DNA of 64,000 nt from Phellopilus nigrolimitatus (Eukaryota; Basidiomycota; Agaricomycetes; Hymenochaetales; Hymenochaetaceae), in contig JAJOHG010000020.1 of the NCBI GenBank assembly GCA_021029095.1, positions 558,001-622,000 on the forward strand, written 5' to 3'. The position numbers and the translations under genes are program-made. Of this stretch, positions 1-64,000 are shown piece after piece; within the stretch, counting starts at the first letter, position 1; each line of letters begins with the position of its first letter. A model generated the notes under the pieces. That model did not search any database. It was not told where the DNA came from and was given only the letters and a program-made list of their open reading frames with translations.

Positions 1-3000
1 GCCCGCGCTCGCTTCGCGAACCACGCTGTGCAGCGTCAGCCCGTCCAGCGGGGGGACCTGGCCATTCGGGCCGACCGACACGCCCGAGAGGCTGTTCGGC
101 GAGGATGGGCCCGAGACGGGGTGCGAGAGCATGCCGCCCGCGCCGACGAGGCGCACCTCATCAGTCGCGTCGTCCGCCTCCCCATATCCGTATCCGTACC
201 CACTCCCGTACCCATACTCGTACCCGTATCCATAGTCGCCGTACTCCGAGCCGCCATCCTCAATCTCGCCGTACAGGTTCGCGCCGTAGCCGTAGTCGAA
301 GCCGTATTCCTCACCAACATCGCCCCAGCTCGCCGCGCGCATCGCGCTCGTCAGCTCGTCCGCGCTCTTCAGCGCGAGTCCCGAGCTCCCGACGGCGGAG
401 CCCGAGCCCGCACGCGCACCCATGCCGCCCGCCGGGGCGCGCCCCGTGCTGACGCCGAGCCCCACGCGCCCGTTGCCAAACTCGTCCGCGCTCCGCCGCG
501 CGAGGCGCCGCGTCGCGAAGCTCGAGCGCGCGGAGCTGCTCGCGGGCGACACCGTGCCGCGCTTGCTCTTCCGGCCGCTGCTCCCGCCGCTGCTGCCCTC
601 GCCGAGGCTCGTGAGCGACGCGCGCGGGCGCCAGTTGAAGATCCGCGAGAGCGAGAGGCGCGCAGGTCGCGCGCGCGCGCGCCTTGTGCTCCTTCTCCCA
701 TTCCTGGCTCGCCTGCGACTCCTCCAGAGCCTGACGCTCGTATACTGCACGCTCGTCGTCCTCGTCAAGGATGTCGATGTCCCCGTCGCCGTCGGACGTA
801 AACCCCGCTGTGCTCGGGCTCGTGAGGTTCGAGCGCGAGCCGCTCATGGCGCGCGGCGTCGCTTTGCCAGACGCACGCGAGGCAGGGCGCGAGCGCGAGC
901 CGCACGAGCGGGAGAGCGAGTGTTCGCGCACAATCCCGTCCATCACGAGGTCCGGCAGCGTGCGGCGCTTCATGCTCCGCGGCGTGTCCGCGCCGCCGTA
1001 TATGTTGCTAGCGATCTTCTTCACGCCGCTTTTCACACCGCGATCGACGGCATCGACGACGCGCCTGCCGCGGCTGGGCCGGCGCTGGAGGCGCGCCTTC
1101 CGCGACGGTGACGGGCGCTTTCTTGCTTATAAACGAAAGCGGGGTGCTCGACCTCGCCGCGCCGGGTTCCTGTGCGTACGCAACCTCCTCGGGATCCGCA
1201 AAGCTCCTGTTCGCGTCGGCATTCGCGTACTGCTTCTTGTGCTTGAACGGCACAGCCGGGATGTACTTGCGCAGGCGCTCCCAGCGGAACTTGACGGTGG
1301 ACATCGCGACGTCCTCGTCGGCGGAGGTAACGTCAATCGGGTCGTGCAGGCACGGCGACGTCTCCGCGAGCCAGGCCTCGGGATTCGGGATGTCGCGCGT
1401 AATCCAGGGCAGGCTCTGCAACAAGTAATATTTAATTTAGTTAGTCTTCGTTCTTCCTTCTTTCGTAGACAAAACATGGAATGGAAATGGAAGTAACGAA
1501 GAACGTAATGATGAAGACATAAAAGAGAGGGGGGATGATGGGGGAAGGCGTTCTGCACGCACCTTGACCTCGTCCAGTGTGATCCGCTTCGAGCAGTCCT
1601 TCTCCAGCAACCTTTCTAACAAACTGCACCACGATGCCGCCCTCGGTGTCATCGTCCGGCACATGCACGCGCCCGCCAGTGTGCACCTTGTCGTACCCCA
1701 TCGTGCCGTCCACAAGGAAGTCCTCCGTGTGTATCATGTGGTACATCGCGAACTCCGTGCCACCGCTCCACGGTGTGCGCCCAAAGAGCAGACAGAAGAG
1801 CGTCACACCGAGCGCCCACACGTCGATCGCCTTTGTAATTGGCGGGCGCGCCGGCCACGAGGCGTCGCTGTCCTCGTCGGCAGCGGCAGCGGCTGCGACG
1901 TTAGGGTCGAGAAAGGAAGAGGGGTCCGGGTCGGGGATGGTCGATTGCGTCTCGCCGAGATGTACGTTCTCGCGGTCGGGTGCTTCCTCAGGCGGCAGGT
2001 TCCCGGGTGGGCGGGGTGTTAGTCTCGTCGTCTACATGCGCGGGTCGTCGCGGCGTATTCACTGTCGGGGCCTTATCCATATCTGCGCCGTCTCTCCCAG
2101 TCACTGTCGATAACCGCTTTTCTCGTGCTCGCACCCTCGTTCCCAGTCTGCTCCGCCTCCGACGAGCGACCCGCCCCCATCTTCTTCATCAGCGCCGCGG
2201 TGCGCTCCGCTCCGAACTCCCATATAATTTCGGGCGCGAGGAAGCTCGGCGTACCCGCCTGGCGCGATAGTCCGCCGTCGTCGAGGAGAATCGGGTCGAG
2301 GGAGCCGACGAGCGACGCAAGGACTTCGGCCTCCACCGCAGCATCTTCAGGCGGCGGTAGTGAGGCGGATGCGACGCTCGAAACGAGAACGCTGGTCGAA
2401 GCAGCAGCAGACTCGTCCTGCGCACGTCCTTTCCCCTTCTCCTTAATCTCATCCCTGCTCCCCTTCCCGCGCCAGCCGCCCATCCTCTTCCTCGGCGTCT
2501 CCTGCTCCTTCTTGCGGCGGTCTTTCTTGCGCCGCTCGAGCGCCTCGCGGTACGCGTTGCTGTGCCTGAGCGCGTCGATGCGCTGGGCGGCACTGAAGTG
2601 CGACACGCCGAAGTCCGTGATCTTGACGTTCTTCCGGTCGGCGGTCCACAGAAGGTTGGCGGGTTTGATGTCGCGGTGGACGATGCCCTGGTGGTGGAGA
2701 TACTCGAGGCCGAGCACGACGTCGCGGCAGATGCGGCGGGTCTGGTCGACGCGCAGACACGGCCGGCCGTTGCTGTCCCGCCACTTGACCTCGCCGCCGC
2801 CCATATACTCCATAACGAGCAGGATCTTGGACATGAGCCGGTCGTTGATGACCTCGTAGAGCTGCACTATCTGGCCGTGCTTGCATTTCTTCATGATGGC
2901 GATCTCGCGGAGGACCTTCTTCTCGGTGTTCTGGAGCTGATCGACGAGGCGTGGGCGCGTGCCGAAACCGCCGTTGGAGCGCGGGATGGCACCCTGGTTC

Positions 3001-3566
3001 CGCTGGCGCAGCTGTTCCTGCTTCGCCTCTTTAGGGTTCTTGCGCTTGCACGCCTTGATCGCCTGCAGCAGCAACGTCATAATGCATTCAGTTATTCACA
3101 GCACGAAACAGGACGAGAAACAGGGGACGCACCACGATGAGATTCTCCCTCCTGATATCGAAGCCCTTGTAGACTTCGCCGTGCTGGCCGTTTCCGAGGC
3201 GGTGGCCGATGAGGTACTGGTTGATGACGGTGTGGTTGTTCTGGGTGTCGCGCACGACGTTGATTGTGCTGGTCATGACGACGTCGGTCGGCGGGTGGGC
3301 CGAGGCGAGGGCAAAGGCGTGCTGGACGCGGGGCCGGCGCCGGGAGTAGGGGGAGCGAACATGGGAGAGCGGGAGCGGGAGTGGGCAGCCGGGCCGTGGT
3401 GCGTGACGAGGTAGGGCGCATACGGGCTCGGGCACCTGTTGTTGTGCGGGCCCTGTTGGGCGTGCATGGAGGCGGAGGAGGCGGCGCCGGAGGAGTAGGC
3501 GCGGTAGGGGCTGGTGGGGGGATGTTGGAAATGGTGATGTGCGTGCGGAGGGGACATGGCGTGCAT
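1..3566 (-). CDS. CaMKK-type serine/threonine protein kinase, 3' end outside the window
   Basis: Upstream kinase of the Snf1/AMPK pathway by family (CaMKK; Ssp1 and Elm1/Sak1/Tos3 group). Visible in order: a His/Pro/Ser-rich N-terminus (ATG at 3566), glycine loop LGNGQHGEVYKG near 3170, an intron, AIK lysine at about 3060, HRDIKPANLLW near 2690-2660, DFG in KITDFGVSHFS near 2620, TPSFLAPEI near 2240 and WALGVTLFCLLFGRTPW near 1810. The CaMKK signature GGRVHVPDDDTEGG lies near 1660-1630. The C-terminal tail is Ser/Gly/Tyr-rich and stays open to base 1. About 110 basic and Ser-rich residues are inserted between DFG and APE. Between 2140 and 1986 an intron with a CTAAC branch site, or two compensating frameshifts, must be assumed. 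One-base breaks are seen at about 1621, 1111 and 680. The kinase may instead start at MTSTINVV (3275), because the upstream frame stops on that ATG. Confidence 0.85.
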
Positions 3567-5924
3567 TATGGCAGTCTATAAACGAGAAACGCAACTAGCT
3601 GGACAGAGGCGGATTCATACGCATTTAAGTTTTCGAGATGGCGTCGACGCCGCCAGCCGTCGCAGAGACGGACGACGACGATGAGAAGGGGAGAGAGAGA
3701 GGAGGGAGGGCGGAAGAGAGGGAGGAAGGAGATGGTGGTCAGAAGGAGAGAGAGGGAGAGAGGAGTGACTGTCTGGGGGATCGCTGTCTAAAGGGATCAG
3801 GAACAACCGTCTTCTCTTACAAAAACATTTATTTTCGTTTTTATACATATTTATATTTTATGGTTTGTATTTTATATTTCACATCTTATTTTTCTTCCTT
3901 ATTTCAAGCAAGGCGCTCGTTGCCACACGTACACGTATGTGCTACGGCCGCCGACGCGGAATGCGCGCACCCTCGGGGTCGAAGACGCAACGTCGACTCG
4001 CAGAGGGCGCCCACCGGTCGACAGTCGCGCCCGCCAAGCGCACGGTATTTGGCCGAGCGGCTCTGATCGACTCCATCAACTCCATCAACGCACCGCCAAT
4101 CGTCTCCCACCCGTTTCTCAATCAATTACTATACAACTGCTCAAAAAGGGTCTGATCCTGTGTACATGTACGTGTATGGCGGCTGGTTCTGTCCGCGAAG
4201 GTTCTTACATAATCCTCCTGCCGACCCTCCCGCCCGCATCCCGCCCCCAGACACTGCCTTCAGTCGCGCACCCTTGATTACCTTCCGACAATCAGGCAGG
4301 ATCCAGCGCGTCGGCAACACCCCGCGGCGCCGTGCAGCTGGGCTGGGGACCCCGAATCCGCTCCGACGCGTCTCCCGTAATGTGTATGCAACGAACGTTC
4401 CCTCTCGACTGCGGCTCTCACACATGATATTAATACGACGGATAAGCGCGCTCCGTCTTCTCTCGACTCCCGCCTCCCCCTTTTTCGCACCCGACGTTCG
4501 ATCGGGCGCGGTACGGCCGGTAATTAATTTAAGTATATATTCGAATCCCCTTCGACCGCCACACGCATACACCCTCGCAACTCCGAGTCTAGAATCAGAA
4601 ACCAGCCCAAGCAAAAAAACAAGCGACGGCGTAAACAGGAAACAGGCGCGCCGGCCCAGCAACCTCGGACGACGCGGCCTAATAGTAATATGAACGGACC
4701 CGGCGCGGGCCCTCTTCAAGCTTCCAAATTTCTGATGGAGTGCCGAATCCATATACGCGCGGGCTCGCGACTGCACACCCGCTCTCGCAGCAGCAGCCTC
4801 GAACGGCGCAGTCTGCCCTGCCTCCGCCGCCGTCAGCGAGCAGGACCCACCCTCCAACGCACGCATATAACCACACCCACACCCAACTCGTCCCCCCAAT
4901 CAAGCTCCGGGCGCCCAAGCAACCGCCGCGCCCCAGGCCCCAGGCCCCCGGCGCCCGGAAAGAAAGAGGGTCGGGGCCCAGAGCCCGAGGGCCCGCGATC
5001 GCCCATTGAGCGAAGCCTCCGCGAAGAAGAGGCCGGGAAGAAGAAGGGGGTGCGTGCGCATACACGTACTGCCAGCAGCGTGACGTACGTACGTACGCTC
5101 GGCGTATTATTACATGTCCCATGCGCAGGCTTACTATCGTTCTGCGTCTCCGGAATTTCATTCCCCGGCCCGACGTGCAGTATCAATGTCACGCACATGT
5201 ACATCCGCCAACGCCAGACCCGCCAGGTCCCCCTTTGATCCAGCTCATCCTGATCGTGATCCCCTAAGTGCCCGATCAGCAGCCCAAGCCGAACACGAAA
5301 CGCATACACTCGTCCCCCACATCAGCCTGAGGTCATAGCAGCACTAGCGCCCCCCTCAGACTTCGCGCGTCCGAACAGCGACATTCGCGGTCCAGAACGT
5401 TCCCCCGATAATACTGTCCGCAGTCGGACGGCGCCCCAGGGACGATGCGCGTGCGGAATCAAAATAACAACGAATAATAGTGAATAAGAGTATTCTGGGC
5501 GTCTGACACCAGTTCGGACGTGTGCGAAAGACACTGTAATGCCAAAGAGAGGGAATGTTTATTTTGCGTATGAGGTACGGCTCATATAACTATCGGAAAT
5601 GAATTGTGTGAAGGACGAGACGTCACAAACCGGTTTGTTCGTAGATTAAATATTCTTCCAACGCAAGAGGTATCTTGAAGAGCATATGCATACATACCAC
5701 TTCTCGAATGTTCGCGAAGGCCTGTGTACACGAACCTCAGGACGGTGTCAAAGAGCGTCGAATGGCGCCTAAATTCCATACACAGCTCATTTGCATACAA
5801 CTCCCGGTATAAATACACACCAATCCAACAAAGCAGATCCCAGAACTAAGCCAAGAACGCATTTACATTGAATTAGCCACCATCACCGTCCCCCAACAAT
5901 CCCGCCAATCACCGCCCCTTAAGC
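3567..5924. other. Long intergenic region, probable promoter and leader of the CaMKK gene
   Basis: No frame here has a recognisable protein or a believable exon chain. Open frames in the GC-rich part (4140-5340) overlap on both strands and look like chance. The region holds a purine-rich tract at 3683-3767, an AT-rich stretch at 3820-3905 and a short ACGT run at 5083-5096. Both flanking genes are on the minus strand, so this is the upstream region of the kinase gene. Confidence 0.5.
3683..3767 (+). repeat. GA-rich purine tract
   Basis: About 85 bases of almost pure A/G on the plus strand with GAGAGAGA runs, some 120 bp upstream of the first ATG of the kinase gene. On the coding strand it is a CT-rich tract. 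Fungal promoters often carry such pyrimidine tracts near the transcription start, so a core-promoter role is possible but unproven. Confidence 0.6.
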
Positions 5925-8531
5925 CTACACAAGGAAGCGCTCCATCTCCTCCCCGCTCTCCCCCTCGCCCCCACTCACGCCCCTCCCCCTCCGCCTCACC
6001 CACCTCACCGCCCCGCCCGCCCGCGCCTTCGCCCACGCCCACGCGCGCGCGCGGCCCCGCCACACCCAGTGCGCCGCCGAGTCGACGCGCTCGGGCCGCA
6101 CGCGGTGCTCGCCGTCCACGACCGTCGCGAGCGCCGCGCCCGTGACGAGGATCGCGGCGAGCGCGCTCGCGGCGGCGATCATGAACATGATGACCATCTG
6201 CAGGCGCGCGGCCTGCTGCACGGGCGCGCCCCCGAGCAGCGCGCCGGTCATCATCCCTGGGATCGAGATGATTCCGAGGACGCTGTGGGGAGAGCGGTCA
6301 GCGCTTTCCTGGTTCGCGGACGGATTGTGTTTAGAGTAAATAAAAAAGTAAAAAAAGAACGAGGGGGAAGGTTTGGAAGAAAAGGAAGAAAAGCCGACAA
6401 AAAATAAGGGGTAAAGCATCCGTCGTGCAGTTGTTTGTGAGAGATTGAGATTGCGAGATGATGACAACAGTATAGCAGCCTATTACAGGATTCAGGCGAG
6501 CATATAGACAGACATTGAGGAACATGTTTTAACGGGTCCAGATTGATGATCGAAACATAACGCAGCAAGCTCTCGGAAGACAGATACTGAGCCGAGCACC
6601 GGGGACGAGCAGGCAACAATAGCGAGACAAACAAGGGGAAACGCGGTAGCAGAAATCACGCAGTCATACGCGAATGTATTCAGAATCCGCAAGCCATCCA
6701 GTAGCCGAGAGTGGTGCCCCCCGAGCACGCTGCAGTGAGTAATCGTTTCTGATCCTCGCATCCAGATCATCGTTCTGGCGCACCGATTGAATAGCGAATC
6801 CCGGCGGCGGAGAAGGTTTTATTTTGGGATATGGTTGGCCACGCAAGCCCGTAGAGTCAAAACCGTTGCACGAGGTACACCGAATAGGCAAGGTAGCGAC
6901 CAGATGCCAGGAAGGCGGGATGGAGCCATGATGCGATGGTGACTATGTGAAAATTGCCAGCAGATGCATCATACAGATAATTGATCGACGAATTGGCACA
7001 AAGGAGGAGTCGCACAGGAAGGCGCCAAGTCGAGGGATAAACTGGGCAAAATCGCAGAACTCTTCGAGAAATTTTGTTGAGCCAAAGCTAGCAGAAATAT
7101 CTCGGGCGGAGGATACAGTTCTCGCAGAGAGGATCGGCGCCTGCCGCTTCAAGACTGGCAGGCCGGGCTTCACTTGAGTATATTTAGAAGATATAAACAG
7201 GGGTGTCCAAGAAGGCCTTTGATGTGACTTGCCAGATGATATGACCAGCGAGTGTATAATAACATGACGCAAAAAGCTCTGGCAATGGACGGGAAGAAGC
7301 AGTTCCAGACATAGCGTTAGCTAGAATAGACTGCTGCCCGAGGGAAATGGTAGCAGAGAAATGGGGTGACATTACCAGGTAACTCGAGACTTCTGAGATA
7401 TTCGGAAGTAGATATGTGGGAAATGAAAGGCACAGTTACGCTGTATCATACGCACTGAAGCCTCTGGCTGCGCTTCTCTTGGAGCACAAACAGAATGCAA
7501 GAAGTAGAAGGGTATCAAAAATGTATAACCCACCTCATTTGATTTATGGGAGGCGTGAGCGCCAGGCGAAGTGCTTCCTTTGCGACAGGCTGGCAAGCTT
7601 CTAAGCGCGATGCCCCAAATGCGAGGTAGGTTTCAATCTTATCGCGGTTCTCACTGCACAAAACATAAGAGGTCAATGTTAATTAGACAGGACTTAATAT
7701 TTTCATAAAGCGAACGATCGACTCGGCAGATAATTTCAGCAGAAGAAAAAGGTTCAAGAGTGCCGGAAAGGAGGGAGGAGGACGAAGATGTACTCAACTA
7801 TACCTCTTTCAGCACAAAGTTGAGAGTAATGACCACACCGGAGATCGTCGAGCCACATAACATTCCAACGATAGGGACTTTGAAAACAAACTGTGAGTTT
7901 GGGGATATGGGGTCTTCGCATCTATTGTAGTAGTGAAACAAATCAGGCATTTACTGTATTGGTCTGGAGTCCAAAATGGCTGCGATTGACATTGCAAATT
8001 TCGTCCCAAGGATAGAGACCGGAATTGTGGAGCATAGCATGCTCAGAAGAACGATAGGGAACTAGTCGAGCAAACAGTCCCTAAGTCAGCTAATTATATG
8101 TACCTTTGCGATGAAAACGCAGTAAGACCGACCATGCGGTCAAACCGCATTTTTGCTTTGTTTACGACTGTCCAAAAAAGATCTCAAAAATTACATTAGA
8201 AAACAGGAAGGTAGGAGCTCACCGACTTCAATTGTCCCCAGGAGATTGAGCAAAACTGGAGACCAATGTTGCTAAGAGCCTGGGAAATCAGAGGTCACTA
8301 CTTACAGGCAAGACCAGCAACTCCCCATGGATTCTCCGCTTCAAATATCTTCTGCAATACAAGGGCCATGAGTGCGAGCTGCACAACGCATCTCACTGCA
8401 GCCGTTATGAGCGGCATCCCAACACCGAGACCAAAGCCATATGAGACTATCGCATCAAATGCAACGAAAGCAAAACCCAAGCCAACATTTCCCCAAGTCA
8501 GAAGGGCTGTAGAATCGGCGCGCTCGTCCAT
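5925..8531 (-). CDS. UPF0014/FetB-like multi-pass membrane protein (ABC permease-type)
   Basis: Member of the UPF0014 membrane family, which includes bacterial FetB, the membrane part of an iron-export ABC system, and plant ALS3-type proteins. Exons from the ATG at 8531 encode: a first hydrophobic segment ending near 8300; PVLLNLLGTIEV near 8265-8230; VVNKAKMRFDRM near 8150; FPIVLLSMLCSTIPVSILG near 8050; VPIVGMLCGSTISGVVITLN near 7870; IETYLAFGASRLEAC near 7620; and IISIPGMMTGALLGGAPVQQA near 6280. The last is the conserved PGMM signature. The final exon ends at 5925 with an Arg/Gly/Trp-rich tail. The splice between 7534 and 6282 joins in frame (ATG AG + C GTC) and makes a 1251-bp intron. 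No ATP-binding partner is next to it. Substrate unknown; iron or another metal is a family-based guess. Confidence 0.8.
6283..7533 (-). other. Unusually long intron of the UPF0014 gene
   Basis: The donor GTGGGT at 7533 and the acceptor CCCCACAG ending at 6283 join two adjacent conserved blocks (ALTPPINQM and SVLGIISIPGMM) without losing a residue. The intron is 1251 bp, about twenty times the usual length in this window. I found no clear terminal repeats, transposase or second gene inside it. Confidence 0.7.
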
Positions 8532-9784
<1,253 letters not shown>

Positions 9785-10836
9785 AGCAGATGCAACAATG
9801 GTTAAAGATATCTTTACAAGTTCGGCAAAAAGCTATAACAAATAATAGTACGTTGATTTCACACTGATCCTTTGTAACTCCCAACGAAACCTCACGATCA
9901 CAGAGGCTTGAAAACAAAATTGACTACTATGATTTCTGCATCTCTTAGCCCAGTTGTAAGATTAAAATTTCGCCTTGTTTGAGCCTTTGGCTACACCTAC
10001 GAAACATAACTTCGTTAATATGCTTCTAACCATGTATTTTTATTGTGCCAAGTAATTAAATTGTCTTCGAAGTCATCTAGGACACCTATGGGACTTCTGT
10101 AACACCTGTGACCTGTTGATAGGATAGTGCATATATACTGTCATTCTCAAGATAGCTTCAAATTCTCCTTCACATAATATCATGTTTATGTTTAGAACAT
10201 ATTCTCCTCTCATTATATGAAAAAATAAGTGCTGGTTCAAAGGGAGAAAATGTGTGCGGAAGGCAGAATGTATTATGTCACACCAAGTTGCAGTTACCAT
10301 TTTAGTACACTTTGACAGTATTTTGAGCATTTCTCAAGCAATACTGAGCCTGGCTGGCTCACACTTGGTAGACAGTACTTTAGTATGTATTGAAGCTCGA
10401 AATCGCAAAAATTAAATTAAAAAACGGTCGAGAAATGGGTGTTTAAGGCGGGTGTCCCATTGACCGGTGGTGTCCCATTGACCGGTGAATGACTGTACAC
10501 ATGCTCCTTGATTAAAAATCTAAAGAAGCTAATAAAAAATATACCTCCGTTTTCTGGCCCGGCAGCAGTAAGAGGGACAACGGGAAACTTGCCACCGGGA
10601 CACTGCTCGAAGTGTGTTAAAGATCCAGTCTCATGTCAGCTCTTTGGGTGACTTCTGATGAATATCGCTGCTTCATGTTTGCTAGACAGAGACATTATAG
10701 AATACATGTGCTAATAACGAATAAGTAAATACATGTACGTGGTATCTTCAGTCCGAAGACATTGCCTGATTGTCGAGAATGCAGGATACGGTATACGAGA
10801 GGTTACTTGATATCAGAGAATGGTATATATGAGAAA
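9785..10836. other. AT-rich intergenic region between convergent genes
   Basis: Lies between the 3' ends of the YggS-like gene and gene A. It is AT-rich, with no supported exon. It holds a perfect 18-bp direct repeat at 10451-10486. No transposon ends or hairpin could be paired with confidence. Confidence 0.5.
10451..10486 (+). repeat. Perfect tandem 18-bp repeat (two copies)
   Basis: The unit GGTGTCCCATTGACCGGT occurs twice without a gap in otherwise AT-rich DNA. The core is GC-rich compared with its surroundings. It may be a relic of a mobile element end, or a binding site pair; nothing in the sequence decides this. Confidence 0.75.
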
Positions 10837-13800
10837 CTAATCCAATGAGGTCGGGTGGTCGGCATCGGGAGGGAAGCGCAGGCGAGCAAGGAGCACACTG
10901 TCCCAAGGACGCGACGGTAGCACTTCCGATACTTTGCTCGCCGCAGCGTGCTGGCCAGGCACGTCTTCATGGTAAGAGGGACCGGCAGCAGCCACCGTCT
11001 CGGTGTCGATCGAGAAGGCGCCCCATTTTTGTCCTGGCCTCGGAGGAGCAAAGACATTAAAGTGGACTTGCCCATCAGGGTTGTTGTGGTTCACGAAGAG
11101 ACCGTAATCTGGAGCGTCAAGAGTGCCGATGACTGGTAGTGAAAAATTAATAAGATATCGGGACAGATTGGACACAACGACTCGCCCAAGTATACGTCTT
11201 CCTTTTGCAAGCGATGTTCCTTTCCATATAGTGTCAGAATGCGTTCGATATTTGCCTCAAACCACTTTTTAGGTGTGTATAGGTCATCGACGTATCGATA
11301 CATCATCGTTTCGACATACAAATACGCGCTCTTATGCCTTGCCCGAATGGGAAAAGAAACACGACGACTGACATTTTGTCTAATTTGAGTGAATCTTTCA
11401 GTCTTGGCATTAAACTCTGATAAATGGGGAGATGTAAACTGACTGAAAGTCTCCTGAGGTCCTGCTGCGGAACCACAGCAGCCCTTGTATGGTATCCAAG
11501 CTACGTTGAGCTATGGTACGCCTGTCCTGGCGCTGGCTTCCCTTCGTGACCTTTCCATAGCCATAAAGGTTCGACATGCCGTCTGCTTTACCGCCTGACG
11601 ACTTCGGCGGGTCAAAAGCATTAAAGAGAGTGACAAACGAGCCGCTGGGACGTGAAAGGTATCCGACAGCTCCCAAGGCAACAGGTGAGGGAGCCCAAAG
11701 AGGCAGAGTCACTATCACGATGGTGAGAACGAACAGAAAGGTAAATGACGACGTATTATGACGTACGGGTCGGATGAAAGTTGTGTTGCAAATGCAATCT
11801 GTAGCGGCTCTCATTTTTGCGCTGCGCAATTTGCTCGTCCGCAGGAGGAGGCGATTCTACGCGCTCCAGTTCGAGCTCAAGTCCAGGACCGTTTCCATAC
11901 GAGCCAGCACTTGTGCCCGTAGATCCAGTACGCGACGACGAGGTAGATTCATTCGTGGGAGTTGCGCCTTCCGACTTGCTCCGCATACGCTCATCCCTGG
12001 CCTGAAGGTCATCGGGAAAAGCTTTGAGGAATCCGGAAGCTTTGGGGGTTCGGGAAACTTGACTGGTTTGTATTCGACTGGAGATGCACCGTTGCTCCCT
12101 GGCTGCTTGTCCTCTTCACGGATAGGCGTGATGATTCGCTGCATGGGAATACCACCAGGAGAGAGCGATGTCGGCCGGAGGGATGGTGATGAGGGTCCTG
12201 GACTTGAACTAGCAGACGTTGACCGGCGTGAAATGTGCCGACGCTCATCGGACCCATCTGGAAGCGTGTAAAGATACAATAGGCAGTGAAGGAAGGTGTT
12301 AAAACATACCGATTGGTAGCTCAACAGGCTTCATATCGGGTGAATGTCTTCGTATCGAATCCTCGTTGAAAAGCTCGGCTTTCCCTCCCAAAGACGGCGA
12401 ATCGGTGTATTTACTTAAGCCTTGTTTCCTGAGTTCACGAATTATTTTTTGGAACGTTGGTCTGGATGATGCATCGCGAGCCCAGCATGATTCAATAACG
12501 GCCAGAATACCTTTGGAGGCGTTAACGGACGTGATAGGAGGGCGCTTATTTTCTTCTATAAACGAATGTTAGATGACAAATTGAATATAAACGAACCAGA
12601 CTTGCCAAGGACGAGACGGCGATATGATTCATCGTCTATCATGTTCCATGGGAGAACGCCCTCTGCAAAAATTTCTACGCAAACAATTGCAAAAGCATAT
12701 ATGTCGACTTGATATGTGAGACGGCCAGATGAAAACCCGTCGATAATCTCAGGTGCTTGCCAGCGTAATGTACCTCCTGCAGAGACTATCGTAAGCCAGG
12801 CGTTGACGGACTTTCAATAAACACTTAGAGCTCACGGGGAGGATGGCTTCCGCTTAAACGATAAGCTTCACTCTTCATTTCGCTCTGACCGAAATCTGTA
12901 ATGACGCAATGTTTATTATCATCAATTAGCACATTAGTTCCCTGCCGTCGACTGAATAAGCGCAATAAAACAATGAAGTAAATCTGCCCCACCTTCAGGT
13001 CGCCATGCATGACACCTTGCCGATGCAGATAAGCCATGCCCTTCGCTATCTCGTACACCATTTTCCGCTGGATAGCACCTTCAACGGGCTTCTTCATTGC
13101 GCGCAGGTAGTCGACGAGGTTGCCATTTTTCATGTACGGACTAACAAAGAACCATGGCGGGTCGCCCGTCGCCGAGCTCGCACCCAGGAGTGTATGCACA
13201 TGCGGGTGCTCTAGCGCCTTCCACACAGTCATCTCGTGGATGAAGATCTTCTGCGGAGTCGATAGCGCGAGCACCTTGACCGCAACGGTATGGTTCCGCC
13301 ACGTTGCGCGATATACGTCGGAAAAATAGCCAAAGCCGATCTTCTCCTCCAGGTCGATCTCGTATCTACTTTGCGTCAGCGTTCATGCCCGTTAAAAAAG
13401 TATAGCAATGCATACCGAGTTATTGTCCAGCTAGGCAAATTGAGCATTTGTCCTTTGCTCAAACGCCTCAACGCGTCGATCCCGGTTTCGATGAATTCCC
13501 GATCGAGTGTATCCCGTTCCCCTTTAGCGGACAAACCACTTGTACGCCATTCATACTTCTTCCCGCTCTTTCTACTGCCCTTCGACTTGACGCTGTCTAC
13601 TGTCAGGCGCCTTCGCAAACCACCGAACCCGAGCGGACCCGATCCCTGCTTTCCCTCTACCTCTGCGCCACCTTCCCCGACAGCTTCCCCGTTGTTTACC
13701 TCCACATCTTGCACGTTGAGCTCCAGCTCGGCGGTCTCCTCCTTCTCGCGCTCTTTCTCGAGCGCGCGCTGTAGCGTTTTGATCGCCTCGGGCATCTCTT

Positions 13801-15428
13801 CGCGGTTGATCTGCAGCACACGGAGCATTTCCGCATCGCTTGACGTCGCAAGCGCCGCACGCATCAGCCCTCGCAAATCCGCAGTGTCGAGGGCGTGGTC
13901 AAGTTGGTTCTGCTGCTGCACGAGTGCAACGAGCTCCTTGCGGATTTCGTCAGGCGTGGGCGGCGAGTGGAGCGTCGTCTGGGAAGCATTCGGCAGGATA
14001 GCGGCGTCCGAATCAGGAGTGGGCGGCGGTGACTGCACGGTCTCCTGCGCCGGAGCGCCGGAGCTCCCTGTCGTAGTCGTTTTTGCTCCCGAACTTGTGT
14101 CAGTCGTTTCAGTGCCGCCTGAGCTGGTCGTTGAATACGCCGGCGGAGACCCGCTCGGGGGAAGTGCAATAGGCTTCTGTTTCGGGGTCGTGTCAACTTG
14201 AGAAGGTCGCGCAGAGAGCGAGGCAATGAGTCGCTCTGTGTCTGCATTTCTCTTTGCTTCCGCGGCCTGGAGCTGGCGCAGAGTGCGAATCTGTATGGAA
14301 ATCTGTCTTACTGTTAGCGGACATATCTAAAGGATGAGAGTGATTAGGCGAATCTGTACCGAAAACAAGCCCAGAGCATCATTTAAGGCAACGTCGCAGA
14401 AACCGATGCTCCGCAGAATGTCATCGCGCTTCAGATACCGCTTGAGGAAAGGGCGATGGACTTGCTTTTGGAGCAAAATGTGCACAGCCTTGAATGATCT
14501 AAACGCGAGCACAAACGTTAAGATTTATATATGAGAAATAAATAAAATTTCGGAGCTTACTCAGTGAGTTTTAGGAGTGGCATTGTCAACTCTTCCCCAA
14601 CTTGATCTCCTGCCTCGTAGATCTCCTGGCGCACAGAAAAAAGAATGTCGGCACATCGTCCGGTGAGCCTCAAGCACGCAAGTCTGTTCGTCTGTGTACC
14701 AAACCATATTATAAGAAGAGCTGAAAAAGGATAGGGACACAATTACCTCCACGAGCTGCAGTGACTCCCAAATGGTCAACAAGACGCGCGCTGCTTCTTC
14801 CAGACCCGGGATGGGTGCAAAACGGAGACCTTCGGCACTTATTTCCAGCACATCATGCGCTACGTCTAGACTGTATCCAAGCGTGCTTCGTATAGCAAGA
14901 TAGACGCGCTACATACGATTTTAGTCATTAATAAGAATAAAAGACGACTAAATGTCGAAATTAAGATCGGACCAGAATAGTTACGACCGCTTTGCAATCT
15001 CACGACACACGAAACAACCACGATCTTTCCAACGTGGGTATAAAGAGCGATACCTTTGTTTTGTGCTTTGAAAAGAAAGGGGCTAATGTCCAAAGGCTCC
15101 ATCGGGATGGCAGTCGCATCTATTCTGGTCGAACACTCGAAAATAACACACTTACCTCCCTGGTACTTGTCCACCTCTCGGACTGCTCGGGAGGTACGCT
15201 GCCCTTCCTCAGAAGCGCTGGTTTGTCTCGCCATGGTCTGGAAACATCACGCGAACCCCACCAGCCTGTCGGTTCGTAGGTCGGTGCTTCCGCCTCCACC
15301 CTCGCAAGTTCAGCCTTGGTTGGGTATTCGGACATGACTGACGGAAATTGTCCGCGTGGTGAAAAGCGTATTTCAGACGGCTCCGAGCTAGCGGAGACCG
15401 TGTTTTGGAGCGAGCCTGCGTCCGACAT
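10837..15428 (-). CDS. Gene A: MLKL-like protein kinase with N-terminal helical bundle and conserved C-terminal module
   Basis: Multi-exon gene of roughly 1100 residues. The N-terminus has a short acidic, Pro-containing head with GWW (15428-15240). It is followed by four helical exons (about 14910-14350) that include LLTIWESLQLVE, RLTGRCADILFSVRQEI and RPFLKRYLKRDDILRSIGFC. This pattern resembles the MLKL/HeLo-like bundle of fungal cell-death proteins. A Ser/Thr/Pro and Glu-rich linker follows (14290-13420). The kinase domain runs from about 13380 to 12420: GFGYFSDVY glycine loop, VAVK lysine, MHGDLK...N catalytic loop (HGD for HRD, split by an intron at about 12990-12940), ITDFGQSE and RWQAPEIIDG. 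A disordered linker leads to the C-terminal module from LTLPLWAPSP near 11725, through SAYLYVETMMYRYVDD and GTLDAPDYGLFVNHN, to the stop at 10837. The joins of the first exons are unresolved. The function (kinase-driven membrane or cell-death signalling) is inferred from domain order. Confidence 0.75.
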
Positions 15429-16044
15429 GGTGGTGAGAACTTGAAGGGATCGTGGTCGTCGAGTTTGCGATGAAGTCCCGCGTCGAGTCAGATATGCAGT
15501 ACAGAGTACACGTCAGACCTTTGCGCGTCAAGGAGAGAAACAGATGCGAGAAAAGAGACTATGGAGCGCAGCTCTATGATGCTCGGAGTTGGCAACGTCG
15601 CACAAGCAGAGCGCTTCACATAAGGAAGTCGGCCAAAGATGATGTCAAGCTCCGCCGAGATGAACCGCGCGTATATCCAGATGGCGTTGCAAGCCACTTA
15701 TAGAGAGTAGAAAGGAATGAAGAAATATGAAGAGCGTTTCGTTGACATGCAAAACAGGCTGGACAGCGCTGACTGACTGACGCACTGACGAACTGACGCG
15801 CCCAAGGTTGTCGTGACCGTTGCAGATCTTGCATGATGATCTGAGATTCAACGTGTAATAATGTTCACAAAGCTGTGAAAAAAGTATAAGTAACCGGTAG
15901 GACTTGAAAAGACTACAACCAATTGAGAATCAATCGAGATATACGAGTCTACAAGTACAAAAGTATATGCATATGCTGCTAAGATAAAAATGATAAAAGA
16001 AACCGGAAGTAAAGCATTTCCGGAAGCAGATTCTTGTCGTGAAA
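15429..16044. other. Upstream region of gene A
   Basis: The 616 bp between the gene A start and the PrpF stop; both genes are on the minus strand. It contains a cluster of CTGAC repeats at 15769-15800. No exon is supported. Confidence 0.5.
15769..15800 (+). repeat. Clustered CTGAC/ACTGACG direct repeats
   Basis: Five copies of CTGAC, with ACTGACG or ACTGACT variants, fall within 32 bp about 340 bp upstream of the gene A start. The TGACTGACT part resembles bZIP (Gcn4/AP-1-like) half-sites. A regulatory role is inference only. Confidence 0.5.
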
Positions 16045-17315
16045 CTACCACCACACCACTCCCTTCATTAAGCGCCTACCTGTGCGTACCACTTTTGCAC
16101 TCTTCACAGCCCCCATGCCATCAAATTCAGCGCCCACATCGACTTCCCCAGATGGATGTCTAATTCTAATAAGGTCACTCAAGACTTTTCCTTGCCATTC
16201 CCCAGCTCGAGTGCTCCTAGGCCTGGACCCCTTGACGATGTCCCATGCCAATGTGCCCTCAGTGCGCGCGGCGACACCAAGGCACAGACCGACCGTCATT
16301 GGGATCGCTTTGTGGAGAATGCCCATCGAGAACGCATGCGCCATGACGTGTACCGCTGTGTCCTCAGGGAGAGCATTCGCGCTTTGCGAATAACGCGGTG
16401 CGCTCAGCACAGCGATCTTGGGCTGCGCCTTTGCTAACGCGTCAAGCCCCATCGCACGCGCGCCGCTCTGTCGGATATCTTCAATGCACTCCTCCACTTT
16501 AGGGTCCGCGAAGTTTATTTCGAAGGGATCGGGGGCACGCAAATTATCGACTAGGTCTTCAGATCTAATAAAGACCGTAGGGTTGGTTGCGTCGACTAGC
16601 GAGGCTCTGATAGTGCGTGCTTCGCCTCTATGAGAAAATGACAACACGTCTACCGGTTTTCCCGAAGGAAGAAGCTTTCCAGTCCTCGCTCCCGCTGGGG
16701 AGACAAAATCAAGGTCAATGCGGGACGCCTCCCCTCAACGCCCGCGATGGTCGTTTGGGGAAGATCAAGGACGGCTACATTCCCATTCCCCGACGCTATA
16801 GGGAAGGTGGTATCAATGCACTTGTTGGTGTTCGTGTTGAATGAGCGCACCACGCCGACGCCCGGGTTCGCTGCAAAACGTTGGGGCGCACACAAACCCT
16901 CGTCAACGGCGAACACGCCAATCATACTAGATAGATTCCCGCAGTTCCCAGAATAGTCAAGACTTGCTTCCTTTATACCGACCTGGCAGAAAGTGTACTC
17001 GATGTCGATGCCTACTGCGGATTGTGCATCGGAAGGCACACCAACGACGCAGATCTTGGACAAGCTGGACACCCCACCCCCCATTCCATTTAGCTGGCGG
17101 CCATACACGGGGTCCGGAGACCCCATTATTCTGAGAAAAATGGATGACCACTCTGCACGGTCTTTTGGTAGAAGGCTACGTTGGATGTATACGCCTTTGG
17201 ATGTCCCTCCTCGAAGAAATGTAGCTGGCAAAGGATTCGGGACTGTAAAAAGTGACATAGATCGCAGACTGACACCCGACATCCGCCAGGAACCCTTTTT
17301 TGCTGTGTTGAGCAT
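16045..17315 (-). CDS. PrpF-family isomerase (DUF453)
   Basis: PrpF proteins isomerise or tautomerise unsaturated tricarboxylates such as methylaconitate and 4-oxalomesaconate, without cofactor. Seen from the N-terminus: LPATFLRGGTSKGVYI, NGMGGGVSSLSKICVV, DYSGNCGNLSSMIG with the family cysteine, then IDLDFVSPAGARTGKLLPSG, DATNPTVF, PKIAVLSAPRYS, AVHVMAHAFSMGILHKAIPM and IRHPSGEVDVGAEFDG, to the stop at 16045. The ATG at 17315 gives a basic N-terminal extension; MSLFTVPNPLP at 17258 fits the usual family start. A one-base gap near 16720 breaks the frame between GVEGRRPA and IDLDFVSP, although both sides are clearly PrpF. No introns are evident. The gene sits between genes A and B, with no evident functional link to them. 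Confidence 0.88.
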
Positions 17316-17525
17316 ATTTAAAAGCGAGCTGAGCGTTTGACTCTTTGAGGAAGACGCAAAGTCGGAAACCCAGTGCACCTGTTTTGGGGAATAGCACCTC
17401 AAAACGGAAGCACTCCGGTGGCAACATGCTTGACTGACTTCAGATGATAATTCTTTTGTACACTTTTACTTCTACATACGCTGCAAAAGTTTACGAAACC
17501 CGGGCTCACAACTAAAAATACAGAT

Positions 17526-20500
17526 CTATAATGAACGTCTCCTACTTGCCAGCCTTCTCGTCTCCGGCGCAGGTTCCTGATAGGATGGCTCCGGGTCATG
17601 GGCATCCTTACTATGAAATTGCAAACATCCAAGAAGAACACTATTCCAGCTTTCCTGCAACGCGACATCTGATACCTTGAAAGACGAGTTAGGCCTGTCA
17701 TTTGCATTTGCAATTTCTTTCTGTGTTGGTTTCTTATTTGTCCGTTTCTGAGATTTCAGATCAGAATCTATTGAAAAGGTGCCCCATTTTTTTCCAGGTG
17801 TCCTTTTCTTAAAAACATTGAATAGCATCTAGTATAATATTTAGCTTCGTTGTTTTAGATATTATCAATATTATTAGAGGATTACCTGTCCTTTGGGCTC
17901 AGAATGATTAATTATAAGACCAAATTCTGGTGTTTTTAAAGTACCTGTAACTATATTGCACATATAAGTTAAGGATTAAGAGCCTGAGATCTATGCTCCA
18001 AACTCACCCAAGATAAGCTTCTCTTTACTCAAGTTGACATGCTCTCTTTGATAGTGCTTAAGAATATTGTCAATGTTTTGCTTGAGCCATAGCTTTGCGT
18101 AGTTGTGGTTTTCAAGATATTTGTATTGATATCTCTCAAGATAAATGTGTGCACTCTTGCCAGCAGTTGTGACTGGAAACTTATGGACTCTCTGCATCCT
18201 TCCCCTATGAACTAATTTAATGCTCACTCATGTCTGTTTTGCATGGTAATTTGACTTACTGAAAGTCACCAATCTTGTTGCTGTGGAATGATAAGGTGTT
18301 GCATAAGCTTTGAAGGGTATGCTGTACAAATATTGGTCTTTGGAGAATTTCTTTCCCTTGTTTGCTTTCTTGTAGTGGCCTAAACTCTTTTGACACATTG
18401 TTTGCAGTGAATGCATTGAAAAGTCTGATGAATGAGCCATCTGAAGCTGACACATATCCTACATCTGCTATTTCAGCAGGAGATGGAGTCCAAAGAGGTA
18501 GTGTTACTATGATATGCTGATTCAGCAGTCAGCTGCAGAAGGCCCTGAGAGGTCACTTACACAGGAAATTGAAACCATGCTGCAGTGTTGTTCTATATGC
18601 CACTGCATCTTGATGCATCTGTTTCATTTCATATTGAGAGAAATGTCTCTTCAGCTCAGTCAATTCAATGTCATTTGCATTTGCATGCTGAGCTGCTGCT
18701 TTGGTCATTGTCAAGTGTGTGCCTAATTTGCTTTTGGACCTTCCACTACTTGGGGATGAGATGCCAGAGTTTTCCAACTCTGTATGGAAAGGTGTGATTA
18801 AATTCTGCTTAGGAATGCCATCATCTACTAATAGGCAGATTGTGAATAAAAAAACCAGCTGGGTAATAATAGTTGCCATACAAGATTCTTCTGAAATGAT
18901 GCCAGTGAGTAAAGCTGAGTCATATAATTTTTGTGATAAAATCTAAAGCACTCACTGCTTGATTTAGAATCATGAGGTTTTTGTTTGTTTCCAAGTTGGA
19001 GATCCTCCAGAAACTCAATTACACCCTCAATGAGTTTCAAATTAAGTTCATTTGCCTGTTCTTTGCTAGCTCCCTGAGGGGATTTTGCCTTTCTCTCATT
19101 CAATTCCTTCTGTTTGAGCAAATGATCTCTTGCATTCTGTAATTCCCTCACTTTAGCTGGAATTTCTTCCAATTTTACACCTAGTTTGTTCATGATATTT
19201 GGATCTTCAGGTTGTTTCAGTAGCCTTTGAAACTCTGTATAAAGGTGTTGCTCTTGTTCCAAGTCAATCTGAGAGGCAGATTCTTTCTGACTTGCTCGCC
19301 AGTGCTCTATCATGATAAGAGCAAGTTCATTGATCCTTTTTTTCTCTTCAGGTGTTAGTCTCCTGGTTATACCGTCTGAAGAATGTGTATTTGAAGTTTT
19401 CTGTAAGCCTTTCTGGGAAGTCTGTGTGCTAACATCTGCATATTTCTTCCTATTAGAACCAACAGCTTTTGCTGCTAAAGCCGAATGCCCTTGACCCTGA
19501 TGAGTGATATCATGTATAGTTTTCAGTATTTCTTCCTTATCTGCGTCCCATTTTGATGTAAGATGAGCTACTTCATCTTTGACACCACTATCGAGCCGTT
19601 TTAAAAGAACAGCATTGATAGCAGCCTCAATATGACTTTCAAGCAGGTCCTTGAGTGCAGTCTTATTTTCTAATGGTCTTGTTGAGTTTTCTATAGTGAT
19701 GGCAAGAATCCGAATCAGAACCCGAGTCTGCACAAGTCACAAAATATAGTCAGACGTGATTTGGTACAGGTTACTAGTAAAGCTTACCTCAAACTCCTTA
19801 ACTGCACGATCAAGCTTTCCGCCACATCCGTCAAGTTCATCCTTGATGTCTTTGCGCTTGATCAGACGGTCTATATACGGTCTATGTTTCTGTTGGAGTA
19901 GAGCCTCATTTACTTCTTTAAAGATACTATACAAGTGTCAGGACGTGGCAACAGAGCTCAAAGAGCAATAGCAACATACTCTCTCACTCTTATGAGAGCT
20001 TCTTGGACGTGACCTTCTACAGGTTTGCCCTCACTTTGGACTATTTCGAGCAATGCCATGTATGCAACTTGGCAGCGTTCAATAAGGGAAACACATGATT
20101 CTTTGTTTGTCTGCGGTAATGGCTTAGCTGACTGTGGTTGCAGCTTGCTTTTACACGAACATACCTGGACAAATTGTAACGTGTCCACCATCCACAGCAA
20201 ACTCTGGGCGGCGGGTGCTATAAAGGTAACAGGAGCCAATCGCGTAGCAGATGTTGCAAGTTCAAGACTATCTTTGCCGATTTTGTTGACGTATTCAGCG
20301 CTTAATTGTGTGATTTTTTCAATTCTCTAAATCCACAGTCATTAGCGACAACATTACTTGAGAAAACGCTGTATGCGCATATTGCGCTGGAGAATGGACA
20401 TATAAGTTCAGACGCTACTTACACTTTTGAGAATTTCCATCCTTGTTTCTGCAGCCTCGGATGCTTGTTGATTCCTTCTCCTCCTTTCTTCCTTCGTGTT

Positions 20501-20863
20501 CTTTATCTTTGCCCACCAGCCAGCTGGTGGCGTAGTGAGATCGACCGAGCGACTCGCTGATGATCTTGAAGCAGTGTATATTGAAGGAAAGGACTCCCCC
20601 CTCCTGGCAGGCTCCTTAGCTGGATTGGGCGGAGGTTTACGAACTGATGCATTGTTCGTACGTGATACTGGCTTCGTGCTAGGCGAATGCCTCGGAGCAT
20701 GTTTTGAAAAATCAATTACCGTAAGTATGTCGCGATTGTCTTGATGTTGGCCTTCGGATGCCGTGCGGCTGGTGGAAGGATCGAGAGTGTTGGATCGCGG
20801 AGGTACGTTCTCGCGGGGTCGGTCTCCGATCGGCAGGGAGCCGGTACGTTTTATCGGCGCCAT
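17526..20863 (-). CDS. Gene B: kinase-less relative of gene A with helical N-terminus, coiled coil and shared C-terminal module
   Basis: The ATG at 20863 opens a basic, Ser/Pro-rich head (RTGSLPIGDRPRENVPP) with PPAGWWAKIKN near 20520. Then come helical exons: ATRLAPVTFIAPAAQSLLWM near 20230, ESCVSLIERCQVAYMALLEI near 20090, RPYIDRLIKRKDIKDELDGC near 19880 and RVLIRILAITIENS near 19720. They align in order with the helical bundle of gene C and, more loosely, of gene A. A long charged coiled-coil region fills about 19640-18960, where gene A has its kinase; no glycine loop, HRD or DFG is present. The C-terminal module resumes near 18500 (VTLPLWTPSPAEI, GSFIRLFNAF, KSAHIYLERYQYKYLEN, GTLKTPEFGLIINHS, KKWGTFSIDS, WNSVLLGCLQF) and ends at 17526. 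The 3' half is much more AT-rich than its neighbours. Exon ends are approximate. Possible adaptor, decoy or executor partner of gene A. Confidence 0.65.
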
Positions 20864-21443
20864 GACGGAGAGTCGTCTCTCCTTAGTGAGAGGTCAATGG
20901 GAATGGCTGCCGTAAGATTGACCCTCTATTTATGTGGATATTTAAAATTGCGCCACTGCTCTTTGAACGTTCAAGACTTTATCAGTGTCTAAACGGGCCG
21001 GGGGAGACGTGGCGGCTAGCGCGGGTGGATACAACAGATGATATAGCAAACTGCAGTGTGATGATTACACTGATAGTTGCCCGTTCGTTCTTGGTGAGCT
21101 TGCAGCAAACACTGCGGACATTCGTACTAAACAGATAAGTTTGTAAGTTTGCTGCTGCCGGTATCGATGACAAAGCACTATGTTACAATTGCCGACACGA
21201 GGGCTCACCTCGAACGAGTTCGATGAAAGCAAACTTACCTGTAGCAAAGCAATGACCAGCGGATTGGCTCTCATATACGATTTATGCGAGCTCGAGGTGA
21301 CCCGTGCACTTAATTATTCTTTCCCGAAAACGCCGAAAAATGATCTGCTGGACTCCCGAAATCAGAATTTCAGAACAGATGGCGTGAACGGCGGAAGGCG
21401 GACAGCAACACTCTGAACAGATGACGGGAGACGCTCGTTTAAC
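20864..21443 (-). promoter_or_regulatory. Upstream region of gene B, duplicated upstream of gene C
   Basis: Stretches here match the region upstream of gene C (24038-24460) in the same order: TGACGGAGAG...TCTCTCCTTAGTGAGA next to the ATG, TAAGATT...ATTTAT near 20910, a GCTGCTGCC..TATCG.TGACAAAG block near 21150, and a CACGAG.GCT.ACCTC block near 21200. On the minus strand the blocks around 21280-21130 look like a small exon starting MRANPL with a GTGAGC donor and a CTGTTTAG acceptor. This could be a 5'-UTR intron or a short upstream gene. Confidence 0.5.
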
Positions 21444-22090
21444 GATGAGTCTCGACTTCGACATTGACGACGAGTACGTATGACTCCCAAGGGTGTTGAG
21501 GAGGGAAAGTACTAAACACAGATGAGCTAACTGCATTGAGATCGACTGCATAGACCCGCAGGAAAAGTAATTGATAATAATATAGACTCGTCCACAAAGA
21601 TCTCGGTACAGATCAGTCGCTTGAAAAGATTTCCCACTGTGAGTACGTAATACATACTATTAAAACATCATGAAGGAAGGAAAGGCAAGGAAATTGTTCA
21701 AGTGAACTACTCGTCGCCCACGCTGTGTCGTTGACTTCCTGGTCTCGTCGGTATTACCCCATTCCACATCGGGCCGTGCGCATACCGTGTCTTCGACCAT
21801 CTGCTCGCTCCCTCAGACGGCCGAACTCCTCAAGCACTCGCTCAGCGCTCATTCTTCGCATGCTTATTTGCACTGTTTTGTGTCTCTCATGCATCCGAAC
21901 ATGCGCCGGAGTGCGAGCCGCACTTCAGGCTGCCGTACGCATCAGCACAACGCGTAGCAGTTCTCGAAAGGCGTGAAGCAGTCAGAGCGGTACGTTACTC
22001 GTTGGGGAGCACGCCGACACAAAGACGTATCTTTTGGTCAGCAGGTTCGCGCGAGCAAACGCATCACCCTCGTCGCCTTGATGATCAAGG
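21444..22090 (+). pseudogene. Possible small gene or gene remnant between B and C
   Basis: Not recognised. An ATG at 21444 begins MSLDFDIDDE and is followed by a strong donor (GTACGT). A frame resuming near 21560 reads PAGKVIDNNIDSSTKISVQ and then RLKRFPT before a GTGAGT donor near 21640. After a candidate acceptor near 21703, one frame stays open for about 120 codons (GLVGITPFHIGPCAYRVFDHL near 21745), but an in-frame TGA at 21731 separates it from the acceptor. Two other frames are also partly open, so coding status is doubtful. It is either an intact short gene with unread splicing, a broken gene, or chance. Confidence 0.25.
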
Positions 22091-22558
22091 CTGATGCGCG
22101 CTCTGCCGCGAAGCGCGCCTGTGTCGTTGGCAATGGCAGGTACAAGGCCTGCGTGTTGCACAGAGCGCGGATCCATGCGCCGCTGCTTTCCACTTGATGT
22201 CATCTTTTCGTGGCCATTGTAGAAAGTCTCCGGGATCGACATTGACATCCAAAACGGAAACAAGTTTCGGAGACACGTAGACAGTTCAACATGTAGCTAC
22301 GAACAGTCAAAAAGACTCGTAAAATGAGGAAGAGGAGATGATCGATGTGTAGCCTGAGACGAGAGGGGAAATGGAAGAAGAAAACAAGGGTGTATATATC
22401 ACATGTGTCCCTGGAGGAAGATAGAGAAAGTTGTAACATTTCCCACACAACAACATGAGAAAGTGAGTCTGAGTAGCCAGAGCAAGGGGAGGCGGGGGGA
22501 TATTTGATAGAGAGAATCAGCTAATGTCAGATTGCAGATCATCTCATATGCAAAGTAT
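22091..22558. other. Intergenic stretch downstream of gene C
   Basis: No coding signal is supported. It covers the 3' side of gene C. Confidence 0.4.
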
Positions 22559-24037
22559 TCAGCTTGCTCCCATTTGTAATGCTTCATTCAGTGGGTTCAG
22601 TGACCTTATTGATTCTTGCTTTTTCATTTGGTGAATTGACTTTATTGATTCCTGCTTTTTCACTTGGTGAAGTGACCTTATTGATTCTTGCTTTTTCATT
22701 TGGTGAAGTGACTTTATTGAATCTTGCTTTTTCATTGGCTGGCTCGTGCAATTGCATTCCGGCTTCCCCTTTTGTGGAGTCTCGGGAAAAGATACTGAAA
22801 TTTGCACATTGCTATTATTATTCGGAACTGCTGTAGGATGTGCAGACTCTTCTTTAACACCACCCTTCGCTTGTTCTAGGAGAGCCTCCTTGATAACCTT
22901 GAGTTCGCCCTTAATTTCTAGTGTTCTGGCTGAATTGTCTATAGTGATTGCAAGAATCCGGACCAGGACTCGAGTCTACGCAAGTCATGAGATATAATCA
23001 GCGGCGTTTTGTTGCTGGCCACTGCTAAGTCGTACCTCAAATTCCTTGACTGCACGATCAAGTTTCGAGCCACATCCATCAAGTTCCTCTTTGATATCCT
23101 TGTATTTAATCAGACGTTCAATGTACCTCCTATGTTTTTGTTGTAGTAGAGCATCAGATACTTCTTGAAAGATGCTGTGCAGATTAGACAGCAGTTAGTA
23201 CGTGGTTACAATGTTCAAATAGCAATAGCGATATACTCTTTCACCCTTTCGATAGCATTTCGAACATGATCTTGTAAATGCTGGCCCTCGCTTTGGACTA
23301 TTTCAGACAATGACACATATGCGGCAACACAGCCTTCAATCAGAGAAATGCATGTTTCCTTGTTTATCTAGGGAAATTATCTGGCTGCAGAAGCGACTTG
23401 TGCTACACAAACATACCTGAACAAACTTCAAAATATCCACCATCCAAAGTAGCATTGAAGCAACGGGTGATAAAAAAACAATAGGAGCCATTCGCGTGGC
23501 AATTACTGCAACTTCAAGACCAGTATGGCTCATATGTTTGGCATAATCAGTCACAGGTTTTGTGACCATCACAACGTTCTAAATTCACAATCATTAATGG
23601 CTCGAAAGAAAAAATGGATGTAGGGTTGGATATGTAAGTTTGAATGCGTTGCTTACTTCTCTGAACTTTTCCATTCTCGTTTCTTCAATCTCGGACGCTT
23701 GCTGGTTCTTTCTCCTCCTATTTTCATTTGCGTTTTTTATCTTAGCCCACCAACCAGCTGGTGGAACATTGATTTCTGCCACAGAAGATCTGGAAACAGT
23801 ATTTACTGAAGATAAAGGCGATGCTTTATTTGTACGCGACGCTAGCCTCGTGCTAGGCGAATGCTTGGGAGCATATTTTGTAAAATCAATTACGCCGAAT
23901 AGTCTATGGTCGCCTTGATGCTGGCCCGCCGATTTTGTATGGCCGGAAGAGGGATCATACGTGCTAGATCGTAGAGGTCCATTCTCATGGGGTCGACTTC
24001 CGATCGGTAGGGAGCTCGCGCGCGTCGTCCGTACCAT
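22559..24037 (-). CDS. Gene C: truncated paralogue of gene B with a repeat tail
   Basis: Starts at 24037 with MVRTTRASSLPIGSRPHENG, matching the head of gene B nearly word for word, including the HSPSTR and PPAGWWAKIKN segments. Helical exons follow in the same order: ATRMAPIVFLSPVASMLLWM near 23490, ETCISLIEGC near 23350, RRYIERLIKYKDIKEELDGC near 23120 and RVLVRILAITIDNS near 22965. The protein then departs from B: a short linker ends in four 12-residue repeats (MKKQESIRSLHQ type, 22740-22601) and a stop at 22559. The coiled coil and C-terminal module are absent. The predicted length is about 370 residues. Splice phases match those of B. It may be a decoy or regulator made only of the bundle, or a degenerating copy. 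Confidence 0.65.
22601..22740 (-). repeat. Four in-frame 36-bp tandem repeats coding for a basic 12-residue unit
   Basis: Units start at 22601, 22637, 22673 and 22709, each 36 bp and differing by only a few bases. On the minus strand they encode MKKQDSIKSLHQ, MKKQESIRSLHQ, VKKQESIKSIHQ and MKKQESIRSLNP. The length is a multiple of three, so copy changes keep the frame. The unit is absent from genes A and B. Confidence 0.9.
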
Positions 24038-24893
24038 GACGGAGAGGTCTCTCCTTAGTGAGACGGCCGATGTGAATGGCTGAAGTAAGATTAATTATCC
24101 ATTTATATGGATACCTAGGTTTGCAATATTGCCATGTGGAAGTTTAAGACTTAATCCGAATCCAGATGGGCGGAGGGGATGTGGCGGTTAGTATGGTCGA
24201 ATATACCAGATAATATAACGAGCTGCAGCGCCAGGATTACGGCAAGCTTGCCGTAAACGTTCGTGATATTCCTACCTAAACAGATAAAACCATAAGTTTG
24301 CTCAGGCTGCTGCCTGTATCGCTGACAAAGTGCCAAGTTGCATCGTTACGACACGAGAGCTTACCTCTGTCGAGTTCGGCACGAGTCAGCGCTTCGTTCC
24401 GACGAAGCAAAGTTACTGATAGCAGCGGGTTAACTTTCATATGCGGTGTATGAGAACCTGCAGATCGCAGGAGAGTCTATCAAAAAGAAGTAAACATTTG
24501 TCTGACGACGGTTACTTGATTGAACTTTCTTGGGAATATAATTCTCGAAAGTAACGACGCAGCGCGGCTGCCGAGAGCGTTGTGGACGGCGACGACAGAT
24601 GACATACAGCAAGACGCAAAGGAGATAGCGGACGATGCTGGTCGTTGGCGGTGAACAACGTGTGACCAGGTAGCAGGGGCAGAAGTGTCAAAAGACAAGA
24701 AGCGAACCGACGATGAAGCGCGTGGGAACAGGTGGGAACCGACTTGAGCGTTCCTAACGTCGGCTGGTCCAAACTTGTGCACTCTTGTCTTCAACAACGT
24801 CCATGCTTTCTCTCTTTTACCTCTTTCTTTAGCTTATTATCCCATCTTCCCCGCCCCTACCCCATCCCCGTCCCTGCCTCCTTCGCCTACGAC
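24038..24893. promoter_or_regulatory. Divergent upstream region of gene C and the STK32-like kinase
   Basis: The first ~420 bp repeat the upstream region of gene B with substitutions and small gaps, including an exon-like block starting MKVNPL near 24440 with a GTAAGC donor and a CTGTTTAG acceptor near 24285. The rest, towards 24893, is C/T-rich just before the kinase ATG, as is usual for fungal promoters. Confidence 0.45.
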
Positions 24894-26531
24894 ATGGGCA
24901 GCGGTATCCTCTGCTGCTTTCCCGACCCTGTCGACTTCGATGCAGACGTTAATCTTTTCCACTTCGAGCTTCACAGAGCTATCGGCAAGGGTGCGTTCGG
25001 CAAGGTCAGTTTACAGAATGTCGATTGCTTCAATTTCTCTGTGTCTTATCGATCTATTTTTTTGGTCGCAGGTCCGTGTCGTTGAACACAAGCGGACAAA
25101 GAAACTCTACGCACTCAAGTATATCGACAAAGCACAATGTGTCAAGCAGAAGGCTGTCGCAAACATTATACAGGAACGCCAGCTACTCGAAGAGGTTTGC
25201 CCGCGTCCGCGTTCCTTTCATATGCATAATTGCTGATAGCCATTCAGGTCGACCACCCATTTGTAGTAAATCTTCGATATGCCTTCCAAGACGACGCGAA
25301 CTGTTTCTTTGCTTTGGACCTAATGTTGGGTGGGGACCTACGATGTGGGTACACCGTATCCGTGCCGTTCATTACAAGCTTGCTTACGGTCGTTAAGTCC
25401 ACCTCGAACGCAAAGGAGCGGTCGATGAACCCGCAGTGCGCTTCTGGGTAGCAGAGTTGTCGTCTGCCATATCGTACCTCCACAAGCAACGGATCATCCA
25501 TCGTGACCTCAAACCTGACAACATCCTGCTCGACACCATGGGTCATGCGCATATCACCGACTTCAACGTCGCTATCCACTTCTCATCCTCGCGGCTGCAC
25601 ACGTCTGTCGCTGGCTCGCTCGCATACATGGCTCCCGAGGTTTGCGGTCGCAAAGGCTACTCGTGGCAGGCCGACTGGTGGTCGCTTGGCGTCGTCGCCT
25701 ACGAGCTCCTCTTCGGCCGACGCCCATTCGAGGGTCGCTCTTCGGATGCACTCACTACCGCCATCGTCAAGGACCATGTGCGTTTCCCGGAGCGTGCTCC
25801 GCAGATATGCAGTCCCGATGGCATCAGCGCGCTCAGGCAGTTGCTCGAGCGAAATACGAAGAAGAGGCTCGGTTGCCAGACGGACAGTGACAGGGAGAGC
25901 ATGGACAGTGTCCGACGACATCCTTGGTTCGCGTCGATAGACTGGGCGTTGCTGGAAGGAAAGGATGCACAGCCCCCCTTCGTACCTGACGTGAGTTTAT
26001 TCATACCGTCGTGGAACTCGACTAATTCCTATATGCAGATGCGTAAAGCGAATTTCGATATTTCTCATGAACTTGACGAATTCCTTATGGTCGAAAAGCC
26101 ATTAACTGCTACGAAGCGAAAACAGAACGTCGACCTCGACAAATTGACGCCCGAGTATCGGCAGCTGGAAGAACAGTGCGGCGTCCATTACTTTCTTTGA
26201 CATTCCGTACTCATCGCACTTCAGATTTACGAACTTCGATTCCACGAGACCAAAACGTATGTCCTATTATCCGCATAATCAGCCGATTATGGCCGTGCCT
26301 CCGCAAGGTGACCTGGACGGGTGCGAGCCGTCGCTTGACATGGCGCGTAGCTCGTCACAGACCAACAACTCGCAGTCGCAGTCGCACTCGAACACGCTGG
26401 TTGTAGGCGAGGGCTCGCATGCAGGCTCCCCGCCGCAGTCGCCGACTACCGTCGTGGCGATGCCTACGCCACCGGACCGCGTAGTCATGCGCGTACCGCT
26501 GGGCGGCGACGGGTCAGTGGCGTCAGGTTGA
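24894..26531 (+). CDS. YANK/STK32-like serine/threonine protein kinase
   Basis: AGC-type kinase of the YANK (STK32) family; its physiological role in fungi is little known. The start MGSGILCCF at 24894 offers a glycine for N-myristoylation and two cysteines for palmitoylation, so plasma-membrane attachment is likely. Seen: GKGAFGKV glycine loop, YALKYIDK lysine, HPFVVNLRYAFQD, IIHRDLKPDNILLD, ITDFNVA (DFN in place of DFG, as in YANK kinases), AGSLAYMAPEV, DWWSLGVVAYELLFG and the AGC-like HPWFASIDW. Introns: 25005-25071, 25195-25247, 25345-25397, 25991-26038 and 26176-26224, all in phase. The last one gives EEQFTNFDSTRPKR and a Ser/Gln-rich tail. The gene converges on the PP1 inhibitor gene. 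Confidence 0.9.
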
Positions 26532-26833
26532 CGATTTCTTCACTCCTTTCTTCGGGATCCGACTTTTGTACTCGTCCATTCTTATTTCTCAGCATTTATT
26601 CGCCTACTTTCCTATACCCTCATCGTTAGGATTTTACATCCTCCATGCTTCTTACCGCGCCACGCTCACTGTAGCCTGTATTATTAGTTAGTGCACTCAC
26701 TTTAGGCTCAATCTAATAATGGATCTCATACTCGAAGGAACATGAAATCCATATTGCGAGTAATAAAAAATACAAGTGAAGATATGCATGTTTGATACAA
26801 AGAAGTACGAGTCCGACTATTCATTCATGGTCC

Positions 26834-27537
26834 TTATGCTGTAAAGTATATGACAGTTTATTCGGTCAGTTAGAGCAACAAGCGACATAGTATGCCTCTT
26901 ACCTGACCCCCTTTCCTTCCCTTTCTTCCCTTTTCCCGGCGGAGGCTGCCTCTCGTAGGCATTAGGTTCCTCCTCCAGCCCTTGCACAGTCTCGCTCTCC
27001 CCAGCTTCCCGAACCGCCTGACCTTCCCCGGCGCCAGAGGTTCCATTCTCACCATCCTGCGAATGTGGTCGATGTGCACGATGGCGATGGTTACGCCGGC
27101 TGAGCCGTCCGCGCGGCTGCGCCCGCCCGCCGCACGACGAGTCCGAGCCCGCGCCCGAGTCCGAGTCCGCATCCGAGTCGCTCGACTCGGAGGATGACTC
27201 GTCGAAACGCCGCGGCTTGTGGTATATGCAGCATACTGCGCGCGCATGAGCGACCATATGGGCAGTGAAGTGACAAGCGCAACGCACTCTTCGACTTCTT
27301 CTTGCCCATGCCTTCGTTGTCGACGACGTCCTCCGTCCACGCGACGCGCGGGCGGCTACGCGGCCCCCCTCGCAGCCGCAGCACACCCTGCACACGCGAG
27401 GTGTCGCTGCTTCCCTGCTCGCCGTCCGATCCGTCCAGACGTGCTTCACGAGGCTGGCTATCGTGCTGTACGATCGTGCGCGAGCCGTCGGCTGGCGCCG
27501 CGGTTGATGGGCCTGGGCGTGTGGCGACGTATGACAT
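26834..27537 (-). CDS. Type 1 protein phosphatase inhibitor, Ypi1/PPP1R11 family
   Basis: Small disordered inhibitor and regulator of protein phosphatase 1 (Glc7-type), nuclear by family. The start at 27537 gives MSYVATRPGPSTAAPADGSR and then a basic stretch with RVAWTEDVVDNEGMGKKKSK. RVAW is the RVxF-type docking motif and the following block is the family signature. An intron of 52 bp (27287-27236) joins KKKSK to ICCIYHKPRRFDESS, the conserved Cys/His segment. A Ser/Asp run, RGRLSRRNHRHRAH and a Gly/Lys tail follow. A second intron (about 26902-26839) would place the stop at 26834; without it the frame reads on to 26817. Confidence 0.88.
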
Positions 27538-27830
27538 TGAGAGTGATGGTAACAGATTCAGATTTGACGCGAGTGAGAGATGAGTAGAAATGGAGATGGA
27601 TGAAGGCGTTTATAAAGCTGTGACCGGCGGTTTACAGAAAGATGCGATGCGCTTCCGAATCTGGGCAAACTAACCGAGTCTCAAAAAGTATAGGAAAAAT
27701 AATGGTTGATCGAGCCTTTATTTTGGTGTTTTGCAGCAACATAATACATGTAAAAAAGAGGAGTGACAACAAATGAGAAGAGAAAGCAAGATATGTACGA
27801 GAGGGCAATAGACCAGAATGTCGACAATAT
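27538..27830. other. Short intergenic region
   Basis: 293 bp between the stop of the polymerase subunit gene and the start of the Ypi1 gene, both on the minus strand. It presumably holds the Ypi1 promoter and the end of the upstream transcript. No exon seen. Confidence 0.4.
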
Positions 27831-29889
27831 TCATCTATTTTTCTTTCCAAAGAAGCTCTCCAAGCCGCTTTGACCTTGTTTCGATGACTGACTTTTCGCC
27901 TTCGCCGCAGGTTTGCCGGTTGATTTCTTCGCTTCCGCTTTCACCGGAACTGGAGGCACCGGACTTCGATTACGGACTGACGTCTTGGTCTCCAACTCCG
28001 ACTCTCCATCATTAGCTAGCTTCCGAACGGTCTTCTCTTTGCAGACGCCTCTATGGCAAATTTCGTCTTCGGCTTCGCAGCCTCTTTCTCCTTTTCAGCT
28101 TCTGCTTCCTCTTCATCGACAGACTCATACGAGGAATAGTCGACCGTGACTGAAGCACATTGTCAATATCCTTTTTTGTTGTCAAAAAGAATGTACGAAC
28201 CCATGTAGCCCTTCTCGTCGAAGTCCGTTTTGCTCTTCACGATACGTTTCTTCTTCAGGCCATTACTACCAATCGGAATGATCTTCTTCCCTTACGTTTA
28301 CGAGGCTTTGACTTTGGTGCAGGATCAGAGTCCTCATCCCGTGTTGTATCGTCTTTTTGTGTAGAATGCTCCTCTTCCTCTTCGTCGCCTACAGACGGAC
28401 TTGACGGAGGTGCAGGGTCTCGATACTCTGATTACCTCGGCTAGGAGAGATTCAGTGAAAGATGACGTCGACCGTGATAAGAGAAGCTCACAATCATCGA
28501 CGTCCATTATAGCACGGATGCTCCGCTCAGCATCCGACTCATCGTCCATGGCTTTTATTTCCCCTTGAGGACGTTCCTTGGTTTGACGATCTCCTCTTCA
28601 TCATCTGATATGACCACGCGCTTCTTGAGACGAGATGCGTTTGAAGCATCCGGTATTGACGAGTTAGAAGAACGTATGGGCTCGGCCTTCGTCTTTACAG
28701 GCGGCGTTTCCTTCTCTTCTTCCTCCTCCTCCTCCTCTTCTTCCTCCCGTCTTTGTATCATGATATTGGACTTCCGTTTTGTCCCGCGCTTCAAAAATCG
28801 TCAGCTAATGAAAGCCACTCATTGTCTCACATACCTTTTCCTGAGAATCTACCTTTGCCTTCTTTGCATCTTCCACTTTGACTGCGGCCTTCGCTTCGGA
28901 CGGTTCTTTCTTGACCTGTTTTGCCTTTGCCTTACTCCAATCTAATTTGCCTGAGGTCTTTGGCCTTTCCTTCTCGGAAGCGACTGGCACGGGCTTGACC
29001 TGTGGTTTCTCCTGAACCTTCGCTTTAGTGATAGGTACATTCGTCAATTTCGAAGATGACGCCTGAAGTTTCACAGGCGCAGGGGGGTTACTAGGCTTTC
29101 CTGTTAATTCAACTCCCTGGAAAGCTCAGTTAGAACATGATCCAACTGTAGAAAATGGATCATATAACCTTGACATAGGGACTTAAGATCTTCCCTACAG
29201 TTTCTGCAAAGCTACGGCCACCAGCAGCATCTATTTCTCGAATCTCTTGAGATGGCACGCATATCAAGGACAGGTCCTGAGCGTGCAGTAAGTCAGTGAG
29301 TCAGCTTTTCGCTGGTAAAGAATGACTTGACTCGCACAGTCAGAGCATTGGCAGACAGGGCATAGACGTGCAGCGACCTGACTTTGACGAATGTGGCTTT
29401 AGCATCTGATGAAACGGATGTTATGAAATTGGTTGCAAAACGGAATGTAGCACTTAGCACGCACTCTCCAGATCTTGCTCGCTGACGAGGATAACCTTTC
29501 GCACCTGCCAGTCTGTTTCGTTTACGCCATCCACATCCATGTTGTCATGGGCAGCTTCATCAGCCTCCCGAGCGTCCACGTCCCCAGACAGCCAAAATGT
29601 CGCGTATACCGGTTGCGAGGTTTCGCGTTTCTGCGCGTGAAACGAGGCGAGCGCACTGTTCACAATGTTCAGTTTTTGGAACAGATCGTGTTCGACGCGT
29701 TGGCTGCTTACTTCTTCGCGGCATTGACATGGATAGCCAGTTTGCGACTCAGCAGTTTGAAGGTAACCTGTCATGGTTCAGTATGACACTCGACGCGCTT
29801 GAAAGTGAAGCACCTACTACATTCCCATTTTCGACTACTTCTCGCTGGAGATACGCGTTGATAGTGTCATCAGCTGTGGTGGTCGACAT
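27831..29889 (-). CDS. DNA polymerase delta subunit 3 (Cdc27/POLD3 family)
   Basis: Accessory subunit that links the polymerase delta holoenzyme to PCNA in the nucleus. Exon 1 (ATG at 29889) reads MSTTTADDTINAYLQREVV; spliced exons give VTFKLLSRKLAIHVNAAK and ALASFHAQKRETSQPVYATF, the conserved N-terminal fold. Further exons: LICVPSQEIREIDAAGG near 29250 and a long Lys/Glu/Ser-rich tail with an E-run near 28730. The tail contains SNGLKKKRIVKSKTDFDEKGYMG (near 28270-28210) and DYSSYESVDEEE (near 28130). The C-terminus is QSGLESFFGKKNR, a textbook PIP box (QxxLxxFF) as in Cdc27. One missing base near 28042 has to be assumed to connect the Glu-rich tail to the PIP-box frame. Divergent from the next gene, with 152 bp between the starts. 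Confidence 0.88.
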
Positions 29890-29965
29890 GGTCTAGCTTT
29901 TTACTTTCGTTCGTAGTTCAGACGCGCTCGCGACTCGGTCTGCAGCTGAGTCACGTGAATATTCG

Positions 29966-30001
29966 CACGACTTTAGTTCAGCCCGACTTTAGTTCAGCCT
30001 G
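29966..30001 (+). repeat. Short tandem duplication in a divergent promoter
   Basis: The motif CGACTTTAGTTCAGCC occurs twice in a row (second copy ends CAGCCTG) between the POLD3 and the next gene's start codons. A recent local duplication, or a paired binding site. Confidence 0.6.
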
Positions 30002-30041
30002 GCTTCGCTTTACCGCTGCAATATCACCGCCTTCACGAAAG

Positions 30042-33000
30042 ATGTCCAGACAGCTGACGAACGAAGAACTCCTGGCCAGCAATAAGAAAGTCTTTGGGTC
30101 GATAGAAAGAAAACTCGCTTCCAATGACGAAAGACCTTTATAGAAGCTGCAGCAAAGATAACCAAGTTCATCGAAAAAAGAGAGGCGTATTATCCTCAGG
30201 CTCGACCATTTGTGAGCCGCCAAATTGTCGTTGTCGCTTTTCATTTTAACGCCTCATTGTGCCTAGATCGGTAATATTCTCAGGGTAATCCTTCTGATTC
30301 GTTTCTGCTGGCCACTGCTTGATTATCGCACTATAGACTGCAAGATCAACCCTCACTCGCCTGACAGGATCTGCAGTCCCTTTTAAATTCCAGTCGCCTT
30401 GTCCAGATTCGCTGGAGCCTCGTATCTACGCTTATAGTCGACTAGTGCTGACCGCAAGTCAGCATGCAGTCTGTTTTCTTGTAGATATCCCGCTCATAGG
30501 TAATTTGATTTTCTTCGTTGTACGTATTGGTGACTCATACGTTCAGCCTACAGACGAATTGACGGATATATTTGTATCTGCGAAGGTTCCAGAAGCAGAA
30601 CATCAAAACTTTCTAGATTATTTTGCAGTACACCGAGGACAGTGGCCAACAGCGTTACCAGAAGGCGTACTTGAACCTACCGGAAAGACACCAGAGTAGC
30701 ATCCTGTCCAAAATTTCCCGAAGATATCCAGACATTGATTCATATATGTTTGACAGGCAAGTTGAACAGGTTACTGCCGAAAACGCGCTTCAGGCTTCCC
30801 GGGAATCCGTACCGCTGTCGCTGCTGATTCACGACATGGATGACCAGATCCCCAAGATCCCCACAGTACGTCAAACCAAGACAGCCTAAGACTAACAGAT
30901 GCTTATATATGCCACAGGGCTCAAACCGCACATCAAGAAGAAACGCAAACACGAAAAAAAACGCACTCGCGAAGAAAAAGGCGCGAGAACGTTCCGAGGA
31001 GGAAAAGGAAAAGCAGGAGAAGGTGTTGAAGTACGACCTTCTGCTCAACGTAAACCTATCCTTTTCTCTTTTTCACGACATTGGCTGAGAATATTATTCA
31101 GCTCTTTCGCCAGCAGTTTACGGCTGACACACCGCCTGCCATGAAGCCTGGTCAAAGCAAAACATCATTGACGCTCGACTCTACCGTGCAATCTCCTCAA
31201 GTCTTTAGTGTTCAACCGCCAAGTCCAGTGCAACCACCGTCGGCCTCTTCCATCTCTCGAGCAATACCTTCATCGAGTGCTCTAGCTAACCCGTTACCTC
31301 CTTCTGCAGTAAAGACACCCCTGTCCAAAGTGGCATCTCCGCTGACCGCATTGCGGAATACGACGCCTAAATTGGCGTCTCCAGTACCGGCCTCGCCCTT
31401 GATCGAAAACCCGCGTGGATCTATTATGGTCTCTGATACCGCAGTGACGAATACCTCTAAATCCTCAGTGTCGGAAAGCGCACGTACTCAGGCACCACCT
31501 ACTCCAATGCTACAAGTGACAACTCCCTCGGTAAGCGCGCAAAGTTGTGCATCTGGGGTCTTAGCGTCATCCCCAAAACCTACGACGCCGGCAACGTCAA
31601 TGGCGGAGACAGCGTCGTCAATTCCACCCTTTGCGATGTCGTCATCCGCTAAGCCGGCCTCTCGTCCAAGAAAGAAACCAAAACTCGGGAAAGACAAGTC
31701 ATTGCTAGTCAATTCTTCGCTTGTGCAGGAAGACCTTACCTGGTTCTCGACGAAACAGGGCAAGACCTCAGAGCTTTCTGCTACTTCCGCCTCTGCGATT
31801 GTAGTCAAAGAGGAACATAAAAGTCCTTCGCTAAGTTTGAATCCTCTGCCGGACGTATCTGCGAGTAAAAAGCTCTACTCCTGTACCTGGTGATGTCGCC
31901 AGACCATTACCTGTGATGGAAGTTCCGCCACCGCTTTCGAACACAGGCAAAGAAGCGCGACTGGCGCCCATTGAGCTTGATGTTGGCATCGAAACCGCGA
32001 TATCACCAATGATGTCGAATCAGGGAAGGTTTGGAAGAATATTGAAAGCTGCGGCCATATCATCTAGAGCACCATCCAACGAGCGCAAGAGTCAAACCTC
32101 AGTAGCATCACCAACACCTGCCTCTTCAGGAGCGAAGGCTGTCAGCGCGAACTTTGAAGAATTCGTTAATACCTCCACTGCGCCACCATCTTCGCTATTG
32201 ACGAAGGAACCAGCACCCCAGATGAATCCTTCGACTTCCGATATTGATGTTGTCATGGACATCTCCTCAGACTCGGAGAACCAGAGTCCGGAAAATCTGG
32301 CAACAGCAGTGATAGAACATCTTGATGGAAAAGCTCCGGACATCATGGACATCGACAATTGTATGCCTATTAAATAGTTATGACACTCTATCTTTGCTTA
32401 ATTTATTTCTTGTCAGCCGAAGCAGCAAGCGCGTCAGGATGCGCGTCAGTTGCGAGTCCACCAAAAGACAAGCAGGAAACTCCTACCTCGAGAGACGCAT
32501 CCGCACTGGCTATCCCAGCATCTGCACTGCCCTCGAGTACGATGCTTTATTCTAAAGTGATCGAATTGCAAAATGCAAGTTCTATTATCCATAAATGTTC
32601 AACGAAAAGTGTTTTCGGTCCGTCCACCGCAGTATATGTCTCTGTGAATATCGGAGAATCCACGGGCAGTACTGTCGTGATGGACTTTGAGCTGACTCTC
32701 AACCAAGAGAGACAACTTCAGCTCTGGAAGATGCGGGAGCAGCACGCACAGTAAGTTAGATCATCGGAAGTCGAGATCATCCAAATGATTTATTTCCTTC
32801 GAAACAGGGATGTCTCAAACAGTACATGTCTGTCCTTAGCCTGTTACAAGCAAGACGACGTGGTCGATGTGGGCTTTCGTCTCAATGTCGAAGACGGCGT
32901 ACTCGTTGTGGAATCTAGTCCTAGTGGCGAGAAAGACAAGAACAACAATTCGACGCTGTGCGAATTGACACCGTCTTGGCCTACGAATTCCCGCCTTTCA

Positions 33001-33335
33001 GCTCAGATAGGTACATCCAGGCTGTTCCTCGCACCGCCTGTACAGGTTCGTTTTTGCACCGTGCCGATACGCTTGCTGCACTAGTCTTATGAGCCCCATC
33101 CTAGATGACAGAAGAGAAGTTTGTGGATCTCACAGCTTTCATCGAAGGAAAGCACATTGAGATCCGTCTGGACCATGCCTGTGACATGACGGACTATGTA
33201 TTCGCTCTTATCGCTCATCCTCCGACTTCTTCGCAATTACATGTCTTGGACGAAAAAAGAACAAAATGCAAAAAATGGCGTGATTGCCTTGACGAGCTCA
33301 GAAGGCCATTTACACACGCCGAAGTGTTTGGGTAA
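30042..33335 (+). CDS. Long Ser/Pro-rich protein of unknown function
   Basis: Not recognised. MSRQLTNEELLASNKKVFGS starts at 30042 and continues into a helical segment FIEAAAKITKFIEKREAYYP, but only if one base is added near 30137. After introns near 30230 and 30300-30330 come RSTLTRLTGSAVPFKFQSPC and, after a splice that ends at TTTTGCAG near 30628, QQRYQKAYLNLPERHQSSIL, RRYPDIDSYMFDRQVEQVT and a Lys/Arg-rich helix. The middle (31100-32350) is Ser/Thr/Pro-rich with a basic patch KPASRPRKKPKLGK and acidic DIDVVMDISSDSE, possibly nuclear with a SUMO-interacting-like motif. The C-terminal part (32540-33335) looks folded: TMLYSKVIELQNASSIIHKC, TVVMDFELTLNQERQLQLW and KFVDLTAFIEGKHIEIRLDH. It converges on the Yvc1 gene. 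Confidence 0.55.
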
Positions 33336-33597
33336 TGAAGTAAATCCACGTAGCAGAATAGGTTCTTGGAATCGCTCTTAATCTTATCGTAATGTTGTCA
33401 TAGACTGTAACACTGCAACTAAAACGTTAAAATCGTTACTATGTACGGGTATTTCCAATGCTCTGGTGTTTGCCGTCAACTAAAGAGTACTGTTGTGTCG
33501 AGAGCTGTGACCGGCAGTCTCGTTCCGCATGCCCCTCGTCAAGGTAAGGAGGAGGTTCTCGATACGTGCTTGTCGTTCCTGTTTACCATCAGCACAA

Positions 33598-36500
33598 TCA
33601 AGCATCCTTTCTCAAGAAGCTGCTTACTTGAAGTTCCTTCATTTCGTCTTTCAGCTTTTGCACCGGTAAATCCCGTATACCTTCAAGAACATTCTCAAGC
33701 TTCCTGACACCAGCTATCGCATCCTCAGTCATCCCCGGGGCGACAGTGTTGTCCGAGAAAGACGTCACTAGACGCGGCCCACTGAACAGCCGAGTCAACG
33801 GGCTCGGCGCCTTTGGTAAGCCCAGCCCGCCCGCCTGTTCAGGATTTGATTGCAGGCTCATCTTGGGCCGACGGCGTGGGGAGCGCGGCCCTCCTGGCGA
33901 GGGAAGGCCCCGCTCTGGCGATTCCGGGACGCTGGTGCTTATAGCACGCTTTCGAGACAAAGTACGCGCGCGCCGGTACGGCATGCTTTCCCGAGACGCG
34001 AGCGAGCGCAGTGCGGGCCTGTCATCTTCGTCGTCAAATTCCTCATAAAGCTCGTGCTCCTGCTCATTCGAGAGTTCGACATCGAAAATCGCGTCGTACA
34101 GCGTGTGTGCGTGCGTCCCAATCAACGCCTCGACAAGTGGCATTGTCTTCAGGTTACGCGGGAGTGAATTGTAGATGTGGTGCGCGGTCTCTTTGCCGGA
34201 CGCGCGTACACCCTGCCCTGTGACGAAGTAACGTTCGTAGATGCCGATGACGATCAGGACCGGGAAGGACTAAGAAGAGTGTTAACAAGACGGTTCCGTT
34301 ATCCGATACAAAAGAACTCACAGTCAGTCGAATGAGGAACACATTGACAGAGTGCAGTGCGCGAGGCGAAAGAACCCAGCTTAGGGGAAGAAGCAACATG
34401 TACGCAAAGAGATTGAACGGCGGTTGGTAGCTGAATAAAGCATCCAATTTGACACTAATTGAAAGTCAGTACGAACTGTTCAATTACAAGTGTCAAATAT
34501 TACCCTTCAATAGTGGTGATTGTGAATTGGAACAGATACTGTTACATAGCTGGTTGAGATGAAGTTGACGAATCTACAGCGTGACTTACTTCTTTGCTCG
34601 CATTCTGTAGTAGAAACTCAGTCACCTTGCGAGACAGGCATGTCAATATAATGAAGCTCACCTCATTGATCCGCGCGAAGGTATTTGACAAAATTGAAAT
34701 GAGTACTATAGGGGTCTGCATTCAACAGGAGACATCCAGTCTGAAGAAGAGCACATACTTGTCAAGAGCAGCGTGTTCGATAGCGCAGCGAATGTCGTCA
34801 TCAGAATCGGACCAAACACTTTATGGAAGCTCTCCGCTTGAGAGAAACTGAGGTACGTGTTGCCGAACCATATCTGCACCATTAACCACATTATCTTCTT
34901 CAACGGCCATTGAGCTTTGTCGGCTACAATGTGGAAGTGATTGTTTTGATGAGCACATTTGTTTACTATGATTTAAAATACTTTGAATGATCTCACCCAG
35001 GGTCCAAAGCGTAAACAGCAAGCCTGAGAAGCATACGGCAGCAACACATATGAAGAAAACGAATTCGACAACCATTCCTCGCAGAGCACTTAACCGCACC
35101 ATTCAGATCTGATTAACTCGTTAGTGTCCTAATGGACTCACAGGATGACAACGTTGTTTTTTATCGCAAAGAACGCCAGCCTACAGTAGTTTAGATAAAC
35201 GATGGGTCTAGATAAAGTTAGACATACCGAGGAAATAGAATGCATGCGCCGCATGCAAGGATGTCAAAAGCCAATTCCGAAGAATAAGCTGGAGTGTCAG
35301 TTGAGCTATGCGTCAAAAACCAAATATGGCTCATATCAACCGACCATTTCCCTGAGACAAGCCCTTTATACGCAGTCCAAGATACGTGAGGACAATGACC
35401 AGAAAGGCTGTATCGAAAACGTTCCACATCTGCAAAGGAATTGAGAACTATAATCGTATCAAAACTGCTGACCCTTACGCTAGCAATATATACTGTCGAA
35501 AGAAGTCAGTCCAGATCCCTTGGAAAGCGCTTGAGAAAGACTCACTACTCCATCCATGCTCACGAGCCTGAGCATATTCTTCTAAAACAAATCCAAGCGC
35601 AAATACAATAAAAACGCCCTCCCACTTTCCAAGCTTGTCGAAGTCTTGGTCTAAGATAGGCATGGTTATGAACATCAACCTCATAATGCTACATCTTACG
35701 AACAAAACGTACTCGAGAGGCAGAGGCAGAACGTCAGCATTAGCACCACGAAATTGAGAAATTCCAAAATAGCTCCATATTTGGGCACCCGGAGACTATT
35801 GGGAATAGTTTAGCGTTGCCATCGAAAATGAGTTCAGAGACGTACCGGTAATGATTCAGGAAAGGAGCTTTCCTGCTGTCGTAAATTTCAATTGCCCGAG
35901 GCTTGTAATTGTCTGCCAAGAGGGACCGGTTTGATACAGTGGAAAAGACAATACGTCCGGCGTAGATGTCGTTGACGATCGTCTGCACCACAGCAGTCGA
36001 AAGGAAATCCTTTGCCTTTGTTGCGATGGCCATCTTTATGAATGGGTCCAATAAATCTGATATCCACTATAATAATAAATCGGATAATACCTCTAAAGCG
36101 CTAGTCGGGTCATCCAGGTCCTTTTCATCTCCACCCAGCGATTCTTTTACATCCTCGACAACATCCTGTGGTGCACCAGAAATCGGGTTCCAGCTCGTCG
36201 TAAGCACAGCGGTCAGCTCCAGTTTATTATTCGCAAAGTGGCGGACGAGCTTCATTGCTAGAAGCTCACACAGCATTGCACGTGACGCCATGACATTTGC
36301 GTGCGCAAGGTCCTCGTCGGTAATAGAAATGAAGTGAGAGCGTACGACGAGACACGCATACACCACACCCATATTCTTCAGCTTCGCATACTTGAATACC
36401 AAAGGTCGTATTATCGCAAAATTGATATCGGACGCTGTTAGTTGCCTGTTTAAAATAGGTTGGCGGACCGACGGTTTAAAATAAGATATGTATGTGCGTA

Positions 36501-36747
36501 CTCCCAGGTTAGGGCAGTGTCTTTACAGTATTTTGTGAGTAAATGATCGAGCTGTTTGCACCAAAAGCATACCTATATTCTCCTAAACGGATGTCAGCTA
36601 TCAAGAAAGATATATTGACCATGGAACGCTGTTTTCACTACTCACTGTAACATCCTTTTTGATGTGACAAATCAACGGGAAAACGCGAACTTCGGAAAGA
36701 CTGTCGGACGAGGGAGAGAGGAGGACAGCCTGCTCCTCTGCATCCAT
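33598..36747 (-). CDS. Vacuolar TRP-type calcium channel, Yvc1 family
   Basis: Releases calcium from the vacuole. The ATG at 36747 gives MDAEEQAVLLSPSSDSLSEV and RVFPLICHIKKDV. The N-terminal helical domain (FKYAKLKNMGVVYACLVVRS, MASRAMLCELLAMKLVRHFA) lies near 36380-36230. Membrane segments follow in many small exons: YVLFVRCSIMRLMFITMPIL, GVFIVFALGFVLEEYAQARE, VEFVFFICVAAVCFSGLLFTLWT. The pore and last helix read IMWLMVQIWFGNTYLSFSQA and PILMTTFAALSNTLLLT. The conserved cytosolic block DALFSYQPPFNLFAYM and LSPRALHSVNVFLIRLT is at 34450-34320. The C-terminal tail holds an acidic cluster (YEEFDDEDDRP), which in yeast Yvc1 takes part in calcium activation. It ends with a helix near the stop at 33598. 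Confidence 0.9.
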
Positions 36748-37665
36748 ACGGGCGAAAAGGTGAAGGACGAGGGGAAGGAGGCAAGATAGTGTGACAGCGG
36801 CTAGTGGAGCCTCACTCGGCTCACTGCACGAACACGTGATCGCTTATTAGAGTTTCCGTGTACAACTGCTAGATACGGCTGATAAGAAAGTTTGTGGCTG
36901 TGAAGGGGATCGACGCACTTTCCTTCCAGTCGCGGGTCAGACTGAGTTCACATAAAATCTGGATTTAGCGAAATTTCCACGCGTCTCAGAAATACAGACT
37001 CTATGTCTATATCGTGCTGTTAGACGACAACTCAATGCATCCGAAGGTGCGAGGAGTAAATATGCATCGAGTGTTGCATCATATACACTAGCGAATTCCT
37101 GCCAAATAAGATAATTGATGATTTCTCAATCATTATCCTTTCATTTACTTTGAAATATTGGGCAATGAACGGCGCATTATTACCTATTGCCTTGCCTGTA
37201 GGTTGCCAAATCTCTGAGTGTATGCCCGAGTACTTTTCTGTTGGGTAGGGATGCTACTACACAATTTGTTGAACTATTGTTGAACAGAAACCCTCCAATA
37301 CACGTCGAAACCGCCAAGTCTAAATTACAGTGTGAACTCATTTCATTTTATCAAACCCTCGATTATCATTATTTATGCAAAGATCTGTAACTTACACTAC
37401 ATACATATTAATTACATAGAAACTCAGCTCTCGTTTTTTCGCTGATTATTCTCCTAGTTGACATTACCCATTTCGTCCTTGAACATTGTCTCACTACAAG
37501 GCCAAGTATATCTTCCGACTCTCTGAACTAACTACCACGGAAGCGGTCAATGACATCGGTGGCAAGATGCCTTCATCATAACATGCGTTAGCTCCGGTGG
37601 CAATTGTTGACGGGATGTCAACTACAGAAGCTCAGATAAGAGCTACGCAAACATCTAGACCGCAG
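36748..37665. other. Intergenic region upstream of the Yvc1 gene
   Basis: 918 bp, AT-rich in the middle. No supported exon, RNA gene or repeat family seen. Confidence 0.4.
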
Positions 37666-40075
37666 TCATGCCGGTGTGCGGTCATTATCAGAAGATAGAA
37701 AATCCAGTAAATGGTCATAGTCCCCGCGTTCTTCATCGTCATTAGGAAAGTCAGAGTCACCCACTCCGACAGGCTGTTGAGTGATTTGTTCTCCCCAACA
37801 TGCTTGGGAATCTACTTCTTTTGTGCCGCCTTTTCTTCGCCATAAGCCTGGCTTGCCTGATGAAGCAGGGACACTCGTCGAGGGCGCATAAGTTCTCCGC
37901 TGTGATGGCTTAGTGACGACTGTCGAGAAAGAATGACGCGGACTTACCTGATCAAAGTCATCCCACAGCTTGGGGCCGAGCTCTTGTATCAGCTCATTCA
38001 ACTCGTTTGAAAGTCCCACCCTCATTTTCTTCAACCTGTCTAGAGAGCGCTGCTGACCAGGGAAAAGCGCAATAATGAGCGGGCGCAGCGACCTATATTC
38101 CAGGTTATTGCGTGAAGAGAATGACTACCGGATGTTGGAACGCACTTGAGTACATCCATTCCCGCTTCACCAAATTTCAGTGCCGCGTAGCTCATGACCG
38201 GCAGGACGAAAGTAGTCAGCAATGGTGTCCAAAAAATCCATCGTAGCGGAGCATTCGCTTTCATGACAATGAAGGTCGCCAGAATCGCGTACGTCGCATA
38301 AAGTACAGGCGCGACGACTAAGGAAACAAGAATTTTCCATGTCGCTAGCACGTCCCTACCAGCAACCTTCACTGTCGATGCAGCCAATTCCTCTATTTTC
38401 GATTAATGTACTTTGGTAAGTCCAAAGTCTGGAAAGAAATATTTTCACAGACCTTTGGCTTTCTTTCTTGATATGATTGAAGCTAGCACGAAAATAGGAC
38501 CATTGAGAATCACTCCAGGTAACGCGAGGTTCGACCAAGCGATCAGTAATCCTAAACGGTAGCCAAGTAAGCCGAGTGTTTTCCAACTCGCTGGCTTTGC
38601 CCTCGGAACCTTCAAGAAATATCAGATAGCTATTCAATCTTTTAACCTACATGAGCTTGCCTGATGATCTCGAAGACCAAGATCACGAACTGCACGGTTG
38701 TATTTGAAGACATCTTGTTTCAGTTTCTGGACGCGGGGTTCGTTTTGAAAATGCTGATAAGCTTCAAGGAAGCGTCTGTTCAACTCCACAACCTGACTAA
38801 GAGTCGGATGCTGGCCAGAAGTCTCGTAAAGACGACGAGCAGCTTGGATCACCTAACGATATGTGCATTGAGTGCAAAATTAATTTTAAGATGGGGTTCG
38901 CATACCATGAGCGTCTCATAATCCGGGGCTCGTAAAGTCACTGTCTTGAGACCCTCGTAAACAAGGTCGAGGAGCTTGGAGCACGCGTTCCTCTTATTAC
39001 TTCCCCCTTCTTTAAACATATCAACCAGCTCCGGAGGAACATCCATTGCGGAGCCAAATTCGATGACAGCTCTGGAACGAAAGCGATGGGCATGGAAATA
39101 GGACAGACCCACAGGTACAATTCTGACTTTCAAGGAAGGATTACTCGCCATGGCCCCGAGGGCCATGACAGTGACGCCAGCCTTCAAAGGAAGAAGGTCG
39201 GTTCGGTCATGACTACCACCTTTTGATTACATTTATCATCATGATGACACATCATAATCATTCAAGCAGACTTACCTTCAGGGAAGGTACCAAGACAACC
39301 ACCGTCCTTCAGTCTCTGGTATACAAAACGATACATCTCCTGCTGATCAATGTACGGCAGCCGCTTATATTCCAGACCTGCAGCACCATTCCCTTTCGCT
39401 TCTGCGATCTTGTCCCGAACACGGACTGTCGCCTTTCCACTTTCTCCTGCGAACTCTTTTTTGATTCTCAGTTCAGTATCTGAAATCACCTCCGTAACCT
39501 CCGCAACCAGGGCGTTCAGCGACTTTGGCAGCATGATTTGCCATTTAGGCTTCAGCTCTGTTCTAAATTTTGTTCCATATCCAATGACCAGACACGGATC
39601 ATCCTCAGAAAGTCCGATGACGCCTGAGCCCTGCTTTGCATCATCTGCAGCCCTTGTGACCGGAACTGTACATTATTTCAGAGTCAGCCTAAGGACCGTG
39701 AGGTCCAGCCACGTACTGCTCGACATGAGTTCAGCGAAGAACCCAATAACCTTCCTCTTCATGCTCTTCGCGGCGGTTAATAATTCGACTCTGCGATGCG
39801 TCTCCCTGTGCACTTCTGAGGTCAACAACAGCGCGTCGAGGAACTGAAAATGTGCTCATGAGTTGTCAGTGAGGTAAGACTGTGGACGTAAAACAAATTC
39901 TACGCACCTGGTTATGATGAGGAGCAACGACAAATATGATAGGGCCATCTCTTGGAATATGATATGCACCTCTGGGACGTATTTCTCTAAAGAAAATGCT
40001 TGTCACCGTTCTGCCGAATAACAGTATTAAGTCGTAAATGAAGTCCGGAGACTTTGTAGGCATCGAGACGGACAT
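37666..40075 (-). CDS. Glycerol-3-phosphate/dihydroxyacetone phosphate acyltransferase, Sct1/Gpt2 family
   Basis: Catalyses the first step of phospholipid and triacylglycerol synthesis at the ER membrane. The start at 40075 gives MSVSMPTKSPDFIYDLILLF. GPIIFVVAPHHNQ joins FLDALLL across an intron, giving the acyltransferase motif HX4D (H-NQFL-D). Further on: RKVIGFFAELMSS, PVTRAADDA, a family-specific insert with SGVIGLSEDDPCLVIGYGTKF, then CLGTFPEG and GSHDRTDLLPLKAG (motif III), LKVRIVPVGLSYFHAHRFRS (motif IV), AARRLYE and LVELNRRFLEAY-type segments. Three or four membrane helices follow, including VVAPVLYATYAILATFIVM and WTPLLTTFVLPVMSYAALK. The acidic Ser-rich tail ends at 37666. The last intron (about 37949-37902) is 48 bp and would read through in frame if retained. 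Confidence 0.92.
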
Positions 40076-40328
40076 CGCAAGCGTTACGAGTATGAGACAC
40101 AGAACAGATCGAAGCGAGAATTCAAAAGTTCAGTCCCCACAAGGTGATAGAAGTAAAGCAGTTTCTTAAACCTGCAGGCATGCGAAGAAGTGGTTAATGA
40201 TTAGCCGGTCCAGCGCAAAGTGAAATACCCGAAGTACAAAGCTCCCCAATCCCCAACGGAGAAGGAAATTATATTGAAGTTACATAAGCGATTCAGTGTG
40301 CGGCCCGAGAATCGAGATCATCGCTTGT

Positions 40329-41620
40329 TTACAGCTTTCCCTTCCGGTACACCACATCGACTTCACTCCACTGCTCGTTACGAAATGGAATCAGTACGTA
40401 CACTGGCTATTATGCTATGCTGTGCAAGATACGCACCCAAGGCACCCAGGAGGGCATGTCCTCGGACAGCGTCGCAGTGAAATTTGGAAGTCGTTTTTCG
40501 AGAAACGACTTTGCGCCCTCCTCCCCATCTTTGCTAGGTGCGAGCGAACGCATCGCCCGCGACTCCAGAAGGTGCTGCTGTTCCGGTGTGTCTGCACCCC
40601 GCCATAGAAGCGCTTTAGTCACGGCGGCGGAGGTCACAGACGTTGTGGATGCAAGGTGTTGTGCGAGCTGGAGTGCGGCAGGAAGCACTTCCTCACGGGT
40701 CGGGACTATCTTGTAGTATAGGCTTGATATATGTACAGAGGAAGGTGTGAAAACTTCCCCAGTCAAAAGAAGCATTGAGGCACGGGAATGACCGACAAGA
40801 CGCGGGAGGAGGTACGAAGAAATAGCTATGAAAGAAGCAGCTTTAACCCTAGCTATCAATCGAAAAACGAGTAAAAAAAAACTCACCTTCTGCACATATA
40901 CCTCGAGAGACAAATGGGAATACTAATTTGGCTTCTTTCCAAACAACTCGGAAGTCAAACGGAAGTTGCATGGTCATACCAATTCCAGCCTTGATAATAA
41001 GTATCATCGAATCACCTCAGACGTTGAATGGACCATTGAATAGGATGAATTCGTACAGCATGTCCATTTACCGCAATGATGGTTAATTTGCGGCATCGCA
41101 GAACGGCCATAGTAAACTTCCCACCAGTGTCTCGGTGTGCTTCAAGCAGAACGTCAGCACACAGAGGAGAAACCTATGTTTTCTTTGATCCCACCTCGTA
41201 CCGGGATTGCTTTCTTTCTCTGCTTCTGGGTCCCACAAATTCCAGCCATTTTCAATGTCTGCCTGGAAAAGTGACAAGTTCAATCACATGTAAAGCCCAT
41301 ACGCTTGAGAATATTTCCAATCTTCACTTACACCAGAGCAGAAAGCCGGTGCAGATGGATCTGCCGTCAGGACGACGACCCGAACGCGATCATCTTTATC
41401 GAAAAGTTCAAAGGCGGAAATCAGCTCTGTCGCGAGCTTCTTAGTGTACGTGTTCCTCCTATTTTGTAGTTAGTGACTCTGGGCAAGTGATAAGAAAAAG
41501 TAGTAATCGGCATATGCACTTTGCCGAGCGGTTCAGGGTGACAACCGCGATGGCCTCGTCCAAACGGACGAGGATTTCCGAGTATCCTAACGACCTGTAG
41601 TCTAAGGCAACTGCAGACAT
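40329..41620 (-). CDS. Enoyl-CoA hydratase/isomerase, probably peroxisomal Delta3,Delta2-enoyl-CoA isomerase
   Basis: Helps degrade unsaturated fatty acids. MSAVALDYRSLGYSEILVRL (41620) leads into AIAVVTLNR, NTYTKKLATELISAFELFDK, VRVVVLTADPSAPAFCSG, an exon with ADIENGWN, then KFTMAVLRCRKLTIIAVNG and AVGIGMTMQLPFDFRV (the oxyanion-hole region of crotonases), LVFPFVSRGICAE, FIAISSYLLPRLVGHSRA and ATLSEDMPSWVPW. A consensus donor GTGCGT at 40436 and an acceptor CAG at 40371 remove 66 bp and add WSEVDVVYRKGKL, whose C-terminal GKL is a PTS1-like peroxisomal signal. Without this splice the frame ends ILHSIA at 40410 with no signal. The spliced form fits the family better. Confidence 0.85.
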
Positions 41621-41920
41621 CCTCAACAATACGAGCCTATGTGCTACGCAGTTGAAGTTGAAGAGGGAAGGAACTTACAGAGAACCAAGCGAAGATGTAC
41701 ATGTAGTTTATATCAGGTGTTCACAAGACTTCCAATACAGCGGCGGGCGACCATCCCCGTTTCCCGAGTCTGCTTGGTCATAAGAGATGTTTATTATGAA
41801 CACCCTTGACCAAGCCTTGGCGCATCGCTCATAGAGGCGATGATACAGTAGTTTACACACACAATATAATCGTTACAGAGAGCGGTAGCTCTATATTCGC
41901 TGCAGAAAGAGCAGGCCACT

Positions 41921-43230
41921 TTACGATGCTACAGGTGTTGTCAAGGGCGATAACTTCGGTCGCAAAAACACGCGCAAGCGAACGAGCTGCTGAAAATGCT
42001 GCTTCTTTTTCGCACGGTCCAGTTCTGAAGCAGATGGGTGGGAGGCGCACACGACAAAAGTAAGTTTAGAAAGGTCTGTCAGTTGAATTACTCGTATCTC
42101 ATTCTTTCCCATCTTAATAGATGTCGATATATCGATCGGACCTGTTTGGGAAGACTAGGAGTGGGTATAATTAGGGGGAAATAGTGGCCGGGAGCGTGAG
42201 GAGTAGCTAACCAGATCAAAAGGTGACCATACGCGATCTCCAATTTCAATGCAAAGGCATGTCGTAAAGGACCAAGCAGCTTCCAAAGACTGTGCATCCC
42301 CTAATATGTGGCTGTCAGTGGTATCGAAGTTCTTCGACGTGGGGAAAGCATCTGCCGGATAGCAGCACAGACTGATTTTGAGGTGAGTTGCCGAACTTTG
42401 TAATAGCATATGTCAGGACATTCTCTTTCCGTGCAAAGAGCGAACGTACGTTAAATCCTTTGGTCCTTCGTACCAGCTCTTTGCAGCATCGGCCATTTCT
42501 TGACTAACATTAAAACTATAGGTGGAGATACCCGGCGTACGTCCGGCCTCTTTCAACGACCCACAAGCCAGGTGATGATTTTATGGGAACCAATGAAGCA
42601 GGGCCGAGCTCATCCCTATCAAGTTGCATTTTTTCCAACACACTAGGATCGTCGACTTCTTTCGACAATGTCCTCGAGCGTATGGACTTCCTCGGTGACT
42701 CCACGAATGATCCTTCCCAAATCTGGGATTCACGTCTGCTATGATGTGTTTCAAACCGCCCGTTTGTCTGCCCTGTCAGATTGGCCGCTGGTGTTTCCAC
42801 GTCCATTTCCTCTTCTATTTCTTCTGGACTCCGTGTCAAGCCTTCTGTAAGGATCTCTGTAGGGAGGACTTCGCCTTTAAGAGCATCAAGGAACGATTCC
42901 GCTTCCTCCATGATGTTCGATCTCCCTAAGTGCTCTTCAAGTTCTCCACGTGCCACCGACGATGGTACCGGCGTGGCCAATTTGGAAGACGTAATTCTTC
43001 TTCACTTGTATTTCTTCCGTCGTTCAGCCCGTCTCCGCTTTTCCCGTCGCTTAAACTAAGTCCCTTCCCAATCCATGCTTATTTGGATCCCTTGCGTTAG
43101 TTCCAGTCTTAGCGTTGGCAATGAGTTTAGACGCTATCAATTGCGCAATATCTTGACTTACTATCCTTGCTTCACCACTCAACCACGTTTTCGCAATTGG
43201 TGAGGGGCTCCTGAGTTGAAGAGTTTGCAT
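41921..43230 (-). CDS. Multi-exon protein of unknown function
   Basis: Not recognised. An ATG at 43230 gives MQTLQLRSPSPIAKTWLSGE; a GTAAGT donor then joins to a very basic helix KRREKRRRAERRKKYK near 43050. A frame with an in-frame TGA, or an intron ending near 42930, leads to NIMEEAESFLDALKGEVL, TRSPEEIEEEMDVETPAANL and SKEVDDPSVLEKMQLDRDEL. Next come MADAAKSWYEGPKDLT (near 42490), then after an intron SATHLKISLCCYPADAFPTS and EAAWSFTTCLCIEIGDRVWS near 42400-42230. The last exons are uncertain; stops occur near 41921. The order is a basic helix, acidic linker and a small folded C-terminal part. No family can be named. Confidence 0.4.
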
Positions 43231-43591
43231 GGATAAAAATGTTGTATAACAAACGCCTACACTTTAAAGAGAAGCACGCACTTAAGCTGACAGTTGTAGA
43301 CCGCGCTGGCTTTAGGGACGGAGAGAGAAAACAGAATGATGCGTCAAAGAATATAGTCCAAAGGTCGTTGGACAGGCACGCCAATACAGAAAAAAGCACA
43401 GCAGCTTATCCAGCAATTAGAAACGACGAGAATGACGTCCAATCTCTAATTCTTTAGGACAGAATAAAGCAAGCTTGAGCATCATGGAAGCAAAAGACAG
43501 GAACAAATGACACTGATGATGCTGACTTAGTGTACAGAAAATTAGAACTTCCATTCTCGGCGATATAGACAGACGTTTGAATCCGACCGCG
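43231..43591. promoter_or_regulatory. Divergent intergenic region
   Basis: 361 bp between the starts of the unknown minus-strand gene and the cytochrome b5-domain gene. No consensus elements are clear. Confidence 0.35.
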
Positions 43592-44495
43592 ATGTCTGCA
43601 TATCTTAGAAGCTGGCTTACGGGGGCACCTTCAGCTAGTGCAGGGACGGAATCTGAAGAGCCAGAAGTATCTCTGCACGTATCTGCTCCCAACCTAAACG
43701 AAGGATCTCAAGAGCATGACTCTGATAACGAGTCCGATCGTACCGACACCCCTCCTGCATTTCCGGCGCTGAACAGTGCGCAGCGTCTTGGATCGTTATC
43801 TAAAACGACATCAACTTCGTTTGGATCTGCGCTGCTTCCGAAAGTCGTCACGGATGCGCAGCTTATGCCTCCGCCGCCACCGCCCGCTAGTTCATTGCGT
43901 GTGCCGGGTGTCCCGCCCCCGCGCGCGAGTACAAGTGGTTCATCAGGTTTGATGCCGCCCACAACGGCATCGTCGTCTCTCAGCCTACCTCTGAGCACGA
44001 ACAAGGTGCCTGTGAAGAAATCTAGAGAGAAGGTCGCGCTCGCGCCAGGCTTCGGGCCTCTTGACTGGGCGGAGCTGAAATCGTCTGGCGCGGATTTGCG
44101 GGTGCGTTTGCTCTACCGCTAATTGTCTATTTTTTAAAATCTCATTATTCGCCCTTTACCTACCTCCGAACAGGCAGTCGATACTTTACTTCGCGTGACG
44201 CCATCGATGCTGAAGCAGCACAACAAGCGCGACGACGCGTGGTCTGTGTTCAGCGGTAAGGTATACAATATCACACCATACCTGCCGTACCACCCAGGAG
44301 GTGAGAAAGAGTTGATGCGTGTCGCAGGAAGGGACGGCACGAAACTCTTCGGTGAGCACGCTTGCTCCTTGCCTGGTTGCACCAGAACGCTGACGATGGT
44401 TTTGGACAGCATCGACGCATGCATGGGTCAACGTCGAGTTTATGCTTGATGCATGCATGGTTGGATTTCTCGTTTCGGAGTCTTATGGCTCATAG
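43592..44495 (+). CDS. Cytochrome b5 heme-binding domain protein (Irc21-like)
   Basis: Single cytochrome b5 domain at the C-terminus, after a Ser/Pro-rich disordered half. MSAYLRSWLTGAP starts at 43592. The domain is spread over three exons: FGPLDWAELKSSGADLR, then AVDTLLRVTPSMLKQHNKRD and DDAWSVFSGKVYNITPYLPY plus HPGG (first heme-binding histidine), then LF/ASTHAWVNVEFMLDACMVG with the second histidine in HAWVN. Introns at 44102-44173 and 44352-44409 join in phase; the stop is at 44493. There is no reductase or membrane anchor, which fits Irc21/NCB5OR-type soluble b5 domains. It is likely an electron carrier; partner unknown. Confidence 0.88.
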
Positions 44496-44932
44496 ATCCC
44501 TGCGGGCTACATTTTCTTCCTATTGCATGGATTTAGAAGGTTCATTCGTGTCTTCGGCATTTTCATACGAACATCTGGTCCATTTGGATGTCGGTATACC
44601 CCGCATAATCTTCGTGTATTTCCATTGCCATCACTTGTAGCATCTACGAGCCAAATTTTGTAATTACATCGACCGTATCGCAGCCGAAGTATCCTTTTAT
44701 AGAGACATCTTCTTATTTAATACATGAGTCGTAGAAAAAGGCAGCCAAAGGTTCCGCAGGATACAAGGTAGAGTGTGTCGCAAATTGGTCTAAGAAGTCG
44801 GAATAATCAACAACATATAATCCCATCATGCCCTAGCATCTAATCAAACAAAAGGTAAGGATACAGACAGATAAGAACACGAAGTATCGGCCCAGAAAGA
44901 TGATGACGCGCGAAAATACTCTGTGAAGTCCA
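44496..44932. other. Intergenic region between convergent genes
   Basis: 437 bp between the 3' ends of the cytochrome b5-domain gene and the PalI-like gene. Nothing supported inside. Confidence 0.4.
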
Positions 44933-45829
44933 CTAAACGCCATACGCGAGGTAGGGAGAGGCTCTTGAGAAGCGGCCCCTGCTTACACACCCACAGCCAG
45001 AACTCATGGCGACGATGGCGAGAGCACCAGTTGCACCGAGGGACATCCAAACCTACATTTATACACCCATGAAGTGCGGTGGATGGAGACACGCGCAATT
45101 AGCCTGGCAACTCGCGTCGTCAAATGGCGAGTAACCCACCGAAGGCCCTAGACTCGCTTCGAAGCCGCTCGCGCGGAATCCGCGCTGGCCGATGGCGAAG
45201 AGTGCGATCATGAACGCGAAGGCAGCGAGAGATGCGAGGAAAGAGAGAAACGCAAGGCACGTGAAGGCTGGTGTGGGGTAGTAGCGGTCCCGCCTGTACG
45301 AGCACAGGAGTGGGATGATGCTGAGAAGAGTGAGCAGCGTGAGCCCGGCAGCTAAAGACGCATTGCGAAGAAAGTCAGCACTAGTGCTTATAATATTTGA
45401 AGGTAAAGGATCTGGGAAGTCAAGATGGACTTCAAATGAGCACTCACATATAGGATACAGCACAAGTGCTTTCGTTAGCCAAGGTATGAGTTGTGGTTCC
45501 CAGTCAATACCGAGACTATACAAAACATACTAAGCATATAGCATCCAGTGATTGATATACGAGGTAATTAACGCACGCCTTCGGAGAACATTGCAAGCCA
45601 TTGTCTCTGCACCACCCGAACACACCGAACTCCACACCATCGGCTTCTGAGGTACGCAAGAAATAGAAAATCTTGATGAACGGAGTAGAAAACGTTACAA
45701 GGGCGCTGTCCATGGTAAGAGCATGGAGTTCCAGTTGAAATCAGCCTCGATGACTACAAGGAAGAGAGGGATAGCGTACAGAAGAGCGAGAGCTGCAGAT
45801 GCGAGCAAGAACGAAAGGAAATGAGGCAT
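44933..45829 (-). CDS. SUR7/PalI (Rim9)-like four-helix membrane protein
   Basis: Claudin-like fungal membrane protein of the SUR7/PalI group, which acts in pH sensing or eisosome and cell-wall organisation. The start at 45829 gives MPHFLSFLLASAALALL (first helix). A 75-bp intron with donor GTACGC joins to VTFSTPFIKIFYFLRTSEAD and GVEFGVFGWCRDNGLQCS, the extracellular loop with the G-x-W/Y-C motif of the family. Then: ALVLYPI, AAGLTLLTLLSIIPLLCSYR (helix 2), CLAFLSFLASLAAFAFMIAL (helix 3), GQRGFRASGFEASLGPS. The last exon reads WMSLGATGALAIVAMSSGCG (helix 4) and ends RFSRASPYLAYGV at 44933. Length about 210-220 residues. Confidence 0.82.
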
Positions 45830-47807
45830 AAACATCTCGCAGCTCTGGCCCTGCGTTCGTTACAACTTGTCGATCAATTTCGTATCGGTATCGTTAGCTC
45901 GTCAAGATAGAAGTCGTGAATTTCGAAGTAAGCTTAAGATAAGATCGAGAAATGGCTCAGTCCATCTGGGTTAGCAGAAGACCGCGATTATCTGAACTAC
46001 GTGAAAGTCCAGCGCGACTGCGCAACTGACTTTCCCTTCTCGAAGTTGAACTTTCTTGTCGTGAGAACGATCTGTTACATAACGGCGCGCGCATCAGACG
46101 CGCTCAAGACGCGCCTGTGGCGCAAAATAGGGTTCCGTCGCCGCTTGATTCTTGCCTCCGCACATTTTAATTTTTTTCTCTCCTGCATCTCGTATATGTC
46201 CTATATGTCTAGTATACGCAGCTTCGTGCCTGCAATTCAGAACGTCTGATCTGACAAGCTTTCTCAATAGAGATACACGAGCCTGCTATCTATAGCTCCC
46301 TTGAGCTGCTTCGCTAATATCATTTCTCGCCGCAGACTCGCCACAACTTTTCGCACGTTTCTTGTTCGGCTCTGTCCTTTGCTTTCCCCTAGGCTCATAC
46401 AGAGCAAGACAGATGGCTAGCTAAGAAATTGCTCTTTCCTTTTTGACCTTAATTACCGGCCATCTTCCTAAATGAATCTCCGGGCTGTTCATTTAATTCG
46501 TTGGACAACTATTGAAACTTTGCATTGGCAGAAAACTGCAATTGGCAGCATTGAGTAAGATGTTCTGTTACGCTTCCAAATATATTTGATGTCTCACTTG
46601 AGGAAGTTCCTAATCTGATTGACCTTCCCCGTGCGTATTTGTAGAGTCGAAATGCGCTTATCACTGCTGCGACTGCTCGTATGGAATGCTTCTCGTCGTT
46701 CAGGAGACTCTCCGATAGGCTCGTGTACACTCCCGTGTACCCGTGGCGTCCCGAAACGCAATAGAGTTCTGTCTCGGCCGTGCTCACGCGCGTCCTCGAC
46801 AAGACGCAGTCTATCTCGCGAACTATGACGTATTTTGTTTACTAACTGAGATCGCACAATTCAATCAGGGAGATTGAACGCGCTCATGGACTCAGTTACA
46901 GTTCCTTCGCTCCTTTATGTCGTCTGGACTCTTGCTTCCGAGGATATCATATTTCCGAGACACTATCGACGCCGACGAGTCTTCACTTCGCGACGCCGCA
47001 TGGCGCCGCAGCAGATAGTCCACAGAGAACACCCCTTGCCAACAACGTTCTTCCCGCTTTCCTGCGGACCTACTTTCTCCTAGCCTCGCAGTTTCGCTGT
47101 CATCGGCCTCTGCTCTCGACGCTGGCAGTTTTGGACCAGTCTTGGAGCGCAAGATCGATGCGCCGAGTATGTCGCGGTGCTGACGGCATCGATCGCGGGC
47201 TCCATTTCGGCCGCGTCGCCGCGGGCCGATGAGACGAGTGACTGGTGACTGGGCCTGAATAACCACATTTGTCAATTTTAGGACTGTCGGAAGGGGGCAA
47301 TGAACGCGGCACGCGGCCACGAGGCGGGTAGAAAAACGGAAGGCCGACAGGCCCATGCCCATGGACGCGTCGTGGACGCACTGGTTGATTATTAGCAGAA
47401 TGTAGCACTGAGTGAATAAAACTGGGGTTTTTCTTCTTTTCCTTCGCTTTCTCCTCAAGTTCTTTTTTGTTATAGGGGAAGGGGAGGAATGTTTGTGTCC
47501 CTGCGCATGCATTGGCAGGGATGCATAGAGACCAGCTGTTTCACGGCAGAAATTTTGATTCGGAAAAATGAGACAAGCCGAGACCCGGCTCAGGGAGTCT
47601 CAATTGCAGCCAATTAGGAAGCTGTGGGAAAAACGCGCTTCATCGGATACGGAAGCCCAGCCGCCTCACACCCGCGTCACGTCCGCTACTTACTCCCATC
47701 TCCCCCGCACCTCGCCCTCGTCCTCGTCTCGTCCACGCCGTTAACGCACATCGAAAGGCGCTATATTGTACTTCTCATCGTCAGCTGGGAGACCCGTCTG
47801 TCGCGTC
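45830..47807. other. Long intergenic region upstream of the Whi5-like gene
   Basis: Nearly 2 kb between divergent genes. Scattered open frames on both strands have no recognisable protein or splice chain. An ACGCGT hexamer (MCB-type box) lies near 47368, about 440 bp upstream of the Whi5-like start. The region may carry a large promoter or an unrecognised non-coding RNA. Confidence 0.4.
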
Positions 47808-50421
47808 ATGGCGACCCCGTCGTCCTCGGGCACCTCGCCCTCACCCGCGCTCTCCTTCACCGTCCCCGCGACGGCGTCGGAAAAGTCCACCGACGAGCCC
47901 AATGACCAGGATATTGCCGAGCGCGAAGAACGCCGCAGGAAGATTCTTGCTCGCACTGAGTTTGCCAAGGTGAGTACGCGTGACGCGCGTTTTTATTGTC
48001 TTTTTTCTTCTTCTTGTGCCTTGTGGGACGCAGAACGCGCGTGGCGGCAGGGGCGCGTCGTACCCGCACAGTCGCCGCGGCCGTTCTGCGCCACATATTG
48101 GGACCATTTTTCGGCGCGTGTAAGCATGCTGTTAAAGACGCGCAACACCGGCGTGCGCGATGCTCTGGTGCGGCCGCGATGGCATGGACAAATGACGCCT
48201 ACACGCGTCGTCTCACTCCTGCGTAGCGAGCTTATTCGAATAATATGCTACCCTATCTGCAGTCGGCTTGCCTCGCAAGTCCATCGCTGCTGCTCGTTGT
48301 CGCAAAGCATGATGTGCGCGACGTCCATGCGACACGAATCGTTGCCATCAGTGGCGGCCATGCGCGTTCCCATCGGGTTCTTACCGTCCTGTCTCACAAC
48401 ATCGGCTGACTCAACCATCCGCAGATCACGCGCGCTCTACGTTCCACGCTGTCGCTCGCGTCTTACAAGGCGAAACACAACGTCGTAGATGTTCCGCTGC
48501 GCAATCTTGAGATGCAGGTTGCGCAACGAGCTCGCGCGCCAAATCAACAAGCGGGCGCCTCTTCTCCTTCGCATATCACTACCTTCGGTGGGGACAAGAA
48601 GCGCAAGGCCGGCAACGCTCTGAATAACACGGTGTACTACAATAGCCCGCTTGCGCAAAGTCACAATATGGGCGGTATCGGAGTGGGCGGGAATGCATCT
48701 TCTTCGAATATGGGAATGCCGTCACCGAGTCCAAATTATACATATCCTTCCGCAAGCTCCGGGCCAGGCCCCGCAAACTGCTGCGAAGAGTCTATTCGCG
48801 TCTATTCTCGCGCTCCCACCCGCGAAGCGCGCGCGCACCATCCACAATCCCGAAGCGCCGCCCGTTCCGCCTCCTCCCCCGCCTTCACAAGGCAGGCACG
48901 GCAATCAAAGATCGCCGAAGAAGAGCTCAAAGAAGGGAAAGGAGGCCGTTGCTCAAAGTAAAGGAAGGGCTGTCGATAAGGGGACGAAAGGGTAAGGAAC
49001 GCGACGCGAAAGGCGCAAAGGGGCGAGGCCGCGCCAATTCGATTAGTAGCACCAAAACGCGCTCGAGCTTCAGTGGCGAAACAGAAAATGTAAACGACAC
49101 GGACATGAAGGCCGCAGCGACTCTCACGGATCTATTATTCTCCCGTTCAGGTGGGACAGCGAGTCCGCGATCCTCGTTTTCCGCTCCGACCAGCGCAAGT
49201 AGGATGGCGCCTGCTGGTCCGAGCGTAGGCGCCATTCCTCTCTCTCAGACTTCCTCTATGTCCTCTGTGTCGGCAGCTCCTCCTCGAGTCAATGCCCACG
49301 TGCGTACGGGAAGTAATGCGAGTATTAGCTCGACTGTCACAGGCAGTTTTGAACAAGAAGGACATGTGCAACTTACTGACGAAGCCATGGATGCACGTCG
49401 CTCGGCAACGCCGAATGTGACGCCCCATTTGGCGACGCGTACAGCCGTCGCACCTACAGTAGGTCCGAGTGCGAACACACAAACCAGCAGCGCCTTCAGC
49501 GCACCGGAAGGGCCCGCGCCGCGTGCGGCAGATAGCGAGGCGCAGATCTCATGCTCTTGCTTGCGAATAGTCCCTCGCCGGCGCGCCCGAGCGCGCCACG
49601 TGATCAAGACATTACGCGGAATGTGTACGCGGCGGGTCGCGTGCTTTTCCCTTCTGGCGATCCGAGTGCGAGTGGGCATGGGAGTGGACGAGGGTCCGAT
49701 TCTGGCACCGCGGGCGGGCGGGATCTGGTGCGAGGCATGGACGGTGGTATCTTCTCGAGTATGATCAGCAACGACATTGGTGAGGGGTCTCGAGAGGTCG
49801 AGGGCAGAGGAGCAGGCTCAACGCCGACTTCGCCGCCTCTGTCGCAGGGATCGAAAGCTTCCCCTCCGGGTACATCGGGGACGTTAACCTACGCCTCCCT
49901 CTCCCTTAGACGGGAAGGCGCATTCGACGAGTGTGCGACCACGTGTACCATCCCTGTCACTCGGGCAGCTCCTACCCTCGCCGCCTTTGCCGTCGCGTGT
50001 CAACCCGCAGACGCCTGCCACGGCTTTTAATATGAATGATTATATAAATATCACACCTTCTCCTGCTGCTGCGCCCGCACCGTTGCAGTCGCAAGCCTCT
50101 ACCGCCGACTCTACTTCCGCTGTCGCTCCAACCTCTTCGTCCCAACCCTTATCCTCGTCGGTCTTCCCTTCCTCGCAGAACTCGTCCATACCGGCTTCGG
50201 GCACACCGGGCCGCTTCCGTTCGGCCGTGTCTGTGTCGTCGCCTTTGCGGAAGAGCTTTGATCGGGAAAGCATGGGGATCGGCGTGGGCGGGCGGAAGTT
50301 GTTTGAGAACGAACCGGGGGGAGCAGGCGGGAGTGGTAACGGGGCGAGGAAGATGCGGTTTGGGGAGGGGGTGGACAGCCCAGGGTCTCTGGGCTCTGGG
50401 ATTGATTTAGTGCACACATGA
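47808..50421 (+). CDS. Whi5/Nrm1-like transcriptional repressor of G1/S genes (putative)
   Basis: MATPSSSGTSPSP starts at 47808 and leads to EREERRRKILARTEFAK. A 455-bp intron (47970-48424) joins to ITRALRSTLSLASYKAKHNV, a segment like the short GTB/Whi5 motif with which such repressors bind SBF/MBF. The remaining ~600 residues are disordered and Ser/Pro-rich, as in Whi5. They include SLFASILALPPAKRARTIHN, TLTDLLFSRSGG, LMLLLANSPSPARP and LPSPPLPSRVNPQTPATAFN, and end SPGSLGSGIDLVHT. An intron from GTAAGG near 48992 to TAG near 49050 keeps the frame, and another at about 49868-49908 does as well. The passages near 48770 and 49545 need either further introns or one-base corrections. Several SP/TP sites would suit CDK control. 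The match rests on a short motif, so identity is tentative. Confidence 0.6.
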
Positions 50422-51924
50422 AAGTGATCTAGCAGGTCGGGTATTTTGCGATGGCTGCCTATTGCGTGCGCATTCAGCGTTTCTCTGAACATACTACCAT
50501 ACGCTGCGGTACGATACGGTTTTCATGGTTGGGTTAGTTGGACGAACGGCATTTGGAATGTGGATCCGGATGACGAACGCACGCTGACCCCGTCTCTTCT
50601 TGGCTTGCTTTTCTACGTTCCGGATGGCAAAACAGTGAATGTATCAACAACACCATCTCGCATCATTGTCTTCTCTATCTCTCTCTTTCCTGTTACATCT
50701 ATCTATCTAATATGGACAACTCTCGAAACCAGAGATCCGTGCAGAACTTACCTCAAGAGTGAAGAATGACTGCTTCCTTCGTCAGGCCAGTGTCTGCAGC
50801 AATGACTACGAGGACTCAGTTTCTTCATGGAGCTTCTCCTCTCCTTTGTTCACGCAGGGCCTTTTTCCTTCAATGCCGCCAAATTCGAATATTCAGTTTT
50901 TCTTACTTTCTTGCTCCGGTATGTTTTCGGTTCGTATACATGCTTGAAGTATTTCTTTTCCCTACACATGTTTTCATGAAGTGAGAGCCCTTTTTATTCT
51001 TGTTTCATAGACTTTCTGGGCTCTTCCACTGCTTCTCTTGCGCGCCCATGTTGTATGTACCATCCAATCCTCTGTCGCTCCGCATCAAATCCCGCTGTCT
51101 TATTTCGACTGGCCTTTATCTATCGTCTTTCCGCAGATTGCTTTTTTGCTGCATTTCTCTTTCGCTCGTTCTTTTGTCGTTCGCCCGTGTTCCCCTGTTA
51201 TATATAGTTAATGTCTGTTTATCTCTTTTGCGAACGGTTTCCCCTTCTTTCTGTGCTCTTTACTCTCATCTGATTATCTTCGTCGGGTTATTTACGCAAA
51301 TCCATGAACTGTCTGAAATGCTGTGTACGATAATTCTCGTTTACTTGGTATTTTATCGCTGCGTGCTCCCCGAGGGCATACGTCTCGATTGAATTACTGA
51401 CCGCGTGCAGTTGTTGAAATTTCACTACCACCAGTATCGCCTGCAGGGGAATGTTTTGGATGAAAGTCGATGCGCGTCTCGCGTACTCACGGTTTGGTCA
51501 CGTGGTGTACTTATATTCCGTCGATCAGCGATTCAGCCTCGCGCTGCAAATTCACAACTGTTCATGACTGGTCGCTCATCAAATCGAAATTCGCTACTTG
51601 AACATAACTAGCTGGGACTCGCCCATCCTGGCACTTGCACGCTAAACTTATCGATCTACGCTGCGAACCTTTCTGTGCCATGCGTCGCTGGATCTTTTCA
51701 AGGTTCGTAACGAGCGCTAAGCTGTCATAATAAGCGCCCCCTTGTACTGCACCTAGCCTGAGCCACGGGCGTCAATCCTCGGAGGGTGATCCGCACGCCC
51801 TTTTATAATGCTATCTTGCTCATGCTTATTCATGAGTATATAAATCACCCTGCGTGATGTTCTTTTGAACCTTCGCCCATCTCTGCTTTCTATCTCTCGC
51901 CCCACCCACACTCCCTTGCCTGGC
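50422..51924. other. Pyrimidine-rich intergenic region
   Basis: 1.5 kb between two plus-strand genes. The plus strand is strongly T/C-rich from about 50640 to 51370. No exon chain is supported. It should contain the end of the Whi5-like transcript and the promoter of the helicase gene. Confidence 0.4.
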
Positions 51925-54900
51925 ATGGCCCCCTTCTGCAAGGACGCCCGTGCAACTGGTGCTTGCTCGCGAGAAGGCCTGGGGTGCAAGCTCAGACACG
52001 ACGTCCGGCATTGCGAGACTTGCAACGTCTTCCTCATCCCGAACAACTGGGATGACCATGTTAACGGCAACAAGCACAGACACCGCGCTCAGAAGGCGTC
52101 TATTCCACAGGATGTCCGCGGTCCCGGACACAGGCAACCTCTGAGGCAGATCCAGTCCAGAGTGGTCAACAACGCGTCCGCCGACCGACCTCCAGAGAAT
52201 GAGATATTACGCTGCGATACTTGCGATATGCTCCTGTTCAGCCGAGCGGCGTACGATACTCATAAGAACACTGCCGTCACAAGCTGGCTTTTGCTAAATT
52301 AATGAACACCGCGAACTCAGATGTGAATCACGAACCTCCCGGTGCAAGCCCTTTACCAAATGGGTTCATTCATTGCTCCTACTGCAACTTGCACATCGTA
52401 CCGGAGTTCATGGAGAAGCACGAGAAGGGGGATCGTCACATGCGCCAGAGGTACGCAGCAGAGCTAGATGAAGTGTATGGGTTGGCACGGAAGAACAAAG
52501 CTGGCGTCAAAGTATCGGAAGAGGATGGTGTCGACTTTGGTGTCATTGACACTGACAGCAGTCTGCGACACGCGGCAACCACTCGCACGATCACTATCGA
52601 AAAGGTCGACCGTGATGCTCGCATCTCTTTGAAGGCAGTTTCGGTCTTGCCCCAGGTAGGATCGCCTGGATCAGAAACTAGGTGAAGGCATATACTTTAG
52701 ATTTTAACAATCTGCCCGCTTACGGAGATGGCTCTTAGTTTTGCAGCTACGATCAAGGCATCGTCTCGACGGATCAATTTCGGTCGTCCTGTGTCTCTGG
52801 AAGTCACTTTGAAGCCGTCATGCGTTGGGCAACATGTCGCTCTACTGGAACTCACATTCCACAGCATCAATTCGAAGCAGGAATTTATCATCATCCGCGA
52901 ACTGCGCGCTCTTGTCACATCCTCAGCAGATCACGCGACGCTTGCGCCCTCCGCGCCTTACTCGCCCCCTACACCCATCGAGCCGGCTGCGACGGACAGC
53001 ATACACCCGGGAAAACGCCCTGTCGTTTGGACCAAGGTCAAATTCACCACGCGACTCCCGGAGTACAAAGCTCCGGCGGAGCTCATCGAGGCTGTCTTCG
53101 GCCAGAAATGGAGGGGTAACATTGCCGAGATCAAGAAAAAATTCATGCCCGGGAAGCTTGCGATGAATACGTACTACAACCACTTCCAGGTATGCCTCCA
53201 CATCGAGGAGGAAAATGCAAGGTGAGTTCCCGGAAGAAAGATAAACGTGAGATATTATGTGATAACAAATAAATCTTTGCAGGCGCGCTTTGGCACAACG
53301 TTCGTTGCAGAATAGGACATTGGAACCTAAAAATCACTATTACTTGTCTGTATTTGACATTTTCCTTTTTCACTTTGATCTTCCGCTAACTCATAACCCC
53401 AGACTCAACATTGTCGAGGCAAAAGACCCGCATTGGGGCCACAGAGTTCTGGTCGGAGACACGCTACTTTTCCAGCATTCCGATAGCTCGGACGAAACTT
53501 GGTATCAAGGTGTAATCCACGCAGTCGAGGGCCAGTACAAGACCATCGTCAAGCTGCGATTCTCCGAATCGTTCAGCGTATACAGGGGAAAGAACTTCAA
53601 TGTCCAATTTGTCTTGAATCGGATCCCGTTTAGAAGATCGCACCAGGCTGTTTCGGACAACTATTCTTTGAGGAGACTCTTGTTTCCGGGAATCAACGAC
53701 AAGAAAATTAATAGCATCTCAGGGGAAGCGTTGGCATTTTTTGACCGACGGATCGGCCAGAATTCTGCCCAAAAGGACGTCGTCGATACGGTGCTTGCCA
53801 TGGTACCAGGTTGCTCGCCTCTTGTCATTTCCGGGCCGTAAGTTATTGACTTCTCGATCTTATATGGGCATAATATTAATCACTTCGTTCCAATGCAGTC
53901 CTGGCACCGGGAAAACATCTACAGTAGTAGAAGCCATTCAGCAACTCGTGCATAGGGATCCTAATGCACGGATCTTGGCTTGCGCCCAGAGCAATATGGC
54001 CGCCGACGTTATAGCGTCGCGGTTGCAAGCTGCTGGATCTGCGTCGCTTTTGCGACTCTGCGCCTTCTCGCGCCCTGTTGACGACATGCTTCCGGAACTA
54101 CGAAAAGTTACTTGCATCAATGCGAACGATGTATTCGCTTTCCCTCCGCTGGAGCAACTCGCGAAATTCCAAATTGTAGTCTGCACGTGCGTTACTGGCG
54201 GGGTTCTGCGCAATATGGGCCTGCAGCGCGGACACTTCAATTTCATATTCATCGATGAGGCGAGCCAGGCCAGCGAACCGATTGCTATGATTCCAGTCAA
54301 GACTATAGCCAACAATTACACTAATCTCGTTCTGTCCGGGGACAAACGCCAACTCGGTCCGTCAGTGCACTGTATAGTGGCGAGGAAGTTAGGGTTAGGA
54401 ACGAGTTATCTTGAGCGGCTTATGGAACTCGGTAAAGATCCTGCTTCGGGGGTCATGTGAGTTGGCGATTTAGGCCTTTCAATAATTTAATTTGCGTATG
54501 TTTTTTGCTTAAATAAATCATTTATTTACAGCGTCAAGCCACTAAAGGAGCATTATCGCTCGCATGATGCTATCATTGCCTTTTCCAACCGAGAATTCTA
54601 CGATAACGAGCTCATTCCTCGCGGCGACCCCGCGGTGACCCATAGTCTCTTGCGACGCGACGTTCTTGTCAACCCGGAATTCCCTATAGTCTTTCATGGA
54701 GTCACCGGTAAAGACGAGAGAGAGGGCCATAATCCATCATTTTTCAATGTGGCGGAGGCGATTTTGGTCAAGCATTACGTATCGCTGTTAATGGAAGACA
54801 AGAAGGCGCGACTGAGTGAGTTTTAGTCATTTAAATCTTTCAGAGAACGAACGAGGCTTGATGCTCGTCTTTTAGAGGAACAACATATCGGGATTATCTC

Positions 54901-55560
54901 GCCGTACAATGCCCAGTGCAGTAAGATAACGAGGCTCCTAGAAAAAGATTGGCCAGAAATTAAAGTAGGGAATGTAGAGGATTATCAGGGCCAGGTAACA
55001 CAGTTTCTAATCCGCTGCATCTGTACAAACCATCTAAATGCACCTAATCTGTAGGAACGTCGTGTTATAATCATCTCGACGGTGCGAAGTAGCGTAAAGC
55101 AGGTCTCGTTTGACTTGAGACATAATCTCGGATTCGTGGCGGATCCACAGCGCTTCAATGGTGCGTTCACTTCATCTAGACTGTCCTTTTACCTCGAAAC
55201 TTACTTCATGTTGAACTTCGCGACACAGTTGCCATCACCCGGGCTCAAGCGCTACTCATCGTTATCGGGGATCCTGTCGTACTCTCCCTTGATCCGCTCT
55301 GGCGGCGCTACCTGAACTACATTTACCTGGGGGGCGGCTGGAGCCCGAAGGGGAAGCGCATCGACTGGGACCCGAATGAAGATGTGACTAAGCAAGCGTA
55401 CGCCGACGAGCGGTACGAGAAAGCCCGGAACGATGTGCAGAGCTTTATCGAGAGGGCCACGTCCAGGATCCTCGACAATTCCGACGTGCTCGCGGACGGC
55501 GGGCCCGTGCGACCCCTAGAAGCGTTCATGGACAGACCTTGGAGTATCGGAAATGAGTGA
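51925..55560 (+). CDS. MOV10/SDE3-like SF1 RNA helicase with CCCH and C2H2 zinc fingers
   Basis: Superfamily 1 helicase of the MOV10/SDE3/Armitage type, linked to RNA silencing and control of mobile elements by family. The start MAPFCKDARATGACSREG (51925) is a CCCH finger (C-x8-C-x6-C-x3-H). Three U1/JAZ-type C2H2 fingers follow (C-x2-C-x12-H-x5-H): HCETCNVFLIPNNWDDH, RCDTCDMLLFSRAAYDTH and HCSYCNLHIVPEFMEKH. A beta-rich N-terminal domain precedes the helicase core: GP/PGTGKTSTV (Walker A, split by an intron near 53840-53900), ARILACAQSNMAADVI, FNFIFIDEASQASEP (Walker B), NLVLSGDKRQLGPSV, LKEHYRSHDAIIAFSN, IGIISPYNAQCSKI, VEDYQGQ, ERRVIIISTVRS, NVAITRAQALL-like. It ends at 55560. One base is missing in the second C2H2 finger near 52275. 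Confidence 0.9.
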
Positions 55561-56220
55561 AATTACTGGTTGTGAGCCCTTCTTTAAGTCGTAGCGTTAA
55601 CGCGCAGCCGGTCTGCAGTTAGCAAATCGACGTTTTCCGTTCTGTAACTGTAAAAAACTGTACAAATATTGTTGTACCTCTTTCCTTCTTGATAGGGCTG
55701 TATTATAAAATATGCCTGTGGTATGGTAATGGCCAAACTCACCAATACGGTCCATACTTCTCAGGTGTCTTTCCCCTGTCGTTGTCTTTCTCATGAGCCA
55801 GAACTTCGAGACCCTCGCCAGAACAGGGCCTGAATGTTTATACAATGGGACAGACGATAGATAACATTGGAGAATGTGAACGCTGCGTAGTACGACCTGC
55901 ACATTGAGCATTCGCGGTTTCCGAAGCTTACCATTGTATTAGGATTAGTTTTCAATATAGTACGTTCGCACCACCGCGCGACGACTGAGCTTAACATTGT
56001 ACTAGGATATCTCGCGCGTGGTTCTGTCTCACCTAGCAAAACGTAGTTCATGAGGAGTTCATATATTACTATATTATAGCACTTGGCATGCCAATTTCTT
56101 AGTCTCGATGCCTTACGTCTATGAGAAGAAGTATAATTCAGGTTTACGCAGCAGATGAATTATTTACTTCATATAAATATCACAACTGACATTCATCAGA
56201 CACTAAATCTAATTACAGTG
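55561..56220. other. Intergenic region between convergent genes
   Basis: 660 bp after the helicase stop. No supported feature. Confidence 0.4.
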
Positions 56221-56802
56221 TCAATATTTCGGAATTCGTTCAATCATGCATTCATAGGTCTCCTTTTGACAAATAGACAAGTGCCTTTGCATTGCTTTCG
56301 CTGCGTCCACTAGATGAGCAAGGGACTTCAAAGCGTTACTGATGTCACTGAGGTGCACGCCAGGCAATTCTCCGAGGACTGAGTAGGCAAATCTATCTAT
56401 CATGTTTCCGGAACCTTTTCTGGAACGTTCGTCTGCGGCGATCCTTTGGCAGATTGAAAGGACAGTTCTATCCCTCTCTTCCTGGGTCAAATCCAGCTTG
56501 TTGGGTTGATAGCATAAGAGCTTGAAGTACGCCAAGTACACGGAGTCTTCTGTTTCTGCATACATAGTATCAACTTGCCGTATCTGAAGTTCTTCATCCA
56601 TGTAGTAGCATGTTGCCTTCCCAGCAGCATCAGTGAAGAATAGCGAATTGCGTGTTGTATCAGGAATGCCGGTTTTTACTTTTGGCTTCTGAATTGCGAC
56701 GTAGCATGAGTCACTGTCGAGTACTATTTTCTTTGCACTTTTGCTCTTGGAGGCATTCATAGGGTCGAAGGGTAAGAAGGAACTCTTTTGAGCGTCTTTC
56801 AT
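56221..56802 (-). CDS. Hypothetical protein, single exon
   Basis: Not recognised. An uninterrupted frame of about 193 codons starts MKDAQKSSFLPFDPMNASKS at 56802 and ends ETYECMIERIPKY at 56221. An upstream in-frame ATG at 56883 exists, but a TATA-like TTATAAG lies just after it at about 56859, so the inner ATG is preferred. The protein looks soluble and mixed in composition, with a helical C-terminal half (DISNALKSLAHLVDAAKAMQ). No signal peptide or membrane segment. Coding status rests on length and ordinary amino acid make-up only. Confidence 0.45.
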   Translation of the reverse strand: MKDAQKSSFLPFDPMNASKSKSAKKIVLDSDSCYVAIQKPKVKTGIPDTTRNSLFFTDAAGKATCYYMDEELQIRQVDTMYAETEDSVYLAYFKLLCYQPNKLDLTQEERDRTVLSICQRIAADERSRKGSGNMIDRFAYSVLGELPGVHLSDISNALKSLAHLVDAAKAMQRHLSICQKETYECMIERIPKY

Positions 56803-58155
56803 GATGTCTTCTTCCTGTGAGGTTGATGGATGAAAGAGAAATTGTTGGCCGCCCTTCTTATAAGGTAGATGAGTATGATACACGGTGAGCCGCGGCGCAA
56901 TGTGCGTGCAATATTAATGTGCGTGTCATGCCGATGTGCTAGTCCCTTTTGATCTCTAATCACTGCACATCGGCCCATTGCACACCGACGAGCAAGCTTC
57001 ACGGGGAAAGAGCAAATCAGCGCAATCGACAAATTAGAAACATAACGTTTGACAGGTAGTCGAGCAAACCTGGCCATAATGCAGCTGGATATTCGTGTTT
57101 GAAACTTGTCTGAGTCCGCTGGTTGTGCGTGACTTTGCTCGAACGTTAAACAGGCGAAACGGGCAAAGCCCAGAAACGCTTTCTTTCATTCTTTGCAGAC
57201 AATGTGTTTTGACTCATCGCAAACGTACTCTGTTTTGGACTGCCAATAAGGAACAGTACGGACGACTCCACTTGGCACACGCGAGACAAATACTCGCCTT
57301 GAATCCAAAGGCCCGAGATAAATTCGCAGAAGTAGAGTCGAGACCATCGTGCCGACTTCCGCGCGGGCATACATCCATACGACAACGCGCCAAGATAAGC
57401 GCGAGAAGATATAAGCAATTAGTAGGGAGAAACGTGCGCAGGCTGATTTCATTCCCTGCCACCTTCAAGCTTGGCCATAACGGCATCACTGAATGGAAGT
57501 ATAACGCGTGCTTAGGACAACGATCGGAAATGAAGTAAGTTAAACGAGGAGAATGCCATAATGTGAGGCAGGCCACTCGTCGAAGTAAGACCAAAAACAC
57601 ATTCGATTTTTGCTGCAAATTCATACTGAAGTACGTAAATCCCGCGCAATATAAATCCCAGTAGAGCGTACATACATATGTCAGAACCAACCAGGCACGG
57701 AGCAAGCTCCCGATTCATCAAATAATCTTCAGTGCAACCAGCAGTTTTTTCTTCGTTTTGTCGACATTGGCGTCCAGAGCTTGGGGGAGAATGAGGAAGA
57801 AGAACGAAAAAATAGGGCACCGCAGTTTACGTAAGTGCCAGTAGACTCGGACCAGTGAAGGCACAGCTGGTACATTTCGATAGAATTTTGCAGGTAGTAA
57901 AATGCCGTCATATGAGTTCCATGGATGACAATACAAGAATCCTTTGGAATAAAGCAAGCTACGGCAGATAACAAAATTGCTCTTGTTGAGAAGTCGATGC
58001 CATGAGGCTTGAGTGTCGCAGACCGGAGTTTGCCGGGCTGTATTAGCAGCGTTACAGCACCCCACGAGCCCACGCCGCCAGCGTCTGACGGCTACGGCGA
58101 CGTTGAATAGGACACAACGGGCATCAGGCTGCATCTTCAGGCTGCTGCCTGCGAC
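56803..58155. other. Intergenic region with overlapping open frames, upstream of the sirtuin gene
   Basis: 1.35 kb. On the minus strand at 57718-58191 two frames are open for over 100 codons in the same place, and one overlaps the sirtuin start antisense. Neither shows a known motif, so neither is called. The plus-strand frame at 57095-57538 is equally unsupported. Confidence 0.35.
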
Positions 58156-61101
58156 ATGACCCTCCTCGTCCCGCTCGACCGAACAGCCCAATGTTCCTCA
58201 TGGCCTGCCTTCGTATCGCCCGTGGACGATCCCGCCACATTTTCTGCGAAGGTCGTTAAGACTATCTTGAAGGCAAAGCGTGTCGCTGTGGTCTGTGGTG
58301 AGGACTATTGGTTTTACACAGGATTTCTAGGGATGACGCGTAATTTACGTTACTGGTAAAAGGTGCTGGCATCTCCGTCCAAGCAGGCATACCGGACTTC
58401 CGCTCCGCCGATGGTCTGTTCCAAAGCATAAAGAAAGAAAATCCTAGAGAAGTTCTGACCTCTGGAAAGGATCTATTTGATGCATCCGTTTTCAACGTGA
58501 GATTTCAGTTTTGTTGTTTTGTCTGACTGGCTAACTTGACGCCTTTTCTGCCAGGCTGAAAGCACGACAGCTCTCTTTTGCCAGATGATGGCACGCCTTT
58601 CGCGTATCTCAACCGACGCGATCCCTACGCCATTCCACAACCTTTTGCGAGAGCTGGATGACCGCGGGAAGCTTCTTCGCGTGTATACACAAAACATTGA
58701 CGCCCTCGAGGAGAAGGCAGGTATGACATTTGGCCTGCCTGACCACAACAGTGGACGCGCGAAAGGCAAGTCAAAAGCGAAGGGAGCAGTTTTTCAGACC
58801 ATTGAGGACGCGAACTTGTCGGAAGGATCTAACTCCGTTGGAGTATCGACTCGAGATGCCTCTCTTGACAGCACACCTGTAGAGAACTCGATTGACGTCT
58901 TACCACAAGCCTCTTCTTCAAGTTCACGCGAAACCCCTCGTTGCATTCCTTTACACGGTACTTTGCAAACGATGCACTGCGTCTCTTGCACTCACACCTT
59001 TCCTCTGTCTGACCACCTGGCTTCCTTGCTTGAAGGCGTCCCGCCAGATTGTCCGGAGTGCGAAGCACTAGAGGCGACGCGTTCTCTCGTCGGCAAGCGC
59101 CCGCGCGGAGTGGGGAAGCTCCGCCCGAGTGTTGTGCTCTACAATGAGGACCATCGAGATGGGGAAGACGTCGGGGCCATCGTGCGCCGAGACATTACGG
59201 GTAGCTCGAAGGGAAAGGGTCGCAGCGGCGCGGACGTGCTTGTCGTTGTGGGAACATCGCTCCGCGTTCCTGGGACGAAGCGCATTGTGCGCGAATTTTC
59301 GAAAGCAGTCAAGGCACGAGAGTCCGCCAGGGCAGAGAAGGCGCACCAGGTCGCACTGGCGAAGCTTACAGCACTGTCTACCCCGGCTGAGACGCCGACA
59401 CCGATGGTATCGCCCACGCCCTCTCCACGTCGCTCACCAGCGGCGGACGATGAAGTCGCGTCATCCTCCGAGACGCCGCCGGAAATGCGCCCGATTACGA
59501 CGATCTATGTCAATCTTGACTTTCCCGTGCCGACACGTGAGTGGGACGGCGTCTTTGATGTATGGATACAAGGTGATGCGCAAGTCTTCGCAGGGATGAT
59601 CCGGGATGAGATGGAGCGCGAAGAGAAAGAGAAGACGGAGAAGTTGGAAAGGGACGAACGGGCAAAAGAAGAGAGAAGAGAACGGGAGGAGAAGAAAAGA
59701 ATCGATAAGGAAGCTAAGGATATGGAGAAGGCAGAAAGGGAGAAAGTAATCGTGGGGATGTCGAAAAAACAAATGGCTAAGGGAAAGAAAAGATCTGCAC
59801 CGACAATCGAAGTTGTCCCGCCTACGAAACGTCGACGCGTAACACTAATCGTCCATGATCCTTCGGCAGACCACTCTCCTATACCACCATCGCCTACATC
59901 GCCTCCAAAGCGAAGCTTTGCTAAGAGCGTCAAAACGTCAAAAAGTAAGGAGACGGTGGCCTCGTCTGTAGTTACTCCATCAGTGAAAACGAAGACTGTC
60001 GCCGTTTCGCCAAACTTCCGCAACCGGTCATCGACGACTCTTGGATCGCAGTCTCCTCATGCAATGAGAGCGCGGATAGTACCAGAGATCGCAACTACTG
60101 TCCCCCCGTCTCTTTCCAGCAGCTATAGCAGCTCCTCGTCGACCGTTGAAAAGCAAAGAAGTTCTAACTCGAAGCAGCGGCTCGAAGCTGTTTCTCCACT
60201 TGACATGTTGGCGAATACTGCTGCATCGATGTCGCGAGTTCGGCTGAACTCTCCGCCCCTTTCTCCCAAGGAGGGTGGAAGGAAGAGAAAGCATTCTCTC
60301 AGACATATATACGATGATGAAGGAGAGCTTAGCTTTTTATCTCCCTCGCCATGCCCGTGTCCATATCCTATCTCCCTCAATTGCGACTGCTGCGCACGCT
60401 TCCACTCACGCACATCTTCTCAAAGTCTCTTTCAATCGGTGCAGACAGAAGATCGCCAGTCCAGCTATCCTGCCTCTTACACTGCCTCCCTCTCTCTGTC
60501 CCGCGCGTCGACTCTTACTCCATTGTCTTCACCTGTTCTCTCTGCCACAGTCGCGCCGACCCGTATTCCTCAGAAGGTAGTGGACGATCTGCCACTGACG
60601 CCGCAAAGTCTACCGAAAAGAGTTACCCGGAGACCACGAAACGATATGCATTTGAGAGGTGACGAAAAGGCACCTACCGACTTCGCGGAAGACGATGACG
60701 TTGCGCCGACGCCGATAGCTCCTTCGAAACGACAGAAGGTACGCGGAAGAGCACATGTTTCATCTGTGAGGAAAGGGAACTCGCAAGGCAAGAGGATGGC
60801 ATGGGCTCCGGATGCGGAGCAGTCACCATCTAGCCAGCGGGATAAACGCTATGTGGATCCTGCCGATAACTATTTAATCGATTCAAATGATGTCGATAGA
60901 CCTCCTTCAATCAACTCTGATATCAAAAGAAGGCGAGGGAGGCCTGCTGGATCTGGAGCGAAGAGTGGTGTGGGCGACTCGAGCAGGTCTGCGATCGCTC
61001 GGCGTCTTACAGTTCTTGACGTCTCTCACACTGTTGAACTCGCCAACCTCTCCAGCGCGAGTCCACAAGGACAGTACGGTGTACGCGGGCGTTGGTCATA
61101 G
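58156..61101 (+). CDS. Sirtuin, NAD-dependent protein deacetylase (Hst3/Hst4-like) with long AT-hook tail
   Basis: SIR2-family enzyme; the Hst3/Hst4 branch deacetylates histone H3 K56. MTLLVPLDRTAQCSSW begins at 58156. After an intron (58298-58362) comes CGAGISVQAGIPDFRSADGL, the NAD-binding GAGIS and PDFRS motifs. Intron 2 is 58497-58554. Then: RVYTQNIDALEEKAGM (TQNID), a ~70-residue Ser-rich insert, CIPLHGTLQTMHCVSC (catalytic His in LHG and the first zinc Cys pair), PPDCPECEAL (second pair), LRPSVVLYNEDH, DVLVVVGTSLRVPGTKRIVR, ITTIYVNLDFPVP. The C-terminal ~480 residues are disordered: a Glu/Lys helix, a Cys-rich patch (PCPCPYPISLNCDCC), basic patches (PSKRQKVRGRAH) and an AT-hook-like KRRRGRPAGSG near 60925. 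The stop is at 61101. Nuclear location is likely. Confidence 0.92.
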
Positions 61102-61674
61102 TAGCTGGTGGCTCAAGTGTGAATGTGTCTGCTGCTCTGCTGTCTCTTTTTCTTGTACTGTTAATGATGCTGCTTCTCGGGGTGAATATGTCACTCGCAA
61201 GGACTTTCCTGACTGTGACTCTGAACGCGTATCTTCATTCCTCTTCGGACTATTGTTTCCTAGAGTAAACGACTGAACGCGCTTTCCACGGCATCCTTTA
61301 GGGAAATATACACATCTCCGCTCCCTTAATATCTGTATTTTATTTGATTATTTACGCGTCGTCGATGTTTACAAGCTGTATGTGTTACTACCAAATTGTT
61401 GTTGCTTACTTCAGCCGCGAAAGTATCTTCTTGATCGACGCGTCGATCATGTATCCATTTATCACGCCACCGCGCTTTATTGCGCTTGCGCGCGAGTCCT
61501 CGTCATGATTGACACGCCGTGACGCTACGCGGCGGGCATGCTTGTAATTTATGATGCAATAACATGAAGGAAGAGTATATAATGCTCTCCTTTCTCGCCA
61601 GCGGCCCACATTGACCCAACAACACGCCCCCACCTTCACTGTTACAACTCGAAACGCCACTCAGCCTCGTAATC
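61102..61674. other. Intergenic region upstream of the small hydrophilic protein gene
   Basis: 573 bp; a TATA-like GTATATAA lies near 61575, about 100 bp before the ATG. No other feature is supported. Confidence 0.4.
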
Positions 61675-62019
61675 ATGTCCACCCTGAACAATGCCGAGTA
61701 CAAACCAAGTGCGCCCGGCGCCGACCCCGAGCTCCTCGCCCGCGGCGCCGACGAACAGTCCACCGACGTCGACTACGTCCGCGAAGACCGCGAAGCCGCA
61801 GAGAGCGATGCCACCGGCCGCGTTTCAAAGCGTATGTCCCTCACACTAGTACTTTCTCTTCGGTGTCGCTGATTGTTCGAAACAGGTGAGGCTGATGACT
61901 TGCGCGCGACCGCAGGCGAGACGGCTGGCGGGCGCACCCGCGGCCGCGGCGCCAAGAACGATGCCTACAAGCAGGAGCGCCAGCTCGACCAGGCGCTCGA
62001 ACAGGAGGGTGCCATCTGA
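61675..62019 (+). CDS. Small hydrophilic, probably disordered protein
   Basis: About 96 residues. MSTLNNAEYKPSAPGADPEL starts at 61675. A 54-bp intron (61832-61885) joins VSKR to EADDLRATAGETAGGRTRGR (C + GT, in phase). It ends NDAYKQERQLDQALEQEGAI. Rich in Ala, Asp, Glu, Gly and Arg, without Trp or Cys, and with no membrane segment. Codon use is strongly C/G-ending, as in highly expressed fungal genes, and a TATA-like box precedes it. The composition recalls small stress-related disordered proteins; no family is assigned. Confidence 0.7.
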
Positions 62020-62197
62020 AGTGCACGGAGATGATGAAGAAATCAACGCTTTGTAACTTTTATCACGGGCGTCATACTGTACATCGTACTTTGTAACACA
62101 ACTTCGAAAATAATTCTGCTCAAGAAAACAAGAGGCAAGAAGCGCGAAAATACGAAAGAGATGGGTGGAATGCGATGAGGAAGGACTACGCAGAGAA

Positions 62198-64000
62198 CTA
62201 CCCGATCTGCAATTGCTGAAGGCCTTGTTTTCGGAACTTCCTCGACTGCTTTTCGTCTCCAAGTGCGCGATATGCATCCGCTATGAGTGATGCACATTCC
62301 TGCATCTCCCTCTGCAGCCCCATCGCGTTGAATCCGTCGAGCGCAGGAATGAGACTCGACAGTGCTCTTTTCCTCGAGTCGTCATCCCCGCTTGCCAGAT
62401 CCAGTTCACCAATATACCGAAGGCAGTCAGCATCACCCCGAGGGCACGCAGCCTCTCGGTAGAGCAGTAGCGCGTTCGAGAGATTCTCTGATGCCTTTGC
62501 TCTTTGGTCTGTACGCACGAACAGAATTCCGAGCTTGAGGAGGCACTCGGCCTGTTCGAATTTCCAGTGCGCCGAATCACCATTGAAAGCAGCCAACGCT
62601 TCGGGTGTACCTTTCTTCAGCACGCGCGTGTGCACCATCTTTCATCGCGACGTCTCCGAGAGCGCGCTTGCTGATCCCAATTCCCCAACTATTTTCTAAT
62701 GTCTTGCCAGATTGCCAGACCAGCGATGACGTGTCTAGACGCTTCCTCGACGTCCACCTAGTCCAAGACAAGCGAGTCCCAGGTTCACAAGGGCGTACGC
62801 CTCCCGGTCTCGTCTTTGCAATTTGCCATAATTCGACACAGCTCTTTTGAAAGCATCCTTTGCCTCTTCGTATCTAGAACAAATTAGCGCAAGTTCGCCA
62901 CTGGACACTATGGCGTCCATCCCGTGCGACGAATCCTGCAGGAGCAAAGTGTCATAGATGCGTAACGATTCCGCAAGGAGCTCCTTTGCGACGGTGTACT
63001 CGCAGAGAACGGAAAGATATACACTCCCAAGGAATTCTAAGCATCGTGCTTCCAGAACGGGATTGTGAAGCTCGATGCGAAGTATGCCCAGAGCAGCATT
63101 TGCATGCTTGAGCGTTTCTGATGTCTGCTGCAGAACGCGGCAGCTCCTGGCAATCAAGAGCAGGGTGCTTGCCTACGTTTTGGGTTTAGCAGACAATTTA
63201 TGTGCTCAGGATAGAAGGGAAGTCGCATGTACCTCTCCGTCAAGGTCCCTTGCCTCGCGGTGTATCTCAAGTGCTTTCTCGAAGGACCTCCGGCTTTCTT
63301 CAAAATCACGAGCACTGTACTGCATGAGTCCCAGTTGTCGGTAGCATTCGCCTTGTCCAATCTTGCTTTCTAACTCTTTATACATATCGAGAGCTCTAAG
63401 GAAGTTGTCCTTGGACGCAACATCCTTTTTCGTAAGACGAAACAGACGGGCTTCTCGGCCAATCGCACACAAACAGTCGGCCTCCAGCTTCCTGTTCTGC
63501 GACTGCCTCGCATATGTAAGGGCGTCTTCTAAGAATCGCGGCTTGCCCAATGCCATCTGCAAAGAGAAGTACGCTAAATCAACAGCCGCGCAGATAGCCT
63601 CTTGTGACACAGGACGCTCCAGAAAAGCTCTTTGTATAAGGCTCTCGATGTTCCCAAGCATGGAGAGCACACGCCTGAGGTCCTCGTCCTTATAATAGCC
63701 ATACACGCCTTCTCTTTCCCGACTGAGCTGATCCCAGTGATACTTCTCGAGTTGGCGGATATGGTTATGCTGGGCTTTGCGGGTAGCAGCGACATACTCG
63801 CGGATAGGTGCCAGAACCCTGAGCCGCTCGCGACCGACCCGATACGCTAAAGAGGTCCTGAGAAGGACTGCAATGCATGCATCCATATCCTGCACATGCG
63901 CGGCGGCGAGTGCGAGCTCGTCTCGTTCGATGCCATCAGGAAGCAGCGCGAGGATACTCAAAAGAGCGCAGGCATCTGATTCCTCTGCCAATCGCGGACT
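62198..64000 (-). CDS. NLR-like (STAND) protein, C-terminal part with TPR repeats, 5' end outside the window
   Basis: The protein enters from the right edge. The first visible part, ACALLSILALLPDGIERDEL and SLAYRVGRERLRVLAPIREY (63960-63800), looks like the winged-helix region that follows the nucleotide-binding domain in fungal NB-ARC/NACHT proteins. TPR-type helical repeats follow: QNRKLEADCLCAIGREARLF, KIGQGECYRQLGLMQYSARD, FEESRRSFEKALEIHREARD, an intron near 63240-63175, LEARCLEFLGSVYLSVLCEY, RYEEAKDAFKRAVSNYGKLQ, EEASRHVIAGLAIWQDIR, ISKRALGDVAMKDGAHARAE and QAECLLKLGILFVRTDQRAK, to the stop at 62198. Three one-base breaks near 62760, 62694 and 62601 interrupt the frame. Such proteins act as intracellular sensors in fungal allorecognition and cell death; here only the sensor part is seen. 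Confidence 0.75.

Follow-up and report, generated by a model that had tools for sequence, protein, structure and literature searches.

In animals, two distinct pathways of lytic cell death end in MLKL and in the gasdermins; MLKL is opened by phosphorylation and the gasdermins usually by proteolysis. A birth-and-death pattern has been reported for fungal gasdermins. In basidiomycetes, somatic incompatibility and the cell-death machinery are poorly known. Several described systems lie close to the locus examined here. The text of PMC10197012 gives a clustered S8 or CHAT protease gene for about 80% of fungal gasdermins, and protease-gasdermin pairs in fungi are treated both there and in PMC12881547. 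MLKL-like domains are described as common in basidiomycete NLRs (PMC9815663), and one sentence in a figure legend of PMC12881547 remarks on fungal proteins that carry a HELL domain with a kinase or pseudokinase. FslK, a group of fungi-specific TK-related kinases, is described as expanded in Agaricomycetes, where its members are proposed to act in development (PMC3937382).

We analysed a 64,000-nucleotide stretch of the Phellopilus nigrolimitatus genome (the window; contig JAJOHG010000020.1, positions 558,001 to 622,000 of the forward strand). A sequence-only reading had proposed that one gene of this window, gene A, encodes an MLKL/HeLo-type bundle, a TKL-type kinase and a conserved C-terminal module in one fungal protein.

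Gene A and its homologues

Gene A occupies 10837..15428 on the minus strand, as first read, with its ATG at 15428 and the end of its stop codon at 10837. Manual splicing guided by donor and acceptor signals gave 14 exons (15428-15156, 14908-14747, 14691-14561, 14498-14360, 14302-13416, 13365-12993, 12941-12836, 12776-12606, 12555-12310, 12257-12064, 12001-11767, 11711-11444, 11379-11186 and 11132-10837) separated by 13 introns. The final model encodes 1224 residues and matches P0001, the annotated protein DFH11DRAFT_1606815 of P. nigrolimitatus (1224 aa), letter for letter. The acceptor of intron 12 was shifted by 12 nt to fit P0001 and the family consensus. Two introns, 12605-12556 and 11185-11133, are of the GC-AG type, which the frame requires and with which the annotated protein agrees. 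For intron 8, two alternative boundary choices led to stop codons and the GC-AG reading gave an open frame. A microexon within intron 1 was dropped because it disrupts the frame.

A whole-protein search with gene A returned 361 proteins at E<=1e-3 among 7993 candidates scored. The best 120 of these 361, P0001 included, form the family set, and the remaining 119 were aligned with gene A. The query was the full chain and the set stops at the best 120, which biases it toward full-length members. Within it, at 80% coverage, the bundle is covered in 118 of 119 homologues and the kinase and C-terminal module in all 119, with median identities to gene A of 0.58, 0.57 and 0.57, respectively. The three modules therefore travel together. 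The named homologues come from basidiomycetes, which we take to be Agaricomycetes.

If neighbouring separate genes had been wrongly joined, the architecture would be an artefact. The exon joins rest on splice signals in the DNA and intron 1 is long (247 nt); against this, the annotated protein equals the model and at least 118 of 119 homologues carry the three modules together. We give this explanation almost no weight. Gene A is a single intact gene, and the earlier proposal of one protein stands.

Bundle, kinase and linker

The first 90 residues of gene A (15159..15428, minus strand) form an N-terminal extension of low conservation with a GWW motif at residues 55-57. A WW pair lies N-terminal to the bundle in 99 of 120 sequences. 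The bundle had been placed at the N-terminus of the protein, which did not hold: in gene A it begins after about 90 residues, the median over 120 sequences is 165, and in 6 of the 120 fewer than 10 residues come first.

The MLKL-type helical domain spans residues 91-262 (~14222..15158, minus strand) and would comprise an extra N-terminal helical part and a four-helix bundle, as delimited from MLKL_N, the fold of a paralogue (P0121) and pairwise mapping. The mapping puts the four MLKL-equivalent helices at residues ~123-244 (about 14815-14276, minus strand). The bundle alignment (A1) has 16 members, namely 14 of 18 family slices plus genes B and C, two neighbouring paralogues described below. 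Of these members, 14 match Pfam MLKL_N at E<=1, with a best E of 2.2e-8. The bundle cut out of gene A scores E 0.0026 (17.7 bits, under Pfam's 27-bit cut-off), and the full-length protein E 0.32 (10.9 bits). The profile comparison suggested by the sequence-only reading thus came out positive for the family and below the cut-off for gene A itself.

In the suggested fold comparison, the predicted fold of P0121 is a helical bundle that aligns with MLKL about 1-122, the executioner domain. Ahead of the MLKL-aligned part, the P0121 model has helices at 124-158 (pLDDT 62-85) and 168-175 (pLDDT 44-59). In place of two MLKL helices the model draws a single long one (204-259), and for this reason its details were not trusted. 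A PDB profile search with the bundle returned MLKL chains in 6 of 8 matches (E 0.58-1.3), ranked beneath two others; a single-sequence search returned one chance match, to a cell wall hydrolase. The genome-wide MLKL_N search found a single match, below threshold and on a different contig; it did not pick up gene A, in which the bundle is divided among exons. The Pfam scan of gene A gave no match to NACHT or NB-ARC. Taken together, profile similarity and the predicted fold of a paralogue indicate a relationship between the gene A bundle and the executioner domain of MLKL, and an MLKL/HeLo-type bundle ahead of a kinase in one gene is supported.

Between bundle and kinase, in a brace-like position, lies a conserved middle region (residues 358-420; 13748..13936, minus strand), at least 80% covered in all 119 homologues with a median identity of 0.62.

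The kinase (residues 535-789; 12431..13355, minus strand) is of TK/TKL type (PF07714, E 4e-52). The VAVK lysine, the HGDLK...N aspartate and the DFG noted earlier are all present: K561 (VAVK), the alpha-C glutamate E575, D653 and N658 (HGDLK..N) and D671 (DFG) are the same in all 120 sequences. By these intact catalytic residues, the kinase is apparently working. The TKL type proposed earlier held in the broader form of TK/TKL, and the domain seems to resemble such kinases more than MLKL: the best 60 of 1430 matches among solved structures are mostly ABL1 and Src, with PTK6 and plant CTR1, and include no MLKL or RIPK. By eye, the kinase carries HGDLK(G/A)(T/A)N, GTLRWQAPE and NKRP; the TK-specific motifs set out in PMC3937382 are absent and the FslK pattern given there fits. 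Behind the kinase, the linker (residues 790-948; 11840..12430, minus strand) holds two conserved sites in the alignment, S819-P820 and S944-P945. Position 819 is S/T and 820 is P in 120 of 120 sequences; 944 is S/T in 118 and 945 is P in 117.

C-terminal module and kinase-less paralogues

The last 276 residues of gene A, about 949-1224 (10840..11839, minus strand), are the conserved C-terminal module that had been noticed earlier, covered in every one of the 119 homologues. Its fold had been overlooked. The AF2 model of a homologue, P0126, is confident (pLDDT 90), and its structural matches are headed by gasdermins (ranks 1-16 in Foldseek, ranks 1-23 in VIA), with CDC/MACPF pore formers next. 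The module therefore has, by this model, a predicted gasdermin-like fold, and the sequence-only reading was right in its bundle and kinase order and incomplete at this end of the protein.

The module might instead be unrelated to gasdermins and share with them a general alpha/beta arrangement alone. The Foldseek TM-scores of the P0126 model are low, no convincing NCBIfam or PADLOC profile match to the module was found, and nothing in a viral structure library matched at E<=0.001. Pfam gave no match within the module of gene A; across the 11 members of the C-terminal alignment (A3; 10 of 18 family slices plus gene B), it gave two chance-level matches, neither to gasdermin. A PDB profile search with the module also gave two chance-level matches, and a whole-genome search did not find the gasdermin family PF04598. 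We consider an unrelated module improbable.

Short proteins with the gasdermin-like domain were also found (43). A fold alignment (A5) combined 24 full-length and 21 of the 43 short proteins, and a PDB profile search with this mixed alignment returned kinases only in the best 60 of 2798 matches; another (A6) combined 55 of 119 full-length and four short proteins. In Steccherinum ochraceum, one of the short proteins, P0131, occurs separately (260 aa) and shares 98% identity with the C-terminal end of the full-length P0061. Each is listed with a 35256-base contig and they have neighbouring locus numbers; P0131 may be a recent duplicate or an assembly effect.

Five kinase-less paralogues (B-F) lie on the contig of gene A, two of them ~2 and 7 kb upstream of it. 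Gene B (17526..20863, minus strand; 10 exons, 905 aa by splice model and conceptual translation) has the bundle, a linker and a gasdermin-like domain that is 38% identical to that of gene A. For gene B we preferred a 128-nt intron with the phase seen in gene A over a reading with a hydrophobic segment. Gene C (22559..24037, minus strand; 5 exons, 409 aa by splice model) has the bundle and a repetitive tail, with neither kinase nor gasdermin-like domain. The tail includes four 12-residue repeats resembling MKKQ(D/E)SI(K/R)SLHQ (window 22593-22736, minus strand). Three further kinase-less copies lie 110 kb away (C113:448577-461067). Domain loss thus differs among the paralogues: B retains the gasdermin-like domain, and C and the three distant copies are without it. 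A genome search with gene B located the C-terminal module in A and B only.

The bundle exons of A, B and C measure 162, 131 and 139 nt, and the three distant copies have exons of these lengths, which the search had specified, with proper splice sites. Over the bundle, dN/dS among the five kinase-less copies is 0.17-0.43 in ten pairwise comparisons; comparisons with gene A are saturated. The bundle exons of the kinase-less paralogues are under purifying selection.

Gene A could then be mainly a kinase with B-F as its effectors, by analogy with RIPK3 acting on MLKL. The shared contig, the proximity of two of the copies and the dN/dS values fit such a two-part system. However, gene A is widespread, and the search with gene C, whose reach is proteins of ~225-716 aa with short words in common, returned four relatives; all come from P. 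nigrolimitatus, and one is P0123, a 251-aa annotated fragment of gene B. The paralogues are therefore unlikely to be general effectors of gene A, and we hold the two-part system to be quite unlikely.

Gene A is flanked by two metabolic genes, both from open reading frames and Pfam: a PrpF-like one on the side of gene B (16045-17465, minus strand), lying between the two, and downstream of A a YggS-like alanine-racemase-N gene (8660-9784, plus strand). With these neighbours, there is no sign of a defence cluster. The window also holds two kinase reading frames, at 25397-26200 (plus strand; Pkinase, HRDLKPDN loop) and 2073-3095 (minus strand; HRDIKPAN). None of the 21 S8 and 28 CHAT matches of the genome (best candidates scored) falls on the contig of gene A (C113). 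The CHAT matches are strongly concentrated in the genome: contigs C617, C212, C190 and C631 together carry 24 of the 28 listed, and nearly all lie in long open frames.

Proposed mechanism and comparison with known systems

The intact gene, its three modules, their conservation, the catalytic residues and the predicted folds of the relatives of both end modules were computed here. From these, we read the gene A product with moderate confidence as a kinase with two membrane-attack-type modules, most likely a kinase-gated membrane effector. In the resting state, the kinase and linker would restrain the gasdermin-like domain, a form of autoinhibition under kinase control. An upstream signal or bundle-driven clustering would switch the kinase on. 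Phosphorylation would then free the C-terminal domain, which could bind, perforate or remodel a membrane. The phosphorylating enzyme may be a proline-directed kinase, or the gene A kinase itself if it is enzymatically active, perhaps acting on the conserved S-P pairs in the linker. Membrane insertion, pore formation and cell death may be the outcome. We hypothesize that sensor kinase and executor are thereby united in a single chain.

The strongest rival is a non-lytic regulator, because deep conservation and the lack of a second copy among those found are unlike the birth-and-death of fungal gasdermins. The protein would be a conserved mushroom signalling kinase whose end modules have lost their killing activity and act in oligomerisation, membrane binding or scaffolding, with development or septal control as examples of the process served. 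Conservation is strong over the whole length, the kinase residues are invariant, an extension precedes the bundle, the contig has no clustered S8 or CHAT protease, and a six-frame search of the 56-Mb assembly found no second full copy of gene A (38 of 137 candidates scored). The developmental role proposed for FslK members of Agaricomycetes in PMC3937382 would also fit. Against this, membrane attack is what the fold classes of both end modules are best known for, and kinase-less paralogues with only end parts persist with their bundle exons under purifying selection. We regard the non-lytic regulator as a serious possibility, though not the one we favour.

A stronger form of the membrane-effector reading is that gene A represents a conserved dual-executioner kinase of mushroom-forming fungi. 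An active kinase would directly control two parts of its own chain, a pore domain of gasdermin type and a bundle of MLKL type, giving protease-independent, phosphorylation-gated gasdermin pores that merge the necroptosis and pyroptosis machineries; kinase-less executioner copies would arise and be retained alongside. We offer this form tentatively and think it rather unlikely as a whole.

If gene A works as it looks, one molecule would link two cell-death machineries that are separate proteins in animals. With this family one could test directly whether a gasdermin fold can be gated by a kinase, and basidiomycetes would gain a concrete cell-death or incompatibility candidate. If it is non-lytic, it would be an example of MLKL-type and gasdermin-like folds serving ordinary signalling.

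Compared with MLKL of animals and plants (four-helix bundle, brace, pseudokinase), gene A has the same bundle-then-kinase chain, MLKL_N similarity and a like predicted bundle fold. It differs in its intact catalytic residues, its TK/TKL-like kinase, its N-terminal extension and the additional gasdermin-like domain. The protein is not MLKL, since its kinase domain is no pseudokinase and an extension of 90 residues comes before its bundle. With the BaMLKL, HeLo-like and Goodbye-like effector domains of fungal NLRs, as PMC9815663 describes them, it shares an MLKL-like bundle and perhaps the extra N-terminal helix of the basidiomycete domains, but in gene A the bundle is joined to a kinase and a gasdermin-like domain, and neither NACHT nor NB-ARC was matched. 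Like FslK in the account of PMC3937382, to which it is likened by motifs, the kinase belongs to Agaricomycetes, keeps its catalytic residues and is without the TK-diagnostic residues; extra domains, present in gene A, occur there in only 16 of 241 members.

The likeness to gasdermins (RCD-1, HET-Q1, bGSDM, GSDMD) lies in the predicted fold of residues 949-1224. In gasdermins the pore domain is N-terminal with the inhibitor behind it, whereas in gene A the gasdermin-like domain is C-terminal, forming the last 276 residues, is tethered to a kinase and is without a Pfam gasdermin match. The pairing of protease and gasdermin that PMC10197012 and PMC12881547 describe in fungi is not seen here: among the best candidates scored, no S8 or CHAT match lies on the contig of gene A. 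Our searches of the open-licence literature turned up no account of a protein in which a gasdermin-like domain is joined either to a kinase or to a bundle of MLKL type. The HELL and kinase proteins of PMC12881547 have bundle and kinase in common with gene A; the sentence on them gives neither a family name nor any conservation, and mentions no gasdermin-like domain at the C-terminus. Bundle and kinase had thus already been remarked on together in fungi; what is new here is the predicted gasdermin-like C-terminal fold joined to them.
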